A stretch of 64,000 nt of DNA from Collinsella vaginalis (GTDB taxonomy: Bacteria; Actinomycetota; Coriobacteriia; Coriobacteriales; Coriobacteriaceae). Location: the NCBI RefSeq assembly GCF_900176655.1, contig NZ_LT838842.1, forward strand, positions 345,270-409,269. Reading direction: 5' to 3'. The notes below the pieces were generated by a model, which ran no database searches, was not told the origin of the DNA, and was given only the letters and a program-made list of their open reading frames with translations. The position numbers and the translations under genes are program-made. Every line of letters starts with the position of its first letter. Position 1 is the stretch's first letter. Below, piece after piece: positions 1-64,000 of the stretch.

Positions 1-748
1 TCTTTGGCTTCGATGACCCTGAGGCCTTCTTGTACTCGTCGGCGAAGGCGCCGAGCATGCCCTTGGCGCGGCCCAGCTGGCGGCCGAGGGCGCGGCTTCC
101 GGCGTCCACCGCCCGCGAACCGTGCTCGTCGAGGGCCTTGGCGCCCTTTTTGACCTCGGTGCCCACGCGAACCGATGCCTCCGCGGCCTTGGCCGCCGCA
201 CCGCCCGAGTACCCGATCGCGCGAGCCTCGTCTGCAACGATCATGGTGCCCGCGCGGTACCCCTTGAGCAGGGACACGGGCACCTCCACGTTGCCGAGGA
301 GCGTTGAGGCAGCGGAGCTCGCCGTCACCGAGAAGGTCCGGACATCGCCCGTCTTGGGGTTGCAGTCGGCGTCGGCGCAGTAACCCATAGACGCGCCCGA
401 AGCGGTGACGACGTCCATGCCGGTCCAGATCAGGCACTCATCCAGCGAGAGGCCGAGCCGCTTGGCCGCGGGCGCGTCGTAGGCGTCTTTGCGATCAGGG
501 GACACCAGGCGGCCGTCGGCCACCCTGATGGCGTCGTACGCGACGAAGCGATCGGGCTGCTTGATCATGCCGAGAACATCCGGCGGACTCACCATGAAGC
601 CCACGAGGCGGCGGCCATCAGGCGAGAACACCGGGAAGTGGACCTTGCCCATGCGCTTGGGCCCGCGCTCGGAGCCGTCGCGGCGCTGGCGCTTCTGCTC
701 GGGGAGCTCGCGGTAGACCTTGGTTCCCTGGAAATCTCCGACGCGCAT
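1..748 (-). CDS. PRC-barrel domain protein (3' end outside window)
   Basis: The reading frame is open from the ATG at 748 to the window edge, so the C-terminus is missing. The N-terminal ~110 residues resemble a PRC-barrel (KVHFPVFSPDGRRLVGFMVS), a small beta-barrel found in envelope, photosynthetic and RNA-processing proteins. The visible C-terminal part is rich in Ala, Lys and Gly and helical. It contains a second beta-rich segment around CDPKTG-like residues (CADADCNPKTGDV), possibly another PRC-barrel copy. The start codon overlaps the stop of the upstream YtxH-like gene (TAATG), so the two are probably translationally coupled and work together at the cell surface. Function is inferred from the fold only. 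Confidence 0.75.
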   Translation of the reverse strand, partial: MRVGDFQGTKVYRELPEQKRQRRDGSERGPKRMGKVHFPVFSPDGRRLVGFMVSPPDVLGMIKQPDRFVAYDAIRVADGRLVSPDRKDAYDAPAAKRLGLSLDECLIWTGMDVVTASGASMGYCADADCNPKTGDVRTFSVTASSAASTLLGNVEVPVSLLKGYRAGTMIVADEARAIGYSGGAAAKAAEASVRVGTEVKKGAKALDEHGSRAVDAGSRALGRQLGRAKGMLGAFADEYKKASGSSKPK

Positions 749-1134
749 TACGCCTCAGAGGGGGCCTCGGAGCCGTCCGCGGCCTCCTGCGGGCCCTCGA
801 CCACCACGTCGGCGGCGGGCGTGACGTTGCCGCCGGCGATGGCGTCGTTCAGCTGCTCGCGGAGCTGGTCCATGCGCTCACGGGCGAGGTCGACCTTGGC
901 GCGGAGCTCATCGGTCTTGGCGTCCACGAGCGGGCCGAAATCGTTCGCGGCAGAGCGGGCGGTGTCCACGCCCTGCTCGTACATGTCGCGCGCGGAATCC
1001 CAGGCGTCATTGGCCATATCGGCGGCCATAGCGCGCGTCTCCGCACCGGAGCGCGGGGCCAGAAGCACGCCGATCACCGTACCGGCGGCGGCGCCGAGCG
1101 CGGCACCGGCGACGAATGCAAGACCCTTACCCAT
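748..1134 (-). CDS. YtxH-like small membrane-anchored protein
   Basis: This 128-residue protein starts MGKGLAFVAGAALGAAAGTV, a Gly/Ala-rich hydrophobic segment followed by LLAPRSGAETR. That is the signature of the YtxH/general-stress family. The rest is a charged helical region (residues ~40-105), probably coiled coil, with an acidic tail. I chose the ATG at 1134 because GAGGAGG lies just upstream; the frame extends upstream to 1290 but without family similarity. The stop overlaps the start of the PRC-barrel gene. Likely a membrane-tethered envelope or stress protein; no enzymatic role is suggested. Confidence 0.8.
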   Translation of the reverse strand: MGKGLAFVAGAALGAAAGTVIGVLLAPRSGAETRAMAADMANDAWDSARDMYEQGVDTARSAANDFGPLVDAKTDELRAKVDLARERMDQLREQLNDAIAGGNVTPAADVVVEGPQEAADGSEAPSEA

Positions 1135-1305
1135 GATGTCCTCCTCGGTGGAATTCAACAGATTGAGGTTCATTATACCCGCAGACGCCCTCGCACACGG
1201 CACGCCCTGCTCAGCGCTCAAACAGCGCACGGCCTCATAGGCGAAGCGGGCGCGCTGCGCTATCCTCAGGACCATGGCCATCACCCACACGGCAAGGGGG
1301 CGCGC

Positions 1306-1680
1306 ATGGATGCACCAACTGCGGCGGGCAAGATCCTCTGGAGTTCAGCAGGGGTGCTCTTCATCGGCGATGATCGGCGTGGCGCTCCAGTGGATGCAGA
1401 GATGACGGCCTGTGCGCTGCGCTTCCGCTATCGATTGAAGCCAGATGATGGCGCGGAAACCGACCTGACGCTGCCCTTCAGCGGGCTCATCCGCATCTAT
1501 CCGCGGCTCGCGCTCTTCAGCAGCCCGAGCCTCATGATCGAGGCGGCGGATGGACGGGTGCTCCGTTATCTCGACGACCTGATCAGCTCGGGCGCGGACG
1601 CAAGCCGCATCATCGGTCAGCTCGAGGAGATGCAGCAGATAGTCAAGCGCGCTAATCCGGAGATTCGATTCTCGCGATAG
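1306..1680 (+). CDS. hypothetical protein, 124 aa
   Basis: I do not recognise this gene. It encodes a soluble, beta-rich protein with no signal peptide or membrane segment. The pattern FSGLIRIYPRLALFSSPSLMIEAADGRVLRYL recalls PH/GRAM-like small barrels, but this is only an impression. The C-terminal ~25 residues form an amphipathic helix. The start has an AAGGGGG Shine-Dalgarno about 9 nt upstream. It is divergent from the YtxH/PRC pair and is followed by an inverted-repeat region. Codon use matches the neighbours, so it is likely a real gene. Confidence 0.65.
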   Translation: MDAPTAAGKILWSSAGVLFIGDDRRGAPVDAEMTACALRFRYRLKPDDGAETDLTLPFSGLIRIYPRLALFSSPSLMIEAADGRVLRYLDDLISSGADASRIIGQLEEMQQIVKRANPEIRFSR

Positions 1681-1708
1681 CGGCGCCTCGTTGGCGGTAG
1701 ATCAGAAT

Positions 1709-1865
1709 TGCATTTCTTTGAGCTATGCATAAATTCTCGCCAAGATTGACGGAGCTATGAACCCGCCTGTTCATAGCTCCCAAAAATGCATCATGGTTGA
1801 CCTGGTGTTTTTATATCAGTGCTGAGAGGGCCGAGATTGTCCTATGCATAGCTCAAGAAAATGCA
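1709..1865. repeat. nested inverted repeats sharing GAGCTATG
   Basis: An outer pair of 23-bp arms (1709-1731 and 1843-1865, two mismatches) encloses a perfect 12-bp inverted repeat, GGAGCTATGAAC, at 1751-1762 and 1769-1780 with a 6-nt loop. All four arms carry GAGCTATG or its complement. Neither strand shows a T-run after the inner stem, so a simple terminator is unlikely. It could be a paired operator, a miniature mobile element or a structured RNA. Confidence 0.7.
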
Positions 1866-1932
1866 AAGTGGCCGCCGCCAACCACCAAAGAGCTGATCTG
1901 CATGAAGAAGCAACCCGCTCCGCGGCAACGGC

Positions 1933-2571
1933 CTACTCCTCCGCGGCCCCGCCGAACACCGCATCCTCAGCCGCCTCGTGCTCAGGCACCGCAGCGCCCT
2001 CCGTGTCGATGGGGCCGTCGGCCTCAACATCACCCGGGACGTCATCCTCGCGATCCGCCTCGTCGGGCGCGTCCTCGCGTGCAGCCGGAGCCTCACCTCG
2101 CAGGCTCAGCGCGAGATGGCGCAGAGCCTCGACCGTGCCGTTGAAATCGGGCGCGGGCTGGTCGCCGTTCAAAAACGCCCACTGCATCATGAACACCGCC
2201 GAGGAGATGGCTCCAACGGTGAGCGCATCGTCCGGGCAGGAGAGCTCCAGATCGAAGAGCCGGTCGTCGGCGGGCACCGGCAAGGTGCGGCCCGAGACCA
2301 CGTCACCCGCGAGCCCGGTCTGGCTCATGATCTCCACGGTGAGGTGCTCGAGCAGATGCACGATCTCGGTGTCGCCCATGCAGTCCTGGAAATGCTCGCC
2401 GGCATCGCCCAGACAGGCATGCTGTGCGATCGCCGGGGCAAGATAGTACACGCGCGCGGTGGCCTCAATGTCCTCCGAGGTGCGCGTCGGCATCCCCGGG
2501 TTCACGAGAATGCGCGCCGTGAGCTTCTTGGGGCCCACCGTGATCTTCATGATGTTGAACAGCTCTGCCAT
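1933..2571 (-). CDS. stand-alone protein resembling the cyanophycin synthetase N-terminal domain
   Basis: The 212-residue protein has residues 60-100 reading HLLEHLTVEIMSQTGLAG followed by a GRT motif and a short strand-rich segment. This resembles the HVxEHVALELQ..AG...GRTR pattern of the N-terminal domain of cyanophycin synthetase (CphA). The ATP-grasp and Mur-ligase domains of CphA are absent. The C-terminal ~50 residues are an acidic, Ala-rich, probably disordered tail. In CphA the N domain contributes to polymer binding, so a binding role is possible, but this is inference. It lies 29 bp downstream of nothing obvious on its strand and upstream of no shared operon partner except the CorC gene's tail region. 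Confidence 0.6.
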   Translation of the reverse strand: MAELFNIMKITVGPKKLTARILVNPGMPTRTSEDIEATARVYYLAPAIAQHACLGDAGEHFQDCMGDTEIVHLLEHLTVEIMSQTGLAGDVVSGRTLPVPADDRLFDLELSCPDDALTVGAISSAVFMMQWAFLNGDQPAPDFNGTVEALRHLALSLRGEAPAAREDAPDEADREDDVPGDVEADGPIDTEGAAVPEHEAAEDAVFGGAAEE

Positions 2572-2600
2572 ATCGATCCTTCCGTAGCTACACGTCCATG

Positions 2601-3956
2601 TTACGCGACCGGCTCCTGTTCCGCCTCATCTTTCGGGTCACTGGCATCAGGATCCGCCGCCGGGGCCTCGGGCGCCGTCACGCGTATGAGCGAGATGCGC
2701 TGCCCGCGCATGGACTGCACCTTGAACTTGTACCCCTCCACCTCGAAGACCTCGCCGATGTCGGGCACCGAGTCCGAGAGCTCGAGGATCCATCCGGCGA
2801 TCGTCTCGTAGTCGTCGCTCTCCTCGATGGGCCAGCCGAGCTCCTGCGCATCGTCGCAGCGGAAACGTCCATCTGCCAGCCATTCGCGGCGGGACAGGCG
2901 CGTGAGGTACTTGTTGTCGGGGTCGAACTCGTCCTCGATCTCGCCGACGATCTCCTCGACGATATCCTCGACGGTGATGATGCCGGCGGTGCCGCCGTAC
3001 TCGTCCACCACCACCACGATCTGCTCATGGGCGGTCTGCATCTCGGAGAGGAGCGGCAGGATGTCCTTGGTATCGGGCACGAAGGTGGCGTCGCGCACGC
3101 ACTCCCCCACCGCCTTCTCCGTGTCGACGCCGTCCTCAAAGCTCAGCCGCATGAGGTCCTTGATGTGAGCAATGCCCACCACGCTGTCAGGGTCCTCATG
3201 GTAGACGGGCACGCGGCTGTAGCCGGTCTTGAGCATGAGCTGGAGGACGTCCTTGACGAGCTCGGTGTCCTCCACCATCTGCACGTCCACGCGCGGCATC
3301 ATGACCTCGCGAGCCACCGCGTCACCCAGGTCGAAGACCTCGTGGATGATGCGCTTCTCCTCGTCGAGCAGGCTGTCCTGCTCGTTGATCATGTATTTGA
3401 TCTCCTCCTCGGAGACGTTCTGCCGATCATCGGCGCTCTTGATGCCAAGGAGCCGTGAGAGGCCGTTCGCGCTCGACTGCGTGAGCCAGACGAGGGGGCG
3501 CGCGAGCTTGCGGAAGGTGGAGATCGGGCCGGCCACGGACTTCGCCATGCCGGTCGCGTCGGAGAGCCCGATGCGCTTGGGCACGAGCTCGCCGATGACG
3601 ATCGAGAGGTAGGAGACGATGAGCGTGATGATCACCGGGGCCGCGATGGGGGCCGAGGCGGTGAGGACGTCGATGCCGAAGCTCGACAGCCAGGTTGCGA
3701 GCGGCGTGGAGAGGGTGCTTGCGGAGACGGTGGCCGAGAAGAAGCCGACGAGCGTGATGGCCACCTGGATGGTCGCCAGGAAGTCGGTCGAGTCGCTCGC
3801 GAGCTCAAGCGCGATGGCGGCGCGGCTGTCGCCCTCCTCGACATCCTGCTCGAGCTCGGCGCGCTTGGCGGTGGTCAGGGCCATCTCGCTCATGGAGAAG
3901 TAGCCGTTGAGCACCGTGAGGAGCAAGGTCGCAATGATGGAGATCGCTATGTCCAT
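2601..3956 (-). CDS. CorC/HlyC (CNNM-CBS) family membrane protein
   Basis: This 451-residue protein has the standard order for the family: an N-terminal CNNM domain with about four membrane segments (residues 1-180, including the GELVPKRIGL motif), two CBS domains (~200-330; MMPRVDVQMV, VVVDEYGGTAGIITVEDIVEE) and a C-terminal CorC_HlyC domain. The family is linked to Mg2+/Co2+ efflux and ion homeostasis, and the "hemolysin" name is historical. The tail is Asp/Ala/Glu-rich. The start at 3956 gives a normal length and begins directly with a membrane segment. It is likely monocistronic or loosely grouped with the TrhA gene upstream. Confidence 0.92.
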   Translation of the reverse strand: MDIAISIIATLLLTVLNGYFSMSEMALTTAKRAELEQDVEEGDSRAAIALELASDSTDFLATIQVAITLVGFFSATVSASTLSTPLATWLSSFGIDVLTASAPIAAPVIITLIVSYLSIVIGELVPKRIGLSDATGMAKSVAGPISTFRKLARPLVWLTQSSANGLSRLLGIKSADDRQNVSEEEIKYMINEQDSLLDEEKRIIHEVFDLGDAVAREVMMPRVDVQMVEDTELVKDVLQLMLKTGYSRVPVYHEDPDSVVGIAHIKDLMRLSFEDGVDTEKAVGECVRDATFVPDTKDILPLLSEMQTAHEQIVVVVDEYGGTAGIITVEDIVEEIVGEIEDEFDPDNKYLTRLSRREWLADGRFRCDDAQELGWPIEESDDYETIAGWILELSDSVPDIGEVFEVEGYKFKVQSMRGQRISLIRVTAPEAPAADPDASDPKDEAEQEPVA

Positions 3957-4028
3957 GGGGACGTGTTCATACCTCCCAAATAGGGGTGGAAAGGGGCGGA
4001 TGCCGGAGGGGACCGGCCTGGCAGCTCA

Positions 4029-4769
4029 TCAGATCACGAACAGGATCACCGCCAGGAACTGGCAGGCACTGCCGGCGAGCACCCAGAGATGCCAGACGCT
4101 GTGCATGTAGCGGATGCACTTCATGAGGTAGAACGCCGTGCCGGCGGTGTAGCAGAGGCCGCCGGCTGCGAGCAGCACCAGGGCGGCGAGGTCGAGACGG
4201 GCGATGAGCTGGGGCAGGCAGAAGACGACGAGCCAGCCCATGCCCAGGTAGATCAGGATCGTGACCCAGCGCGGCTGGCGCTCACGGCCGATCAGCTCGA
4301 AGAGGATCCCGCCCACGGCGAGCCCCCAGATGAGGAGGAGCATCGGAAGGCCACCGGCGTCCCCAAGGGTGACCAGCAGGAAGGGGGTGTAGCTCCCGGC
4401 GATGAGCAGGTAGATGCAGCTGTGGTCGATGGTGCGGAAGACATGCTTTGCCGCAGGGACCTGGATGGCGTGGTAGAGGGTGGAGGCCGTGTACTCCAAG
4501 ATGAGCGTCACGCCGAAGACGATGGCCGAGGCCAAGGATGCGGGGTGGGCGCCGTCGAAGACCGCCTTGACGATGAGGAGCACCAGCGCGGCGATGGCGA
4601 GCAACGCGCCGACGCCGTGGGTGACGGAGTTGGCGATCTCCTCGCCGACGGTATAGCTCGGAAGCCCACGCGGACGCTCGCCGCAGGCCCGTGTGGCGGG
4701 TGCGTGCTCTGCAACAGGGGTGGCCGCAGGATCGTCCTGCGGCTCGGGACTGTCACCTGAATCTGGCAT
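4029..4769 (-). CDS. hemolysin III / TrhA (PAQR family) membrane protein
   Basis: This 246-residue protein has seven predicted membrane helices after a ~40-residue polar N-terminus. The PAQR metal-binding pattern is present: EYTASTLYHAI, then RTIDHSCIYLLIAGSYTPF, and a C-terminal HSVWHLWVL with two His. Bacterial members (TrhA/YqfA) are proposed to act in membrane energetics and lipid homeostasis; the "hemolysin" label rests on early overexpression work. The start at 4769 gives a long polar leader; a shorter start would drop it but keep all helices. It lies 72 bp upstream of the CorC gene on the same strand. Confidence 0.9.
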   Translation of the reverse strand: MPDSGDSPEPQDDPAATPVAEHAPATRACGERPRGLPSYTVGEEIANSVTHGVGALLAIAALVLLIVKAVFDGAHPASLASAIVFGVTLILEYTASTLYHAIQVPAAKHVFRTIDHSCIYLLIAGSYTPFLLVTLGDAGGLPMLLLIWGLAVGGILFELIGRERQPRWVTILIYLGMGWLVVFCLPQLIARLDLAALVLLAAGGLCYTAGTAFYLMKCIRYMHSVWHLWVLAGSACQFLAVILFVI

Positions 4770-5213
4770 ACGCGCGGTTCCGCCTCCTGAAAACGCTTTC
4801 GCATACTATATCAGAAGGTAGAGACGCTGCACGTAAAGGACGGGGCAGGAGGCGCAATAGGTCAGATTATGCAAACACTCCACCTGGAAGATGCCGCGAT
4901 CCTCGTTGGCGGCTTCGGCCTAGGATGCTTCGCTTGGTTTGAATATAACGCGACGCTGTGCCGACATTCGGCATGAAAACCAACTGGCAGATGACCCCCT
5001 ACGTGCACTCGCCCTCGCCGTGATCCGGGGCCCAAAACGCACTGTTGATTCTCTTCATTGCCGATTTATGTTACCTAAGAGAAAGAAATAGGTTATTTTT
5101 TTCTTTTAGCAAATGCTTTATTATTGTAACAGAAAGAAATTACCAACATTTACTGTTAGAGTACTGTGGACGTCTTGATGTAAGAGCCTTGAGACGCTTC
5201 GAAGGAGGTTCCT
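4770..5213. other. gene-free region, AT-rich in its right half
   Basis: 444 bp separate divergent genes. The left half is GC-rich like the genome. From about 5041 to 5170 the DNA becomes strongly AT-rich with T/A tracts, unlike most of the window, and leads into the Fic gene. The drop fits the edge of acquired DNA. No convincing ORF, repeat or RNA gene was seen. Confidence 0.6.
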
Positions 5214-6434
5214 ATGCCCCAATACTCGACACTTGAGAAACTGTTCTACTCAGATTCCTCATCAGACCGATTTGCCGACCATGAGCGACGCAAAATTGAG
5301 CGTCTCAATCACGAATCGACCTTCCGAACGGGCATCGCTCTCGAGAATGGAGAGCTGTTTCTTGCCATACCGCATGAACTCTCCCTTGCATCGGAGCAGA
5401 TACTTCGCCGTGAGCGTCGCGTCTCTGCCCTCTGGCACGCGTTGCCGGTCATCGCGCTCAGCGCATTTATGCGATCTCTGGTGTTGGATGAGGTTGTCTA
5501 CAGCAATGGAATCGAGGGCGTGCACAGCACCCGAAGAGAGGTCGAGGCTGCACTCGAAGCGCACAAAGATGACCAGCATATTCCGTTCGTTGAATTTGCG
5601 CACCTGTACCTGCAGCTTGAGGATAACCCCCAACCACCATCATCGTTAGCAGACATCAGGTCAATCTACGATGCTGTCGTCGCTGGTACCCTTGCGCCCA
5701 ACGATCTCCTTGGCGCGTCGACCTTTCGAACGGGGCCGGTAAAGATCATAAATCACATGGGACATACGGTTCACTCAGGCGTGCTGCCAAACGCAATCGA
5801 ACCGATGATGGAGCAGTGGCTCACACTTTCTCGCGATGAGAGCATCCCCGAGCTCTACTCAGCCGCGCTCTGTCATTTTCTATTTGAATACATTCATCCC
5901 TTCTATGACGGAAACGGCCGTACAGGCAGATACCTGCTTGCGCTTCATTTGAGCCGCCCGCTATCCCAACCCACCGCCTTGTCTCTTTCACGCACGATCG
6001 CTGAGAATAAGAGCGCATATTACAAGGCATTTGATGTTACGGAGCGGCCTCTCAACGCTGCAGAGGGCACGCATTTCGTACTCGCGGTGCTTGACATGAT
6101 CACGCAAGCTCAGGAAGGACTGATCGCAGACCTAGAACAAAAACGTGCATTGTTGGAAAGGCTGCACACACGCATTGACGAGCTCAGCGCCGTTATGTCC
6201 ACACGAGCATGCGATGCACTTTTTTTTGCCGCGCAAATTCACTTGTTTGGAGCGTTTCGTGAGACGCGTCTTGCCGAGCTAGCCTCATACCTTCATGTGA
6301 GCACACCAACCGCACGTAAGACCATTTCGCAACTTGAACAGGACGGCATCGTTCAGAAGATTGCCGCTCGCCCGCCTACATACCAGCTCACTCCCGCAGG
6401 CTTGGAACTACTGCGGCTTGAAGGTGACCGATAG
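5214..6434 (+). CDS. Fic-domain AMPylase with C-terminal winged helix
   Basis: This 406-residue protein has the full Fic catalytic motif HPFYDGNGRTGR (residues 228-239), which transfers AMP from ATP to target hydroxyls. An N-terminal inhibitory-helix motif, SNGIEG (~97-102), marks it as a class II Fic protein with built-in autoinhibition. The region 320-400 looks like a winged helix (LAELASYLHVSTPTARKTISQLEQ), so it may bind DNA or autoregulate. GAAGGAGG upstream of 5214 supports the start. The gene is less GC-rich than its neighbours and sits beside an AT-rich gap, which suggests horizontal transfer. No antitoxin partner is adjacent, as expected for class II. The target is unknown. Confidence 0.92.
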   Translation: MPQYSTLEKLFYSDSSSDRFADHERRKIERLNHESTFRTGIALENGELFLAIPHELSLASEQILRRERRVSALWHALPVIALSAFMRSLVLDEVVYSNGIEGVHSTRREVEAALEAHKDDQHIPFVEFAHLYLQLEDNPQPPSSLADIRSIYDAVVAGTLAPNDLLGASTFRTGPVKIINHMGHTVHSGVLPNAIEPMMEQWLTLSRDESIPELYSAALCHFLFEYIHPFYDGNGRTGRYLLALHLSRPLSQPTALSLSRTIAENKSAYYKAFDVTERPLNAAEGTHFVLAVLDMITQAQEGLIADLEQKRALLERLHTRIDELSAVMSTRACDALFFAAQIHLFGAFRETRLAELASYLHVSTPTARKTISQLEQDGIVQKIAARPPTYQLTPAGLELLRLEGDR

Positions 6435-6466
6435 AAGCGCGTGCATAAATAGGCAGAACGGGCAAC

Positions 6467-6503
6467 GGGCGCCGCATACCACAGACCTCGGCATGCGGCG
6501 CCC
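6467..6503. terminator. hairpin between convergent genes
   Basis: A perfect 11-bp stem, GGGCGCCGCAT paired with ATGCGGCGCCC, lies between the Fic gene and the convergent ABC permease gene. It lacks a clear T-run on either strand, so it may be an inefficient or factor-dependent bidirectional terminator. Confidence 0.5.
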
Positions 6504-6528
6504 TGACCTCTGGCGCTGAAGACCTCGG

Positions 6529-7731
6529 CTACGCCGTCCGTCGGGCGCGGGCGATCGCGAAGCCGGCTGATGCACAGGCGGCTGCGAACAGCAGGATGAT
6601 CGCGATGTCGACGCCTGCTGTCGTGAGCGCCTCCTGTGTGAGCTCGGTGGGCTCGAGGACGGCCGCGACGGCGTCCGACATCCAGTACGTGGGCGAGAAC
6701 CGGGCGATCGCCTGGACCGACTCCCCGAGCAGCGAGAGCGAGATCCACGAACCGCCCAAGAACGACATGACTATGGCTCCGAGGTTCGCGATGGCATTCA
6801 GGGCCTCCTCGCGGAATCCCAGTTGAGCGAGGAGGAACGCCAGCGAGAACGGCACCAAGGCGAACGCCGCGAGCACCGCAAACGCCAGCAGGAGCTGCAG
6901 GGGGATGGCCTCGAGCAACGACTCCGCCCCCGCAGCGACGATCCCCACGCCGAAGACCCACAGGCAGACAAGCAGGGTGAGCACCGCGCAACCCGCGAGC
7001 ACCTGCGCTGCATGGCCCCAGGTGCTCACCGGGGACGCGAGCTGGCGTCGCCGCACCTCATGCTCCGAGAACTCAGTGAGCACCACGCCCACGACGACCG
7101 CGATTGAACAGGTCACCGTATATGAGCCGAAGCGGAGATAGGCGATGACCCTCCCCCGCCCGACCTCTTGCCCCTCCGTGCGCACGATCTCCGAACTCAC
7201 GGTCTCGGCAGCGGCGCTCTGAACGGCCTCGGCAACCGCATCCTCGGAGGCGTCGCGATCGAGCACCGCGTCAGCCGCAGCGAGCGATGCCCAGCGCCGC
7301 GCCCGTTCGCCGAGGAGGGCCGAGGCCTGCATGTCGCCGCCGGCGGCAACCTCGAGATCGGGCAGCTCCCCGCCCGACCGCGCGGCGCGGATGAGGTCTT
7401 CGGAGAAGCCCTCGGGTACGATGATCACGGCGTTGACCCATTCGGTCGCAAGCGCGTCCTGCAGGGCATATGACTCGTCTTCGATCTCGATGACCGTGTC
7501 CGTCTCCTTCAGGTATGTCTTGAGCGCGCGGGAGAGCGCGGACCCGTCGCGATCGACCACGGCGACGCGGGCCCGGTACGCCGCGGGCTGCGTCGCATCC
7601 CCCGCAGAGGTGCCCCCATCTGCAGGCGTCCCGATCATGAGCACGCCGAGAAGCGACACGAACCCCACGTAGATGAGCAGGTAAAGCGGATGACGGCTGG
7701 CGATGCGCAGCACATACTTAGAGATGGTCAT
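6529..7731 (-). CDS. ABC-2 type transporter permease (second subunit)
   Basis: This 400-residue protein has one N-terminal membrane helix, a large extracytoplasmic domain (residues ~45-200), and about five C-terminal helices. That is the ABC-2 layout of DrrB/YhgE-like exporters. The start at 7731 overlaps the end of the upstream permease gene by 14 bp, so translation is coupled. With the second permease and the ATPase it forms a three-gene exporter operon, probably a heterodimeric membrane domain. The substrate is unknown; drugs, lipids or peptides are typical. There is no sign of degradation. Confidence 0.88.
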   Translation of the reverse strand: MTISKYVLRIASRHPLYLLIYVGFVSLLGVLMIGTPADGGTSAGDATQPAAYRARVAVVDRDGSALSRALKTYLKETDTVIEIEDESYALQDALATEWVNAVIIVPEGFSEDLIRAARSGGELPDLEVAAGGDMQASALLGERARRWASLAAADAVLDRDASEDAVAEAVQSAAAETVSSEIVRTEGQEVGRGRVIAYLRFGSYTVTCSIAVVVGVVLTEFSEHEVRRRQLASPVSTWGHAAQVLAGCAVLTLLVCLWVFGVGIVAAGAESLLEAIPLQLLLAFAVLAAFALVPFSLAFLLAQLGFREEALNAIANLGAIVMSFLGGSWISLSLLGESVQAIARFSPTYWMSDAVAAVLEPTELTQEALTTAGVDIAIILLFAAACASAGFAIARARRTA

Positions 7732-8911
7732 AGCTCTGCCTCCTAAAGAGCGCCACCGCGATGGTGAAGAAGACCGCAGCGAGTCCTATGCAGACCGAAA
7801 GCCGCAGGAAAAACGGCGATAAGCTGTCGTAGTAGTAGATGCTGTAGAACACATCGCGCATGAGGCTCACGGGGTTGATCCACGAGGCGGCGGGAAACGC
7901 CTGGGTGATCGTGTCGCTCAGTATCATCGCGGGGGTACCGTAGACGCCGGCGAACAGCGCGAGCAGGCAGGTAGCGACCGTGAGCAGGCCCGACCGCGCG
8001 TCGGCGCCCCCCTTCACGGGCAGCGCGCCGATGCAGGCCCCCAAGCACGACGAGAACAGGGAGCATACGGCGATGCTGACCAGGCAGACGCCTATGCGGC
8101 CCGAGAAGTCGACGTCCCCCGCCACGCACATGTAACCGAAGCCCACACCGAGGAACGCCGTCGATACCGTCCAGCACGCCGCGACCACCGGGATCAGCAG
8201 GCGCAGACGGCTCGTGCCCGCGATGCTCTGCCTCGCTCCCAGTGCCGAAGCAGTGGGCTGCAGGCGATAGACCATGCCCTCGGCAACCTGCGCGGCAAAC
8301 AGCGATGCCATGCCGAGGAACGCGTAGAAGTAGCGCACGGTCTGGTCTGGCTGGGAGCGCGTGAGGGAGATCTTCTGTACCCCGACGCCCTGGGATAGGG
8401 CATGGGAGACTGCTGCGGGATCCGCCAGCAAAGCCGGATTCTCGGCCGCGATGCTCATCAGCAGCTCTTTGTTCTGCAGGAAGCTCGAGGCGACTGACTC
8501 GATGATGGTGCGGTTGACCTCATAGGAGATGTCCTCGCCGGCATGGGCCGGTGAGTCGGCAGGCGCGAGCAACACGCGCGGGTCACCCGCCTCGTCAACG
8601 AGATAGGCCCCGTCGACCTCGCCGGATTTGATCAGGTCTCGCGCCTCAGCCTCGCTGTCCACCTCATGCAGGTCGAGGAGCGGGGTGTCCTGCGTGCTGA
8701 GCGTATCGACCACCTGGGCGAAATTGCTACCCGACCAGGCGTCGTCGGAGACCACGGCAACCGCCACCGAACGGCTCGTCTCCTGGGTCCGAAGCGGTTT
8801 GAACATGACGCTGAAAATCGTGGTCATGACGAGGGGGAACACGAGCGTCCAGATGACGATGCTCGGCGTCCGCACCGCCCCCTTCACCGTGACCTTGAAG
8901 GTGCTCCACAT
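7718..8911 (-). CDS. ABC-2 type transporter permease (first subunit)
   Basis: This 397-residue paralogue of the next gene has the same plan: an N-terminal helix (IVIWTLVFPLVMTTIFSVMF), an extracytoplasmic domain with Asp/Glu-rich segments, and five or six C-terminal helices. It starts 9 bp after the ATPase stop, with an aggaggcgggc-type ribosome site, and overlaps the downstream permease. Two different permeases beside one ATPase suggest a heterodimeric pore with two copies of the same ATPase. The cargo cannot be told from sequence. Confidence 0.88.
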   Translation of the reverse strand: MWSTFKVTVKGAVRTPSIVIWTLVFPLVMTTIFSVMFKPLRTQETSRSVAVAVVSDDAWSGSNFAQVVDTLSTQDTPLLDLHEVDSEAEARDLIKSGEVDGAYLVDEAGDPRVLLAPADSPAHAGEDISYEVNRTIIESVASSFLQNKELLMSIAAENPALLADPAAVSHALSQGVGVQKISLTRSQPDQTVRYFYAFLGMASLFAAQVAEGMVYRLQPTASALGARQSIAGTSRLRLLIPVVAACWTVSTAFLGVGFGYMCVAGDVDFSGRIGVCLVSIAVCSLFSSCLGACIGALPVKGGADARSGLLTVATCLLALFAGVYGTPAMILSDTITQAFPAASWINPVSLMRDVFYSIYYYDSLSPFFLRLSVCIGLAAVFFTIAVALFRRQSYDHL

Positions 8912-8920
8912 GCCCGCCTC

Positions 8921-9859
8921 CTAATCCCGCAGCTCGCGGCCGGTGATCTCGAGGAACACGTCGTTCAGCGTGGGTGGCGCGCAGGTGATCCGCCCCAGGG
9001 GCACGCCGGCCGCGCGGAGCGCCGCGAGCACGTCCGTGAGGTTGTGGCCGCTCGCCTCGCATACGACGGAAAGCAGACGGCCTTCCAGCGCCACGCTGAG
9101 CACATGGGGCAGGACCCGCAGGCGATCGAGCTCACGGGCGGGGAGCTCGCCCTCGATCTCCACAACGATGCGCTCGCCCGTCTTGATGCCGCGCTTGAGC
9201 TCGTCGCAGGTGCCCTGCGCCAGCACACGCCCATGGTCCATGATCATGACGCGGTCGCAGATCTGCTCGATCTCCTCCATGTAGTGGCTCGTGTAGACCA
9301 CGGTGGCCCCCTCGTCGCGCAGGCGCTCGATGCCGGCGAGGATGGCGTTGCGGCTCTGGGGGTCCACGGCTACCGTCGGCTCGTCGAAGAAGATGAGCTC
9401 GGGGCGGTGCGCGATACCGCAGGCGATGTTGAGGCGGCGCACCAGGCCACCGGAAAGCTTCTTCGGCCGGAACTTCGCGAACTCTCCAAGGTCCACGAAC
9501 TCGATGGTCTCCTCCACCATCGTGCGGCGTGTCGCGCAATCGTTCACGTACAGAGAGCAGAAGTAGTCGATGTTCTCGCGCACCGTGAGCGTGTCGAAGA
9601 CGGCCATCTGCTGGGGCACGACGCCGATCCTCCGTTTGAGGTCGTAGCGCGTGGCCGACATGGCCTCGTCGAACAGGGCGATGGATCCCCGATCGAAGTT
9701 CAAAAGCGAGAGCATGCAGTTGATGGCCGTGGTCTTACCCGATCCGTTTGGTCCAAGCAAACCGAAGATCTCGCCTTGCTTGATATGCAGATCGAAGTGG
9801 TCGAGCGCGAGCAGATCGTCGTAGCGTTTGACGACTCCGGTCACAGAGACGATGTCCAT
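8921..9859 (-). CDS. ABC transporter ATP-binding protein
   Basis: This 312-residue ATPase energises the exporter encoded just downstream. The Walker A motif GPNGSGKTT (~36-44), the signature LSGGLVRRL, Walker B ELIFFDEPTVAVD and a switch His (YTSHYMEE) are all present. The ~85-residue C-terminal extension resembles the DUF4162-type domain of DrrA/CcmA-like exporters. The sequence LSGGL rather than LSGGQ is a small variation in the signature. An AGGAG site precedes the ATG at 9859. Overlapping TATACT -10 candidates lie about 115 bp upstream. Confidence 0.93.
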   Translation of the reverse strand: MDIVSVTGVVKRYDDLLALDHFDLHIKQGEIFGLLGPNGSGKTTAINCMLSLLNFDRGSIALFDEAMSATRYDLKRRIGVVPQQMAVFDTLTVRENIDYFCSLYVNDCATRRTMVEETIEFVDLGEFAKFRPKKLSGGLVRRLNIACGIAHRPELIFFDEPTVAVDPQSRNAILAGIERLRDEGATVVYTSHYMEEIEQICDRVMIMDHGRVLAQGTCDELKRGIKTGERIVVEIEGELPARELDRLRVLPHVLSVALEGRLLSVVCEASGHNLTDVLAALRAAGVPLGRITCAPPTLNDVFLEITGRELRD

Positions 9860-10245
9860 GCACTCCTCCTACAGGGATTCGAGGCGGTGCGTCGACAGTC
9901 GGGTGACCATCTGACGCGATACGGCCCCATCATGTGGGAATGCGGTCACAAGACGCTAGTGATAAATGTCACCAGTATAGTATAGGCAGGTCAGAGGCGT
10001 ATTTTGAGTCGATGGTCAGGGACGTGATCGCAGGCCGCGAAACGGCCGTGCGCTCACCCGGCGGCGCGCTCACCCTTGCGGCGCCTGCCTTCAAGCAGGG
10101 ATGGTGCACCGCCTGAGGCGCCGGGGCGGCTGTCTTCTGCATGCAAGGGGGCGTCTTCCCCGGCGGCTCCCCCGCTGCGGCCCCTTCGCCGAACGGACGC
10201 GCCGGCGGCAGGCGTCCTCTGCATCTGCTTTGCTACACTGCCGCT
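9860..10245. other. divergent regulatory region of exporter and LuxR-type gene
   Basis: This gap of 386 bp separates the ABC operon from the regulator. On the minus strand, two overlapping TATACT hexamers (9974-9984) are -10 candidates for the exporter. A near-palindrome, GTGATAAATGTCAC (9959-9972), lies just downstream of them and could be an operator. On the plus strand an extended -10 precedes the regulator. The middle (10010-10230) is GC-rich with no obvious feature. Confidence 0.45.
10231..10245 (+). promoter_or_regulatory. extended -10 promoter giving a leaderless transcript
   Basis: TGCTACACT provides an extended -10 (TG plus TACACT at 10234-10239). The ATG is 7 nt further on at 10246, where transcription would start, and no Shine-Dalgarno is present. 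This predicts a leaderless mRNA. Confidence 0.5.
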
Positions 10246-11016
10246 ATGGAACGCGTCGCCGACATCTCTCTCATTTTCATCTGCTGCCTGGTCGTCTTGC
10301 TCGGCGCCGATGCGGGCACCCCTTTCGCGGCGGGCGCCCTCCCCTCTGCCTGGGCGGTATCGTCGGCACTTTGCGCGATCATCATGACCGCTGCGTCCGA
10401 GGTGGCCCCGGCCCCCTGGCGCAGCTGCGTCCCTATCGTATACTGCGTGCTCACCCTGATCGTCCCGAGCAGCGAGGCGCTCCTTCCCCTCGCCGCCTAC
10501 GAGCTCGCGCGCGGCGTCCATGACGGCCCGCGTTGGTGGATGGCCTCGACCGCAGCGCCGCTCGCCCTCGTGGCTCATGTTGTCCACGGCGCCGACCAGC
10601 CTGTGGCCTGGGGCGTCACCGCCATGCTCATGGCCCTCGCCCTTCTGCTTTCCCTGCGCACCAACCGGCTCCACGCTCAGCGCGTCCTCACCAACCGCAT
10701 GCGCGACGATCTGCAGCAACGCGTGATCGACCTCCGCATCGAGCAGGAGGAGCTCTCCGAGCACCTGCGTACGACCGCCCTCCCGCGAGACCCCCGGGCG
10801 GATGAGCCAGCCGCACGGCCCGCCGCTTTCCTCGGGCTGACGGAACGCGAGTACGAGGTTGCGCGCCTCATCGCGGATGGCCTCGACAACCACGAGATCG
10901 CCTCCCTCGCCTACATCAGCGAGGGGACCGTACGCAACCGGGTCAGCTCCATCCTCACCAAAATGGGGCTCAGCAACCGCACGCAGATCGCCGTGGCCTG
11001 GTGGCGCGGGCGGTAA
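10246..11016 (+). CDS. membrane-anchored LuxR-type transcription regulator
   Basis: This 256-residue protein joins about four or five N-terminal membrane helices (residues 5-145), a helical linker with coiled-coil character (~150-185), and a C-terminal LuxR helix-turn-helix (LTEREYEVARLIADGLDNHEIASLAYISEGTVRNRV, cited by its ends LTERE and TVRNRV). The membrane-plus-coiled-coil part looks like the input half of a histidine kinase, but the kinase domain is replaced by DNA binding, making a one-component sensor. The ATG at 10246 is chosen for its leaderless promoter; the frame extends upstream without similarity. It is divergent from the ABC-2 exporter and probably controls it. The signal is unknown. 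Confidence 0.8.
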   Translation: MERVADISLIFICCLVVLLGADAGTPFAAGALPSAWAVSSALCAIIMTAASEVAPAPWRSCVPIVYCVLTLIVPSSEALLPLAAYELARGVHDGPRWWMASTAAPLALVAHVVHGADQPVAWGVTAMLMALALLLSLRTNRLHAQRVLTNRMRDDLQQRVIDLRIEQEELSEHLRTTALPRDPRADEPAARPAAFLGLTEREYEVARLIADGLDNHEIASLAYISEGTVRNRVSSILTKMGLSNRTQIAVAWWRGR

Positions 11017-11197
11017 AAGAGGCCCACGCTCGCCGGGCACGGTCACGTCGCTTCGCCGTAAGGCCGTAAGGGGGCGAGAGGGGCCGCACCGTTCCACGCC
11101 CAGCAGGCCGGGCCCTCCTCTTCGCGGGCCGGCGTCCCTGCGGGCCGCCGCGCTTGAGCAACGGGCTCCGCCACCTTGGGCCAATCGCAGCGCGAAA

Positions 11198-11233
11198 CGG
11201 CTGGGACCCGAGCTCGCACCCGGATCCCAGCCG
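11198..11233 (-). terminator. terminator of the DUF362 Fe-S gene
   Basis: The arms CGGCTGGGA and its complement form a stem of about 12 bp with one mismatch. On the minus strand it is followed by TTT. It lies 28 bp after the DUF362 stop. Confidence 0.6.
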
Positions 11234-11260
11234 TCGACGGCACCGTATGTCAGGCTCCGC

Positions 11261-12460
11261 CTAGCGGACCTCGACCAGCTCGTACTCGCGCGTACCGAGG
11301 CCGATCTTCTCGCCGTGCTCGACCATCGCCTGCCAGGCGGTGTCCGGGTGCGTCACGTAGAAGTGGTCGTGCGCGTGCTCCTCATCGAGGGCGCCCGCCT
11401 CCTCAAGACGCGCGCGGCTCTCGGTGAGCTCGGTGTCGGGTAGCGTATCCTGGGCCATCACCGCATCAGCGCAGGCCTGGTCGATGGCAACCGGGTCGAA
11501 GCTCGCGAACATGCCCACATCGGGCACGATGGGCGTGTCGTTCTCGCTGTGGCAGTCGCAGTTGGGGCTGACGTCAATCGCCAGCGAGATATGGAAGTTC
11601 GGGCGATCCTGGACGATGGCCTGCGTGTACTCGGCGATCTTGTAGTTGAGCACCTCGGCCGCCGCGCCGTAGTCTGCGGCGATGGCGTCCTGGTTGCACA
11701 CGCCGATGCAGCGGCCGCAGCCGACGCAGCGATCGTGGTCGATCTCGGCAACGTGGATCTCACGCGTTGTGCCGTTCGCGAGCTCGCGCTCGCGCGTCCC
11801 CTCGAAGCTGATGGCACCGTGCGCGCAGATGCGCTCGCAGGCACGGCAGCCGATGCACTTCTCCGTGGTGACGCTTGGCTTGCCGGAGGCGTGCTGCTCC
11901 ATCTTGCCGGCGCGGCTGCCGCCGCCCATGCCGAGGTTCTTCATGGCGCCGCCGAACCCGGCGCCCTCATGACCCTTGAAGTGCGTCAGGCTGATGACGA
12001 CATCGGCGTCCATCAGGGCGTGGCCGATCTTCGCCTCCTGCACGTACTCGCCGTTCTTCACCGACACCAGGGTCTCGTCGGTGCCTTTGAGGCCGTCGGC
12101 TATGATGACATGGCAGCCGGTGGCGTAAGGCGTGAAGCCGTTCTGATACGCGCAGTCGATATGCTCGAGCGCGTTCTTGCGACTGCCCACGTAGAGCGTG
12201 TTGCAGTCAGTGAGGAAGGGCTTGCCGCCGAGCTCCTTGACCACGTCGGCGACGGCGCGGGCGTAGTTGGAGCGCAGGAAAGCGAGGTTCCCGAGCTCTC
12301 CGAAGTGGATCTTGATGGCGACGAACTTGTTCTCGAAATCGATCTGGTCGATGCCGGCGCGGCGGATGAGGCGCTTGAGCTTGTCAAGCTGACTCTCGCG
12401 GCCATGGGTGCGCAGGTTGGTGAAGTACACCTTCGCAGGTGATGCTGGCGCTTCAGACAT
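11261..12460 (-). CDS. DUF362 / 4Fe-4S ferredoxin-type protein
   Basis: This 399-residue protein has an N-terminal DUF362 domain (residues 10-180, KVYFTNLRTH, THFKGHEGAGFGGAMKNLGMG), then two 4Fe-4S motifs (CIGCRACERIC and CVGCGRCIGVC, ~200-265), then the rest of the DUF362 fold with conserved CDCH. Such proteins are common in anaerobes and are thought to carry electrons or build Fe-S centres; the exact partner is unknown. I chose the ATG at 12460 because GAGGGGG precedes it. A TATACT -10 at 12504-12499 and a GTG at 12493 would allow a slightly longer leaderless form. The hydrogenase operon is the next gene block on the same strand. Confidence 0.85.
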   Translation of the reverse strand: MSEAPASPAKVYFTNLRTHGRESQLDKLKRLIRRAGIDQIDFENKFVAIKIHFGELGNLAFLRSNYARAVADVVKELGGKPFLTDCNTLYVGSRKNALEHIDCAYQNGFTPYATGCHVIIADGLKGTDETLVSVKNGEYVQEAKIGHALMDADVVISLTHFKGHEGAGFGGAMKNLGMGGGSRAGKMEQHASGKPSVTTEKCIGCRACERICAHGAISFEGTRERELANGTTREIHVAEIDHDRCVGCGRCIGVCNQDAIAADYGAAAEVLNYKIAEYTQAIVQDRPNFHISLAIDVSPNCDCHSENDTPIVPDVGMFASFDPVAIDQACADAVMAQDTLPDTELTESRARLEEAGALDEEHAHDHFYVTHPDTAWQAMVEHGEKIGLGTREYELVEVR

Positions 12461-12620
12461 GAGATCCCCCCTCTGATTCTGTTTTAGCGACACTGTGTAG
12501 TATAAGTTATGCTGCAGGCCGGGTCACGGGCTCCATCGGCATTTCCATGTCTGCGCAGGCTTTATTTCGGTTAACCCGCGTGCCGACCCGCATCGATGTG
12601 TGCCGACGGTTCAAACGGGG

Positions 12621-12692
12621 CCGAAAACCTACTTTCGCCTGCGCCTCCAGGCAGAATGCCCTTGGGAGCACCTCGAGATGACGTTTTGCTCC
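12621..12692 (-). repeat. 72-bp dispersed repeat, copy 1
   Basis: On the minus strand it runs from AACGTCATCTCGAG to GAAAGTAGGTTTTCGG. It aligns without gaps to the copy 236 bp downstream and to the copy at 36.7 kb, with conserved ends and a central GGGCATT.TGC block. Confidence 0.75.
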
Positions 12693-12856
12693 CATCCTGT
12701 GCAGCCGGCCCGCCCGGGCACCATCCTGCGCAGCCGGTCCACCTGAACACCCGATGCGCGCACCCGCCAGTCCGCGCGCTCACACAACGCCCGCCCACCA
12801 ACCTTTCGGCCCGCACGGCGCCGGCCGCGGGTCACATGGCCCCGAAAACATGGCCC

Positions 12857-12928
12857 CGAAAACCTACTTTCGCCTGCGATTCCTGGCAAAATGCCCTTGG
12901 GAGCGCCTCGAGATGACGTTTTGCTCTT
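12857..12928 (-). repeat. 72-bp dispersed repeat, copy 2
   Basis: Same element as copy 1, same orientation and length, differing mainly in the segment after GGGCATT. Both lie in the gap between the DUF362 gene and the hydrogenase operon. Confidence 0.75.
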
Positions 12929-13054
12929 ATCCCGCGCATTTGATGGCCACGGCCCTTGCAGCCGACATGCACTGAGACCCGGTTCTGCAATCGGGCCGAT
13001 AGGGATGCGTCCCGATATGGTCGTCCGACATATGGCACGCGATGATTCGCAGAA

Positions 13055-13231
13055 CTGGTCAAAATCCTCAACTTCTTGGGCAAATCTGACATGTCGTTGA
13101 GTGCAGCAGTCTCGATTTGCATAACTCAATATGGTCGTTTTGGCGCTGAAGGCCTAGCTTAGCATGAAAGAGGGTGGTAATTTATTTTATGACCCCCTAA
13201 ATTTGCCCAAGAAGTTGAGCGTTTTGACCAG
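13055..13231. repeat. 177-bp inverted-repeat element (type 2)
   Basis: The 31-bp arms (13055-13085 and 13201-13231) match at 29 positions and are separated by 115 bp. The outer ends read CTGGTCAAAA and its complement. The centre carries ATTTGCATAAC at 13115, 60 bp from the left end. The element at 36.4 kb has the same outer ends and the same centre at offset 59 but unrelated arm sequence. The arm core TTGAGCGTTTTGA recurs directly at 13273. Confidence 0.75.
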
Positions 13232-13321
13232 GGCCGTCGATCTCAGCTATCTGCAACGCCTCAAAGACCCAATTGAGCGTTTTGAACTTCCTGAAAGCCC
13301 GCTGGAAGAGATCAGCTGAAA

Positions 13322-13359
13322 AACCGGGCTCGGTGCAGTCTCGTGCTCCGGGCCCGGTT
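13322..13359 (-). terminator. terminator of the Ech hydrogenase operon
   Basis: An AACCGGGC / GCCCGGTT stem is followed on the minus strand by TTTTC. It lies about 90 bp after the last hydrogenase gene. Confidence 0.65.
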
Positions 13360-13449
13360 GAGATGCTGGTCGATGACGCCAGGGTAAGACGGCTGGCAGA
13401 CGGCACCGCGGTTGAAACGGCCGGCCAATGCCGTCAGATATGCAACCGC

Positions 13450-13944
13450 CTACTCGGCGCCTCCCTCAGCCTGCTGCGACGCGGCCTGCTCTTTCGCAGC
13501 TTTCGCAGCCTTCGCCGCGCGGATCGCCGCGGCCTTGGCCTCCTGCTCGGGAGTCAGCTTGCGAGCGGGTCGCTCACCGGCGGCCGGCCGGGCCGGCTTG
13601 GCCGGCATGTCCTTGTGCATCGTGAGCGTCGACATGCTGCTCGCGACCGTCGTGGCCTCCCGCTCCATGGTGAGCGAGCTCTTCGGGCACGCCCGCACGC
13701 AATTCGCGCACTGCACGCACTTGTACGGGTTGATCGTCCAATCGCCCGCCTTGCGATCGACGGTCAACGCGTCGGCCGGGCAGACCTTCGCGCACATCCC
13801 GCACAGGATGCAGGCGTCGATATCGTTCACCAGGTGCCCGCGCATCGCAGGGTACAGCTCGCGCTTCTCATACGGGTAGCGCACCGTCGCGGGCTTGCTG
13901 ATGAGCGAGCGCAGCGTCATCTTCCCCAGTTTGAATCCGCCCAT
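13450..13944 (-). CDS. echF: Ech hydrogenase subunit F, 2[4Fe-4S] ferredoxin-like
   Basis: This 164-residue protein resembles NuoI/EchF. It has two 4Fe-4S motifs, CILCGMCAKVCP (~44-55) and CVQCANCVRACP (~73-84), which would pass electrons from ferredoxin to the hydrogenase small subunit. The last ~60 residues are an Ala/Lys/Gln-rich tail (LTPEQEAKAAAIRAAKAAK) not typical of EchF; subunit D has a similar tail. The ATG at 13944 has AGGTAGGG upstream and lies 5 bp after the large-subunit stop. Last gene of the operon. Confidence 0.88.
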   Translation of the reverse strand: MGGFKLGKMTLRSLISKPATVRYPYEKRELYPAMRGHLVNDIDACILCGMCAKVCPADALTVDRKAGDWTINPYKCVQCANCVRACPKSSLTMEREATTVASSMSTLTMHKDMPAKPARPAAGERPARKLTPEQEAKAAAIRAAKAAKAAKEQAASQQAEGGAE

Positions 13945-13949
13945 GGTCC

Positions 13950-15044
13950 CTACCTTTCCGCGCAGCTGATGCACGGGTCGATGGTCAAGATGATCATCGG
14001 CACATCGGCCACGTCAACGCCCTGGAGCGCTTTCGTCATGCCGCCGAGGTTCTGCGAGGTCGGCGTCCGCAAACGGAACCGATCCAGGAACTTCGTCCCG
14101 TTGCCGCGCACGTAGTAGAACGCCTCGCCGCGCGGCTGCTCGATGAGCACGTGCGCGCGGGCATCCTTCTCGGGCTTCACCTTGGGACCCGGGGCCTGAC
14201 CGACGCCGTCGTGCGGGATCTTCGCCACGAGCTCCTTGATGATGGCGATGGCCTGGTAGATCTCCTCACACCGCACCTTGCAGCGGGCGTAGCAGTCGCC
14301 CTCCGTCGAGACGATGGGCTCGAAATGCTCGAGGTCACCGTACGCGCTGAATCCCGTGGTGCGCATGTCGTGGGTCACGCCCGAGCCCTTGGCGAACGGG
14401 CCCACCATCGAGAGGCTGAGCGCCTCCTCGTAGTTGATGGTGCCCACGCCGCACAGGCGGCTGCGAACGGAGTCGTCGTTCAGCATCGTGTTCACGATGG
14501 TGTGGTACTCGCGCTCGAGATCGTCGAGCTTCTCGCAGGCGCGGCGCAGGAGGGCGTCGTCGATATCGTGCGTCATGCCGCCCACCATGGTGATGGACAG
14601 GATGATGCGGCCGCCGCAGGTCTCCTGGAAGATGTCGAGGATCGTCTCGCGCAGGCGCCAGCAGTGGTTGAAGAGGCTCTCGAAGCCGAAGCCGTCGGCG
14701 AGGAGACCGAGCCACAGCAAGTGCGAGTGGATGCGCGAGAGCTCCTGCAGGATGACGCGGAGGTACGAGGCGCGCTTTGGGATCTCGAGCCCGAGCATGC
14801 GCTCGGTCGCCTCAGCGTAGCCCCAACCGTGCCCGAAGCTGCAGATGCCGCAGATGCGCTCGGCCACGTAGACGAACTGGTTGAAATCGCGCTTCTCGAC
14901 GAGCTTCTCGAGACCGCGGTGCACGAAACCGATCTGCGGGATGGCTTCGATAACGTGCTCGTCCTCGACGATGAGGTCAAGGTGGACGGGCTCGGGAAGC
15001 ACGGGGTGCTGAGGCCCGAACGGAATGACGGTGCGGTTAGACAT
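13950..15044 (-). CDS. echE: Ech-type [NiFe] hydrogenase large subunit (NuoD-like)
   Basis: This 364-residue catalytic subunit carries the [NiFe] centre. The four nickel-binding Cys are visible: RICGIC near residue 60 and DPCISC near the C-terminus. The protein ends right after the second motif (DPCISCAER), so there is no C-terminal extension for a maturation protease to remove, as known for EchE and CooH. These motifs separate it from true NuoD, which lacks the Cys pairs. The start at 15044 follows the subunit D stop by 4 bp; the upstream open frame is a shadow of subunit D. It makes H2 from protons (or the reverse). Confidence 0.93.
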   Translation of the reverse strand: MSNRTVIPFGPQHPVLPEPVHLDLIVEDEHVIEAIPQIGFVHRGLEKLVEKRDFNQFVYVAERICGICSFGHGWGYAEATERMLGLEIPKRASYLRVILQELSRIHSHLLWLGLLADGFGFESLFNHCWRLRETILDIFQETCGGRIILSITMVGGMTHDIDDALLRRACEKLDDLEREYHTIVNTMLNDDSVRSRLCGVGTINYEEALSLSMVGPFAKGSGVTHDMRTTGFSAYGDLEHFEPIVSTEGDCYARCKVRCEEIYQAIAIIKELVAKIPHDGVGQAPGPKVKPEKDARAHVLIEQPRGEAFYYVRGNGTKFLDRFRLRTPTSQNLGGMTKALQGVDVADVPMIILTIDPCISCAER

Positions 15045-15048
15045 GCTG

Positions 15049-15789
15049 CTACTCGCCCTCCTTCGTATCGGCGGCGTCCGGGAGCACGATACCCTTGGCG
15101 GCAAGCGCGGCACGGGCGCGGGCGGCTTTCTCAGGATCCATGGCGGCGATCTTCGCGGCCATCTTGGCAGCGCGGTCATCCGCAGCAGGTGACGCATCGG
15201 CTGCTGCGGGCGCGGCGGGTGCGGGATCGGCCGGAGCATCGACCTTGGCGGCGCGGGGCGCGAGCTTGTCAACCTCGGCCACTGCCGCGGCGTCGGCCTC
15301 GGCGGCGGAGGTGGTGAGCGCGCGCTCGGCAGAAGAGTCCTCGACCGCCTCACGGGCCGCCTGGGCCTCCTTGACGGCCTTGGCCTTCTTCGCCGCCTCA
15401 AGCTTGGCGGCCTTGTCGCGCGCGGCCTTCTGCTCCGGCGAGAGGATCGTCATCGGGGCGTCGGTGGCCACGTTGAAGAAGTGCCCGCCGAAGTCGAGCT
15501 TCATGTTCGCGAACGGGACGCCGAACAGATCGTGCGTCTCGTTCTCAAAGGTGAACGAGGAGAAGTACAGCTCCTGGATGGACGGGACAACGTCGCCCTC
15601 GGCGAGGGGGACGATGTAATTGAGCGCCTCGTCGCGCTGCTCATCATAGAAGGTGTAGAGCAGGTCCAGCGCGTCATCCGAGCCCTTCTCGGCGCAGAGC
15701 TGCACGAAGCGGATGCCCTCGTGCTTGAGGGTCTGCACGCGGACCAGCAACTCGGTCAGGGGCAGCTCTTCAAATGAGGTGGTGTACAT
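15049..15789 (-). CDS. echD: Ech hydrogenase subunit D (NuoC-like) with long Ala-rich tail
   Basis: Residues 1-125 resemble NuoC/EchD (30-kDa subunit family), including FTFENETHDLFGVPFANMKLDF, which is the family's signature region. The remaining ~120 residues are a low-complexity Ala/Lys/Asp/Glu tail beginning LSPEQKAARDKAAKLEAAKKAK. EchD is normally little longer than the first part, so the tail is an addition. A similar LTPEQ..AKAAK tail ends subunit F. The start directly abuts the subunit C stop, so the two are tightly coupled. The subunit has a structural role joining the peripheral arm. Confidence 0.87.
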   Translation of the reverse strand: MYTTSFEELPLTELLVRVQTLKHEGIRFVQLCAEKGSDDALDLLYTFYDEQRDEALNYIVPLAEGDVVPSIQELYFSSFTFENETHDLFGVPFANMKLDFGGHFFNVATDAPMTILSPEQKAARDKAAKLEAAKKAKAVKEAQAAREAVEDSSAERALTTSAAEADAAAVAEVDKLAPRAAKVDAPADPAPAAPAAADASPAADDRAAKMAAKIAAMDPEKAARARAALAAKGIVLPDAADTKEGE

Positions 15790-16317
15790 CTAGTTGGTCG
15801 CCTCCTTTGCGGCGAGGTTCACAGCGGCCGACGCACCGGCCTCGGAGCCGGAAACCGCGGGCGCGGTCTCAGGGTCCACCGCGGGCAGGCCGCGGCGCAT
15901 GCGATCGGCCTTCGCATCGAGCACCTTCACGCCCTCGAGCACCGCGTCGATGATGGACTCGGGCCTAATGGCGCAGCCGGGCGCGTAGACATCCACCGGG
16001 ATGGCCTTGTCCACGCCGCCGAGCACGTTGTAGCAGTCGCGAAACACACCGCCCGTGCACGCGCAGACACCGCAGGCGACGACCACCTTCGGCTCGAGCA
16101 TCTGCTCGTAGATGTGCTGGACCACGCCGATGTTCTGGTGGTTCACCGAACCGGTGACCAGAAAGATATCGGCATGCTTGGGGTTGCCGGTGTTGATGAT
16201 CCCGAAGCGCTCGATGTCATAGAGCGGGGTGAGGGCGTCGAGCACCTCGATGTCGCATCCGTTGCAGCTCGATCCGTCGTAATGGATCAGCCAGGGTGAC
16301 TTGGAAGAGTATCCCAC
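15790..16317 (-). CDS. echC: Ech hydrogenase small subunit C (NuoB-like)
   Basis: This 175-residue protein holds the proximal [4Fe-4S] cluster next to the [NiFe] site. SCNGCDIEVLDALTPLYDIERFGI, cited by its start SCNGCDIEVLDALTP, and CGVCACTGGVF and PGCAIRPE supply the ligand Cys. I chose the GTG at 16317 because GGAGGTG lies 6 nt upstream in the short gap after the AB fusion gene; an ATG at 16356 would overlap that gene and lacks a ribosome site. The C-terminal ~30 residues are Ala-rich. The small and large subunits together form the catalytic core. Confidence 0.92.
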   Translation of the reverse strand: MGYSSKSPWLIHYDGSSCNGCDIEVLDALTPLYDIERFGIINTGNPKHADIFLVTGSVNHQNIGVVQHIYEQMLEPKVVVACGVCACTGGVFRDCYNVLGGVDKAIPVDVYAPGCAIRPESIIDAVLEGVKVLDAKADRMRRGLPAVDPETAPAVSGSEAGASAAVNLAAKEATN

Positions 16318-16330
16318 GGTCGGCACCTCC

Positions 16331-19186
16331 TTAGATGAACGGCGTGAGGAGCACATATGACAGGTTCACAAGACCCGCCACCAGCGCCACGAGCCAGGCC
16401 AGCTTCAGGCAGGTCTGCCACTTCACACGCGCGAAGTTGTTATCGATCCAAATCTCGAAGAACCACACAGCGGCGACCACGACGAGCGCGACCACGCCGG
16501 AGAGGGGGCTGTCCCAGATGAAGAACATGCCGACCCACATGAGGAAGAGCACGCTCTCACACCAGTGCATGATCTCCACCTTGGCGAGGGTGCGGCCGCT
16601 CATCTCGGTGGTGATGCCCTTGACGAGCTCCTGATGCGCATGGTGGCTGTAGGAGAGGTCGAACGGGGATTTCCGAAGCTTGATCGTGAGGATGAACAGC
16701 AGGCCCGCGAAGATCGGCGGCAGGACCGTCACGATGGGCGCGGGCAGGCGGGTGAGCTGGACCACGTCGAAGGACTGCGTGGCGGCGAAGAATCCCATGG
16801 TCATGATCAGCAGCATGGGCTCGTAGCTCATGACCTGCAGGCACTCGCGATCGGCGCCGGTGTCGGCGAAGGGCGAGCGGGCCGAGTAGGCCGCGATGAC
16901 CACGAAGAGCGTCGCCAAAGTGACCAGGAAGACGCACATGAGCAGGTTGGAACCGGAGACGAACATGCCACCGGCCACCGTGCAGGAGATGAGGGCGCAG
17001 GTGATGTAGGCCTCATCCACGGCGTTCACGCTCGCCTGCTCCTTCTGGAGCAGCTTGCGCACGTCGTAGTAGGGCTGCAGCAGGCGCGGGCCCACGCGAC
17101 CCTGCATGCGCGCCGAGAGCTTGCGGTCGAGACCGTCGAGGAGGCAGCCGATGATGGGAGCCGCGATCGCGAAGCACACGATGCCGATCAGGATGCCGGG
17201 GAGGCCGGGCCCCACGAGCAGCACGTTACGCTCGCTGAAGAGCATCGGGACCGAGAGCAGCGCCGGGCTCAGCATAAGGCTGACGGCAAAGGCCACGAAA
17301 AGCACAGCCGAGCTGATGATCACGCCGATGCGCGTGATCAGGGGCTCGCCGAAGATGTCCTCCATGTACCAGTTGCGCTTGGAGGAGGTCATCGTACGAC
17401 CCATTGAACCGTGGTAGCGACGGGTATCGGGATCGGTGCACTGACCGCCCAGGTAGACCTCAACGCGCTTCTTCTTGGTCGCGCGACCCCAGGGTGTGAG
17501 CAGCACGATGGCGATGAAGACCACGATGACGACCATGATGACCAGGTTGTCGATATCGATGAGGCTCGGTGCCTCGGCGTAGACGCCCGCGAGGTAAGGT
17601 CCGACCACACCCTGTGAGAGCAGGGGCAGGGCCACGCAGCTGAGCAGCAGGAGCACGGCCACGGAGCCGATGGCCGCCCACTCGGTGCGATGCACGCCGC
17701 CCTCCTCGTTCTCAGCGCGCTGCGGCACGCCCGCGAGTTTGCCGAGCCACTTGGCCCAGAAGAAGAAGGTCGCGGCCGATCCGAAGGCGAGCATGACGAG
17801 GAAGGGGGCGTTGCCCGTCTCAGCGAAGGAGACCAGCGTGGCCCACTTCGAGATCAGCATGCCGAAGGGCGCCACGAACATGCCCATGATGCCGAGCATC
17901 ATGAAGCGCGTGAGGCGCGGCAGGCGGCTGAAGAGGCCGTCCATGTCCTCGATGTTGCGGCTCCCGATGCGGTGCTCGACGGTTCCCACGCAGAGGAAGA
18001 GCAGGGACTTGGATACCGTGTGGAAGATGATGAGGAAGACCGCGGCCCAGACGGCGGGCGGGGTGCCCACGCCGGCGCATGCGGAGATGAGGCCGAGGTT
18101 GGCGATCGTGGAGTAGGCGAGCACGCGTTTGGCGTTGCTCTGGGAGATCGCCATGAAGCTGCAAAGCAGGAAGGTCACGCCGCCGATGAAGACCACCATG
18201 AGCGAGGCGACGGGGACCATGAGGAAGAGCGGGGCGAGCTTCACAAGGAGGAAGACGCCGGCCTTGACCATCGTCGAGGAGTGCAGCAGGGCGCTGGTGG
18301 GGGTGGGGGCCACCATGGCTCCGAGCAGCCAGGAGTGGAAGGGCATCTGCGCGGCCTTCACGAGACCGGCCACCGCGAGCAGCATGAGCGGCAGCACGAG
18401 TCGCTCCGTGCCGACGATGGCAGCGAACGCGGGCAGCGCGGAGAGGGACAGCGGGACGCCGGCGCCGTGCATGAGGATGATGGCCACATGGAAGGCGATA
18501 CCGCCGATCATGTTGAGGTTGATCTGCAGCAGGGCGCTCTTCTTGGACTCCTCGTTCTGCGCGTAGCCGATCATCAGGAAGGAGCAGACCGTGGTGATCT
18601 CCCAGCCGGCGAGCATCCAGTCCATGTTGTCGGAGAGGACGATGATGAACATGGCCGAGAGGAACAGGAACATGAGCGCCATGAACTGATGACGGCGATC
18701 GGGGGCGCCCTCACCCTGGTGGGCCTGGAAGTCCTTCATGTAGCCGAGAGCGTAGACGCAGATCAGGCTGCCCACGACACCCACGATGAGAACCATGATC
18801 ACCGAGAGGTTGTCGATGTAGAGCGGCGTCGCGCCGTGCTCGGTCGACTCGAAGGCGAGCACGCCGCACCAGATCGCTGTGGCGAGCTGGACGGCGCCGA
18901 GGCCCAGGGCCCAGGCGTTGCGGTAGCGGATCGCGTAACTCAGGATGATGAAGCCGAGCAGCACATCGATGATGGCGGCAGCGTAGGTGCCCAACTCAGC
19001 GACGGATACGGGGACCTCGAAGAACGCCGGCGCGTTCAGGTAAGTCACCGCGGTGAGCGCTGCGAGCATGGCGATGATGATCGCCGCCACGATGGCGATC
19101 GGATCGCGCTGGGAATCATCCCGCGCGACGAGCAACAGCGCCGCCGCGACCAAAGGCACGGCGATCAACATTCCTATTATGGCCAT
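16331..19186 (-). CDS. fused Ech hydrogenase membrane subunit A-B (NuoL-like plus NuoH-like)
   Basis: This 951-residue membrane protein joins two subunits that are normally separate. Residues ~1-600 are an EchA/NuoL-type proton-antiporter module with many helices and the motifs WEITTVCSFLMIGY and KAAQMPFHSWLLGAM. The end of this part (YLGG, GSMGR) is where EchA would finish. Residues ~640-951 are EchB/NuoH-like, with LDRKLSARMQGRVGPRLLQP, the loop that docks the peripheral arm. No stop or ribosome site interrupts the junction near residue 600-640. The ATG at 19186 follows GAGGGG. Gene order A-B-C-D-E-F matches classic Ech operons. It would couple H2 production to H+ or Na+ export. Confidence 0.9.
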   Translation of the reverse strand: MAIIGMLIAVPLVAAALLLVARDDSQRDPIAIVAAIIIAMLAALTAVTYLNAPAFFEVPVSVAELGTYAAAIIDVLLGFIILSYAIRYRNAWALGLGAVQLATAIWCGVLAFESTEHGATPLYIDNLSVIMVLIVGVVGSLICVYALGYMKDFQAHQGEGAPDRRHQFMALMFLFLSAMFIIVLSDNMDWMLAGWEITTVCSFLMIGYAQNEESKKSALLQINLNMIGGIAFHVAIILMHGAGVPLSLSALPAFAAIVGTERLVLPLMLLAVAGLVKAAQMPFHSWLLGAMVAPTPTSALLHSSTMVKAGVFLLVKLAPLFLMVPVASLMVVFIGGVTFLLCSFMAISQSNAKRVLAYSTIANLGLISACAGVGTPPAVWAAVFLIIFHTVSKSLLFLCVGTVEHRIGSRNIEDMDGLFSRLPRLTRFMMLGIMGMFVAPFGMLISKWATLVSFAETGNAPFLVMLAFGSAATFFFWAKWLGKLAGVPQRAENEEGGVHRTEWAAIGSVAVLLLLSCVALPLLSQGVVGPYLAGVYAEAPSLIDIDNLVIMVVIVVFIAIVLLTPWGRATKKKRVEVYLGGQCTDPDTRRYHGSMGRTMTSSKRNWYMEDIFGEPLITRIGVIISSAVLFVAFAVSLMLSPALLSVPMLFSERNVLLVGPGLPGILIGIVCFAIAAPIIGCLLDGLDRKLSARMQGRVGPRLLQPYYDVRKLLQKEQASVNAVDEAYITCALISCTVAGGMFVSGSNLLMCVFLVTLATLFVVIAAYSARSPFADTGADRECLQVMSYEPMLLIMTMGFFAATQSFDVVQLTRLPAPIVTVLPPIFAGLLFILTIKLRKSPFDLSYSHHAHQELVKGITTEMSGRTLAKVEIMHWCESVLFLMWVGMFFIWDSPLSGVVALVVVAAVWFFEIWIDNNFARVKWQTCLKLAWLVALVAGLVNLSYVLLTPFI

Positions 19187-19401
19187 AAATACCCCTCTGT
19201 ACGCACCGGCCGTTTGTGATGCATTTATGGATGGTATCACGGGGCGCGGACACCTCGGGTGGCGGGCAGGCAAAAAGCTCGCGCGCCGGGCCCACGCCTA
19301 TCCGCGCCCCACCACCATATCTGCGGGCTGCAGCCCTCTTCACCCAGCTATCGCACGCTCGCCCCACGTCGGCTAGGGGAATTTGGGCGCGGTTTGCAAA
19401 A

Positions 19402-19425
19402 AGGGGTGGCCGCCCGGCCACCCCT
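19402..19425 (-). terminator. rho-independent terminator after the flavodiiron gene
   Basis: A perfect 10-bp stem (AGGGGTGGCC / GGCCACCCCT) with a GCCC loop is followed on the minus strand by TTTTT. It is 36 bp after the stop. Confidence 0.85.
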
Positions 19426-19460
19426 GTGAGATTCGATTCGCCAAGCGGTGAGCTGGGACC

Positions 19461-20648
19461 TTACGCCTGCCTGTTCTGCTCGATCACACGGCGGACGGTC
19501 TCCTGCAGCTCGGTGAGCTTCGCCTCATCGGGGATCCACTGCTGCGTGATGACCGGTTCGGGGAGATTGAACTTGCAGGTCTCGAGCGCCTCGTACACCT
19601 GCTTGGGGCCGAGCGGCGCCCAACCGTAGCTGCCGAAGGCCAGACCGATGCGCTCGGGGTTGCGGGGCATGAGGCCGCGCATGTAGGCGAGGAAGCCGGC
19701 GACGGTGGGCAGCATGTTGGAGTTCAAGGTCGGCGAGCCCACGGCGATGTAACGCGCGTCCATCATCTCGAGGATCATGTCGGAGGACTCGGTCGCCTTG
19801 ATGTCGTAGAGCGTGGCCGGGATGCCCTCGGCGATGAAGGCGTCGGTGATCTCGCGGGCCATGTGCTCGGTGGAGTGCCACATGGAGTCGAAGGCGATGA
19901 CGGCCTTCTCCTCAAGCTGGTACGTGGTCCACGCCTGGTACTTCTCGATGATGTCGGCGATGTAGCTGCGCCAGATGCACCCGTGGCTCGGGGCGATCAG
20001 GCGGATGTCCAGGCCGGCGACGGCCTTCAGGGCGTTCTGCGCCTGGGGCCCGTAGGGCAGCACGATGTTGGCGTAGTACTTCTTGGCCTGGCGGAAGAGC
20101 TCGCAGCGGTCCACCTCATCATCGAAGCGCTTGGTGGTGGCGAAGTGCTGGCCGAAGCAGTCGTTGGAGAAGAGGATCTGGTCCTCGGCGCAGTAGGTGA
20201 CCATGTTGTCGGGCCAGTGCACCATGGGCGTCTGAACGAAGGAGAGCGTGCGTTTGCCGATCGAGAGGGTGTCGCCCGTCTTCACGCCCTCGACCTCGAT
20301 GCCGAAGTGGGCGCGGAGCTCGTTCACGCCGGCCGGGGCGCTCGCGTAGATCGTGGCGTTGGGGGCGTACTTCTGGATCACCGGGATGCTGCCCGAGTGG
20401 TCCATCTCGACGTGGTTGGCGATGACGACCTCGATCTTGGAGGGGTCAACCACCTGGCTGATGCGCTGGATGAACTCATCGGAAAACGTCGCCTTGGCTG
20501 TATCGATGAGCGTGACCTTCTCATCCATGATGAGATAGGCGTTGTAGGTGATACCCCGCTCGGTGGCGTAGCCGTGGAACGAGCGCTCGTTCCAGTCGAT
20601 ACCACCGACCCACCAGACATCAGGGCTGATCTCAATTGCGTTGAGCAT
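19461..20648 (-). CDS. flavodiiron protein (FprA/ROO type)
   Basis: This 395-residue protein has an N-terminal metallo-beta-lactamase-like domain carrying the diiron ligands (NHVEMDHSG, the HxExDH pattern) and a C-terminal flavodoxin domain (~250-395; GSPTLNSNMLPTV, GSYGWA). The family reduces O2 to water, or NO to N2O, using electrons from rubredoxin or F420H2, and protects anaerobes from oxygen. There is no fused rubredoxin or flavin reductase, so a separate donor is needed. The ATG at 20648 follows GAGGAGG. Its place next to the oxygen-sensitive hydrogenase operon fits a protective job. Confidence 0.94.
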   Translation of the reverse strand: MLNAIEISPDVWWVGGIDWNERSFHGYATERGITYNAYLIMDEKVTLIDTAKATFSDEFIQRISQVVDPSKIEVVIANHVEMDHSGSIPVIQKYAPNATIYASAPAGVNELRAHFGIEVEGVKTGDTLSIGKRTLSFVQTPMVHWPDNMVTYCAEDQILFSNDCFGQHFATTKRFDDEVDRCELFRQAKKYYANIVLPYGPQAQNALKAVAGLDIRLIAPSHGCIWRSYIADIIEKYQAWTTYQLEEKAVIAFDSMWHSTEHMAREITDAFIAEGIPATLYDIKATESSDMILEMMDARYIAVGSPTLNSNMLPTVAGFLAYMRGLMPRNPERIGLAFGSYGWAPLGPKQVYEALETCKFNLPEPVITQQWIPDEAKLTELQETVRRVIEQNRQA

Positions 20649-20739
20649 GGAATCCTCCTCGGTAACCGTGCGAACATCGCCCATCATATCATTGAAGATG
20701 CAGGGTATTCGCACGCACCGAAAAGGTTCCGAGAAGCAC

Positions 20740-20778
20740 AAGGGGCCGCTGTCCATGACACCCCGGACGCGGCCCCTT
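20740..20778 (-). terminator. hairpin after the orphan HTH gene
   Basis: A 10-bp perfect stem (AAGGGGCCGC / GCGGCCCCTT) lies 27 bp after the stop, with only a weak T-run, so confidence in termination is moderate. Confidence 0.55.
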
Positions 20779-20804
20779 CAGATGTATCGCTTCGTTTGGT
20801 GCGC

Positions 20805-21200
20805 TCAGCTGACAGCGCGATTCTTCGGCTTGCGGCCGCGCGGGCGGTCGATGAGCGCGTCGGCGCCACGTTCCTTGTACTGCCGGCACCAGGTCTTGAC
20901 CGAGGACTCGCTCGGGACGCCGTACTTGATCATCACATCGCGGACGGACTTCCCGCCCTCGAAACGGTCTTTCACCACAGAGAGCTTGAGCTCATAGGGG
21001 TAGATGCGATGCGTCTTCCCCGCGTTCATCACCGCGGACGCTCCGCCCACCGCATAAGCCCGGGCCCACTGACGCGCCGTTGCCTCGGGAAGGCCCAGGG
21101 CACCGGCGAGCGCACGGTGACCCGACCCGGAGGCCAGCACCTTCACCGCACGGCGACGCGTCTCCGCGTCGTAGGTCTTCCTGCTGTTTGTACGCGCCAT
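20805..21200 (-). CDS. orphan IS3/IS150-type OrfA-like helix-turn-helix protein
   Basis: This 131-residue protein has two helix-turn-helix units: residues ~10-50 (TRRRAVKVLASG..ALAGALGLPEATARQW) and ~65-110 (VVKDRFEGGKSVRDVMIKYG). It ends with the basic RPRGRKPKNR. This is the layout of OrfA of IS3-family (IS150 group) elements. No OrfB integrase and no flanking terminal repeats are seen, so it is either a remnant or a domesticated DNA-binding protein. The ATG at 21200 is chosen over an upstream TTG. It has its own promoter gap and a terminator, which argues for an independent gene. Confidence 0.65.
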   Translation of the reverse strand: MARTNSRKTYDAETRRRAVKVLASGSGHRALAGALGLPEATARQWARAYAVGGASAVMNAGKTHRIYPYELKLSVVKDRFEGGKSVRDVMIKYGVPSESSVKTWCRQYKERGADALIDRPRGRKPKNRAVS

Positions 21201-21450
21201 CTTCGTCCATTCTCCCGATCGCAATGGGTTAGTCTATGAATAACTATCTATGGTAACACGCATATTGTGAACTACGAGTCACATTTGCTTACAGCCTAGT
21301 CACTTCCGCGACGGCACCGGGCCCTGTCCCTAGGGGTGTCGATGAGGATTTCCAAATCCTACATTCCCGGTGTAGAGATTAGGAGACGGCGGGTTCCGCA
21401 CACGCGAAGCGCACGAAACCCGCATGAAGATGGAGGATGCGCGAAATCGG

Positions 21451-23517
21451 CTACCTGCCCTGAGCGCGGCTCTCCTCATAGAACTCAACCAGGTGCCGCT
21501 GAACGTCATAGGGGACCTGCTCGTAACCAGCCGGTTCCATCTCGAAGTCGCCGTTGCCGCGCGTGAGCGAGCGCAGGCGCGTGGCGTAGTCGGTGAGCTC
21601 GGCATAGGGCACCGTTGCCTTGACGACGGTCTCGCCGCGCTCGTTGGAATCCATGCCGGTTACGCGGCCGTGTGAAGCCGAGACGTCGCCCATGACCGCG
21701 CCGGCATAGCTCTCGGGAATCGTCACCGTGATGTCGCGCATGGGCTCGAGCACCACCGGATCCGCATCGGCGCAGGCCTTCTTGAGCGCGATGCGCGCGG
21801 CAGCGCGGAAGGCCATCTCGTTGGAGTCCACGGGGTGATAGGAGCCGTCGTAGCAGGCCACGCGGATGCCGGTGAGCGGGTATCCGGCGATGACGCCCTC
21901 GCGCATGGTCTCCTGGACACCGCGGTCGACCGCGGGGATGAGCGCGCGCGGGATGCGGCCGCCCACGACCTCGTCGGCGAACTCGTAGTCGGTGCCGTCG
22001 AGCAGCGGCTCGACGCGCAGGTAGCAGTCGCCGAACTGCCCGGCGCCACCCGTCTGCTTCTTGTGACGGCCCTGGGCGCTCGCGACGCGGCGGATCGTCT
22101 CGCGGTACGGGATGCGGAGCGGCACGATGTGCGCCTCGACCTTGGTGCGGTCCTCCAGGCGGCTCAAGAGGACGCTCACCTGAGCCTCGCCCACCGCCGA
22201 GATGATGGTCTGCCCCGTCTCCTCGTCGCGTTCGATGCGCATCGTGGGATCTGCCTGGCATGCCTTGTCGATGAAGGTGAACAGCTTCTCCTCATCGCCG
22301 CGGTTCTCCGCCTCGATGGCGATCCGGTACTGGGAGTTCGGGAACTGGAAGGCAGCGGCCTCGACCTTGCCGGACACAGAGAGCGTGTCGCCGGTCTCGG
22401 CGGAGAGCTTGGGAACCACCACGATGTCGCCGGCGTACGCGTGACCGACCTCGGTCATCTCGCGGCCGCACATGACATTCAGGTGCGCGAGGCGATCGCC
22501 CTTGCGCGTGCGCGCGTTCACGAGCTCGAGCCCGGGCTCGATGGTGCCGGTGATCACCTTGATGAAGGAGAGCCGGCCCTGGACGGGGTCGTTCAGAGTC
22601 TTGAAAACGAAGACCACCGGGCGATCGTCCTCGGAGGAGATCTTCAGCGTGCTGCCGTCGATGAGCGGCATCTCGCCGTGGTCGGTGGGCGCGGGGAAGT
22701 AGGAGGCGATATCGTCCATAAGCGAGTTGACGCCCTGCTCCTTGATGCAGCTGCCCACGAAGACGGGGACGAAGAGGCGCTTGGCGATGGCCGTGGCCAT
22801 GAGACCCTCGATCTCCTCCTGGGTGAGCTGCTCGCCCTCGAGGTACTTCTCCATGAGGTCGTCGTCGGCCTCGGCGACAAGCTCGGTCAGGGTCTCGTGC
22901 GCGGCCTCCGCCTGCGCCCGGTACTCCTCGGGGATCTCGAACTCGGTCTGCTTCGTGCCCTCGCAGCGACGCGCCTTCATGCGGACGATGTCGATGATGC
23001 CGTTGAAGTCATCGCCCGTGCCCCAAGGCAGGGTGACCGCGCCGAGGCGCATGCCGAAGCGCTCGCGGAGCAGGGCCATGCAGGCATCGTAGTCGGCGTC
23101 GGGCCGGTCGATGCGGTTGATGAACACCGAGCGTGCGAGGCGCAGGTCCTCGGCTGCGTACCAGAGCTTCACGGTGGTGGGCTGCGGTCCCGCTGCGGCG
23201 TCGACCACGAAGATCGCCGCCTCGGACACACTCATCGCCGCGTAGGCGTCGCCGATGAAGTCGGGGTAGCACGGGGCGTCGAGGACGTTGATGCGGACCG
23301 TCTTCCAGTCGATCGGCGCGATGGCGGTTGAGATGGAGAACTCGCGCTTGACCTCCTCGACGTCGTAGTCGAGGGTCGGCTTTGTGCCGTCGTGACCGCC
23401 CAGGCGGGCGGTCTTGCCGGATAGGTGGAGCATGGCCTCCGCGAGCGAGGTCTTGCCCACCCCGCCTTGGCCTACGAGCACCACGTTCCTCACATTGCCG
23501 GTTTTGGGTGCGCCCAT
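21451..23517 (-). CDS. EF-G-like translational GTPase paralogue
   Basis: This 688-residue protein has the EF-G domain order: G domain (1-~270), domain II (~290-375), then III, IV and V. It differs from canonical EF-G in its GTPase motifs: G1 is GQGGVGKTS rather than GHIDAGKTT, G3 is DAPCYPDF rather than DTPGHVDF, and G4 is NRID rather than NKMD. It therefore belongs to the EF-G-like paralogues, whose role in translation or ribosome maintenance is poorly defined. It is monocistronic, and GAAGGAGG precedes the ATG at 23517. It is divergent from the rRNA methyltransferase gene. The main fusA gene is not in the window. Confidence 0.85.
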   Translation of the reverse strand: MGAPKTGNVRNVVLVGQGGVGKTSLAEAMLHLSGKTARLGGHDGTKPTLDYDVEEVKREFSISTAIAPIDWKTVRINVLDAPCYPDFIGDAYAAMSVSEAAIFVVDAAAGPQPTTVKLWYAAEDLRLARSVFINRIDRPDADYDACMALLRERFGMRLGAVTLPWGTGDDFNGIIDIVRMKARRCEGTKQTEFEIPEEYRAQAEAAHETLTELVAEADDDLMEKYLEGEQLTQEEIEGLMATAIAKRLFVPVFVGSCIKEQGVNSLMDDIASYFPAPTDHGEMPLIDGSTLKISSEDDRPVVFVFKTLNDPVQGRLSFIKVITGTIEPGLELVNARTRKGDRLAHLNVMCGREMTEVGHAYAGDIVVVPKLSAETGDTLSVSGKVEAAAFQFPNSQYRIAIEAENRGDEEKLFTFIDKACQADPTMRIERDEETGQTIISAVGEAQVSVLLSRLEDRTKVEAHIVPLRIPYRETIRRVASAQGRHKKQTGGAGQFGDCYLRVEPLLDGTDYEFADEVVGGRIPRALIPAVDRGVQETMREGVIAGYPLTGIRVACYDGSYHPVDSNEMAFRAAARIALKKACADADPVVLEPMRDITVTIPESYAGAVMGDVSASHGRVTGMDSNERGETVVKATVPYAELTDYATRLRSLTRGNGDFEMEPAGYEQVPYDVQRHLVEFYEESRAQGR

Positions 23518-23728
23518 GGTAACCTCCTTCGCGCCCGCATCGGACCAGGGGCCCCGTGTGGGCAGTCGGCATATCGGTAGGTCCAGCCTAGCTGGCCCAG
23601 CAGGGAACCCCCGTGCCTTTTCGCCCAACGTGTGCAGGCAGACGGTGATTGGCTACGTGACCGTACGAATTACCTGGATGCGAACGTTTGAGAGCGCGTC
23701 CGTCATATCTCCGGTGCACGTCAACCGC

Positions 23729-23740
23729 TACAATGTCCTC
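23729..23740 (+). promoter_or_regulatory. -10 element for a probable leaderless mRNA
   Basis: TACAAT (23729-23734) lies 6 nt before the ATG at 23741, so transcription should begin at or next to the start codon. No Shine-Dalgarno is present. Confidence 0.45.
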
Positions 23741-24979
23741 ATGACACCAAGGAAACGACAGATGAGCACTGACGGCCCCTGCCCCGTCATGCGCGCCTGC
23801 GGTGGCTGCGAGCAGCTGGGCCTCCCCTATCACAAGCAACTCGCCCGCAAGCAGCAGGCCATGGAGGATCTCTTCCGCCCCCTGTTCACGAGCGCCGGCT
23901 GGGACATCACCATCGATCCCGTCGTGGGCATGGGCGGCCTTGCGGGCGACGGCAAGCTCCCGAGCCCGCGCGGCTTCCGCTACAAAGCGACAACGCCGTT
24001 CGCCCCCGGTCCCCAAGGCACGGTGCGGCACGGCCTCTTCGCACGGGGGACGCACCGAATCATCGACATCCCCGGCTGCCCCGTGGAGGCGCCGGGCGCT
24101 CGTGACATCCTCACGCGGGTCACCGAGGCAGCCGAGGCCTGCCACATCCCCGCCTATGACGAGGACCGCCGCCGCGGCCTCCTGAGATACGCCGTGCTCC
24201 GTCTGGCCTGGCGCACCGACGAGGGTCTGCTCACCCTGGTCACCGCCCAGCGCGACATCCCTCATCAGCATGCGCTCATCGAGCGCCTACGCGCCATAGA
24301 TCCGCGCATCACCTCGATCGCGCAGAATGTGAACCCGCGTGCGACGAACGCCATCTTAGGTGCTGAGACCCGCGTGCTCGCCGGCCCGCCGCGCATGCGC
24401 GACCGGTTGCTCGGCTGCACCTTCGAGATATCCCCTGGGGCGTTCTACCAGACCAACCCCGCCCAGACCGAGGTCCTCTACCAGCTCGCCATCGACAACA
24501 TGGACCTGCAGGAGGGCGATGTCCTGCTCGATGCCTACTGCGGCAGCGGCACCATCGGGCTCTGCGCGGCCCAAGCTGTCCATCAGGCCGGTGTCGATAT
24601 CCAGCTCATCGGCGTGGAGCGCAACGCCCAGGGCATCACCGACGCGCGCCGCAACGCCGAGATCAACGGCCTCGAAGAGCGCGCCACGTTCGTAGCCGAG
24701 GATGCCACCGCCTACCTGCGCCGGGCGGCCGCCGACGAGGAGCACGTCGACGTCCTGGTTCTCGATCCGCCACGCGCCGGCTCCACGCAGGCTTTCCTTG
24801 AATCCGGCATCGCCCTCGGCCCCCGCCGTATCGTCTACATCAGCTGCAACCCGGTCACGCAGGAGCGCGATCTCGCAGTGCTGGCGCGGGGCGGCTACCG
24901 CCTGGAGCGCTTCACGCCGGTTGACATGTTTCCACACACCCCGCACGTTGAGACGGTGGCGCTGCTGACTAGGTCGTAG
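23741..24979 (+). CDS. 23S rRNA (uracil-C5)-methyltransferase, RumA/RlmD family
   Basis: This 412-residue protein methylates a uridine in rRNA using SAM. An N-terminal 4Fe-4S motif (CPVMRACGGC, plus a downstream Cys) is followed by the RNA-binding middle, then the Rossmann methyltransferase domain with DAYCGSGTIGL and DPPRAG, and the catalytic Cys in YISCNP. The TRAM domain common in RlmD is absent or very short. Length is close to small RumA proteins. The start at 23741 rests on the leaderless -10; the upstream open frame lacks similarity. It could be RlmD- or RlmC/TrmA-type; the exact uridine is not predictable. Confidence 0.88.
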   Translation: MTPRKRQMSTDGPCPVMRACGGCEQLGLPYHKQLARKQQAMEDLFRPLFTSAGWDITIDPVVGMGGLAGDGKLPSPRGFRYKATTPFAPGPQGTVRHGLFARGTHRIIDIPGCPVEAPGARDILTRVTEAAEACHIPAYDEDRRRGLLRYAVLRLAWRTDEGLLTLVTAQRDIPHQHALIERLRAIDPRITSIAQNVNPRATNAILGAETRVLAGPPRMRDRLLGCTFEISPGAFYQTNPAQTEVLYQLAIDNMDLQEGDVLLDAYCGSGTIGLCAAQAVHQAGVDIQLIGVERNAQGITDARRNAEINGLEERATFVAEDATAYLRRAAADEEHVDVLVLDPPRAGSTQAFLESGIALGPRRIVYISCNPVTQERDLAVLARGGYRLERFTPVDMFPHTPHVETVALLTRS

Positions 24980-25136
24980 CCGCGTCGGTCCGCTTGCTGC
25001 ACGCCGGCACGCGAAAGCCGACCGGTCGGCGGAGCTTACAGAAGGCAAACAATGCACAGGTGAGTAGTGGGATACGCTTCACCTACATGCATATTGCTTA
25101 TCTGGTGCAGAAAAATAGCATAGGAAAGGTTAAATA

Positions 25137-25670
25137 ATGAGTCTTGATGAATTACGAAACGATATTATCGTTCGTCAGAAAAAAGGCCTGCCGTTTATCG
25201 CGGCATCCACCGTCATCTGGCTCTTGATCGCCGTCGTCGCATCGATGGACATCCCCCTCGATCTCAAGAACCTCCTGGTATTCTGCTGCTCAGCCCCGCT
25301 CATGCCCCTTGCCTGGCTTATAGGGAGGGGGCTCGGCGTCAACATCTTCTCAAACGACAATGAATTGGGTCATCTCGGATTTCTATTCACGATGAATCAG
25401 GTCCTGTACCTGCTGATCGTCATCTGGGCATATAACGCGACCCCCGAGAGCATGATCATGGTGCACGCGATGGTCTTTGGCGCTCACCTCTTGCCATTTT
25501 CATGGCTGTACAAGTCGCGGTCATACCAGTTCTTCGCGGTCATCGTCCCCATCCTCTCCCTCATCCTGGGGAACTTGTTCGGCGGGTTCGCCGTCGCAGG
25601 CACGTTGACCGCCGTGGAGATCGTCTTTGCCCTCTCGCTCTGGCGCGAAGTGAAGACATTCGAGGCGTAG
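25137..25670 (+). CDS. small integral membrane protein, DUF7010-like
   Basis: This 177-residue protein has five or six hydrophobic helices with short loops and no recognisable catalytic motif. The pattern DLRNDI..RQKKGLPFI...W at the N-terminus and SRSYQFFAVIVPI near the C-terminus recall the DUF7010 family, of unknown function. The start has a GAAAGG site before the ATG. The first ~30 codons and the upstream gap are AT-richer than the surroundings. It stands alone between the methyltransferase and the VOC gene. No function should be assumed. Confidence 0.75.
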   Translation: MSLDELRNDIIVRQKKGLPFIAASTVIWLLIAVVASMDIPLDLKNLLVFCCSAPLMPLAWLIGRGLGVNIFSNDNELGHLGFLFTMNQVLYLLIVIWAYNATPESMIMVHAMVFGAHLLPFSWLYKSRSYQFFAVIVPILSLILGNLFGGFAVAGTLTAVEIVFALSLWREVKTFEA

Positions 25671-25802
25671 CCCGGTTCGCCCATACGGTTCGGCGGACGC
25701 CTGCAACCTGACGGCCTTTTGGGTACTCAGTAGGGGGAACCTCGTATGACGGGGTTCGGGAATCTCGACACACGTCACACCCCCCAGACAAAGGAGGCGC
25801 CC

Positions 25803-26215
25803 ATGATCAAAGCCGTTAACTGTACCTGGTGACCGATGGAAACGGCCAGGAAGCCGTGAAGTTCTACACCGAGGCGCTCGGCGCCGAGCTCATCGACATG
25901 ACCCTGTTCAAGGACAAGATGCCCAACTGCCCTCCGGAGCAGCAGGAGCTCGTTATGAACGCCCAGCTCAAGGTTGGCAACCAGCGGATCATGCTCTCGG
26001 ATGAGAACCCGCAGTTCGAGTACGAGCACGGCTACAACATGACCGCCGCCATCATCGTCGACAGCGTCGACGAGGCGAAGAAGCTCTACGAGGCCCTGTC
26101 CGCAGATGCTCGCAAGATCACCATGGAGTTGCAGGAGACCTTCTGGAGCCCGGCGTACGCCAACCTCGAGGACAAGTTCGGCATGATGTGGCAGATCTCA
26201 ACCGAGCTCGATTAA
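25803..26215 (+). pseudogene. VOC-fold (PhnB/glyoxalase-like) protein with frameshift near start
   Basis: A strong AAAGGAGG precedes the ATG at 25803, which begins MIKAVN but meets a stop after nine codons. From about 25823 a second frame continues YLVTDGNGQEAVKFYTEALGAEL, so the expected start is intact except for one missing base between the AAC at 25818 and the TAC at 25823. The downstream 129 codons are open and typical of PhnB-like VOC proteins (NFMxPAYA-type end WSPAYANLEDKFGMMWQI). Either this is a true frameshift, a sequencing error, or a short protein from the GTG at 25829. VOC members bind a metal and act in resistance or isomerisation. Confidence 0.75.
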
Positions 26216-26331
26216 CCACGTTTCCGGGCCTTTGTTAGCGGCAGCCTGGCACGGGTCATCAGGGAGCTTGAACTCGATGAGATCACCGGCGCAGATAGCA
26301 TAAGCGGGGCGGCATCGCAGCTGTGGCCACG

Positions 26332-26865
26332 CTAGAGCGCCGTGCCACGCTTCGGCACGAAGAGATTCGAAAGGTCCGCCCGCTCCAGCTCGAGCAGACG
26401 GACCTTCTTCTCAATGCCCCCGGCATATCCCGTCAGGCTCCCGTTCGTGCCCACAACGCGATGGCACGGGATGATGAGCGAGATCGCGTTATGCCCCACG
26501 GCCCCGCCGACGGCCTGCGCGGACATTCGCTCAAGGCCGCGGGGCCGGGCAACCTCCCGGCCGATCTCCGCATACGTCATCGTCTCTCCGAACGGGATGG
26601 TCAGCATGACCTCCCACACGGCCTGCCGGAAGGGCGTCGTCCTCATGGCAAGGGGCGGCGTGAAGTCAGGCTCCTTCCCGCTGAAATAGATATCGAGCCA
26701 GCGGGTGGTCTCCTCGAAGACGGGGAGCATCTCCTCGCGGGGCCACTCTCCAAGGGTCTCGGGGAAGTACTTCTGCCCGTCGAACCAGAGCCCGACCAAG
26801 CGCTCGCCGTCGCTCGCGAGGGTGATGCCGCCGAGCGGGGAATCGTAGTGACAGGTACAGTCCAT
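26332..26865 (-). CDS. ogt: methylated-DNA-protein cysteine methyltransferase
   Basis: This 177-residue protein removes alkyl groups from O6-methylguanine by transferring them to its own Cys. The catalytic motif IPCHRVV is present, with the DNA-binding segment PFGETMTYAEIGREVARP before it and the N-terminal ferredoxin-like domain (residues 1-80). The ATG at 26865 follows a GGGGGGG-type site and lies 10 bp after the niaR stop, so it may be the last gene of the nad operon. The link is positional only, since alkyl repair has no known tie to NAD synthesis. Confidence 0.93.
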   Translation of the reverse strand: MDCTCHYDSPLGGITLASDGERLVGLWFDGQKYFPETLGEWPREEMLPVFEETTRWLDIYFSGKEPDFTPPLAMRTTPFRQAVWEVMLTIPFGETMTYAEIGREVARPRGLERMSAQAVGGAVGHNAISLIIPCHRVVGTNGSLTGYAGGIEKKVRLLELERADLSNLFVPKRGTAL

Positions 26866-26875
26866 GCGCCCCCCC

Positions 26876-27418
26876 CTATCGCACGTCGCGCTCGTAGGGC
26901 AGGACCTCCGCGAGGAATCCGCGGGCATCGAGGGCCTCCTCGATCTCGTCCAGGCGCTCCTCGGTATCGGCCGTGATCCGGTGGAAATGGTAGCCGCTCG
27001 TAACCGTCATCAACGGGACGCTCTTGCCGCTGTTGATGTCGGCGAGGTAGCGGCCCACATCGCGCCGGCAGCGGATGTCGAGCTCGGCGGTGATGGCCCC
27101 GTACACCCGGTGGTTCACCATCACGTTCTGCACGGCGCCACCGAGGTCCACGATGCAGTTGAGCTCCTCCTCCACCTGGTCGGTGGTGTGGTGCACCTTG
27201 ATGAGCCGCGTGGGCAGGCGCGGCCCGGGTCCCTCGCGCAGCACATAGCCGCGGGCCGTCGCAACCACATCGTCGCCGTTCGCCCGCAGCAGGGCGATGT
27301 CCTGCACGATCACCTGGCGGCTCACGCCCACAGCCCGTGCGAGGGCACTGCCCGAAACGGGCCCGCTCGCGGCATGCAGCTCCTGCAGAATGGCAGCCCT
27401 GCGCTCAACGCCCTTCAT
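26876..27418 (-). CDS. niaR: NiaR transcription repressor of NAD synthesis
   Basis: This 180-residue protein has an N-terminal HTH_11 winged helix (residues 5-58) and a C-terminal 3H domain with three conserved His (HHTTDQVEEELN, VNHRVYGAI, GYHFHRI). NiaR proteins bind nicotinic acid and repress nad and niacin-transport genes. It lies 15 bp after nadC in the same direction, so it should autoregulate through the shared operon promoter. A palindrome resembling its site overlaps the nadA promoter. Length is typical. Confidence 0.93.
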   Translation of the reverse strand: MKGVERRAAILQELHAASGPVSGSALARAVGVSRQVIVQDIALLRANGDDVVATARGYVLREGPGPRLPTRLIKVHHTTDQVEEELNCIVDLGGAVQNVMVNHRVYGAITAELDIRCRRDVGRYLADINSGKSVPLMTVTSGYHFHRITADTEERLDEIEEALDARGFLAEVLPYERDVR

Positions 27419-27433
27419 CGCGACCGTGCCTCC

Positions 27434-28291
27434 TCACGCACCCTGCATCCGCAGATGCTTCAACGATAGGTCAAGGATACCCGCCGAGTGGGTGAGCGCG
27501 CCGGACGAGATCACGTCCACCCCGGTCTCGGCGATCGCCTGCGCATTCCCCTCGTCCACGTTGCCCGAGGCCTCTGTGACCGCCCGGCCGCCGATGAGCT
27601 TGACCGCGGCCCGCATCGCATCGAGATCCATGTTGTCGAGCATGATGATGTCGGCGCCCGCCTCCACAGCTTCGCGCGCCATCGCGAGCGACTCGCATTC
27701 GACCTCGACCGTGCAGGTGAAGGACGCGTGCTGCCGTGCGGCGCGGATGGCCGCCGTGACACCGCCCGCCGCGTCGATGTGGTTGTCTTTCAGCATGACG
27801 GCGCTCGAGAGGTTGTACCGGTGCGACCGGCCCCCGCCCGCACGCACGGCCTCGCGCTCGAAGATCCGCATGTTCGGGCAGGTCTTGCGGGTGTCCACGA
27901 GCACGGCCCCCGTCCCCTCGAGGGCACGCGCCATCCGCCGCGTCGCCGTGGCAATCCCGCTCATGCGCTGCAGGTAGTTCAAGGCGACGCGCTCCCCGGA
28001 GAGCAGAGCGCGGACGTCGCCCGCCACCCGACCGAGCACGTCGCCGGCGGCGACCTCGTCCCCATCGGACACCGTCGCTACAAACCGGGCGTCGGGGTCG
28101 AGCAGCTGGAAAGTCCGCTCGAAGACGGCGAGGCCTGCGATGACGCCGCCCTCCTTTGCGATCAGCTCGACGGTGGCCGACCGGGGCTCGGGGCAGACCG
28201 CAGCTGTGGAGACATCCTCGAAACTGATGTCCTCGCGCAGGGCCTGGCGGATCAGGTCGTCGGCTGCGAGGGTAAAGGTCACCGGGTCCAT
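27434..28291 (-). CDS. nadC: nicotinate-nucleotide pyrophosphorylase
   Basis: This 285-residue enzyme converts quinolinate and PRPP to nicotinate mononucleotide and CO2. The N-terminal alpha/beta domain and the barrel with DTRKTCPNMR, KDNHIDAAGG, EVECES and ISSGALTHS are all present, as in type II phosphoribosyltransferases. The start codon at 28291 overlaps the end of nadB by 13 bp, so the two are translationally coupled. It is the third enzyme of the de novo pathway encoded here. Confidence 0.95.
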   Translation of the reverse strand: MDPVTFTLAADDLIRQALREDISFEDVSTAAVCPEPRSATVELIAKEGGVIAGLAVFERTFQLLDPDARFVATVSDGDEVAAGDVLGRVAGDVRALLSGERVALNYLQRMSGIATATRRMARALEGTGAVLVDTRKTCPNMRIFEREAVRAGGGRSHRYNLSSAVMLKDNHIDAAGGVTAAIRAARQHASFTCTVEVECESLAMAREAVEAGADIIMLDNMDLDAMRAAVKLIGGRAVTEASGNVDEGNAQAIAETGVDVISSGALTHSAGILDLSLKHLRMQGA

Positions 28292-29559
28292 GCAAACTCC
28301 TGTTCAACGTGATTCCCTGACGGAAGAGGCAGCGGCAGCGATGCTCCTGTCGAGATCCGCCATGCCGCCCGCCGGGCCCAGACCAGGGATTCAAGTAGGC
28401 TGTTGCTCGCCAGGCGGTTGCGTCCGTGCACGCCGTTGCAAGCGGTCTCGCCCGCCGCGAAGAGCCCGGGCATACTCGTGGCCCCGTCCGCATCGACGGA
28501 GATGCCGCCCATGAAGTAGTGCTGTGTGGGCACCACCGGGATGGGGTCGTGGAGAATATCGAGCCCAAGCGCCTCCAGGCAATGGGCGCGGATGGTCCCG
28601 AAGTGGCTCAGGATGACCTCGGATGCGACCCGCTCGAACGAGAGGCTCACGTGGTCCGTGCCGTCGATGCGCATCTGCTCACGAATGGCGGCGGCGACCA
28701 CGTCGCGCGGCTGGAGCTCGTCGGTGAAGCGCTCGCCGGCTCGGTTGAGCAGGATGGCACCCTCCCCGCGGCAGCTCTCAGAGATCAGGAAGGTGCGGCC
28801 GGGCCCCTCCCCATAGAGCCCTGTGGGATGGATCTGCACGTAGTCGAGGTGCTCGAGCGCGACGCCCCGCTCAGCCGCGATCATGCAGGCATCGCCGGTG
28901 AGCTGTGGGTAGTTGGTCGATCGGTCGTAGAGCCCCCCGATCCCGCCGCAGGCGAGGATCGTCCGCAGCGCACGCACACGGAAGCAGGCGCCCGCGTCCT
29001 CGCGCAGTTCAGGTGCCGTACGCGTGGACTCCTCCGGTGCAACCAGGCGCACCAGGGCCCCGCCGCAGCGGCCACCCGCAACAAGCAGGTCGACCATGGC
29101 CACGCGCTCGAGAATCCGCACATTCGGCAAGGCGCGCACGGCGTCGAGGAGGCGCGTCGTGATCTCTTTCCCCGTGGTGTCGGCGTGGTAGCAGATCCGC
29201 GGCCGCGAATGCGCCCCCTCGCGGGTGAACGCGAGGCCGCCGCTCTCATCGCGCTCAAACGCCACGCCCAGGCGCACGAGGTCCGCGATGATCGCGGGGC
29301 TCGAGCGGATCATGATCTCGACGCTCTCCCGCCGGTTCTCATAATGGCCCGCGCGCATCGTGTCCTCGAAGAAGGCGTCGTAGTCGGCGTCATCCGGCAG
29401 GACGCAGATCCCGCCCTGGGCGAGCATCGAATCGCATTCCTCAAGCGCTCCCTTGGAGAGCATCGTGATCGCGCAGGTGCGCGGGAGGTTGAGCGCGGCG
29501 TAGAGCCCCGCCACCCCGCAACCGACGATCAGCACATCGCAGCCTAGATCCTCATGCAT
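28279..29559 (-). CDS. nadB: L-aspartate oxidase
   Basis: This 426-residue FAD enzyme oxidises aspartate to iminoaspartate; in anaerobes fumarate is the likely acceptor. An N-terminal dinucleotide fold (VLIVGCGVAGLYAAL), the substrate-loop residues FTREGAHSRPRI and HPTGL, and a capping domain are visible. It is shorter than the ~530-residue E. coli enzyme because the C-terminal helical domain is reduced, ending soon after NSLLESLVWARRAA. Shorter NadB proteins exist in Gram-positive anaerobes. It follows nadA by 21 bp and overlaps nadC. Confidence 0.92.
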   Translation of the reverse strand: MHEDLGCDVLIVGCGVAGLYAALNLPRTCAITMLSKGALEECDSMLAQGGICVLPDDADYDAFFEDTMRAGHYENRRESVEIMIRSSPAIIADLVRLGVAFERDESGGLAFTREGAHSRPRICYHADTTGKEITTRLLDAVRALPNVRILERVAMVDLLVAGGRCGGALVRLVAPEESTRTAPELREDAGACFRVRALRTILACGGIGGLYDRSTNYPQLTGDACMIAAERGVALEHLDYVQIHPTGLYGEGPGRTFLISESCRGEGAILLNRAGERFTDELQPRDVVAAAIREQMRIDGTDHVSLSFERVASEVILSHFGTIRAHCLEALGLDILHDPIPVVPTQHYFMGGISVDADGATSMPGLFAAGETACNGVHGRNRLASNSLLESLVWARRAAWRISTGASLPLPLPSGNHVEQEFAWTR

Positions 29560-29580
29560 GGTTCCTCCCTTGCGCCGACC

Positions 29581-30561
29581 TCAGCGGGCCGCGAGCTCGA
29601 GCATCCTGTCGAGCGCCGCGCGCGCCCGCTCCCGTGCCGCGCCCGTGAGGTCGACCTCAACCTCCCCGGTGCCTCGGTCCAAGCACCTCACCAGGCTCTC
29701 GACGGTGATCATGTCCATATTCACGCAGGTGGGGACCGTGCGCGTGAAGTAGAAGCGCTTGCCTTGACCGGCGCACCTCCGCTCCAGCTCGTGCAGGACC
29801 CCGCGCACCGTCACGATGATGAACTCGCGTGCCTCGCTCGCCTCCGCGTAGCTGATGATCCCCGCGGTGGATCCGATAAAATCGGCCTCGGAGAGCACCT
29901 CCTCAGTGCACTCGGGGTGCGCGAGGATGAGCGCCCCGGGATGCTCCTCCTTGAGGTCGATGAGCTCGTCCAGCGAGATCGCCTGATGCCGGGGACAGAA
30001 GCCCTTATTCAGGATCACGTGCTTCTCTGGCAGCTGCTCGGCCACGTAGCGGCCGAGGTTGCGATCGGGAATGAACAGCAGGTGGCGCTGGGGCAGCTCA
30101 GAGCAGATCTTCACCGCGTTGGACGAGGTCACGCAGACGTCGCTCCAGCTCTTGACCTCCATCGTGGAGTTGACATAGCAGACGACAGCTAGGTCGTTCC
30201 CCCAGGCGGCCCGCGCCTCCTCGATGGTACGGCGCTGCACCATGTGGGCCATGGGGCAATCGGCCGCGGGCTCGGGGAGCAGGACCGTTTTCTCCGGGTT
30301 CAGGAGCTTGGCGCTCTCGCCCATGAACGCCACGCCGGCGAGCACGATGGTCTCGGCGGGCAGGCTGTTCGCGAGCTTGGCGAGGTAGAAGGAGTCACCC
30401 ACGTAGTCCGCGAGCTCCTGGACCTCGGGCGCGACGTAGTAATGGGCGAGGATCACCGCATCGCGGGTGGCTTTGAGTTCCTCGACCGCGCGCTTCAGGT
30501 GGGCCAGCGGATCCGTGCCGCGCTCCAGCCGATCCCCTGCCGTCGCGACCCCATGCTCCAT
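29581..30561 (-). CDS. nadA: quinolinate synthase A
   Basis: This 326-residue 4Fe-4S enzyme condenses iminoaspartate with dihydroxyacetone phosphate to give quinolinate. The three-fold domain repeats include ILAHYYVAPEVQELADYVGDS, cited by AHYYVAPEVQ, AGVAFMGESAK, and the cluster Cys in LPEPAADCPMA, AHPECTEEV and PTCVNMDMI. The ATG at 30561 is preferred because GAGAGGATT precedes it; the longer frame starts inside the promoter. First gene of nadA-nadB-nadC-niaR(-ogt). It is controlled by the promoter and palindrome described at 30595-30640. Confidence 0.95.
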   Translation of the reverse strand: MEHGVATAGDRLERGTDPLAHLKRAVEELKATRDAVILAHYYVAPEVQELADYVGDSFYLAKLANSLPAETIVLAGVAFMGESAKLLNPEKTVLLPEPAADCPMAHMVQRRTIEEARAAWGNDLAVVCYVNSTMEVKSWSDVCVTSSNAVKICSELPQRHLLFIPDRNLGRYVAEQLPEKHVILNKGFCPRHQAISLDELIDLKEEHPGALILAHPECTEEVLSEADFIGSTAGIISYAEASEAREFIIVTVRGVLHELERRCAGQGKRFYFTRTVPTCVNMDMITVESLVRCLDRGTGEVEVDLTGAARERARAALDRMLELAAR

Positions 30562-30887
30562 GATCAATCCTCTCACGTTGTTGCAAACGCACGCAGTATG
30601 GCACGGTCGCCTCAAACTGACAAGACACCTGTCATGTCTTATAACAAGACGATGGGTGGGAGGCGGATCAGGAGACGGGGCGGGCCCACGCGACTGCCCC
30701 CCCTATCAACGACGTTGCCGCGGCCTTCGTCAACGGCTAGGGCGGGTCCGCGCGCCCGTCTCCCATGCAGCAGGCTTTCTCCCGCTGGGTCATCGCACCG
30801 TCCAGGATTGGCTCCATGCAACCCCGTCTCAGAAGGAGAGAAGCGGGTACACCGCAGGCAGCGGACAGATTCTCTGAAAGGAACAGC
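30562..30887. other. divergent gap between nadA and DUF2200 gene
   Basis: The left 80 bp hold the nadA promoter and the NiaR-like palindrome. The remainder is GC-rich and shows no clear gene or repeat; a promoter for the DUF2200 gene must lie here but was not identified. Confidence 0.5.
30595..30640 (-). promoter_or_regulatory. nadA promoter with overlapping NiaR-like operator
   Basis: On the minus strand TTGTCA (30623-30618) and CATACT (30600-30595) are separated by 17 bp. The palindrome AAGACA-N7-TGTCTT (30622-30640) overlaps the -35, with a nested GACA...TGTC. Since niaR is in this operon, this is the natural repressor site. Confidence 0.7.
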
Positions 30888-31235
30888 ATGACACGCAAAT
30901 CCGTCGCCGAAATGAGCTTCGCGAACGTGTACGGGCTCCTCATCAAGAAGGCCGAGCGCCGCGGCCGCACGCGTGCCGAGGTGGACGAGGTCACCTGCTG
31001 GCTGACCGGCTACACCGAGGAGGCCATCGAGGACATGATCGCGTCGGACCCCAGTTATGGCGCATTCTTTGACGGCGCGCCCGCCATGAACCCGCGCGCC
31101 GACCTCATCACCGGGGTCATCTGCGGGGTGCGGGTCGAGGAGATCGAGGACCCGTTCATGCGCAAGGTCCGCCAGCTCGATAAACTCGTCGATGAGCTCG
31201 CCCGTGGCAAGGCCATGGAGAAGATCCTACGGTAA
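30888..31235 (+). CDS. DUF2200 family protein
   Basis: This 115-residue soluble protein matches the DUF2200 pattern along its whole length: FANVYGLLIKKAERRGRT at the start, WLTGY in the middle, and ITGVICGVRVEEIEDP through KLVDELARGKAMEKILR at the end. The family is widespread and conserved but has no assigned function. A GAAAGGA site precedes the ATG at 30888. It is not in an obvious operon. Structure-only inference would be a small helical domain. Confidence 0.88.
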   Translation: MTRKSVAEMSFANVYGLLIKKAERRGRTRAEVDEVTCWLTGYTEEAIEDMIASDPSYGAFFDGAPAMNPRADLITGVICGVRVEEIEDPFMRKVRQLDKLVDELARGKAMEKILR

Positions 31236-31336
31236 GCCCTGGCCCCGAGCCGTCGCGCGCGATAAGGTTGCTCGGCCACGCGCTGCGTTATCGTAGGGCA
31301 GTCGTTCCCATCGCCGAGCGGAGAGGTCGCGCTCCG

Positions 31337-31915
31337 TTAGACCGGCGACCCAAGGGGTGGAAGCTGCTTCAGATACGCCCAGGAGACCTGCTTCTCGTGC
31401 GGGTCATCGAGTCCGGCCTCGAATCCGCTGAGCGCGAGCACACGACGGCCGAGCACCGGGATCACAATCCCGGGCTGCAGCATCGCCGCGTTGAAGTCCT
31501 CGACCATCGCTAGGTCATCGGCGTAGGCCTCACGCATGAGGTCGGCCGCTGCCGCGTCGAGAAGCACCACTGCCTCGGGGTCCAGCGCCTCAACCGCCTC
31601 GCGGAACAGCTTGGGGCTCAACCCCTCACCCGGATGCGCGGCGGTCCCGTCGCCCTCATCCGACACGCAGGAGAGACCGCAGAAATCCTCAGGCTCCCAT
31701 CCGATCGCTGCGAGCGCCGCCCGCAGCGCGACGCCGTCGGCGCCGACAAGCAGAGGTCCGCCCCCGCGCTCAGACTCGTTCAACACCCCTTTCACCAGGA
31801 GGATTGGCGAGAACCCGTTGCCGCTGATCACCACCCCGCGGCTCTCGAGGGACCGGACCTCCTCGATGGCGGCATCGGCCAGCGCCCGTTTTCGTTCTAC
31901 GGAAGATATGGACAT
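31337..31915 (-). CDS. uracil-DNA-glycosylase-superfamily-like protein, likely non-catalytic
   Basis: This 192-residue protein follows the layout of family 4 uracil-DNA glycosylases: a GPLLVGADGVALRAALAAIGW segment (cited by GADGVALRAALAAIGW), like the GxxFVGxxGxxLxxxLxxxG stretch, then ALDPEAVVLLDAAAADLM, and a final HEKQVSWAYLKQL like the LKRxxWxDLK end. The usual N-terminal catalytic motif (GExPGxxED) and the Cys ligands of the 4Fe-4S cluster are not seen. So the fold may be kept without glycosylase activity. The ATG at 31915 follows GAGGAGGGGG. It stands alone, divergent from trxA. This is an inference from short motifs. Confidence 0.5.
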   Translation of the reverse strand: MSISSVERKRALADAAIEEVRSLESRGVVISGNGFSPILLVKGVLNESERGGGPLLVGADGVALRAALAAIGWEPEDFCGLSCVSDEGDGTAAHPGEGLSPKLFREAVEALDPEAVVLLDAAAADLMREAYADDLAMVEDFNAAMLQPGIVIPVLGRRVLALSGFEAGLDDPHEKQVSWAYLKQLPPLGSPV

Positions 31916-32037
31916 ACCGTGCCCCCTCCTCGTTTGGACCACATTCTACCGCCCTCTGCAAGCTTTGGGATCTCATGGGTATAACGCAAGCGATCGCAAC
32001 ACCGCTCGCCTACGCGAGCCGTCTACTGGAGGACACC

Positions 32038-32358
32038 ATGGCCAACGTCACTGAGGTCACCGCCTCGAACTTTGATGAACTGCTCAAGGAGGACCTGCCG
32101 GTCCTCGTCGACTTCTGGGCGCCGTGGTGCGGACCCTGCCGCACCGTCTCCCCCATCGTCGAGGAGATCTCCGACGATCTCGCCGGCCGCCTCAAGGTCG
32201 CCAAGTGCAACGTGGATGAGAACCAGGACCTCGCCATGAAGTACGGCGTCATGTCCATCCCCACGCTGGTTCTGCTGAAGAACGGCGAGGAGATCCACCG
32301 CGTTGTGGGCGCCATGCCCAAGGCCCGCCTCGTCGCCGAGATCGAGCCCAAGCTCTAA
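32038..32358 (+). CDS. trxA: thioredoxin
   Basis: This 106-residue protein is a standard thioredoxin with the WCGPC active site (residues 30-34), the cis-Pro in MSIPTLVL and a normal length. It reduces disulfides in cytoplasmic proteins, with electrons from thioredoxin reductase (not in the window). CTGGAGGACACC just before the ATG at 32038 supports the start over the longer open frame. A hairpin with TTT follows, so it is likely transcribed alone. Confidence 0.96.
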   Translation: MANVTEVTASNFDELLKEDLPVLVDFWAPWCGPCRTVSPIVEEISDDLAGRLKVAKCNVDENQDLAMKYGVMSIPTLVLLKNGEEIHRVVGAMPKARLVAEIEPKL

Positions 32359-32427
32359 CACGTGCTCATCCGGCGCCGGGTTTCATAGGCCGCGGCGCCG
32401 ATCATTGAATATGCCTTCCTTTCCCGG

Positions 32428-32450
32428 GGCGCCTCGCAAGGGGCGCCTTT
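32428..32450 (+). terminator. putative trxA terminator
   Basis: GGCGCC arms at 32428-32433 and 32442-32447 are followed by TTT. The stem is short, but its place 70 bp after trxA fits. Confidence 0.5.
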
Positions 32451-32490
32451 GTTGTGCGTAGACACAGCGGGATAGGCGCCCCGCAAGCAG

Positions 32491-32559
32491 GATCCTTCCC
32501 GTTTTCTGTCAAAATGAGGGGTTATTATATTGAAGTTTTGACAGAAAACGGGAAGGATC
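32491..32559. repeat. perfect 24-bp inverted repeat, 21-bp spacer
   Basis: The arms at 32491-32514 and 32536-32559 are exact complements, starting GATCCTTCCCGTTTTCTG. The spacer is AT-rich. The length of the stem far exceeds a terminator and there is no T-run beyond it. Confidence 0.85.
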
Positions 32560-32567
32560 GAGCGAAA

Positions 32568-32669
32568 CCGCATGCCAGACGAGCGGTCCTGCACGCCAAA
32601 CGGGCGAGACTGCGTGCCAATCGAGTGAGGCTGTACGCCAAACGAGTGCGCTCGCACGCCAGGTTTGCC
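32568..32669. repeat. 21-bp tandem repeat, about 5 copies
   Basis: Units start at 32568, 32589, 32610, 32631 and 32652, with consensus CTGCACGCCAAACGAGTG and 3 variable bases; the last is partial. They begin 8 bp after the 24-bp inverted repeat. The period is a multiple of three, so all frames show heptad-like peptides. Confidence 0.8.
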
Positions 32670-32749
32670 TTTGCCCCCCCTGCTTCCGCTGCCATATACT
32701 TGACGACATCGCGCCGCCTTGTGCGGCCACCTGATGCGAGGAGGACGTC

Positions 32750-32998
32750 ATGCATGACATCGGTATGAACATGGGCCAGCTCGAGATGAGCGTTCGCCAG
32801 ATCGACGACACGATCCAGCTCGCCCATGAGTGGAGCCATCTGCTGCTCCACGCCACCGAGAACTACGACATGGAGCGCATCGGCGACAAGCTCGAAGCGG
32901 CCATAGCAGCCCTCGATGAAGCCCACGAGGCGCTCGCCGGCTACCCCGACGCCATCGAGGCGGATCATAACTCCGTGGGCTCTGTGAAGCTGGTGTAG
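32750..32998 (+). CDS. small helical protein upstream of nikR, 82 aa
   Basis: I do not recognise a family. The protein is almost entirely helical and acidic, with several His (HDIGMNMGQLE, HEWSHLLLHATE) that could bind metal. GAGGAGGACGTC precedes the ATG at 32750, and the stop is 3 bp from the nikR start, so it is the first gene of a nikR-hypF operon. That context suggests a role in nickel or hydrogenase biology, but this is inference only. Confidence 0.7.
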   Translation: MHDIGMNMGQLEMSVRQIDDTIQLAHEWSHLLLHATENYDMERIGDKLEAAIAALDEAHEALAGYPDAIEADHNSVGSVKLV

Positions 32999-33001
32999 GC
33001 G

Positions 33002-33481
33002 ATGTCGGCGCATCCCGGCGACGGCGCACCAGATGGGACCTCAGGGGCCGCGCCCGGCGGTGACCTGGTGCGGTTCTCCATCACCATGCCCGAGGACCTC
33101 CTGCGAGCCTTCGACGCCCAGACCGCCCGCCGCGGCGACGGGGCCAACCGCTCCGGCGCCATCCGCGACCTCATCCGCGCCTCCCTCGTCAAGGAGCAGC
33201 AGCGCACCCCCGATGTCGAGGTGATCGGCTCGCTCACGATGATCTACGACCATCACACGGGCGACCTCACGCGTCGGCTCGACGAGGTCCAGCATGACTA
33301 CACCGCGGAGATCGTCTCCACGATGCACGTGCACCTCGACCACCACAACTGCCTGGAGATCCTCGCTCTGAAGGGACGGGGCGAGCGCGTCTACGAGCTG
33401 GCCGACCGCCTGCTGGGACTCCGCGGCGTGGCCCACGGCGAGCTCACCTGCGCCGCCACCGAGAGCAGCCTGGGGCTGTAG
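33002..33481 (+). CDS. nikR: nickel-responsive regulator NikR
   Basis: This 159-residue protein has an N-terminal ribbon-helix-helix DNA-binding domain (VRFSITMPEDLLRAFD) after a ~22-residue flexible extension, and a C-terminal ACT-like nickel-binding domain. The Ni ligands are visible: a His in MIYDHHTGDL and HVHLDHHNC, matching E. coli His76, His87, His89 and Cys95. It represses nickel uptake when Ni is plentiful. It lies 3 bp after the 82-aa gene and 6 bp before hypF, linking nickel sensing to hydrogenase maturation. Confidence 0.94.
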   Translation: MSAHPGDGAPDGTSGAAPGGDLVRFSITMPEDLLRAFDAQTARRGDGANRSGAIRDLIRASLVKEQQRTPDVEVIGSLTMIYDHHTGDLTRRLDEVQHDYTAEIVSTMHVHLDHHNCLEILALKGRGERVYELADRLLGLRGVAHGELTCAATESSLGL

Positions 33482-33487
33482 CCGCAG

Positions 33488-36289
33488 ATGCCGGGAGCGC
33501 GCATCCACATCACAGGCGTCGTCCAAGGCGTCGGCATGCGGCCGTTCGTGTACCGCGAGGCCGTGGCCCACAACCTGGGCGGATGGGTGCTGAACGCCGG
33601 CGATGGCGTGCATATCGAGGCCATAGGGGCTAGGGAAGCCATCAATTCCTTCGTGGAAGACCTGTCGGCGCACGCACCCGCCGCGTCGCGTATTGAGCGC
33701 GTCCTCGTTGCGTGGATGGACGCGGCAGACGCGACTTGCGAAGGAACGGAGGGCCGCGACGCAGGAGAAGACCAGGTAGGTGGCCCTGCGGCGAGCGAGC
33801 CGGACGGCAGCGCGGAGGGAGTCGCCGAATGCGGCGCTGCAACTGAGGGGCCCGGAGCCGAAACCGTGCAGGAACCGGCGCCTGTCTTCCGCATCGTCGC
33901 CTCCACGGACGACACGGCGCACACCACCCTCGTCTCCCCGGATATCGCCACCTGCCCCGACTGCCTGCGCGAGCTCTTCGACCCCGCTGATCGACGCTAC
34001 CACTACCCGTTCATCAACTGCACGAACTGCGGTCCGCGCTTCACCATCATCGACGACCTGCCCTACGATCGGCCGAAGACCTCCATGGCCGCCTTCCCCA
34101 TGTGCCCCACCTGCGCTGCCGAGTACGCCGACCCCCTCGACCGGCGGTTCCACGCGCAGCCCGACGCCTGCTTTGAATGCGGGCCGCACATCACATGGCG
34201 AGAGCGGACGGAGGCGGTTGACAGCGAGACGGAGCCCGACGCCGCAGGTGGGCGACCGGTGACCAACGCGGCCGATACGGAGCGGGTCGCAAACCGTGAG
34301 CCCGGCGCCAAGAACCAGCCCTCATCCCCCGCAGGCTCGGAGAACCTTCCTCTCAGCCCCAACGCCCCGGGCAGCGGGCGCGCGGCATCCGCTGTTCCGT
34401 CCCCGTCCGCCGTGGCCGCTGTGGGGCGCACCCGTGCTGAGAGCGACGCGATCATCGAGCGGTGCGTGGCACTGCTGGCGACGGGGGGCATCGTGGCTAT
34501 CAAGGGCCTCGGCGGCTTCCACCTCGCCTGCGACGCCGGCAACGAGCGGGCCGTGCGCGAGCTGCGCCGCAGGAAGCGCCGGAGCAACAAGGCCCTCGCC
34601 GTGATGATGCGCGACGCGGACATGGCGGCTTCCATCTGCCAGGTGGACGCTGAGGAGCGCAGGCTCCTCGAGGGCTCGGTGCGCCCGATCGTCCTGCTGC
34701 AGCTGCGCGCGGCGGAAACGTGCCCGCAGGACGCACCCCGCATCGCGCCCGCGGTGACCGCGGGCCTGCCCGAGCTCGGCGTCATGCTCCCCTACACACC
34801 GCTGCAGCACCTGCTGCTCGCCGCAGCCAGCGCGCGCGGCATCGACGCCCTGGTGATGACCAGCGGCAACATCAGCGAGGAGCCGATCGAGATAGACGAT
34901 GCGACCGCTTGGGAGCACCTGGTGGCCCCCGGCATCGCCGACGCCCTCCTCGGCAACGACCGAGCCATCCTCACCCGCTACGACGACTCGGTCGTGCGCG
35001 TGGTGGGCGTGCAGGTTATGCCGGTTCGGAGGGCCCGTGGCTACGCGCCGCAGCCCCTCCCCTTGCCACCGTCAGACGACGCCGGTACGAGCGTCCTCGC
35101 CTGCGGCCCGGAGCAGAAGGCCACCGTCGCCCTCACGCGCGGGACGCAGTGCTTCGTATCGCAGCACATAGGGGATGTGGAGAACGGCGCGACGCTGGCC
35201 GCCTGGCATGAGGCGCGCCGGCGCTTGGCGGAGCTCTTCGCCATCGAGCCCACCGTCCTCGCTTGCGACCTGCATCCGAGCTACCTCACGAGCCAATGGG
35301 CCCGTGCAGAGGCCATGACAAATGGGCTGCCCCTGGTTGAGGTCCAGCACCATCACGCACACATCGCGAGTGTGATCGCCGAGGGTGTCGCGGACGGGCG
35401 GCTCGCGGACGGGGAACAGGTGATCGGCCTCGCGTTTGACGGCACGGGCGCGGGCGCCGATGGGACGGTCTGGGGCGGCGAGGTGCTCCTGGCCGATCTC
35501 ACCGGTTTCGAGCGAGTCGCACGGCTGCGTCCCTGGCGCCTGCCCGGCGGGGCGTCCTCGGTGCGCGACGCCCGCCGCAACGCCTTTGCCCTGCTTATGG
35601 GCTGCGGACTTGCGGACCATCCCGGCGCTTCAGCGCTTGCGAGCGACCTAGGGGAGGGGGTCGTCGGCATCATCGAGCGCATGGTTGACCGCAAGATCAA
35701 CAGTCCGCTCACGAGCAGCATGGGGCGCCTGCTCGACGCGCTCGCCGCGCTCGCCGGCATCTGCGGGGAGGCCACCTACGAGGGAGAGCCTGCGATCCGC
35801 CTGGAAGCGGCGGCCTGGCGCTGGATGAACGTCATGGGACGAGGCTCAGCGCTCGACAGCGGGACCTCGAAACGTTATCGCTTTGACCTCGCTGAGGTTG
35901 AGTTACCCGGAGACGATCCAGCGACTGCAGACGTGCGGGCCCGCGTGGGCGAGCATGTGGGCGAACGCCTCATCGAGATCGATCCGGCACCGATTGTTCG
36001 CTCAGTGCTGGATGACCTGGCCGAGGGTCGTTCTTGCGATGAGATCGCCTGGCGCATTCACCAGGCTGTAGCTGGCGCATCCGTTGAGGTTGCGCAACTC
36101 GTCTCCGCGCAGACGGGGGTCAGGACCGTGGCCCTCTCCGGCGGCGTTTTCATGAACCGCATGCTCGCCATGGGTGTTCCCACGGCACTCGAGCATGCCG
36201 GTCTTACCGTGCTCATGCCCCACGCCATCCCGGTGAACGACGGCTGCATCGCCTACGGTCAGGCGGCCGTGGCGCGTGCCCGCCTCTAG
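33488..36289 (+). CDS. hypF: hydrogenase maturation carbamoyltransferase HypF
   Basis: HypF makes the CN ligands of the [NiFe] centre from carbamoyl phosphate, handing a carbamoyl group to HypE. Domains in order: acylphosphatase (1-~78, VQGVGMRPFVYR), two zinc-finger-like units (CPDCLRE..CTNCGPR; CPTCAAEY..CFECGPH), YrdC (~320-490, GGIVAIKGLGGFHLACDA), and a Kae1-like C-terminal domain (VQHHHAHIASV, AFDGTGAGADGTVWGGE, LSGGVFMNRML). At 933 residues it is ~180 longer than usual because of two low-complexity inserts, acidic at ~80-128 and Pro/Ser/Ala-rich at ~240-312. Follows nikR by 6 bp. Confidence 0.96.
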   Translation: MPGARIHITGVVQGVGMRPFVYREAVAHNLGGWVLNAGDGVHIEAIGAREAINSFVEDLSAHAPAASRIERVLVAWMDAADATCEGTEGRDAGEDQVGGPAASEPDGSAEGVAECGAATEGPGAETVQEPAPVFRIVASTDDTAHTTLVSPDIATCPDCLRELFDPADRRYHYPFINCTNCGPRFTIIDDLPYDRPKTSMAAFPMCPTCAAEYADPLDRRFHAQPDACFECGPHITWRERTEAVDSETEPDAAGGRPVTNAADTERVANREPGAKNQPSSPAGSENLPLSPNAPGSGRAASAVPSPSAVAAVGRTRAESDAIIERCVALLATGGIVAIKGLGGFHLACDAGNERAVRELRRRKRRSNKALAVMMRDADMAASICQVDAEERRLLEGSVRPIVLLQLRAAETCPQDAPRIAPAVTAGLPELGVMLPYTPLQHLLLAAASARGIDALVMTSGNISEEPIEIDDATAWEHLVAPGIADALLGNDRAILTRYDDSVVRVVGVQVMPVRRARGYAPQPLPLPPSDDAGTSVLACGPEQKATVALTRGTQCFVSQHIGDVENGATLAAWHEARRRLAELFAIEPTVLACDLHPSYLTSQWARAEAMTNGLPLVEVQHHHAHIASVIAEGVADGRLADGEQVIGLAFDGTGAGADGTVWGGEVLLADLTGFERVARLRPWRLPGGASSVRDARRNAFALLMGCGLADHPGASALASDLGEGVVGIIERMVDRKINSPLTSSMGRLLDALAALAGICGEATYEGEPAIRLEAAAWRWMNVMGRGSALDSGTSKRYRFDLAEVELPGDDPATADVRARVGEHVGERLIEIDPAPIVRSVLDDLAEGRSCDEIAWRIHQAVAGASVEVAQLVSAQTGVRTVALSGGVFMNRMLAMGVPTALEHAGLTVLMPHAIPVNDGCIAYGQAAVARARL

Positions 36290-36416
36290 GCGGAGGGCCC
36301 TCTCGATCTGCGTGGAATATTCTGAGGTCGCTCTGGATGCCCTGCGTGGGCCCAGGCCCCTCTCGAGCCTCGCAGGAATATCCTCATGGGCTGCCGCGCT
36401 CTAGCATTCTGCTCCC

Positions 36417-36591
36417 CTGGCCAAAAATGCCGCGAAACAGTGATGTGCGACGTCCTGCAGCGCCCTCTGCCCCGCATTTGCACAACCATGGTTATTCATA
36501 TGAAGCGCATCGCAGCGTTCGAGGATCGAGATCCCTTGTCGCTGAGCTATGCGGAGGGGCAGGATCACTGTTTCGCGGCGTTTTTGGCCAT
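36417..36591. repeat. inverted-repeat element (type 2), about 175 bp
   Basis: The 26-bp arms at 36419-36444 and 36564-36589 match at 25 positions; left outer end CTGGCCAAAA, centre ATTTGCACAAC at 36476. The element at 13.06 kb shares the ends, the centre and the spacing, but the arm sequences are unrelated. A palindrome-like ACCATGGTTAT follows the centre. Confidence 0.75.
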
Positions 36592-36742
36592 TGCAGCGGA
36601 TCTTTGCGTAAAGGGGTCGCGACCTATTTGGTGACGGCGCTCAATCGACGCCATGATTTAATCGGCACAATGGACTCAGAGCCGCTCGCCGGCTGCAGGC
36701 CCCGAGTCGCGTCTCTCAAACCTGGGCGCATACATAGAACGG

Positions 36743-36814
36743 CAGAGAAACGTCATCTCGAGACGGTTGCAGGGGCATTCTGCATGAGGGCGCGGTCGAA
36801 AGTAGGTTTCCTCG
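36743..36814 (+). repeat. 72-bp dispersed repeat, copy 3 (inverted)
   Basis: It runs AACGTCATCTCGAG through GGGCATTCTGC to GAAAGTAGGTTT, aligning without gaps to the copies at 12.6 and 12.9 kb but on the other strand. The segment between the blocks is diverged. Confidence 0.7.
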
Positions 36815-36906
36815 GGCACTTGTGGACCGGCGAGTAGGTGCGTCGCGCGCCGTCCGGCGCCTATCGATGTGGTATCTTCGGCACCAGCTGAAGGGAGGAA
36901 TGTAGC

Positions 36907-37743
36907 GTGCGCGTGGTCAAGCGGATCAACAACAATGCAGCTATCTGCGAGGACGCGGCAGGCCGCCAGCTCATCGCACTCGGCCGCGGCATTGGGTTCG
37001 GCGACCTCCCCCGTGAGGTCAGCCTCGCCGACGTGCAGCGAACCTTCTACGACATCGATGACAAGTACCTCGCCCTCATCGACGAGGTCGACCCCACCGT
37101 CCTCGAGTTCGCGGCGCAACTCGCCGACCTCGCAACCCAGCAGCTCTCCTACGATCTCAGCCCCAACCTCCCTATCACCTTGGCCGACCACACGCAGTTC
37201 GCCCTGAAACGCGCCCGCGAGCACCTGATCCTCCCCATGCCGCTCTCCTTCGATATCGAGCAGCAGCACCCCCTTGAATATCGGCTGGGTGAGATCGCGG
37301 TTCGCGGCATCCGGAAGACCTTCGACGTTCGCCTGCCTGCAAACGAAGCCACCGGCTTCGCGCTCTCGCTTCTGAACGCCGCCGTGACCCCCAGCCAGCG
37401 GCAAAACGCCGCGAGCAAGGCCGAGGACGAGCTCCTCGAGCGGTTCACCCACCTCATCGAGGAGCGCTTCAATATCACCGTCGATCGACGGTCCTTCGCC
37501 TTCTCCCGATTCGCGACGCACATCCGCTACCTGCTCAAGCGGGTTGAGGACGACCGGCCGATCGATTCCGGCAACGCGGGCCTCTTCGGGCCGCTCTCCG
37601 AGCAGTATCCCGAGATCGCGGCCTGCGCGACGGAGATGGGCTACATGATCGAAGAGGCATTCGAACGCACCGTCTCCGAAGAGGAGTTGGTCTACCTGAT
37701 CATGCACATCAACCGGATCGTGGCGGTGCAGTCGACGCCCTAG
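36907..37743 (+). CDS. licT: BglG/LicT-family transcription antiterminator
   Basis: This 278-residue protein has an N-terminal CAT RNA-binding domain (residues 1-55, RVVKRINNNAAICED, ALGRGIGFG) and two PTS-regulation domains (~70-165 and ~175-278) with conserved His (DHTQFAL, EHLILP, FTHLIEERF, MHINRIV) that are phosphorylated by the PTS. When sugar is present it binds a ribonucleic antiterminator (RAT) and prevents terminator formation. The GTG at 36907 follows GAAGGGAGG. An RAT-like sequence and terminator lie 310 bp downstream, ahead of the PTS gene, the obvious target. Confidence 0.94.
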   Translation: MRVVKRINNNAAICEDAAGRQLIALGRGIGFGDLPREVSLADVQRTFYDIDDKYLALIDEVDPTVLEFAAQLADLATQQLSYDLSPNLPITLADHTQFALKRAREHLILPMPLSFDIEQQHPLEYRLGEIAVRGIRKTFDVRLPANEATGFALSLLNAAVTPSQRQNAASKAEDELLERFTHLIEERFNITVDRRSFAFSRFATHIRYLLKRVEDDRPIDSGNAGLFGPLSEQYPEIAACATEMGYMIEEAFERTVSEEELVYLIMHINRIVAVQSTP

Positions 37744-37765
37744 GGATCTGTCTGCAGCGGCACGT

Positions 37766-37855
37766 GGAACAGCACCTCTGATAGGCTGCGCCACTCGACA
37801 CGCCGACGTAGGCACAGCGCCTCGGACAGCCAGCGTCGCTCGACACGCTGCTGCA
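37766..37855. repeat. 45-bp tandem repeat, 2 copies
   Basis: Units at 37766-37810 and 37811-37855 share about 33 of 45 positions, most strongly around CTCGACACG. Both lie right after licT. Confidence 0.65.
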
Positions 37856-38052
37856 GGAGCATCGTTGGGATACGCGCCATGGCGCAGGGAACCGCCCGCT
37901 TCCGGAGCCGGAGCCGACGCCGATGCGCACGATACGGCGTGGCGCCCCCATCCCTCATCTACCGTCCACCGCGCCAAATCAACCGCTCACCCGAAAGCGC
38001 TCAACCCATCCTTGCACGCGGTGCGCGCCTGTCACAAACTGTCGCACACGTT

Positions 38053-38142
38053 GGGTGTTACTCGCGGCTTGCTCCGAGAGGCATTACCGGCCTGCAGACG
38101 GTCATGGACCGTCTCAGCCCGTAGTGCGTCTGGAGCTTTTTT
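38053..38142 (+). promoter_or_regulatory. RAT-like antiterminator and overlapping terminator
   Basis: GGGTGTTACTCG and CGAGAGGCATTACC (38053-38088) resemble the two sides of the LicT/BglG RAT (GG.TTGTTACTG ... GCAGGCAAAACC). GCTCC within it can instead pair with GGAGC at 38132-38136, just before TTTTTT (38137-38142). The folds are mutually exclusive, as expected for a LicT-controlled switch. Confidence 0.6.
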
Positions 38143-38269
38143 CTTGCCGCGAGCAGGCTACCCGCCTCCCTCAAACCAAGAAGCCCAAACCGATCGGACC
38201 GCGCGATGCGCGCGCCGGCCCCTCGCGCTGCGAAATCCAACGTCCGGAATCCATGCAGAAGGAGGAGTC

Positions 38270-39721
38270 ATGGCAGACAACCAGAAAATCGCCGAGGAGG
38301 TCCTCGCGGCCGTGGGCGGCGCGGACAACATCGCGAGCGCGACGCATTGCATGACGCGCCTGCGCCTGAACCTCAAAGACCAGTCAATCCCGCAGGACGA
38401 CCAGGTGAAAGCCATCAAGGGCGTACTCGGCGCCCAGTGGTCGGGCGGCCAGTACCAGGTCATCATCGGCCAGAACGTCCCGAAGGTCTACGAGGCGGCG
38501 CTCAAGCTCGGCGTCTCAGGCGAGGGGGTCATCGACGAGGACCTGGGTGACGGACCGCGCGAGCCCCTCACGCCGCAGGTCATCGGCCGCAACATCCTGA
38601 ATTACCTTTCGAAGTCGATGGTCGCGCTGATCCCCATCATGCTCAGCGCCGCGATGTTCCGCACGGTCGCGGTCATCGCCGGGCCGGACATGCTGAACAT
38701 CTGGGCCACCGACAGCGAGGTCTACAACCTGTTCTACAACTGGCTCTATAACGCCGGTTTCTACTTCATCCCCATCACCCTCGGATGGTCGGCCGCTCGT
38801 CAGCTGGGCGCGTCCCCGCAGCTCGGCATGATGCTCGGCGGCGTCCTTCTCGCGCCCGAGCTCGTCTCGCTCGTGAGCGCCGCCGCTGAGACCGGTGCGG
38901 CCACGACCTCGGTCTTCGGCATGCCCGCCCTGCTCAACAACTACGCGAACAGCGTGCTCCCGATCCTACTGTGCATGCCCGTCCTCTGGCAGCTCGAGCG
39001 CCTCTTCAAGCGTATCGTCCCCGACGTGCTCTCCACGGTGTTCGTGCCCTTCCTCACGATGCTCATCATGGTGCCCGTCGCGCTTGTGGCGCTGGCGCCG
39101 CTCGGCTCCGTGCTGGGTAATGCGCTGGGCGCTTTCATGTTCGGCCTCGGCAACACAGGCGGCATCGTCACTATCCTTGCCATCGTCATCATCGCGGGTC
39201 TCTGGGAGTTCCTGGTCATGACCGGCATGCATCAGGTGCTGCTGACCCTTGGCATCACTCAGCTCCTCACCGTCGGATCGGACTCCGCCGTCATGGTGGC
39301 CGGTGGCATCGCCCAGTTCGCAACCTGGGGCATGGCTTTCGGCGCCTTCCTGCGCATCCGCGAGCGCGATGAGAAGGGTGCCCTCCTCGGATATTCCCTC
39401 TCCGGCATCGTGGGTGGCGTGACCGAGCCCGCGCTCTACGGCTGCGGCTTCAAATACCCGCGCACCATGGCCGGCATGGTGATCGGCGGCGCGCTGGGTG
39501 GGCTCATCGCCGGCATCTTCCATGTCACGGTATACGTCCTCGGGGCAACCAACATTCTCGGCCTGATCGGCTACTTCGCCGGTGGCTCCACAAACATCAT
39601 GTGGGCGATCATCGCCAACGCCGTCGCCTTCGTCTCGGCCGCCGTCATCACATACTTCTTCGGTTTCACCGACGAGGAGCTCGAGGCTGACGCTCAGGCG
39701 GCTGCAAAGGCTCGGGCCTAA
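38270..39721 (+). CDS. PTS sugar transporter, EIIBC
   Basis: This 483-residue permease has an N-terminal EIIB domain (residues 1-~85, phospho-Cys in ATHCMTRLRLNLKD) and a C-terminal EIIC membrane domain (~105-470) with about ten helices and the GGVTEPALYGCGFKY motif of the glucose/beta-glucoside superfamily. There is no EIIA, so a general EIIA elsewhere must phosphorylate it; MurP has the same B-C plan. The ATG at 38270 follows GGAGGAG. The downstream deacetylase suggests an N-acetylated sugar substrate. Regulation is by LicT. Confidence 0.93.
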   Translation: MADNQKIAEEVLAAVGGADNIASATHCMTRLRLNLKDQSIPQDDQVKAIKGVLGAQWSGGQYQVIIGQNVPKVYEAALKLGVSGEGVIDEDLGDGPREPLTPQVIGRNILNYLSKSMVALIPIMLSAAMFRTVAVIAGPDMLNIWATDSEVYNLFYNWLYNAGFYFIPITLGWSAARQLGASPQLGMMLGGVLLAPELVSLVSAAAETGAATTSVFGMPALLNNYANSVLPILLCMPVLWQLERLFKRIVPDVLSTVFVPFLTMLIMVPVALVALAPLGSVLGNALGAFMFGLGNTGGIVTILAIVIIAGLWEFLVMTGMHQVLLTLGITQLLTVGSDSAVMVAGGIAQFATWGMAFGAFLRIRERDEKGALLGYSLSGIVGGVTEPALYGCGFKYPRTMAGMVIGGALGGLIAGIFHVTVYVLGATNILGLIGYFAGGSTNIMWAIIANAVAFVSAAVITYFFGFTDEELEADAQAAAKARA

Positions 39722-39769
39722 GATGGTCAAGGCACTCGATAACGCACCCAACCGTCTGGAGGACGCACT

Positions 39770-40534
39770 ATGAAACGTTTGCTGATCAGGGCCGATGATG
39801 TGGGGTACTCCTATGCGGTCGACCTCGGCATCGCCCGCACCGTGCACGAGGGGCTCATTCGCTCCGTGGGTGTGATGCCCAATATGCCCGAGGCCGAGCA
39901 CGGCGCCAGCCTGCTTGCCGGCGCCGATATCGCAATCGGCCAGCACACCAACGTCTGCCTGGGCGAGCCCTGCGCCGACCCCAAGCGCGTGGGAAGCCTG
40001 CTCGACGAGCGGGGCCGCTTCAAGAGCAGCCGCACCTTCCGCGCGGCGTATAAGGAGGGCCTCGACTTCGTAGACTACGATGAGGCCGTGATCGAGGCGG
40101 AAGCGCAGCTCGAGCGCTTCCTCCAGATCGTCGGTCGCGAACCCGATTACTTCGAGGCCCACGCCGTGATGTCCGAGAGCCTGAACCGGGCCATTGAGGA
40201 CGTCGCCCTGAGCCATGGGTTCCGGTTCCACGAGCCCTCGTTCGACCCCACGGCAACCATAGCCTGCGGTGAGGGTTCGGTCCGCATGGTCATGCACTCC
40301 ATGCAGCCCGGCTACGAGCCCGCCGAGGCCATCCGGCAAACGGTGGGGGATATGGCGGATGGTGAGACGGTCATCTTCGTCTGCCACCCCGGCTACCTCG
40401 ACCGGTTCATCCTTGAGCACTCATCGCTCACCACCGATCGCACCAAGGAGGTCGACGCGCTCATCGACCCCGGCCTGCGCACCTGGTTGGATGAGCGCAC
40501 GAACCTCGAGCTCATCGATTACCGGGATCTCTAA
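39770..40534 (+). CDS. chbG: ChbG/YdjC carbohydrate deacetylase
   Basis: This 254-residue TIM-barrel enzyme has the YdjC metal-binding pattern: RADDVGYS at the N-terminus (catalytic and metal Asp), GQHTNVCLG and EAHAVMSE (metal His), and CHPGYLD near the end. ChbG removes an N-acetyl group from chito-oligosaccharide or diacetylchitobiose phosphates so that the inducer is formed and the sugar can be hydrolysed. It lies 48 bp after the PTS gene, so it probably acts on that transporter's product. No phospho-glycosidase is adjacent. Confidence 0.9.
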   Translation: MKRLLIRADDVGYSYAVDLGIARTVHEGLIRSVGVMPNMPEAEHGASLLAGADIAIGQHTNVCLGEPCADPKRVGSLLDERGRFKSSRTFRAAYKEGLDFVDYDEAVIEAEAQLERFLQIVGREPDYFEAHAVMSESLNRAIEDVALSHGFRFHEPSFDPTATIACGEGSVRMVMHSMQPGYEPAEAIRQTVGDMADGETVIFVCHPGYLDRFILEHSSLTTDRTKEVDALIDPGLRTWLDERTNLELIDYRDL

Positions 40535-40696
40535 ACGACCCCCGCATGCTGCCAGCGCGCCGGCCCGATGACGCTCCTTCTGCGAGCCGCCATCGGGTCG
40601 GTGCGATCCGCGCTCAGGACACTGCCTGCGGACGCCAGCGCCATAACACCCCTCGGGCACCGCGCCATGACACCCGTATCACGGCCCCATCCGTCC

Positions 40697-40725
40697 TTGG
40701 CGTAATTGCACCGGAGCGGTACCAT
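40697..40725 (+). promoter_or_regulatory. promoter candidate for hypCDE
   Basis: TTGGCG (40697-40702) and TACCAT (40720-40725) are separated by 17 bp, with about 30 bp of leader before hypC. It gives hypCDE a promoter separate from the PTS cassette upstream. Confidence 0.5.
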
Positions 40726-40756
40726 CTTTCCGGTCAAGCCATGAAGAGGGGTATCC

Positions 40757-41020
40757 ATGTGTCTCGCAGTTCCCGGTAAGATCCAGAGCATCGACGCATC
40801 CCGCCGTGCCACCGTCGACATGCTCGGCGTCACCCGCGAGGCGTCGCTTCGTCTCGTGCCCGAGGCCCAGGTGGGCGACTACGTGCTCGTCCATGCCGGT
40901 TTCGGTATCCAGGTCATCGACCCCGAGGAAGCGCACGAGACGCTCGAGCTCCTTCGCGAGATGCCCGATGTCCTCGTGTACGAGCTCCCCAGCAAGGACG
41001 ATGCGGCGGCCCTGGCATGA
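40757..41020 (+). CDS. hypC: hydrogenase maturation chaperone HypC
   Basis: This 87-residue protein begins MCLAVPGKI; the conserved Cys2 binds iron and the hydrogenase large subunit. The HypC/HybG/HupF pattern continues through GVTREASL and VGDYVLVHAGFGIQ. It carries the Fe(CN)2CO unit with HypD to the large subunit. AAGAGGGG precedes the ATG. It overlaps hypD by 4 bp (ATGA), so the two are coupled. It serves the Ech hydrogenase large subunit at 13.9-15.0 kb unless other hydrogenases exist outside the window. Confidence 0.96.
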   Translation: MCLAVPGKIQSIDASRRATVDMLGVTREASLRLVPEAQVGDYVLVHAGFGIQVIDPEEAHETLELLREMPDVLVYELPSKDDAAALA

Positions 41021-42141
41021 GCGCGGCTGCCGTGCCTGGGGCGTCCACCCGCTCCATCGATTTCTCCGCGTTTCGCGGCCCTACGCTCGCCCGCGAGCTC
41101 ATCGAGCGCATTCACACCCTGGCGGGCGACCGCCGGATCAACCTCATGGAGGTCTGCGGTACCCATACAGTGAGCATTGGACGCTACGGCTTCCGATCGA
41201 TCATGCCTGCGGGTCTGCGCCTACTCTCCGGCCCCGGGTGCCCGGTCTGCGTGACCGCTAACAGCGACATCGACCATGCCATCGCCCTCGCTCGACTTGA
41301 GAACGCCACGATCACCACGTTCGGCGACATGATGCGTGTTCCCGGCTCGAGCACCACGCTCGCGCGGATGAAGGCTGAGGGCCGGGATATCCGCATCGTC
41401 TACTCGCCGCTCGATGCGCTCGACATCGCCGAGGGCCTCCCCGACCGCGAGGTCATTTTCATGGGCGTCGGGTTCGAGACCACCACGCCGGCCATCGCCG
41501 CCTGCATCCTCGAAGCGGCCGAGCGCGATCTGAAGAACTTCTCCGTGTACTGCGCGCACAAGACTACTGGGCCCGCGCTGCGCGCCATCGCCAACGACCC
41601 CGAGACGGCCATCGACGGTTTCATCCTCCCCGGGCACGTATCCACGATCACGGGCGTGCCGCCCTATCGGTTCCTGGTGGACGAGTTCCACACCCCGGGC
41701 GTCGTCACCGGCTTCGAACCCGTGGACATTCTCGAGGGCGTCGCCGAGCTTGTGCGCATGATCGTGACGGACGAGCCCGGCATCGAGAACGCGTACCGCC
41801 GCGGCGTGTCGCGCGATGGCAACGCCGTGGCTCGCGCCCTGGTTGACCAGGTCTTCGAGCCCTGTGACACCACCTGGCGCGGCCTCGGGGAGATTCCGGG
41901 CTCCGGGCTTCGCGTGCGCGATGAGTTCGCGCACTTCAATGCGGTTCGCCGGTTCGACGTCGAGGTCGAGCCCACGGTCGAGCCGCGCGGCTGCCGCTGC
42001 GGCGACGTCCTGCGCGGGCGCATCACCCCGAACGACTGCCCGTTGTTCGGCAAGACCTGCACGCCTGAGCACGCCGTCGGGCCCTGCATGGTGTCGAGCG
42101 AGGGCAGTTGCGCCGCCTACCACCGGTTCCACGAGCGCTGA
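41017..42141 (+). CDS. hypD: hydrogenase maturation scaffold HypD
   Basis: This 374-residue protein is the scaffold on which Fe(CN)2CO is assembled. Conserved motifs include MEVCGTHT, GPGCPVCVT, GVGFETTTP and the C-terminal 4Fe-4S Cys cluster (CRCGDVLRG, CPLFGKTCTPEHAVGPCMVS, cited by CPLFGKTC). Length and motif order are typical. It overlaps hypC and is followed 46 bp later by hypE, completing a hypCDE operon. Confidence 0.96.
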   Translation: MSAAAVPGASTRSIDFSAFRGPTLARELIERIHTLAGDRRINLMEVCGTHTVSIGRYGFRSIMPAGLRLLSGPGCPVCVTANSDIDHAIALARLENATITTFGDMMRVPGSSTTLARMKAEGRDIRIVYSPLDALDIAEGLPDREVIFMGVGFETTTPAIAACILEAAERDLKNFSVYCAHKTTGPALRAIANDPETAIDGFILPGHVSTITGVPPYRFLVDEFHTPGVVTGFEPVDILEGVAELVRMIVTDEPGIENAYRRGVSRDGNAVARALVDQVFEPCDTTWRGLGEIPGSGLRVRDEFAHFNAVRRFDVEVEPTVEPRGCRCGDVLRGRITPNDCPLFGKTCTPEHAVGPCMVSSEGSCAAYHRFHER

Positions 42142-42187
42142 TATCGACCCGCGCGGCCCCTGCGCCGACGGGTTCGGAAGGAGAGAC

Positions 42188-43213
42188 ATGAGCGACAGCA
42201 CGGTCCTGCTGGGGCACGGCTCCGGCGGCCAGATGATGAAGCGCATCATCGATGAGGTGTTCCTGGACGCGTTCGGCTCACCTGAGCTGCTCGCCGGCAA
42301 CGACGCCGGCGTCGCCGCACTTGAGCCGACCGGCCGCATCGCGATGTCCACCGACAGCTTCGTGGTGTCGCCGCCGTTCTTCCCCGGCGGGAACATCGGG
42401 CGGCTCGCCGTCTGCGGCACCGTGAACGACGTGGCCACCTCGGGGGCGCGTGTGCTCTACCTCTCCTGCGGGTTCATCCTGGAAGAGGGGTATCCGATGG
42501 ATGACCTGCGGCGCATCGTCATGACCATGGCCGAGACCGCACGCGAAGCCGGGGTCTCGATCATCACCGGCGACACCAAGGTGGTCGAGCGCGGCGGGGC
42601 GGACGGCGTGTACATCAACACCGCCGGTGTGGGGGCGGTGCCCGCGGGCGTGAACCTGTCGGGGGCCAACTGCCAGCCGGGGGATGTCGTGCTCGTCTCG
42701 GGCACCCTCGGCGACCATGGCATCGCGGTTGTGAGCCAGCGTGAGGGCCTGGCGTTCTCCACTGATATCGTGAGCGACGCGGCGCCGTTGAACCATTTGA
42801 TCGCGGCCGTCATGCAGGCTGCTCCCGGTGTGCGATGCTTCCGCGACCCCACGCGCGGCGGCCTGGCGAGCACGCTGAATGAGTTCGCCGAGGCGAGCGG
42901 CGTGTGCATCGAGATTGATGAGGATGCCGTTCCGGTGCGCGATGAGGTGCGCGGGGCCTGCGAGATGCTCGGATACGACGTGCTGCAGGTGGCGAACGAG
43001 GGCAAGATGGTCGCCGTGGTGCCTGCCGACGAGGCCGAGGCAGCGCTCGCCGCCATGCGCGGGGCGCGGTACGGGGAGGATGCCGCTGTGATCGGGCGCG
43101 TGATCGGGCGCGGGGACGCCACCGTCGGGGCTGCGGTGCGCGTGCGCACTGGCTGGGGCTCCACGCGTGTGCTCGACATGCTCGTCGGCGAGCAGCTGCC
43201 GCGTATCTGCTAG
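42188..43213 (+). CDS. hypE: hydrogenase maturation protein HypE
   Basis: This 341-residue ATP-dependent dehydratase converts the HypF-added thiocarbamate to a thiocyanate on its C-terminal Cys. The protein ends LPRIC, the essential PRIC tail, and has the PurM-like fold (GHGSGGQMM, FFPGGNIGRLAVCGTVNDV, cited by GGNIGRLAVCG). GAAGGAGAG precedes the ATG at 42188; the open frame further upstream is a shadow of hypD. With HypF (at 33.5 kb), HypC and HypD it covers all steps of CN ligand synthesis. Confidence 0.96.
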   Translation: MSDSTVLLGHGSGGQMMKRIIDEVFLDAFGSPELLAGNDAGVAALEPTGRIAMSTDSFVVSPPFFPGGNIGRLAVCGTVNDVATSGARVLYLSCGFILEEGYPMDDLRRIVMTMAETAREAGVSIITGDTKVVERGGADGVYINTAGVGAVPAGVNLSGANCQPGDVVLVSGTLGDHGIAVVSQREGLAFSTDIVSDAAPLNHLIAAVMQAAPGVRCFRDPTRGGLASTLNEFAEASGVCIEIDEDAVPVRDEVRGACEMLGYDVLQVANEGKMVAVVPADEAEAALAAMRGARYGEDAAVIGRVIGRGDATVGAAVRVRTGWGSTRVLDMLVGEQLPRIC

Positions 43214-43657
43214 GAGGGCTTGGGCTAGGCGCGCTTTTCCGTCCGTACGTGAACTGCCTTTGTGTTTATGTCCACTGAGTTCGACCGTCGTCGAGCGTGA
43301 GATGCCCAGCGCTGCGTTCAAGCCCGCTCACCGCGCATCCAAAATATGCTGTCAATTGAGGACGCCCCGATGCTCCCGCCACCATCGATCGAGCGATGCA
43401 GGGCGTGTCATACCCTGCATAGACGCAGATCTGACATTTCTACTACAGAGACCCGCTCTTAGTGAAACGAACGGGGATGCGACTGAAGCTAGCGGCGTAA
43501 TCCATGCATGAATGCTGCCCGCGCACCCAGCAGAGTCCGTACCCGGTAGAGTCCGCACCCGGTAAAATCAACGGTTTTGCGCAGTTCGCCATGGCGCCAC
43601 CTGCATAGCCTATAGTTCAGGCTGCACGCAACCGCACACCCCTACCTGGGAGGGCAC
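43214..43657. other. gene-free gap with hairpin and 16-bp tandem repeat
   Basis: A hairpin of ATGCAGGG/CCCTGCAT (43396-43420, 9-nt loop) lies about 180 bp after hypE. AGAGTCCGYACCCGGT is tandemly repeated twice at 43532-43563. A TATAGT -10 candidate for the HAD gene lies at 43611-43616. No gene seen. Confidence 0.5.
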
Positions 43658-44353
43658 ATGCCAGCTGAACCCACCTCATTCACCCATGTGATCTTTGACC
43701 TTGATGGAACCATCTTGAATACCCTGGAGGACCTCGCCAACGCCGGCAATCACACCTGCGAGCTGCACGGGTGGCCCACCTTCTCCGTCGACGACTACCG
43801 CTATAAGGTGGGCAACGGCATGCTCAAGCTCGTCGAGCGCTTCATGCCCGCTGAGTACGCCGGCGATCAGGCCATTTTCGAGCAGACACTCGCTGAGTTC
43901 CGTGCATACTACGGCGAGCACAAAGAGGACCACACAGCCCCTTATCCTGGCATTCCCGAGATGCTCGACGCCTTGCGCGCGGCCGGACTCACCCTTGCCG
44001 TCCTCACCAACAAGGACCATTTCTCCGCCGCCCCGCTCATCGAGCGCTATTTCGGGTCCGAACGCTTCGCCTACGTGCAGGGCCGCGTTCCCGAGTTCCC
44101 GCCCAAGCCGGCTGCCCCGGTCACGCTGCATGTGCTTGAGCAGCTCGGTGCCGATCCCGCGCACACACTCTACGTGGGCGATAGCGACGTCGACGTCCTG
44201 TGCGGCCACAACGCGGGCCTCAAGGCGGCGGGCGTGTCCTGGGGCTTCCGCGGCCGCAGCGAGCTCGAGTCAGCAGGTGCCGGCTTCATCGCCGACACGC
44301 CCGAGGAGCTCGTGGCGATCGCAACCGGAAAACACGCCGGGAACGAGGCCTAG
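43658..44353 (+). CDS. HAD-superfamily phosphatase (phosphoglycolate phosphatase-like)
   Basis: This 231-residue protein carries the HAD motifs: DLDGTILNT (nucleophile and acid Asp), VLTNKD, KPAAP and VGDSDVDVLCG. A helical cap domain lies at residues ~20-90, as in Gph/PGP subfamily I enzymes. It probably dephosphorylates a small phospho-metabolite; phosphoglycolate is the usual guess but cannot be confirmed. GGAGGGCAC precedes the ATG. It is transcribed alone, downstream of hypE. Confidence 0.88.
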   Translation: MPAEPTSFTHVIFDLDGTILNTLEDLANAGNHTCELHGWPTFSVDDYRYKVGNGMLKLVERFMPAEYAGDQAIFEQTLAEFRAYYGEHKEDHTAPYPGIPEMLDALRAAGLTLAVLTNKDHFSAAPLIERYFGSERFAYVQGRVPEFPPKPAAPVTLHVLEQLGADPAHTLYVGDSDVDVLCGHNAGLKAAGVSWGFRGRSELESAGAGFIADTPEELVAIATGKHAGNEA

Positions 44354-44618
44354 GGGCTTTTCCCCGCGGCCGAGCCCCCGTTGATCTGATTAGCTCAGAC
44401 TGCAGCCGTCGAACCGCACCACGAACCTTGTTCGATGGCGCACGCGCGGCGCTCAAGTGCGGAACCCCCTACCCTGCCTCTTTTCGCTCACAGACCATGC
44501 CGAGCACATGAGCCCCCATCCGCAATCGCGCAGATGGGGCTCGCTGAGTCGCATATGCGGTCGAGCGCCGCGCGGGCTACGCCAAGCGGAGACCGGGGTC
44601 GCGCTGCCACCGCGCCAA

Positions 44619-45221
44619 TTAGCTGTCCTGCGAGTCGCTCGCGCCCACCTCGCCGAGGGCCTTGATCACGCTCGCCTGATCGGCCTGCCACTCGCCATCG
44701 TCGTTCTTCTTGTATGCGATCGAGACCTCGCCGGTGCTGGTCTCAGTCTCCTTGACGCTCTGGAGCAGCACCTCCCCGGCCCGCTTGTACAGGTCTCCCT
44801 GCGTTGCGACCTCATCGGGATTCTGCTGGAGCCGCTGAATCTCCGCCGCCCACTTCGTCTGAAAATTCGCATTGACGGCAGCAGCGGATTTGACCGTGAG
44901 GGTCATCTTGACCTCGGCCGTACCCTCCTTGTCATCAACGGTGATGTCCCCGACCTTGTAATCGAACCCGTCGAGGTACGCCTTGAGGTACTCGTCGGCG
45001 TCGATGTTGAATTCCTTCAACTGCCCACTGTTCATCACGCCTTCGACGGCCTTGACCATCTCGCTCTGGGCGTCGCCGGTCTTGATCTGCTCAAACGCCT
45101 CAGAGACGCTCTGACGGATGATGTCCTCGCTCGATCGGCCGCCGCAGGCGGTGAGGCCCAATCCGAACACGGCAAGAAAGGCCGTCAGTGCCAGCGTGAG
45201 TAGCGTCCTCTGCTTCATCAT
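44619..45221 (-). CDS. lipoprotein, DUF5105-like (paralogue A)
   Basis: This 200-residue secreted lipoprotein starts MMKQRTLLTLALTAFLAVFG and has the lipobox LTAC near residue 26. The mature part is a helical-plus-beta domain (SEDIIRQSVSEAFEQIKTGD; DYKVGDITVDDKEGTAEVK) that resembles DUF5105. A closely similar paralogue lies 400 bp upstream on the same strand. AAGGGGG precedes the ATG. The family is common in Gram-positive gut bacteria but has no known function; an extracellular or envelope role is likely. Confidence 0.8.
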   Translation of the reverse strand: MMKQRTLLTLALTAFLAVFGLGLTACGGRSSEDIIRQSVSEAFEQIKTGDAQSEMVKAVEGVMNSGQLKEFNIDADEYLKAYLDGFDYKVGDITVDDKEGTAEVKMTLTVKSAAAVNANFQTKWAAEIQRLQQNPDEVATQGDLYKRAGEVLLQSVKETETSTGEVSIAYKKNDDGEWQADQASVIKALGEVGASDSQDS

Positions 45222-45623
45222 GATCCCCCTTGTAGAAAAATGCGCAGATGCAAGCAAAATCAGTATACCGACGAGGAAGCTTCGCTGTCCAACCTATGCA
45301 TAACAATGGTTATACGTCTGGAAGGCCATCTAGGGCCGATGACCTGTGCTTTTCAACGACGTATGAAGCTGCGGCACAAAATGACAGAACTGCAAGCAAA
45401 CCGCGATGCGAGCGCAAGCTTTCACGCCACATAAAGATGACGTTGCGTTGGTCCCAGCCCAAGTGCAGGTGTTTCCAAGGGCGCTGCAGCAGTCCAAGCT
45501 CCGGACTCCCTGTCTCGCATCAGCAAGAACGTCACAGACTGAATAAAAACAACGCGGGCCGGGGACCGAACGGCACCCCGGCCCGCGCTCTTCAAGCACG
45601 AACTGCGCTCTTAGTGCGCGCCC
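45222..45623. other. gap between two paralogous lipoprotein genes
   Basis: It contains a strong terminator (45553-45587) for the upstream gene. A short block at 45293-45313 has TATGCATAACAATGGTTAT, the same palindrome-like centre as the type 2 inverted-repeat elements, with AGAAAAATGC about 60 bp before it (45234), but no matching right arm. It may be a decayed copy. TGCAAGCAAA occurs twice, at 45249 and 45391. Confidence 0.45.
45553..45587 (-). terminator. terminator of lipoprotein gene B
   Basis: A 12-bp perfect stem (CGCGGGCCGGGG / CCCCGGCCCGCG) is followed on the minus strand by TTGTTTTTATTC. It lies 36 bp after the stop. Confidence 0.9.
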
Positions 45624-46226
45624 CTACTCAGACAGGCTCTGAGCAAGCTCCGTGTACTTGGATATATCGCCCGTGGTGGCTTCCTCCATCGACTTCGCGA
45701 GGGCGTCCTCGTCAACCGACCAGGTCCCGTCTGAATCGCGGGTGTAGGTGATCGTGATGTCCGTCGTGGCAGGCTCGATATTCTTGGTCTCCTCGACCAT
45801 GATGGCCGCGAGCTCCGCGTTGAACTCGTCCTCCGTGGTGGCACTCGTCGTGAGGCTCGCCTGCATCGCCCGCGGGAGGAAGGCGGCCAGGAGGTCCGAC
45901 ATCTGCTTGATCGTAACGGAAACGTCGGCGGTGGCGGTGCCGGCGTTCTCGTCAACCGTGATGTCGCCGATCTTGTAGTCGGAACCATCGAGATAGGCCG
46001 CGGTGAACTCGGAAGAGTCGACACCGTACTCGCCGAGCTCCCCCTGGATGCTCTCCTCGAACCCCTTGGCGAAGTCGCCGTCGCCGGACTTCATCTGCGA
46101 GAAGCCCTCTTCGAGGTCCTGGCGGATGAGCTGCTCAACCGAAGGGCCCCCGCAAGCTGCGAGACCGAGGCCGCAGACGACGAGCAAGACCGCCATCAAA
46201 GCAGTAACCAGTGTTTTCCGTTTCAT
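45624..46226 (-). CDS. lipoprotein, DUF5105-like (paralogue B)
   Basis: This 200-residue lipoprotein has a signal peptide (MKRKTLVTALMAVLLVVCG) and lipobox LAAC. The mature domain matches paralogue A in length and pattern (VEQLIRQDLEEGFSQMKSGD; DYKIGDITVDENAGTATADV), showing a tandem duplication. A terminator separates the two genes, so they are transcribed separately. Function unknown; the same envelope role as paralogue A is likely. Confidence 0.82.
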   Translation of the reverse strand: MKRKTLVTALMAVLLVVCGLGLAACGGPSVEQLIRQDLEEGFSQMKSGDGDFAKGFEESIQGELGEYGVDSSEFTAAYLDGSDYKIGDITVDENAGTATADVSVTIKQMSDLLAAFLPRAMQASLTTSATTEDEFNAELAAIMVEETKNIEPATTDITITYTRDSDGTWSVDEDALAKSMEEATTGDISKYTELAQSLSE

Positions 46227-46363
46227 GTTGTTCCTTCCCCAGTACCATGATGCAGCATGCGGATACCTCCGCTGGTGATCATTCTACTGGAGAATATTCA
46301 CAAACCATTCATGAACAGATGTCTGGCCTGTAAAGGTTTCACAACCCCTCTGGATATGGGAGG

Positions 46364-47047
46364 TTATTCTTTTGCACCGTACCGCTCATAGTAAGCATCT
46401 AGGCGGCCCTTCACCCCGTCGTCGATGACCACGCGGCCGCTGAGCTCACGATTGAGCAGGTGCTCGGCGACCTCGGCCATCGAGACGATCGATGCCACAG
46501 GGAATCCGTAGCGCTCCTGGATCTCACGCTGAGCGGTGACGGTGCCCCCGCGGCCGACCTCCATGCGGTTCAAGGAGACGATGAGTCCCTTGACCTCGAC
46601 ATCTGCTGCGGCTTTCAGGATGGGGTAGGTCTCATCGATGGACTTGCCCGATGTGGTGACGTCCTCGACCATGATCACGCGGTCGCCGTCGGAGAGCTCG
46701 GCGCCGAGCAGGTTACCCGCATCGGCACCGTGGTCCTTGACCTCCTTGCGGTTGCAGCAGTACCGCACCTCCTTGCCGTAGAGCTCGGAGAGGGCGATCG
46801 CCGTGACGACGGCGAGCGGAATGCCCTTGTACGCAGGTCCGAAGACCACGTCGAAGTCGAGTTCGAAGTTGTCGTGGATGGCACGGGCGTAGTACTCGCC
46901 CAGGCGCTTGAGCTGATCGCCCGTCACGTAGGCGCCGGCGTTCATGAAGAACGGCGAGGTGCGCCCGCTCTTGAGGGTGAACTCACCGAACTTCAGCACA
47001 TCGGACGCGACCATGAACTCGATGAACTCCTGCTTGTAGGCCTCCAC
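46364..47047 (-). CDS. pyrE: orotate phosphoribosyltransferase
   Basis: This 227-residue enzyme joins orotate to PRPP to make OMP in pyrimidine synthesis. The PRPP-binding motif VIMVEDVTTSGKS is present, with the N-terminal LKFGEFTLKSGRTSPFFMN and the NRKEVKDHG flexible loop. The GTG at 47047 follows GAAGGGAG; the open frame continues upstream but without family similarity. It is transcribed alone. Other pyr genes are not in the window. Confidence 0.93.
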   Translation of the reverse strand: MEAYKQEFIEFMVASDVLKFGEFTLKSGRTSPFFMNAGAYVTGDQLKRLGEYYARAIHDNFELDFDVVFGPAYKGIPLAVVTAIALSELYGKEVRYCCNRKEVKDHGADAGNLLGAELSDGDRVIMVEDVTTSGKSIDETYPILKAAADVEVKGLIVSLNRMEVGRGGTVTAQREIQERYGFPVASIVSMAEVAEHLLNRELSGRVVIDDGVKGRLDAYYERYGAKE

Positions 47048-47132
47048 GGGACTCCCTTCGCACGGACGGTGAACCTTTTGGGAGGATACCACGCCCGGCA
47101 TCAACCGCATGCTTCGAGCACGAGGGCGCGTT

Positions 47133-47945
47133 TTATCCCGCGTAACTCGCCAGGAACTCGCGGGTGCGGGGGTTCTGCGGGTGATCGATGACCTGGTCCG
47201 CCGGGCCTTCCTCGACGATTCTGCCGCCGTCCATGAAGATGGCGCGGTCGGCCACCTCGCGGGCGAAGGCCATCTCGTGCGTCACCACGAGCATCGTGAT
47301 GTCCTCGGCCGCGAGCTGCTTCATCACCTTGAGCACCTCGCCGGTGAGCTCGGGGTCAAGCGCGCTCGTGGGCTCGTCGAAGAACAGCGCATCGGGGTTC
47401 AGGCAGAGGGCCCGCGCGATGCTCGCCCGCTGCTGCTGGCCGCCAGAGAGCTGGTAGGGGACCTTCTCCTCGCAACCCGTGAGGCCCATCTTCGCGATGA
47501 GGGCACGCGCCTGCTCCTCAACCTCGGCCCGCGGGCGTCTCTGCACCACCAGGGGGGCGTCCATGATGTTCCGGAGCACCGTCATGTGCGGGAACAGGTT
47601 GAACTGCTGAAACACGAGGCCAAACCGCTGCCTGGCCTGCGCGATCACGTCCTTACCGCCGTAGACCGCCCTGCCGCCGGCATCCGGCTCGGCAACGGAG
47701 AGCTCCCCATAGGAGAGAGATCCGCCGTCCAGGGTCTCGAGCAGGGCGAGGCAGCGCAGCAGCGTGGACTTGCCACCGCCCGAGGGCCCGATCACCGAGA
47801 CCACCTCGCCGGGACGCACCTCGAGCGAGATATCCTTCAGGACCGCGTTCTCGGCGAAGGACTTGCTACCATGCGCAAGCCGCACGACGGGCTCCATGCC
47901 GCCGCGGCCTTCGGATCCGGCCTTCCCGATCGTCCTCTTCTCCAT
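47133..47945 (-). CDS. amino-acid ABC transporter ATP-binding protein
   Basis: This 270-residue ATPase is of the GlnQ/HisP type. Walker [12 protein letters not shown], the Q-loop in QQFNLFPH, signature LSGGQQQR, Walker [15 protein letters not shown] and switch VVTHEM are all present. A 15-residue polar leader precedes the domain. GAGGAGG lies upstream of the ATG at 47945. It is the last gene of an SBP-permease-ATPase operon for uptake of polar amino acids. Confidence 0.94.
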
Positions 47946-47999
47946 CTTGACCTCCTCAATCGCACGGCCGCGCCCACAGCGGGACGCCAGCGCCGGCGC

Positions 48000-48653
48000 T
48001 TAGTCGCGGTAGTAGTCCATCTTTTTCTCGATGCGGCCCATCGCGACCTCCACCAGGAAGTTAAACACCCAGTAGATCGCCGCGGCGATGGCGAAGGGCA
48101 CCATCGTGCGCTGCGAGGCCACGAGCGCCTTGGCGGTGGAGAACATCTCCGCCACGCCGATGGAGAACGCCAGCGAGGTGTCCTTGACCAGCGTGATGAC
48201 CTCGTTGCCGAGGGCCGGCATGATGCGTTTCACCACCTGGGGCGCCACGATCCGCCAGAAGGTCTGCGTCCGCGAGTAGCCGAGCACCTGGGCGGCCTCG
48301 TACTGACCCCGCGGGATGGACTGGATGCCGGCGCGGTAGATCTCCGCGAAATAGCCCGCGTAGTTCAGGATGAAGGCCGCCACGCAGGCCTGCCATTTGG
48401 AATCCGGGGTGAGCTGGATCCCGAACACGTAGAACGGCGCGAAATAGATGGCGAACATCTGCAGCATGAGCGGGGTGCCGCGCATGATCGAGATGTAGAT
48501 GCGCGCGAGCCATCTGACCGGCGCGATGCGGCTCATGCGCATGAGGGCGATCGGCACGCCGAGCGGCAGGGCACCGGCAAGCGTGATGAAGAAGAGCGCT
48601 AGGCTCGTGAGGAACCCCTGGCCCAGCATTCCCATCATGGTCTCGAGTGTCAT
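48000..48653 (-). CDS. amino-acid ABC transporter permease (HisM/GlnP type)
   Basis: This 217-residue membrane protein has five helices and the polar-amino-acid permease loop EIYRAGIQSIPRGQYEAAQ, with the EAA motif that contacts the ATPase. The ATG at 48653 follows ATAGGAGG. One permease gene suggests a homodimeric pore. It follows the binding-protein gene after a 97-bp gap with a hairpin, and precedes the ATPase gene by 54 bp. Confidence 0.93.
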   Translation of the reverse strand: MTLETMMGMLGQGFLTSLALFFITLAGALPLGVPIALMRMSRIAPVRWLARIYISIMRGTPLMLQMFAIYFAPFYVFGIQLTPDSKWQACVAAFILNYAGYFAEIYRAGIQSIPRGQYEAAQVLGYSRTQTFWRIVAPQVVKRIMPALGNEVITLVKDTSLAFSIGVAEMFSTAKALVASQRTMVPFAIAAAIYWVFNFLVEVAMGRIEKKMDYYRD

Positions 48654-48673
48654 GAAGCCTCCTATTCGCGCTC

Positions 48674-48705
48674 AAGAGCCCGGATGCCGCAGCAACCGGG
48701 CTCTT
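48674..48705 (-). terminator. intercistronic hairpin in the ABC operon
   Basis: A 10-bp stem (AAGAGCCCGG / CCGGGCTCTT) without a T-run lies between the binding-protein and permease genes. Such hairpins commonly protect the upstream mRNA or lower downstream expression, giving more binding protein than membrane subunits. Confidence 0.6.
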
Positions 48706-48750
48706 GCTCGTATACCCGCGCCGATCAGGGCACGGACCGTGTGTTCTTGC

Positions 48751-49608
48751 TTACTTCAGGATCCAGTTGTCGTAGGACAGGCCGTAGCTCGCGTAGGACT
48801 CGGCGATCTTCTTGACAGTGCCGTCCTCGTTGAGCTCCTTCAGGGCCGCAGTCACCTTGTCGGCGGTCTCGGTGTCACCCTTCTTGAAGCCGACGGCGTA
48901 GTTCTCAGAGGAGAGCGGCTCGGTGAGCTGCACGTAGGCGTCGGGGTTCGCGGAGATCTGATACTGGGCGATCGAGAGGTCGCAAGCCACGGCGTCGGTG
49001 GCGCCGCTCTCGAGCTCGGCGAAGGCGGTGTTGTAATCGGGACGCGTCTCGAGGGAGGCGAAGGTGGCGGCGAGATCGGCCTTGTCACCCTGCAGGACCT
49101 CCTCGGCGGCGGAGTCGGCCTGGGTGATCACGTTCTTGCCGGCGAGGTCCTCGAGCGAGCTGATCCCGCTGTCCTTCCGCACGACGACCACCTGCTGGTT
49201 CAACATGTAGGGCTCAGAGAACGTGTAGCCGTCCTCGCGACCCTCCATCGTGAAGCCGTTCCAGATGCAGTTGATGGCCCCGGAGTTGAGGAGCGCATCC
49301 TTGGCGTCCCAGTCGATGGGCGTGAGCTCAACCTCCCAGCCGAGCTTCTCGGCGACCGCCTTGGCGAGGTCGAGGTCGAAGCCGGTGTACTCGCCATCAT
49401 CACCCACGAAGCCGTAGGGCGGGTAGGCCTGGTCGAAGCCGACGACAAGCTTGCCCGTGGCGGAGGCCGAGGTGTCGGTGGTTGAGCTGGAGCTGGAGCC
49501 GGCATCGGTGGAGGTGGTGGTGCTCGCGGTGCCCCCGCAGGCGGTGAGGCCGAAAGCGATGGCGATCGCCACCACGGCGGTCAATACGGTCAGGATGCGT
49601 TTCTTCAT
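48751..49608 (-). CDS. amino-acid ABC transporter substrate-binding lipoprotein
   Basis: This 285-residue protein has a lipoprotein signal (MKKRILTVLTAVVAIAIAFG, LTACGG) and a Ser/Thr-rich linker, then the SBP_bac_3 fold (VGFDQAYPPYGFVGDDGEY, ELTPIDWDAKDALLNSGAI, VVRKDSGI). It captures polar amino acids outside the membrane for the importer encoded downstream. The ATG at 49608 is chosen for its signal peptide; the longer frame is a leader. Ligand (Gln, Cys, Arg or Asp) cannot be assigned from the residues seen. Confidence 0.93.
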   Translation of the reverse strand: MKKRILTVLTAVVAIAIAFGLTACGGTASTTTSTDAGSSSSSTTDTSASATGKLVVGFDQAYPPYGFVGDDGEYTGFDLDLAKAVAEKLGWEVELTPIDWDAKDALLNSGAINCIWNGFTMEGREDGYTFSEPYMLNQQVVVVRKDSGISSLEDLAGKNVITQADSAAEEVLQGDKADLAATFASLETRPDYNTAFAELESGATDAVACDLSIAQYQISANPDAYVQLTEPLSSENYAVGFKKGDTETADKVTAALKELNEDGTVKKIAESYASYGLSYDNWILK

Positions 49609-49672
49609 GGCATGGGTCCCTTCGGTGCGTGCCGCGCCGTGCGCGCGACAGGTTCTCCCTAAGTGCACGATA

Positions 49673-49702
49673 TACTTTAGTTTGCTAAAGTACTTCTGAC
49701 AA
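49673..49702 (-). promoter_or_regulatory. promoter and operator-like palindrome of the ABC operon
   Basis: On the minus strand TTGTCA (49702-49697) and TAAAGT (49679-49674) are spaced 17 bp. A perfect 8-bp inverted repeat, TACTTTAG-TTTG-CTAAAGTA (49673-49692), covers the spacer and -10 and is a good operator candidate. No regulator gene is adjacent. Confidence 0.6.
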
Positions 49703-49758
49703 GAGATCACGTGAAAAAGATCCCAGAATGTGTGCTCCTCATGGAAAGTGCAGATAAA

Positions 49759-49808
49759 AAGCCCCTCCGATCGCGACGCATTTGTTACAGCGCAACGCGG
49801 AGGGGCTT
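49759..49808 (-). terminator. terminator of the LPQTG-protein gene
   Basis: An 11-bp stem (AAGCCCCTCCG / CGGAGGGGCTT) with a 28-nt loop is followed on the minus strand by TTTT. It lies 20 bp after the stop. Confidence 0.75.
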
Positions 49809-49828
49809 ATTTGCGGGGACGTGATGCC

Positions 49829-51556
49829 CTATGCGCCGTTTTTCTCTCGACGGCGCACGGCGCCCAGTGCGACCGCCGAGGCACCGACCGCCGCCGTGCC
49901 GGCGGCAGCGAGCGCGATGAGCGTGCCGTTATCGCCGGTCTGCGGCAGGGCCTTCGGACTTGCGGTGTCCCGTTCGGCTGACGTCTCCTGAACGCCCTTG
50001 CGGTAATACGCGACAAGCTCGGTGTCGGCCGTGATCGGGGTGCTGAAGTCGAAGGGGGCACCGTTCAGGTACCAGCCGACGAACGAGTACCCGCTGAACT
50101 GCGTTGCAGCGGCCGAGGCGGACACCGTCTGACCGTCGACCACCTTGACGGAGTCAACAACGGCGCCCTTGGAGGTGAAGGTCACCGTATGCGTGGCCGG
50201 GGTTTTAGCGCTGTCGTCATCGGAACCGATCGCGGTGTCGCCGCTGCCGCCCATCTGCGCCGCCCCGGTGGTGTCACCCGCCGACTGCCCGTCGTTTTCC
50301 TGATTCTCTCCCGTGTCGCCCGTGGTCGAGGTGTCAGCACCGCTGCCCGCGGCATTCTCTCCCGCGCTGTCACCGCTCGAGTCTTCGCCATTGGATTCAG
50401 ATCCTGCATGCGCATCTGCAGTTGAATCGTTTACCGTTTCATCGCCCGCACCCGCCGCTGCATCGGAAGAACCAGACGCCAAGCCGCTTGCATCGGAGTC
50501 CTTGATGACACCCCCTGCAGGGGCGCCCGACGAAGTCGACGCCTCGCCAGCATCAGACCCTGCAGCCGTCGTGGAGTCATCGGCGCCGGACGAGCCCTCG
50601 GATGCGGAATTGGCATTCGAGCCCGTATCACCTGAGGGCGTCCCGGAGCCCGCACCGCTCTCCGCTGCAGCCTGTTCGTCCTCGGCGATGTAACCGAGGA
50701 CGATCTGCTGCTCGCGTTTGTACCGGTTGATCCAGCCCTGCCAATACTGCGACTGCTTGGGCGCGTACTCCTTGATGTGGTCGATCACGGCATTGGTAAG
50801 CGCGAGGGCGATCTCACGGTCTGACATGTCATTTGAGAGCCCGCTGTCCGCCTTCGCCCAATCGAAGAACGACTGCACGCCGCCCGTACCGAAGAGGTTG
50901 CCCATCCCCCAGGCGAGGCCCTTGAGCGCGTCGGCACGGCCGCTGAGGTCAACGCCGTATCGGCTGAGGAGTATGGACTCGACCGGCTTGTAGTAGGTGT
51001 TGTAGGCGTAGGAATCCTGCAGGGCGGAGAACTCGGCGGCATCCGCGCGGTACGCGGCGTGCCAGGCGTCGTTCAGGAGCGTGCCCGTTGCCGTGAGGGA
51101 CTTCGCAGAGCTGTCATACAGCGAGGTTCCCGCGTTTTTGATCTCGCTCGCGCGGTTCAACACGCCTGCGAACATGGCGTATTTCGTGGGGTTGTACGCG
51201 TAGACCTCCTCGATGGAGGGGATCAGCGAGTACCGGCGGTCGAACTGGTAGTAGCCCAGGGCGTTGTAGCCGTCGCCCGCGCTCAAGCCCTGGTCGTAGT
51301 TCTTGCCGCTCTCGAAGGCGGTGAAGTACTTCATCTCATCGGAGAGCGACACAGCGGTCAGGCTCGAGGTCCTCGCGGAGAACAGGGACGCGACGGACTC
51401 GACTAGCCCCTGGCTCCCCTCCTCGAACAGCGTGCCATCGGCCTCGGTGACAGCGCGGGTGTCGGCTGCGGCGGCAACCTGCGGGACCGCAGCAGCGGCG
51501 AAGGTGAGCGACAGGGCCAAACCGGCCGCTACCGCTTGGTGACGGGGTGAAAGCAT
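49829..51556 (-). CDS. LPQTG sortase-anchored wall protein, lysozyme-like N-domain candidate
   Basis: This 575-residue protein has a signal peptide (1-30), an N-terminal globular domain (~55-290), a Ser/Gly/Asp/Ala-rich linker (~300-460), an InlB-type repeat (~465-530; GYSFVGWYLNGAPFDFSTP), and a sortase signal LPQTGDNG at 537 followed by a hydrophobic helix and RRREK. The N-domain motif FESGKNYDQGL...GYYQFDRRYSL recalls muramidase or phage-tail lysozyme folds, but the catalytic residue is not certain. It is likely a cell-wall-bound enzyme or adhesin. A leading AGGAGG supports the ATG. A sortase gene is not in the window. Confidence 0.85.
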   Translation of the reverse strand: MLSPRHQAVAAGLALSLTFAAAAVPQVAAAADTRAVTEADGTLFEEGSQGLVESVASLFSARTSSLTAVSLSDEMKYFTAFESGKNYDQGLSAGDGYNALGYYQFDRRYSLIPSIEEVYAYNPTKYAMFAGVLNRASEIKNAGTSLYDSSAKSLTATGTLLNDAWHAAYRADAAEFSALQDSYAYNTYYKPVESILLSRYGVDLSGRADALKGLAWGMGNLFGTGGVQSFFDWAKADSGLSNDMSDREIALALTNAVIDHIKEYAPKQSQYWQGWINRYKREQQIVLGYIAEDEQAAAESGAGSGTPSGDTGSNANSASEGSSGADDSTTAAGSDAGEASTSSGAPAGGVIKDSDASGLASGSSDAAAGAGDETVNDSTADAHAGSESNGEDSSGDSAGENAAGSGADTSTTGDTGENQENDGQSAGDTTGAAQMGGSGDTAIGSDDDSAKTPATHTVTFTSKGAVVDSVKVVDGQTVSASAAATQFSGYSFVGWYLNGAPFDFSTPITADTELVAYYRKGVQETSAERDTASPKALPQTGDNGTLIALAAAGTAAVGASAVALGAVRRREKNGA

Positions 51557-51786
51557 GGTGCCTCCTCGTTCTTGGTCTGACTCGGCGCGCGGCCGAATCT
51601 ACTGCGTTTATGGTTCGTTTGCGTCAGATCGCAAGGATGCGCCTTCAGTATGACGGCACCGGGCCGAAAGGGCAACACACCGGCCATCATGGGCTCACGC
51701 CTTCACTGTAGGGGTTCGGGGCCGTGAAAAGCGAGCTTGCAGCCTCCTGGACCCGTGCCGCATGTTTGGATCCGCACCGCATGTTG

Positions 51787-51926
51787 AAAACTTCCAGAAG
51801 TGCGGCGGTAAATTGAGATTTGGCCGATAGCCCGCCTTTCCGGGATCACCGTTCCTGAGGTTTCTTCGTCCGGTTTAGCGATCTACTCGAGCTTCCCGAA
51901 TTCACTACCGCACTTCTGGAAGTTTT
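51787..51926. repeat. inverted-repeat element, 140 bp
   Basis: The 19-bp perfect arms (AAAACTTCCAGAAGTGCGG at 51787-51805, complement at 51908-51926) extend to 28 bp with mismatches. The centre includes CCTGAGGTTTCTT and TCTACTCGAG, resembling the centre of the 123-bp elements before gyrA. Here the AAAAC end faces outward, in contrast to those. Confidence 0.75.
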
Positions 51927-51996
51927 GATTTTGGAGTTCGAGGCTATGGATCAATATCCTGCATTTTCACAGGAAATAATTCTCAAATATGAAAAC

Positions 51997-52032
51997 GGAT
52001 CCGGTTGCAGCGAGATCATTGCAACCGGGTCC
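51997..52032 (-). terminator. terminator of ilvE
   Basis: A 13-bp stem (GGATCCGGTTGCA / TGCAACCGGGTCC, one mismatch) is followed on the minus strand by TTTTC. It lies about 40 bp after the stop. Confidence 0.75.
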
Positions 52033-52071
52033 GTGCAAACACACGTATTTAACCGCGAAACGCAACCGAAT

Positions 52072-53112
52072 CTAGGCGATCTTGAACACCCAGCCGTGCT
52101 TGTCCTCGAGGGCGCCGTCCTGAATGCCGGTCAGCGTCTCGCGCAGACGGGTCATGACCGGGCCCATCTCATCGTGCCCGCCCGGGAAGCTCACAACCGC
52201 ATCCCCCTCGTGGATCTCTCCCACCGGCGAGATGACGGCCGCGGTCCCGCACAGGCCGCACTCCACGAACGCCCCGCTCTTGACCTCGGCCCACTCGACC
52301 GGGCGCTCATCTACGGTGATACCGAGGTCGCGCGCCACCTGCACAAGCGAGCGGCGGGTGATCGAGGGCAGGATCGAATCCGTATGGCTCTGGGGCACGA
52401 CGAGGGTCCCGTCAGCGGTCACGAAGAGCACGTTGGCGCCGCCTGTCTCCTCAACGAAGGTGCGGCTCTCGGAGTCGAGGTAGAGGTTCTCAGCGAACCC
52501 GGTGCGATGCGCGTCCATCGTGGGCTTGAGGCTCATCGCGTAGTTGAGGCCGGCCTTGATGTTGCCCGTGCCGTGCGGTGCCGCGCGGTCGTAGGACGCG
52601 ATCTTCAGCTTGATGGGCTTGAGGCCGCCCTTGAAGTACGGCCCGACCGGGGTCACGAGGATGTGGAAATGGTAGCTCGGAGCGGGGGCCACACCGATGA
52701 CCTCGCCGGATCCGATCATGAAGGGGCGCACGTAGAGCGAGGCGCCCGACCCGTACGGCGGTACCCACGCGGCGTTCGCGGCCACGACCTCGCGCACGGC
52801 CTCGATGAAGCGCTCCTTCGGAAACGGCGGCATCTCCAGGCGGGCGGCGGAATCGTGCATGCGCTCGGCGTTGAGATCGGGGCGGAAGGCGACGATGCTG
52901 CCGTCCTCGGTGGTGTACGCCTTGAGGCCCTCGAAAACCTCCTGGCAGTAATGGAAGATGCCCGCGCACTCCGAGAGCGTGATGCTGTGATCGGTGGTGA
53001 GACCGCCCTCATCCCAAGCGCCGTCGCGCCATTCGGAGACGTAGCTGTAGTCCGTGGGCTGATAGGAGAAGCTCAGGTTCCCCCAGTCCAGATCCTTCTT
53101 CTCGACGCTCAT
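52072..53112 (-). CDS. ilvE: branched-chain amino acid aminotransferase
   Basis: This 346-residue class IV aminotransferase interconverts Leu, Ile and Val with their keto acids, using PLP and glutamate. The PLP Lys is in GTGNIKAGLNYA, and EETGGANVLFV and LCGTAAVISPVG are the cofactor-phosphate motifs. The ATG at 53112 follows GGAAGGA. A promoter (TTGTAT-16-TAGAAT, 53180-53153) lies just upstream, so the longer ORF reaching 53751 is only an open frame over the DedA gene. Length is typical of BCAT type II. Transcribed alone. Confidence 0.95.
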   Translation of the reverse strand: MSVEKKDLDWGNLSFSYQPTDYSYVSEWRDGAWDEGGLTTDHSITLSECAGIFHYCQEVFEGLKAYTTEDGSIVAFRPDLNAERMHDSAARLEMPPFPKERFIEAVREVVAANAAWVPPYGSGASLYVRPFMIGSGEVIGVAPAPSYHFHILVTPVGPYFKGGLKPIKLKIASYDRAAPHGTGNIKAGLNYAMSLKPTMDAHRTGFAENLYLDSESRTFVEETGGANVLFVTADGTLVVPQSHTDSILPSITRRSLVQVARDLGITVDERPVEWAEVKSGAFVECGLCGTAAVISPVGEIHEGDAVVSFPGGHDEMGPVMTRLRETLTGIQDGALEDKHGWVFKIA

Positions 53113-53152
53113 CTGCTCTTCCTTCCACGTGAATTCGGTAGGATGAAAGTCG

Positions 53153-53180
53153 ATTCTACTCCCCTTGCTCCACCATACAA
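53153..53180 (-). promoter_or_regulatory. ilvE promoter
   Basis: TTGTAT (53180-53175) and TAGAAT (53158-53153) with a 16-bp spacer on the minus strand. The expected leader is about 35 nt. No T-box or attenuator was seen. Confidence 0.55.
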
Positions 53181-53312
53181 AAGCATGACGGATCTTCGCG
53201 CAAAGTCGAAACAATCCCATGTGGGCTGTTCGCGCGCCTATGAGCAGACAAGATGGAGGGCCTCCAGCCGCCGTCACGCCGGTAGCTACAGCGCCATGCG
53301 CCAGAACTCTCC

Positions 53313-53984
53313 TTACACGGTGTGATCGCCTGTGGTCTTCTTCGAGCCGAGCTTCGCCCGTACGAGACCGACGATCGCCGGGATCAGAGACACGGCGATG
53401 ATACCGAGGACGATGATCTCGAAATGGTCCTGCACGAAGGGAATGCCGCCGAAGAAGTACCCGAGAAGCGTGAAGATGGTCGACCAGGTGATGCCGCCCA
53501 GGATGTTGTAAAGCACGAAGGAATGCCACTTCATGCCGCCCACGCCGGCGAGGAAGGGCACGAAGGTGCGAATGAACGGGAAGAAGCGGCCGAGAAAGAT
53601 CGCAAGGTGACCCCACTTGTCGAGGAAGGCCTCGCTCTTCTCGATGCGCTCCGGGGTCATGGCCTTGATCTTGCCGGACGCGATGATGCGCTTGCCGAAG
53701 AAGTGGCCGATGAAGAAGTTCGTCTGATCGCCGATGATCGCGGCGGCCCACACCACGAGCAGGAGGTGGATGATGTCGAGCGGGCCCGAGGCCTCATGGG
53801 CGAAGATGCCGGCGGCGAAGAGCAGGGAGTCGCCGGGGAGGAAGGGCATGAAGACCACGCCGGTCTCGATGAAGATGATCAGGAAGATGAAGCCGTAGGC
53901 GTAAAGCGGGCCCATGGCGATCCAGCTCGCGATGGCGGCGCGCGGGTCTTTGAGCAGTTCTGAGAGGAAGGTGATGAAACCCAT
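53313..53984 (-). CDS. DedA family membrane protein
   Basis: This 223-residue protein has about five hydrophobic segments and the DedA motifs FMPFLPGDSLLFAAG, GDQTNFFIGHFFGKR, and FLGRFFPFIRTFVPFLAG. DedA proteins recycle membrane lipid carriers such as undecaprenyl phosphate and support proton-motive force. The charged residues typical of transport-active members (E, D, R in the FxR pattern) are present. It is transcribed alone, followed on the chromosome by the repeat-rich gap before gyrA. Confidence 0.92.
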   Translation of the reverse strand: MGFITFLSELLKDPRAAIASWIAMGPLYAYGFIFLIIFIETGVVFMPFLPGDSLLFAAGIFAHEASGPLDIIHLLLVVWAAAIIGDQTNFFIGHFFGKRIIASGKIKAMTPERIEKSEAFLDKWGHLAIFLGRFFPFIRTFVPFLAGVGGMKWHSFVLYNILGGITWSTIFTLLGYFFGGIPFVQDHFEIIVLGIIAVSLIPAIVGLVRAKLGSKKTTGDHTV

Positions 53985-54327
53985 GATGGAGAAGCTCCTT
54001 TTTGCAGTGGCACGCGGATGGCGGCCGGAGGACGGTCGTCGTCTGCGGAGACGCTAGCGGCTAGTATATCCGCGCCGCAGCCGCTGAGCTGCGGTGGTGG
54101 GTCGGCAGCGGGGAATGCCACGCAATACCCATGCGCTGTGGCGGGCTCGTGATGGCGAGGGCGGAGTTGCTCCGAGGCACGCGGCAGTCGCTCGATGCCC
54201 TAGGCGCCGGGCAGGCCAGCGCACCGAAGTACGGGCTTACAGGTGCTCCGGGGTTTGATACGCTTCCCTTTGCTCTGCATGGCACGATTATTAAGATGCC
54301 CTTTAAGCCTCTGTTGCCAGGTTCCCC

Positions 54328-54491
54328 GGTTTGGTGTGGGTTTTGCTTTCAGCACGATAAACTCCGTCGGTTTGGTGTGGGTTTTTGGGCCCCACTGAAG
54401 TAGCGTCAAATCGGATACCCCGTGTACCAGGTCTTTTCATGATCGACAAAGCCGGTCTACTTGGCGAGCCCGTGAAAACCCACACCAAACC
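54328..54491. repeat. type 1 element I with extra arm copy
   Basis: GGTTTGGTGTGGG occurs directly at 54328 and 54369 (41-bp period), each followed by TTTT, and inverted at 54479-54491. The 19-bp arms are perfect complements. The internal ACCAGGTCTTTT starts 41 bp inside the left arm. Confidence 0.85.
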
Positions 54492-54630
54492 GAGGAAGCG
54501 AGGGCACGAGAAGGCGGCGGCGCCCGCGCACGGCGATGATCAGGCCACCGGACTCGTAGCGATGCCGATGAAGCGAATGCCCCGTGTGTTCACCTGGCAG
54601 CCCCGTCCTCCCCCGCGAGCAAACCTCCTC

Positions 54631-54753
54631 AGTTTGGTACAGGTTTTGAGCGCATCGCCTTGTATCAATGAAACTCATCCCTGTTGTACCTGCGGGTTTA
54701 TGAATGAGAATAGGCAGTATACTTTTGAGACCGGTAAAAACCTGTACCAAACT
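54631..54753. repeat. type 1 element II
   Basis: Core AGTTTGGTACAGG at 54631 and its complement at 54741-54753; the full arms are about 27 bp and perfect, including CCTCCTC outside and TTTT inside. The centre has ACCTGCGGGTTT at the same 41-bp offset, and a TATACT near the right arm. Confidence 0.85.
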
Positions 54754-54957
54754 GAGGAGGTTTCACAGGCTGATGAGACTCTATATCCGGATGTGACGAA
54801 AGTTGCCCCCTCACCGCAAGATGCGAAGTGTGATATCGAACGAAACAGCAGAACTGTCAATCAGGTACCAGTGAGACGGTCGTAGGTGCTGGCCCACCGT
54901 GCCGCCATGTTGGAAAACATCAAGACAGATTGCCTGTGTGCATCAAGACAGATCGCC

Positions 54958-55162
54958 GGTTTGGCATGGGTTTTCGATTTGGTCATCGGATCCCCGTCGG
55001 TTCGGTGTGGGTTTCCGATTCGAGCGCCGCGTTCCTTTCGGATCGGTGTGGGTTTTTATCCACCTGTCTCGTAGAAGAGACATATCGCGAACCAAGACCG
55101 CAGGTACAGACGTTGCACCTTCGAGATGCTCAGCGGAATGTTCCCAAAACCCACACCGATCC
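54958..55162. repeat. type 1 element III with two extra arm copies
   Basis: Arm cores at 54958 (GGTTTGGCATGGG), 54999 (GGTTCGGTGTGGG) and 55040 (GGATCGGTGTGGG) are spaced exactly 41 bp; only the third pairs perfectly with the inverted copy at 55150-55162. The centre is in reverse orientation relative to I and II. Confidence 0.85.
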
Positions 55163-55201
55163 GACGGAAATACCGCAGGCAGACGGCGCGCCTCAGCAGA
55201 A

Positions 55202-55235
55202 AACAGGGGTGGATCCCAGTTGATCCACCCCTGTT
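55202..55235 (-). terminator. terminator of gyrA
   Basis: A perfect 14-bp stem (AACAGGGGTGGATC / complement) with a CCAGTT loop, followed on the minus strand by TTTTCT. Confidence 0.85.
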
Positions 55236-55263
55236 CACCAGTTGGCATGTCAGATCTGCAAAA

Positions 55264-58035
55264 CTACTCGTCCATCAGATCCTCGAGTGCCTCATCTCCG
55301 CTACCGATATCGACGCGATCATCCTCGGGCGTCCCATCGCCTCCGGCGGCATCGAGATCGAGCGCGCCCTGGCCCTCGGGCACCGCAGGCGTCTTCGCCT
55401 TCTTCTTCGCACTCGTCATGCGGGCCACGGCGACCACGCGGTCATCATCGCCCACATTCATCATCTTCACACCCTGCGTGGCACGGCCCGTCTGCGAGAT
55501 CTCATCGGTCTTCACACGGATGACCGTGGCGCCCTCGGTGATGATGAACAGCTCGTGCTGGGGGCCGACGACCTTCATCGCGGCGAGGTTGCCCTTGCGC
55601 GCCGTCATCTGGATCGTGTACACGCCCTGGCCGCCGCGGCCCTGGGTCGGGTAATCCTCAACCGGCGTGCGCTTACCGAAGCCACGCTCGGTCACCACGA
55701 CGAGATCACCCCGACCGTTGGTGATCTCCATGCCCAGCACCTCGGCATCGCCCTTGAGCGTGATGCCCCTCACACCTGAGGTGTCGCGTCCGGTAGCGCG
55801 CACATCGGAGTTCTCGAACATGATGGCCTTGCCCGCGGTCGTCGCGAGGATGACGCGATCGCCCTCGGCCACGCGCCTCACACCGAGCAGGCGGTCGCCG
55901 GCACGCAGGCTGATCGCGATGATCCCGTCTCGGCGCACGCGGCCGTACGCGCTCATGACCGTCTTCTTCACCATGCCGCTCGCCGTGGCGAACATCAGGT
56001 AATCGGTGTCGGGGAACTCACGGCAGGAGATCACGCTCGCGATCTTCTCACCATCCTCGAAGGGCAGGAGGTTCACGATGGCGGTGCCACGGGCCTGACG
56101 CGAGCCAATGGGTAGCTCGTGCACCTTCAAACGATACACCTTGCCGCGGTTCGAGAAGAAGAGGACGAACTCGTGGGTGCTCGCGATGAACATCTCGTCG
56201 ATGACGTCGTCCTCTTTGAGGGACGCGCCCGAGACGCCCTTGCCACCGCGCTTCTGACTGCGGTAGGTGGCCACGGGGATGCGCTTCACATAGCCGGTGT
56301 GCGTGATGGTGACGACCATGTCCTCGTCGGCGATGAGGTCCTCGACGTCCAGATCGCGCTCGGCCTGGGTGATCTCGGTGCGGCGCGGGTTGCCGAACTT
56401 CTTCGAGATCTCGCGCATCTCCTCCTTGATCACCGCGAGGATCTTCTCCTCGTGCGCGAGCAGGTCCTCGTAGTAGGCGATGGCCTGGCGCAGGCCGTCG
56501 AGCTCACTCTCGATCTTGTCGCGCTCGAGCCCGGTGAGGCGGCGCAGGCGCATCTCGAGGATGGCGGCCGTCTGCTCGGGCGAGAATCCGAAGCGCGCGA
56601 TCAGGCGCTCGCTCGCCTCGGTGTCCGTCTGCGAGGAGCGGATGATGGAGATGACCTCGTCGATATGGTCGAGGGCCATGAGGTAGCCCTCGAGGATGTG
56701 CGCGCGGGCCCGGGCCTTCTTGAGATCGAACTGCGTGCGCCGCGTGACGACATCCACCTGGTGGTCGACGTAGTGGCGGAGTATCTCAGGCAGCGAGAGG
56801 CACTTCGGCGCGCCCCCCACGAGCGCCAGGTTGTTCACACCGAAGGTGGTCTGCAGGGAGGTGAACTTGTACAGGTTGTTCAAGACCACCTGCGGGATGA
56901 TGCCCTTCTTGAGCTCAATCACGAGGCGGATGCCCTTGCTCGTGGACTCGTCGCGCATGTCCGAGATGCCCTCGATGCGCTTCTCGTTCACAAGCTGCGC
57001 GATCTTCTCCTGGAGGGTCCCCTTGTTCACCTGATAGGGAATCTCGGTGAAGACCAGGCGGTTCTTGCCCGTCTTGGTGGACTCGACATGGGCCTTCGCG
57101 CGGATCGTGATGGAGCCGCGGCCGGTCTCATAGGCCTGTTTGATACCCTCGGTGCCCATGATGAGGGCGCCGGTTGGGAAATCGGGCCCGGGCATGTAGG
57201 CCATGAGCTCCTCAACCGAAGCCTCGGGGTTGTCGATGAAGTGGCAGGTCGCCTCCACAGCCTCGTTGAGGTTGTGGGGCGGGATGTTCGTCGCCATGCC
57301 GACGGCGATGCCGTTCGACCCGTTGACGAGCAGGTTCGGGAAGCGCGCGGGCAGCACCTGGGGCTCGGAGAGCGACTCGTCGTAGTTGGGCTGCCAGTCC
57401 ACGGTGTCCTTCTGGAGGTCGCGCAGCAGCTCCATCGCAGGGCGGGCGAGGCGGCTCTCCGTGTAGCGCATGGCGGCCGCGCCGTCGCCGTCGATGTTGC
57501 CGAAGTTACCGTGGCCGTCCACGAGCGGGGTGCGCATTGAGAACCACTGAGCCAGGCGGACCATCGTGTCGTACACGGCGCTGTCACCGTGGGGATGGTA
57601 CTTGCCGATGACCTCACCGACCGTCCACGCGCTCTTCTTGTGCGGGCGGTTGGGGAAGATGCCACTCTCGTTCATCGCATAGAGGATGCGGCGGTGCACC
57701 GGCTTCAGGCCGTCGCGGACATCGGGAAGGGCGCGGGCTGTGATGACCGACATCGAGTATTCGATGAAGCTCTGCTTCATCTCGTTGCCGAACTCAGAGA
57801 CCTGGAGCTGGCCGCCGTTCACATCCTCTCCAGCTGCCTCACCGCGGTCGACCGCGCCGAAGCTCTCCTCGACCTCCTCCTCGTCATCCTCCTCGTCCTC
57901 GCCGACGGCGTCGGGGTCGTAGGTGTCCGCGCCCTCGTCCTCATCGGCCCGCGCGAGGAGGCGGCGCAGGTCCTCGGGCAGGGAGGCCTCGTCTCCCGCC
58001 GGGGTCTTCTCGTCGTTGTTCATATCGTCTGCCAC
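55264..58035 (-). CDS. gyrA: DNA gyrase subunit A
   Basis: This 923-residue topoisomerase II subunit cuts and reseals DNA. The core begins near residue 85 ([28 protein letters not shown]) and includes [17 protein letters not shown] and the catalytic Tyr in [10 protein letters not shown]. The beta-pinwheel C-domain has a GyrA box-like QRGGKGV. The first ~80 residues are an acidic extension ([20 protein letters not shown]) not found in E. coli GyrA. The residues equivalent to Ser83 and Asp87 are wild type. Follows gyrB by 126 bp. Confidence 0.96.
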
Positions 58036-58161
58036 GTCAAACTCCTAAACGTCGAGGCCACATCAAGCCCATGGAACTCATCGAACCGGCGCCCGCCCGC
58101 GCATGAGCCGAGAGCGCGCCGGCGCCCGCCGGGCGGGATCGGGAACCGAGCAGCCTTATGC

Positions 58162-60225
<2,064 letters not shown>

Positions 60226-60227
60226 TC

Positions 60228-60257
60228 ATTTTACCTGATTTCACTTTGCTCTTGGAA
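60228..60257 (-). promoter_or_regulatory. gyrB promoter candidate
   Basis: TTCCAA (60257-60252) and TAAAAT (60233-60228) are 18 bp apart on the minus strand, in the 115-bp gap after dciA. Confidence 0.45.
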
Positions 60258-60295
60258 GGGCGTCTGAATACCCCTAGAAGGCAACACAATGCGCC

Positions 60296-60853
60296 TCAGA
60301 GCGCCTTTTTACCCTCAGAACCCTTTTTCCACTCAAAGTTAGCTCTCATGGCCTTCAAAACGGCCTCGCGCAGAATCGGATCGCTCACGCGCGAGGCGAT
60401 CTCCTCGACCTCCCCCTCCTCTTTCTCCGTGAGGGGGACGGGGGTGGGGGCGGGTGCTTTCTTGGCGGCGGGGGCGTCCTTGCGCGCGCAGCGGGGCGGG
60501 GTCCGGGAGGTCAGGAAGACGAGCTCGTCGACGGAGGCGCCTTGGGCGGCCATCCTCGCGCGGATGATCTCGCGAAGCATCGTGAGCTCCTGCGTCCAGG
60601 AGGACCCCTCCACATAGATGATGAGCTTGTTCTCATCGGCGACGAAATGCAGGCCGGTCACATGGGAGCCCTCACGCGTGCCCTTGACCACGGCGTTGAA
60701 GGCCGAGAACACCGCGCCGCGGCGCTCGGCCGCGCGCAGGCGCTCCCGCCGCTCGGGGCTCGACCCGTCATAGATCTGGCCGCGCAGGATGGCCGCCCAG
60801 GATCCCAAACCGCGCGCCTCCCCTGTGCGCTCGCCAACGTCACGCCGTGCCAC
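60296..60853 (-). CDS. dciA: DciA-like (DUF721) helicase loader
   Basis: This 185-residue protein has a DUF721 domain (residues ~40-115: VFSAFNAVVKGTREGSHVTGLHFV; LIIYVEGSSWTQELTMLREII) and a long basic/Pro-rich C-terminal tail. DUF721/DciA proteins load the replicative helicase DnaB in bacteria lacking DnaC/DnaI. The position between recF and gyrB is typical of Actinobacteria. It starts with GTG and overlaps recF by 14 bp, so translation is coupled. The N-terminal ~40 residues are variable. Confidence 0.85.
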   Translation of the reverse strand: MARRDVGERTGEARGLGSWAAILRGQIYDGSSPERRERLRAAERRGAVFSAFNAVVKGTREGSHVTGLHFVADENKLIIYVEGSSWTQELTMLREIIRARMAAQGASVDELVFLTSRTPPRCARKDAPAAKKAPAPTPVPLTEKEEGEVEEIASRVSDPILREAVLKAMRANFEWKKGSEGKKAL

Positions 60854-61940
60854 CGATCCTCACCACCTTCGCGGGCCCGAGCACGTCCTCGCCGAAGTAG
60901 CCGAGGTTCGTGGTCGTGATCACCGTCTGGATCTCGCCCTCGATGAAACGGACGATGGCGTCGCGGCGCTCGGCGTCGAGCTCGCTCATGACGTCGTCGA
61001 GAAGCAGGATGGGATAGCGCTCGAGGATGTCATGGGTGACCTTGACCTCGGCGATCTTCCAGGCGAGCACAAGCGAGCGCTGCTGTCCCTGGCTTCCGAA
61101 CGACCGGGCTGGGCGGGTGCCGACGGTGAGGAGGATCTCGTCGCGATGCGGGCCCACACCGGTGGTCCCCCGCCGGATGTCCTCCTCGCGGCGGGTGCGC
61201 AGGGCATCTTGGAAAAGCAAGGTGAGATCGTCGCGGGATGCGGGCAGGGCGGCCTGGTCGTCAATGAGGCTCGAGACGTAGCTGGCATCCGCGCGCTCGT
61301 GCGGAGCGATCGAGGCGTAAACCTCGCGCAGGTGGCCCGCGAGGCGCGCGAGGAGCGTCCTGCGGTGGACGATGAGCGCCGCACCCGTGCGGGTGAGCGC
61401 CTCATCCCAGACGTCGAGGACGCCGGGGCCCGGGACCCCGTCGCGCAGCAGGCTGTTCCGCTGCTCGAGGGTGCGCTCGTAGCCAGCCACCAAGTTCGCG
61501 TAGGCGGCCGAGAGCTGGCAGCCGAAATCATCGAGGGCGGCGCGGCGCACACCCGCCGAGCGCTTCACCATGTCAAGGTGATCCGGGCAGAAGAGGACGC
61601 TCGGGAGGATCCCTCTCACTCCCGCCGCGGTCGCGCGCTTGCCGTTCACCGCGAATCGACGCTTTCCGGCCGCAAGGTCGCAGGCCAGGTCGATCACCCG
61701 GCCCTCCCCCTCGAGCGAGAGAGCGATCCGACCGGCCTCGGCACCCTCGCGCACGAGCTCGCGCGGGGTCGGGCGTCGGAAGGATTGTCCGGCGGTGAGC
61801 AGCTGAACCGCTTCTATGAGATTCGTCTTGCCCGCGGCGTTCGGTCCCACGAGCACGTTGACCCCGCAGGAGAGGTCGAGCTCGTAGAAGTCATAGCTCC
61901 GATAGTCGCGGACGCGCAGCGTGCGCGCGAAGATCGCCAT
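60840..61940 (-). CDS. recF: DNA replication and repair protein RecF
   Basis: This 366-residue SMC-like ATPase loads RecA at gaps in DNA. Walker A GPNAAGKTNLIEA is near residue 33, the signature FGSQGQQRSL near 295, and Walker B ILLLDDVMSELD near 325. The N-terminal FARTLRVRDYRSYDFYEL is typical of RecF. It lies 7 bp from dnaN and overlaps dciA, in a dnaN-recF-dciA operon. Confidence 0.95.
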   Translation of the reverse strand: MAIFARTLRVRDYRSYDFYELDLSCGVNVLVGPNAAGKTNLIEAVQLLTAGQSFRRPTPRELVREGAEAGRIALSLEGEGRVIDLACDLAAGKRRFAVNGKRATAAGVRGILPSVLFCPDHLDMVKRSAGVRRAALDDFGCQLSAAYANLVAGYERTLEQRNSLLRDGVPGPGVLDVWDEALTRTGAALIVHRRTLLARLAGHLREVYASIAPHERADASYVSSLIDDQAALPASRDDLTLLFQDALRTRREEDIRRGTTGVGPHRDEILLTVGTRPARSFGSQGQQRSLVLAWKIAEVKVTHDILERYPILLLDDVMSELDAERRDAIVRFIEGEIQTVITTTNLGYFGEDVLGPAKVVRIGGTA

Positions 61941-61947
61941 TGCCGCC

Positions 61948-63051
61948 CTAGATGCGCACCGGCATCACGAGGTAGAGGTAGTTGATGGGCCCCGCAGCCT
62001 TGAAGACGCCGGCCTGCTGGTAGCTCTGGAGCTCGAGCACGATCTCGCGCTCATGGTTGAGCACGTTGAGGCAGCCGAAGATGTAGTGGTAGTTGAAGGC
62101 GATGACACCGGACTCACCGTCCACCTCGACGTCGATGGACTCGCTCGCCGAATCCTGATCGCTCGAGCTCGCCGAGAGCCCGAGGGTCCCCAGGTCGGCG
62201 CCGATGTCGAAGCGCACGGCGGAGTTGTTTTGCGCGATGACGGCCACGCGCTTGAGGGCGGCGGTGAAGGACTCGACGTCGATCTTCACCGTCGTGGTGC
62301 ACGAGGGGGGCAGCAGGGCCTTGTAGTTGGGGTAGTTCCCCTCGATGCGCCGGGCCACGTACGTAGTGTTGTCCGCGACGAAGACCACCTGCGTGTCCGT
62401 GGCGCCGATGAGGATGGAACCCTGCCCGCCGGTGATGTTCAGCGCGTCGTTCAGGGCCTCGGCGGGTGCGTTCAGCTCGAAGCTCCCCTCGAGCGAGGAG
62501 GTCTCGACGTGGGTGTCGCAGACGGCGAGGCGGTAGGAGTCGGTGGCGACGAGGCGGACCGTGTTGTTCTCCACCGTCATGTAGACGCCGTTCAGAACCG
62601 GCCGGTTCTTGTCGGTCGAGGTGACGCGCCAGACGCGGGCGACCATCTCGGAGAGCACGTCGACGGGGAGCTCGACGGAGTTCACGAGGGTGTAGGTGGG
62701 GAACTCGGGGAAATCACCCACGTCGAGGGTGTTCAGGCGGAAGGAGCTCTTCTCGCAGGTGATCTTCACCTGGCGGTCCTCCATCTCAAAGGAAACCGGT
62801 GCGTCGGGGAGGGTCTTGGTGATGTTGGAGAGCATCTTGCAGGGCACCACCATCGCGCCCTCCTCATCCACCCGCGCGGCGATGCGGTGGCGGATGGCGA
62901 TCGTGTAATTGGAGGTTTGGAACTCGATGACCCCGTCCTGGGCACGGATGAGCACGCCGGCGAGGATGGGTAGCGTGGAGGTTCCCGCTACGCCCTTCAT
63001 GACGGTGGCGAGGGCGCTCGTGAGGGATGCTTGGCTGACGGTGAACTGCAT
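61948..63051 (-). CDS. dnaN: DNA polymerase III beta sliding clamp
   Basis: This 367-residue protein forms a ring that holds the polymerase on DNA. Three repeats of the clamp fold are present (start MQFTVSQASLTSALATVMKG; end YLYLVMPVRI, the usual clamp C-terminus). It lies 235 bp downstream of dnaA across the probable origin and leads into recF. Normal length, no unusual features. Confidence 0.96.
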   Translation of the reverse strand: MQFTVSQASLTSALATVMKGVAGTSTLPILAGVLIRAQDGVIEFQTSNYTIAIRHRIAARVDEEGAMVVPCKMLSNITKTLPDAPVSFEMEDRQVKITCEKSSFRLNTLDVGDFPEFPTYTLVNSVELPVDVLSEMVARVWRVTSTDKNRPVLNGVYMTVENNTVRLVATDSYRLAVCDTHVETSSLEGSFELNAPAEALNDALNITGGQGSILIGATDTQVVFVADNTTYVARRIEGNYPNYKALLPPSCTTTVKIDVESFTAALKRVAVIAQNNSAVRFDIGADLGTLGLSASSSDQDSASESIDVEVDGESGVIAFNYHYIFGCLNVLNHEREIVLELQSYQQAGVFKAAGPINYLYLVMPVRI

Positions 63052-63285
63052 CGCTATCTATTCCTCTCTTAGATATAAATACCTAATAACAATAATAAGG
63101 GCGTGGGTGATGTGCAAAACCTACGTTTCCGAAGTTGACGGCCGGATTTTTTCTCCCGGCCGCATGTGGAAAACAAAGGCGGTTATCAACAGGAGGCGCA
63201 CGCCCCGGATGTTTTCCCCGCTCCCGCCGTCTTCCTCAACCCGTTTTCCGGACGATTTCCCCCTGTTCTCAACATCGCCGGGCCG
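63052..63285. other. dnaA-dnaN intergenic region, probable oriC
   Basis: The region has TTATCAACA (63182) and TGTGGAAAA (63166), both close to the DnaA box TTATCCACA, plus other TTTTCC-rich words, and an AT-rich stretch (63068-63100, ATATAAATACCTAATAACAATAATAA) that could unwind. The dnaA-dnaN gap is a common origin site in Gram-positive bacteria. The number of true DnaA boxes is uncertain. Confidence 0.65.
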
Positions 63286-64000
63286 CTAGGACCTCAGCGT
63301 GATCTTGTTCTTGAGTTGCTGCAGGTCATCGCAGACCCGCCGGTCCTCTTTGATCTTCTTCTCGACGACCTTCAGGCTGTGGATGATCGTCGAGTGGTCG
63401 CGTCCACCGAACTGCTCCCCCACGGCCGTCGCCGAGAGGTCGCAGAGGCTATTGGCGAGGTAGACCGCCACATGGCGGGCGAAGGCGATTTCACGCGAGC
63501 GCTTGGGCCCGATCAGCTCCTCATGGCTCACATGGTAGAACTCCTCGACCACATCCTGGATCGTGTCGATGTGGATGACCTTGTGGGCCGTGTCGAAGTA
63601 CTCATGGGCCACACGCTCGATATCGGCGGCGGTGAGCTCCTCCCCTGCCTGCTCGCGCTCGTAGGAGAGGCTCGCGCACCGCTCGCAGAAGCTCTCGAGC
63701 TCGCGGATGTTGTTCCCGGAGATCTCGGCCATATGGCGGAGCTGCTCGTCGGTGAGGTGCCCCTCGTGGGCCTGGAAGGCTCCGAGGAGGGTGGCGTCGA
63801 TCTCCATCTCCGACACGTCGTCGGCCGCGCAGATGATCGTCTCGTAATAGCGCTTCAGGATGGTGTACTTCATCTCGAAGCCCGGTTCCGATACAAGACA
63901 GAGCATGCCGGCGTTGAATCGGCTGGTCAGCCGCTCATCCATGCCGAGCTTCTTCGGTGCGCGGTCGGAGGCGATGACCACCTTCTTGTTCTCGCGGATG
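63286..64000 (-). CDS. dnaA: chromosomal replication initiator DnaA (5' end outside window)
   Basis: The window ends inside the AAA+ domain of dnaA; ~238 C-terminal residues are visible. They include DRAPKKLG...LTSRFNAGM (sensor/arginine-finger area), SGNNIRELE, and the DNA-binding domain IV with QFGGRDHSTIIHS. DnaA binds oriC, unwinds it and recruits the helicase. The last residues (QLKNKITLRS) are typical of a complete C-terminus. Confidence 0.95.
   Translation of the reverse strand, partial: IRENKKVVIASDRAPKKLGMDERLTSRFNAGMLCLVSEPGFEMKYTILKRYYETIICAADDVSEMEIDATLLGAFQAHEGHLTDEQLRHMAEISGNNIRELESFCERCASLSYEREQAGEELTAADIERVAHEYFDTAHKVIHIDTIQDVVEEFYHVSHEELIGPKRSREIAFARHVAVYLANSLCDLSATAVGEQFGGRDHSTIIHSLKVVEKKIKEDRRVCDDLQQLKNKITLRS

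Follow-up and report, generated by a model that had tools for sequence, protein, structure and literature searches.

Scattered 121-bp palindromic elements of gut Coriobacteriaceae and their association with genes for DUF559/Vsr-like nucleases

Three inverted-repeat elements in the window (the whole 64,000-nucleotide stretch of DNA analyzed here) belong, by sequence comparison, to a large family of 121-bp DNA elements that lie scattered in the genomes of gut Coriobacteriaceae and seem not to have been described before. The arms of the scattered elements matched those of palindromes that flank nuclease genes, a match suggestive of a system of a new type in which an enzyme is paired with repeats. 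We consider it likely that the elements are dispersed satellites of such a nuclease-plus-palindrome system, with the nuclease reading the arms and acting at the core.

Geometry of the Elements in the Window

Elements I, II and III lie between two genes on the minus strand, which from their sequence and general knowledge we take to be a DedA-like gene and gyrA. The elements and their associated arm copies were located as follows:

54370–54490, plus strand: element I, inner arms 54370–54385 and 54475–54490 (GTTTGGTGTGGGTTTT, G type); its core has AGTAG at 54399–54403, a center ACCAG from 54426 and CTACT at 54457–54461
54329–54344, plus strand: direct copy of the element I arm, lying 41 bp further out
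54632–54752, plus strand: element II, arms GTTTGGTACAGGTTTT (A type)
55041–55161, minus strand: element III, arms GATCGGTGTGGGTTTT (diverged G type), minus-strand center ACCTGCGG
54959–55015, plus strand: two outer direct copies of the element III arm (54959–54974 and 55000–55015), at 41-bp steps

The preliminary description of these elements as real, perfectly paired and equally spaced was borne out, as the inner arms of each were complementary at 16/16 positions and the arm starts were exactly 105 bp apart. The length it had given, 123 bp, includes one extra base per side compared with the 121 bp used here. It had also pointed to extra same-direction arm copies at 41-bp steps outside elements I and III, which are the copies listed above, and to an ACC-G motif at a fixed position, which we located at +56 from one arm start in all three elements (on the minus strand in element III). 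The palindrome of element II reaches further out, to 54621–54763 (AAACCTCCTCA...).

A perfect 14-bp hairpin at 55202–55235, directly downstream of gyrA, is an ordinary terminator candidate.

Copies across the Genome

A search of the 2.16-Mb genome with the arm-pair pattern, the middle bases being left free, identified 20 pairs (20 + 20 matches) compared with none in the reversed control, and the pattern is therefore not due to chance. Relaxed scanning identified at least 30 copies with the fixed geometry noted previously, the arm spacing being 105 bp in 28/30 and 104 bp in the other two. Two arm types were dominant, GTTTGGTACAGG (A) and GTTTGGTGTGGG (G). The outer arm copies at 41 bp were found genome-wide, on the left of 25/28 elements and on the right of 24/28, versus 1/196 at control offsets; among 29 genomes they were limited to this one and its relative G029. 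The copies were intergenic, and the genes next to them were mixed housekeeping genes among which we found no operon logic. An exact 15-mer scan of viral contigs produced only scattered single matches, which we took as chance.

An earlier hint that a related element lies near 51.8 kb was correct, since a member with a third arm type was present there:

51797–51916, minus strand: element IV, arms GAAGTGCGG..., palindrome 51787–51926, arm spacing 104 bp

The core of element IV is one base shorter, with AGTAG/GATAG at +29 from both arms, and about 14 dispersed relatives of this type were identified in the genome.

A Conserved Core and Variable Arms

The family has a conserved 63-bp core, AGTAG-N22-ACCTG-N26-CTACT, placed so that each arm has an AGTAG at +29 and one of them an ACCTG at +56. 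Searches for this core with one mismatch allowed produced matches in 29/67 Coriobacteriaceae genomes, the richest of which were far above the reversed control and some others at chance level. An exact scan of 84,980 species identified 34 stretches, every one from Coriobacteriaceae, in species that included Collinsella tanakaei, C. massiliensis, C. provencensis, C. stercoris and Enorma massiliensis. Similarly, the core matched in 8 genomes of a phylum sample of 396, all of them Coriobacteriaceae.

The 16-bp arms were wholly different between genomes, with up to three types per genome, yet left and right arms nearly always matched, in agreement with the compensated arm changes reported earlier for the three elements. 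Within one genome, non-orthologous copies had near-identical arms and diverged interiors, as would be expected if a factor acting in trans recognized the arm sequence. The likely factor is the nuclease described next, whose genes lie beyond the coordinates covered by the preliminary description.

Nuclease Genes Flanked by Palindromes

Clustering of the proteins encoded near elements in many genomes identified one recurrent family that was unexplained by shared gene order. These proteins are 320–500 aa in length and carry, at the C terminus, a DUF559/Vsr-type nuclease domain of the PD-(D/E)XK class. Matches to the Pfam families DUF559 and MTES_1575 were weak; an HHalign profile–profile match to outgroup DUF559 proteins from other Actinobacteria had 97.7% probability (E 1.9e-12). 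Residues S277, E280, D325, E336, H343 and R355 were kept in 31/31 sequences, all of which carry the motif S..E / D / E..G..H / R. Based on profile homology and this motif, the linked protein is a DUF559/Vsr-like nuclease, with predicted activity. Close pairs had dN/dS values of 0.11–0.28, indicating purifying selection. A single-sequence AlphaFold model had a mean pLDDT of 34 and was not used. No viral homologues were found, and plasmids contained only distant Collinsella fragments.

The nuclease genes were associated with palindromes of the element architecture, which were present at 36/68 nuclease flanks compared with 12/322 control pieces, all drawn from the window's own genome (Fisher P = 6e-22). 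The palindromes were mostly 17–152 bp past the nuclease stop codon, and 9/34 loci had them on both sides. The arm sequence was particular to each nuclease gene, and many genomes also contained these arms as stand-alone intergenic copies, of which there were tens in the best-sampled genomes. Within a genome, flank arms and dispersed arms matched each other (permutation P = 5e-5), with agreement in the window's own genome (G000), G003, G029, G047 and G050 and a weaker one in G062; in G021, G033, G035 and G066 the nuclease arms differed from the sampled dispersed arms, dispersed elements being incompletely sampled in most genomes. Arm similarity also tracked protein similarity in the non-redundant set (Mantel r 0.25, P 0.008), a relationship that is partly phylogenetic.

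A second-tier set of 20 nuclease genes was fetched after the hypothesis had been fixed, and 16/20 of these had flanking palindromes. Their arms were the same as dispersed arms of the same genome in G060 (15 bases), G002 (16), G004 (14) and G023 (16), and those of G022 also matched dispersed copies, by eye.

Among four more distant DUF559 genes considered in the window's own genome, 3/4 have palindromes of their own, two types of which also occur as dispersed copies. A search with three palindrome types, two from the distant DUF559 genes and that of the 51.8-kb element, identified dispersed copies for each. Two further palindromes in the window are putative satellites of other DUF559 genes:

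1718–1856, minus strand: contig C19 type, arms TTGAGCTATGCATA, center TTGACCTGGTGTTT
13070–13216, no strand assigned: C2:121142 type, arms AACTTCTTGGGCAAAT complementary at 16/16 positions, few copies

About 20 relatives of the former were identified in the genome, and the latter is of the same type as the palindromes that flank the third DUF559 gene, at C2:121142. The C19-type nuclease gene (C19:44171–44956) carries an in-frame TGA. Downstream of the DUF559 gene at C2:774410 (L385) there are repeats of GAAAACCTACTTTGGAG in both directions at steps of about 140 bp, forming a looser array than the other palindromes.

The G-type nuclease of this genome has a single lone arm left, at its 3' end, and the assembly, which is 92.6% complete, had no nuclease matching the A-type or 51.8-kb-type arms. 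Similarly, no nuclease of the clade with matching arms was found in G048, in which 18 elements were sampled. DUF559 genes at 30 loci outside the Coriobacteriaceae had only four weak palindromes, which suggests that the system is limited to this family.

Arm Turnover between Close Relatives

Comparison of orthologous loci of close relatives revealed that the core was kept and that both arms differed in concert:

L288 and L313: TTAGGGGACGG versus TTACGGTTCGG
L293 and L311: TTAGAAGACGG versus TTACGGTTCGG, one L293 arm being imperfect
L299 and L296: TAGAAGACGG versus TTAGGGGACGG

L303 has a 240-bp stretch holding a full palindrome that is absent from L290. L299 has two elements versus one in L296, the latter resembling a fusion of both, and this 180-bp difference looks like recombination between tandem copies. 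No clean empty site was found among the close-relative comparisons. Separately, comparison of L270 with L178 revealed a 323-bp stretch (L270 814–1136) next to an orthologous element; G003 has it, G001 lacks it, and its geometry is not that of the elements.

A Proposed Model for Element Spread

Binding, cutting and copying by the nuclease are the presumed activities in the model that we propose. The nuclease would recognize the arms, over ~16–27 bp, as an oligomer with one copy per arm, and the fixed 105-bp spacing would hold the two arm-bound copies in register, this distance of ten helical turns being a fit for a complex that contacts both arms at once. The nuclease may then nick or cut the conserved core near the dyad TACCTGCGG, and this cleavage would set off either duplication of the element at other sites or conversion of one copy by another. 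The nuclease and the arms would coevolve, so that both arms of an element would have to change together. The stand-alone copies would ride along as non-autonomous passengers, in the relation that REPs have to RAYT transposases. We lean towards the broader view that these are mobile palindromic repeats of a categorically new class. Such repeats would be transposase-free; a DUF559/Vsr-like nuclease of the PD-(D/E)XK type, reading both arms of a pair at their fixed helical spacing, would spread the elements and keep them uniform, and a single genome would hold several arm specificities independent of one another.

Proteins with DUF559 occur widely, and for the most part little is known of what they do. 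The model, if true, would provide the first genomic substrate for this large and little-understood family, and the natural nuclease–site pairs, with dozens of arm sequences, would allow direct tests of specificity. Dispersed bacterial repeats would also have a way of arising that needs no transposase, alongside REP/RAYT, in a lineage common in the human gut, and new sequence-specific nucleases with long sites might be obtained.

Alternative Explanations and Known Systems

The alternative that survives best, which we still judge to be unlikely, is that the palindromes are sites of benefit to the host, regulatory or for chromosome architecture (operators), and are recognized by a DNA-binding protein, that the DUF559 proteins are regulators using them and that mobility is incidental. 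Strict geometry despite diverged interiors would be expected of operators, as would intergenic placement, and elements were found at orthologous intergenic sites in different species; however, the neighboring genes are unrelated, occur in all orientations and have no fixed start-codon distance, and the presence of elements is patchy across the family and genus. Purifying selection on the nuclease protein is likewise in keeping with a regulator, but the catalytic residues are invariant, and copies amplify within genomes (G048 and G002).

It is very improbable that a known transposase (Y1/RAYT or IS), with its autonomous copy elsewhere, has the elements as its REPs or MITEs. They are dispersed and intergenic, and like REPs they have arms that pair and contain GTAG (PMC3733652), but the gene that they flank encodes a nuclease, and a Y1/RAYT transposase was rejected as the driver because there was no Y1 match in the window's own genome and the Y1/RAYT genes of relatives bear unrelated GGGGAC-type terminal repeats. 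Like bacterial MITEs and Correia elements, the elements are short, intergenic inverted repeats with no internal gene. Unlike them, they had no target-site duplication, as no offset had excess flank identity over 30 copies, their arms varied by genome around a conserved core, and no IS relative was seen. In the comparisons made, which among transposases covered the Y1 kind, the arms were shared with the nuclease-gene palindromes and matched no known transposon end. The elements are also not decayed copies of a MITE with identical arms, which had been raised as a possible explanation.

The closest parallel is the REPtron, composed of REPs and a RAYT/TnpA-REP tyrosine transposase (PMC3733652, PMC8266576), in which one nuclease-type gene is likewise flanked by palindromes, there are many stand-alone intergenic copies and several families per genome, the repeat contains a GTAG motif, and repeat and enzyme diversify together. 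The enzyme here, in contrast, is of the PD-(D/E)XK (DUF559/Vsr-like) kind where the REPtron has HUH/Y1; in place of a 20–40 bp hairpin, the repeat forms a dyad of 121 bp whose long arms are set apart around a fixed core; and there was no sign of single-strand hairpin recognition. Based on the lack of an HUH (Y1) transposase gene flanked by the repeats and of a 20–40 bp hairpin with GTAG at its foot (GTAG is internal, and no local hairpin was supported by covariation), we do not assign these elements to REPtrons, REPtron-like as their working may be.

Caulobacter VsrA, which contains DUF559 and is Vsr-like, has been proposed to cause double-strand breaks and is thought to act on mismatches (PMC12907096). 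It has the nuclease domain in common with the linked proteins, as judged by profile comparison and the catalytic motif. The EDxHD homing endonuclease I-Bth0305I (PDB 3r3p), which sits as a dimer on nearly 60 bp of target DNA (PMC3943268), has a similar catalytic domain by a weak sequence match (E 0.5). However, homing endonuclease genes lie within their cleavage site, whereas here there is no intron or intein, the gene adjoins intact palindromes on one or both sides, the site is uninterrupted, and there are tens of stand-alone sites. Among open-access papers we found no link of DUF559 to repeats and no report of such a system.

The preliminary description had favored structured RNA, or else a DNA site recognized by the shape of its hairpin, based on perfect arm complementarity with compensatory changes, and we now give this very little credence. 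In an alignment of 143 elements the arm columns paired at 70–100%, no other column pair covaried clearly, the 13-nt linkers paired mostly at chance level (about 0.4–0.55), and AGTAG/CTACT was nearly invariant without covariation. Unpaired linkers and covariation only in the arms indicate a sequence-specific DNA site and not an RNA fold; as judged from the alignment, the pattern is one of two-fold symmetry in DNA about a center that is itself asymmetric. In addition, lengths are fixed even in unconserved parts, near-identical arms occur at unrelated loci, and a single hairpin would not account for the direct copies at 41 bp. An Rfam scan had no match near the gathering score, consistent with the earlier statement that no named family fits, and a tRNA scan identified nothing.

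As a separate observation, many Collinsella-group genomes (L192–L208) contain RAYT-like Y1 genes flanked by GGGGAC-type terminal repeats, and in G048 one repeat of this type lies between two elements of the 121-bp family.
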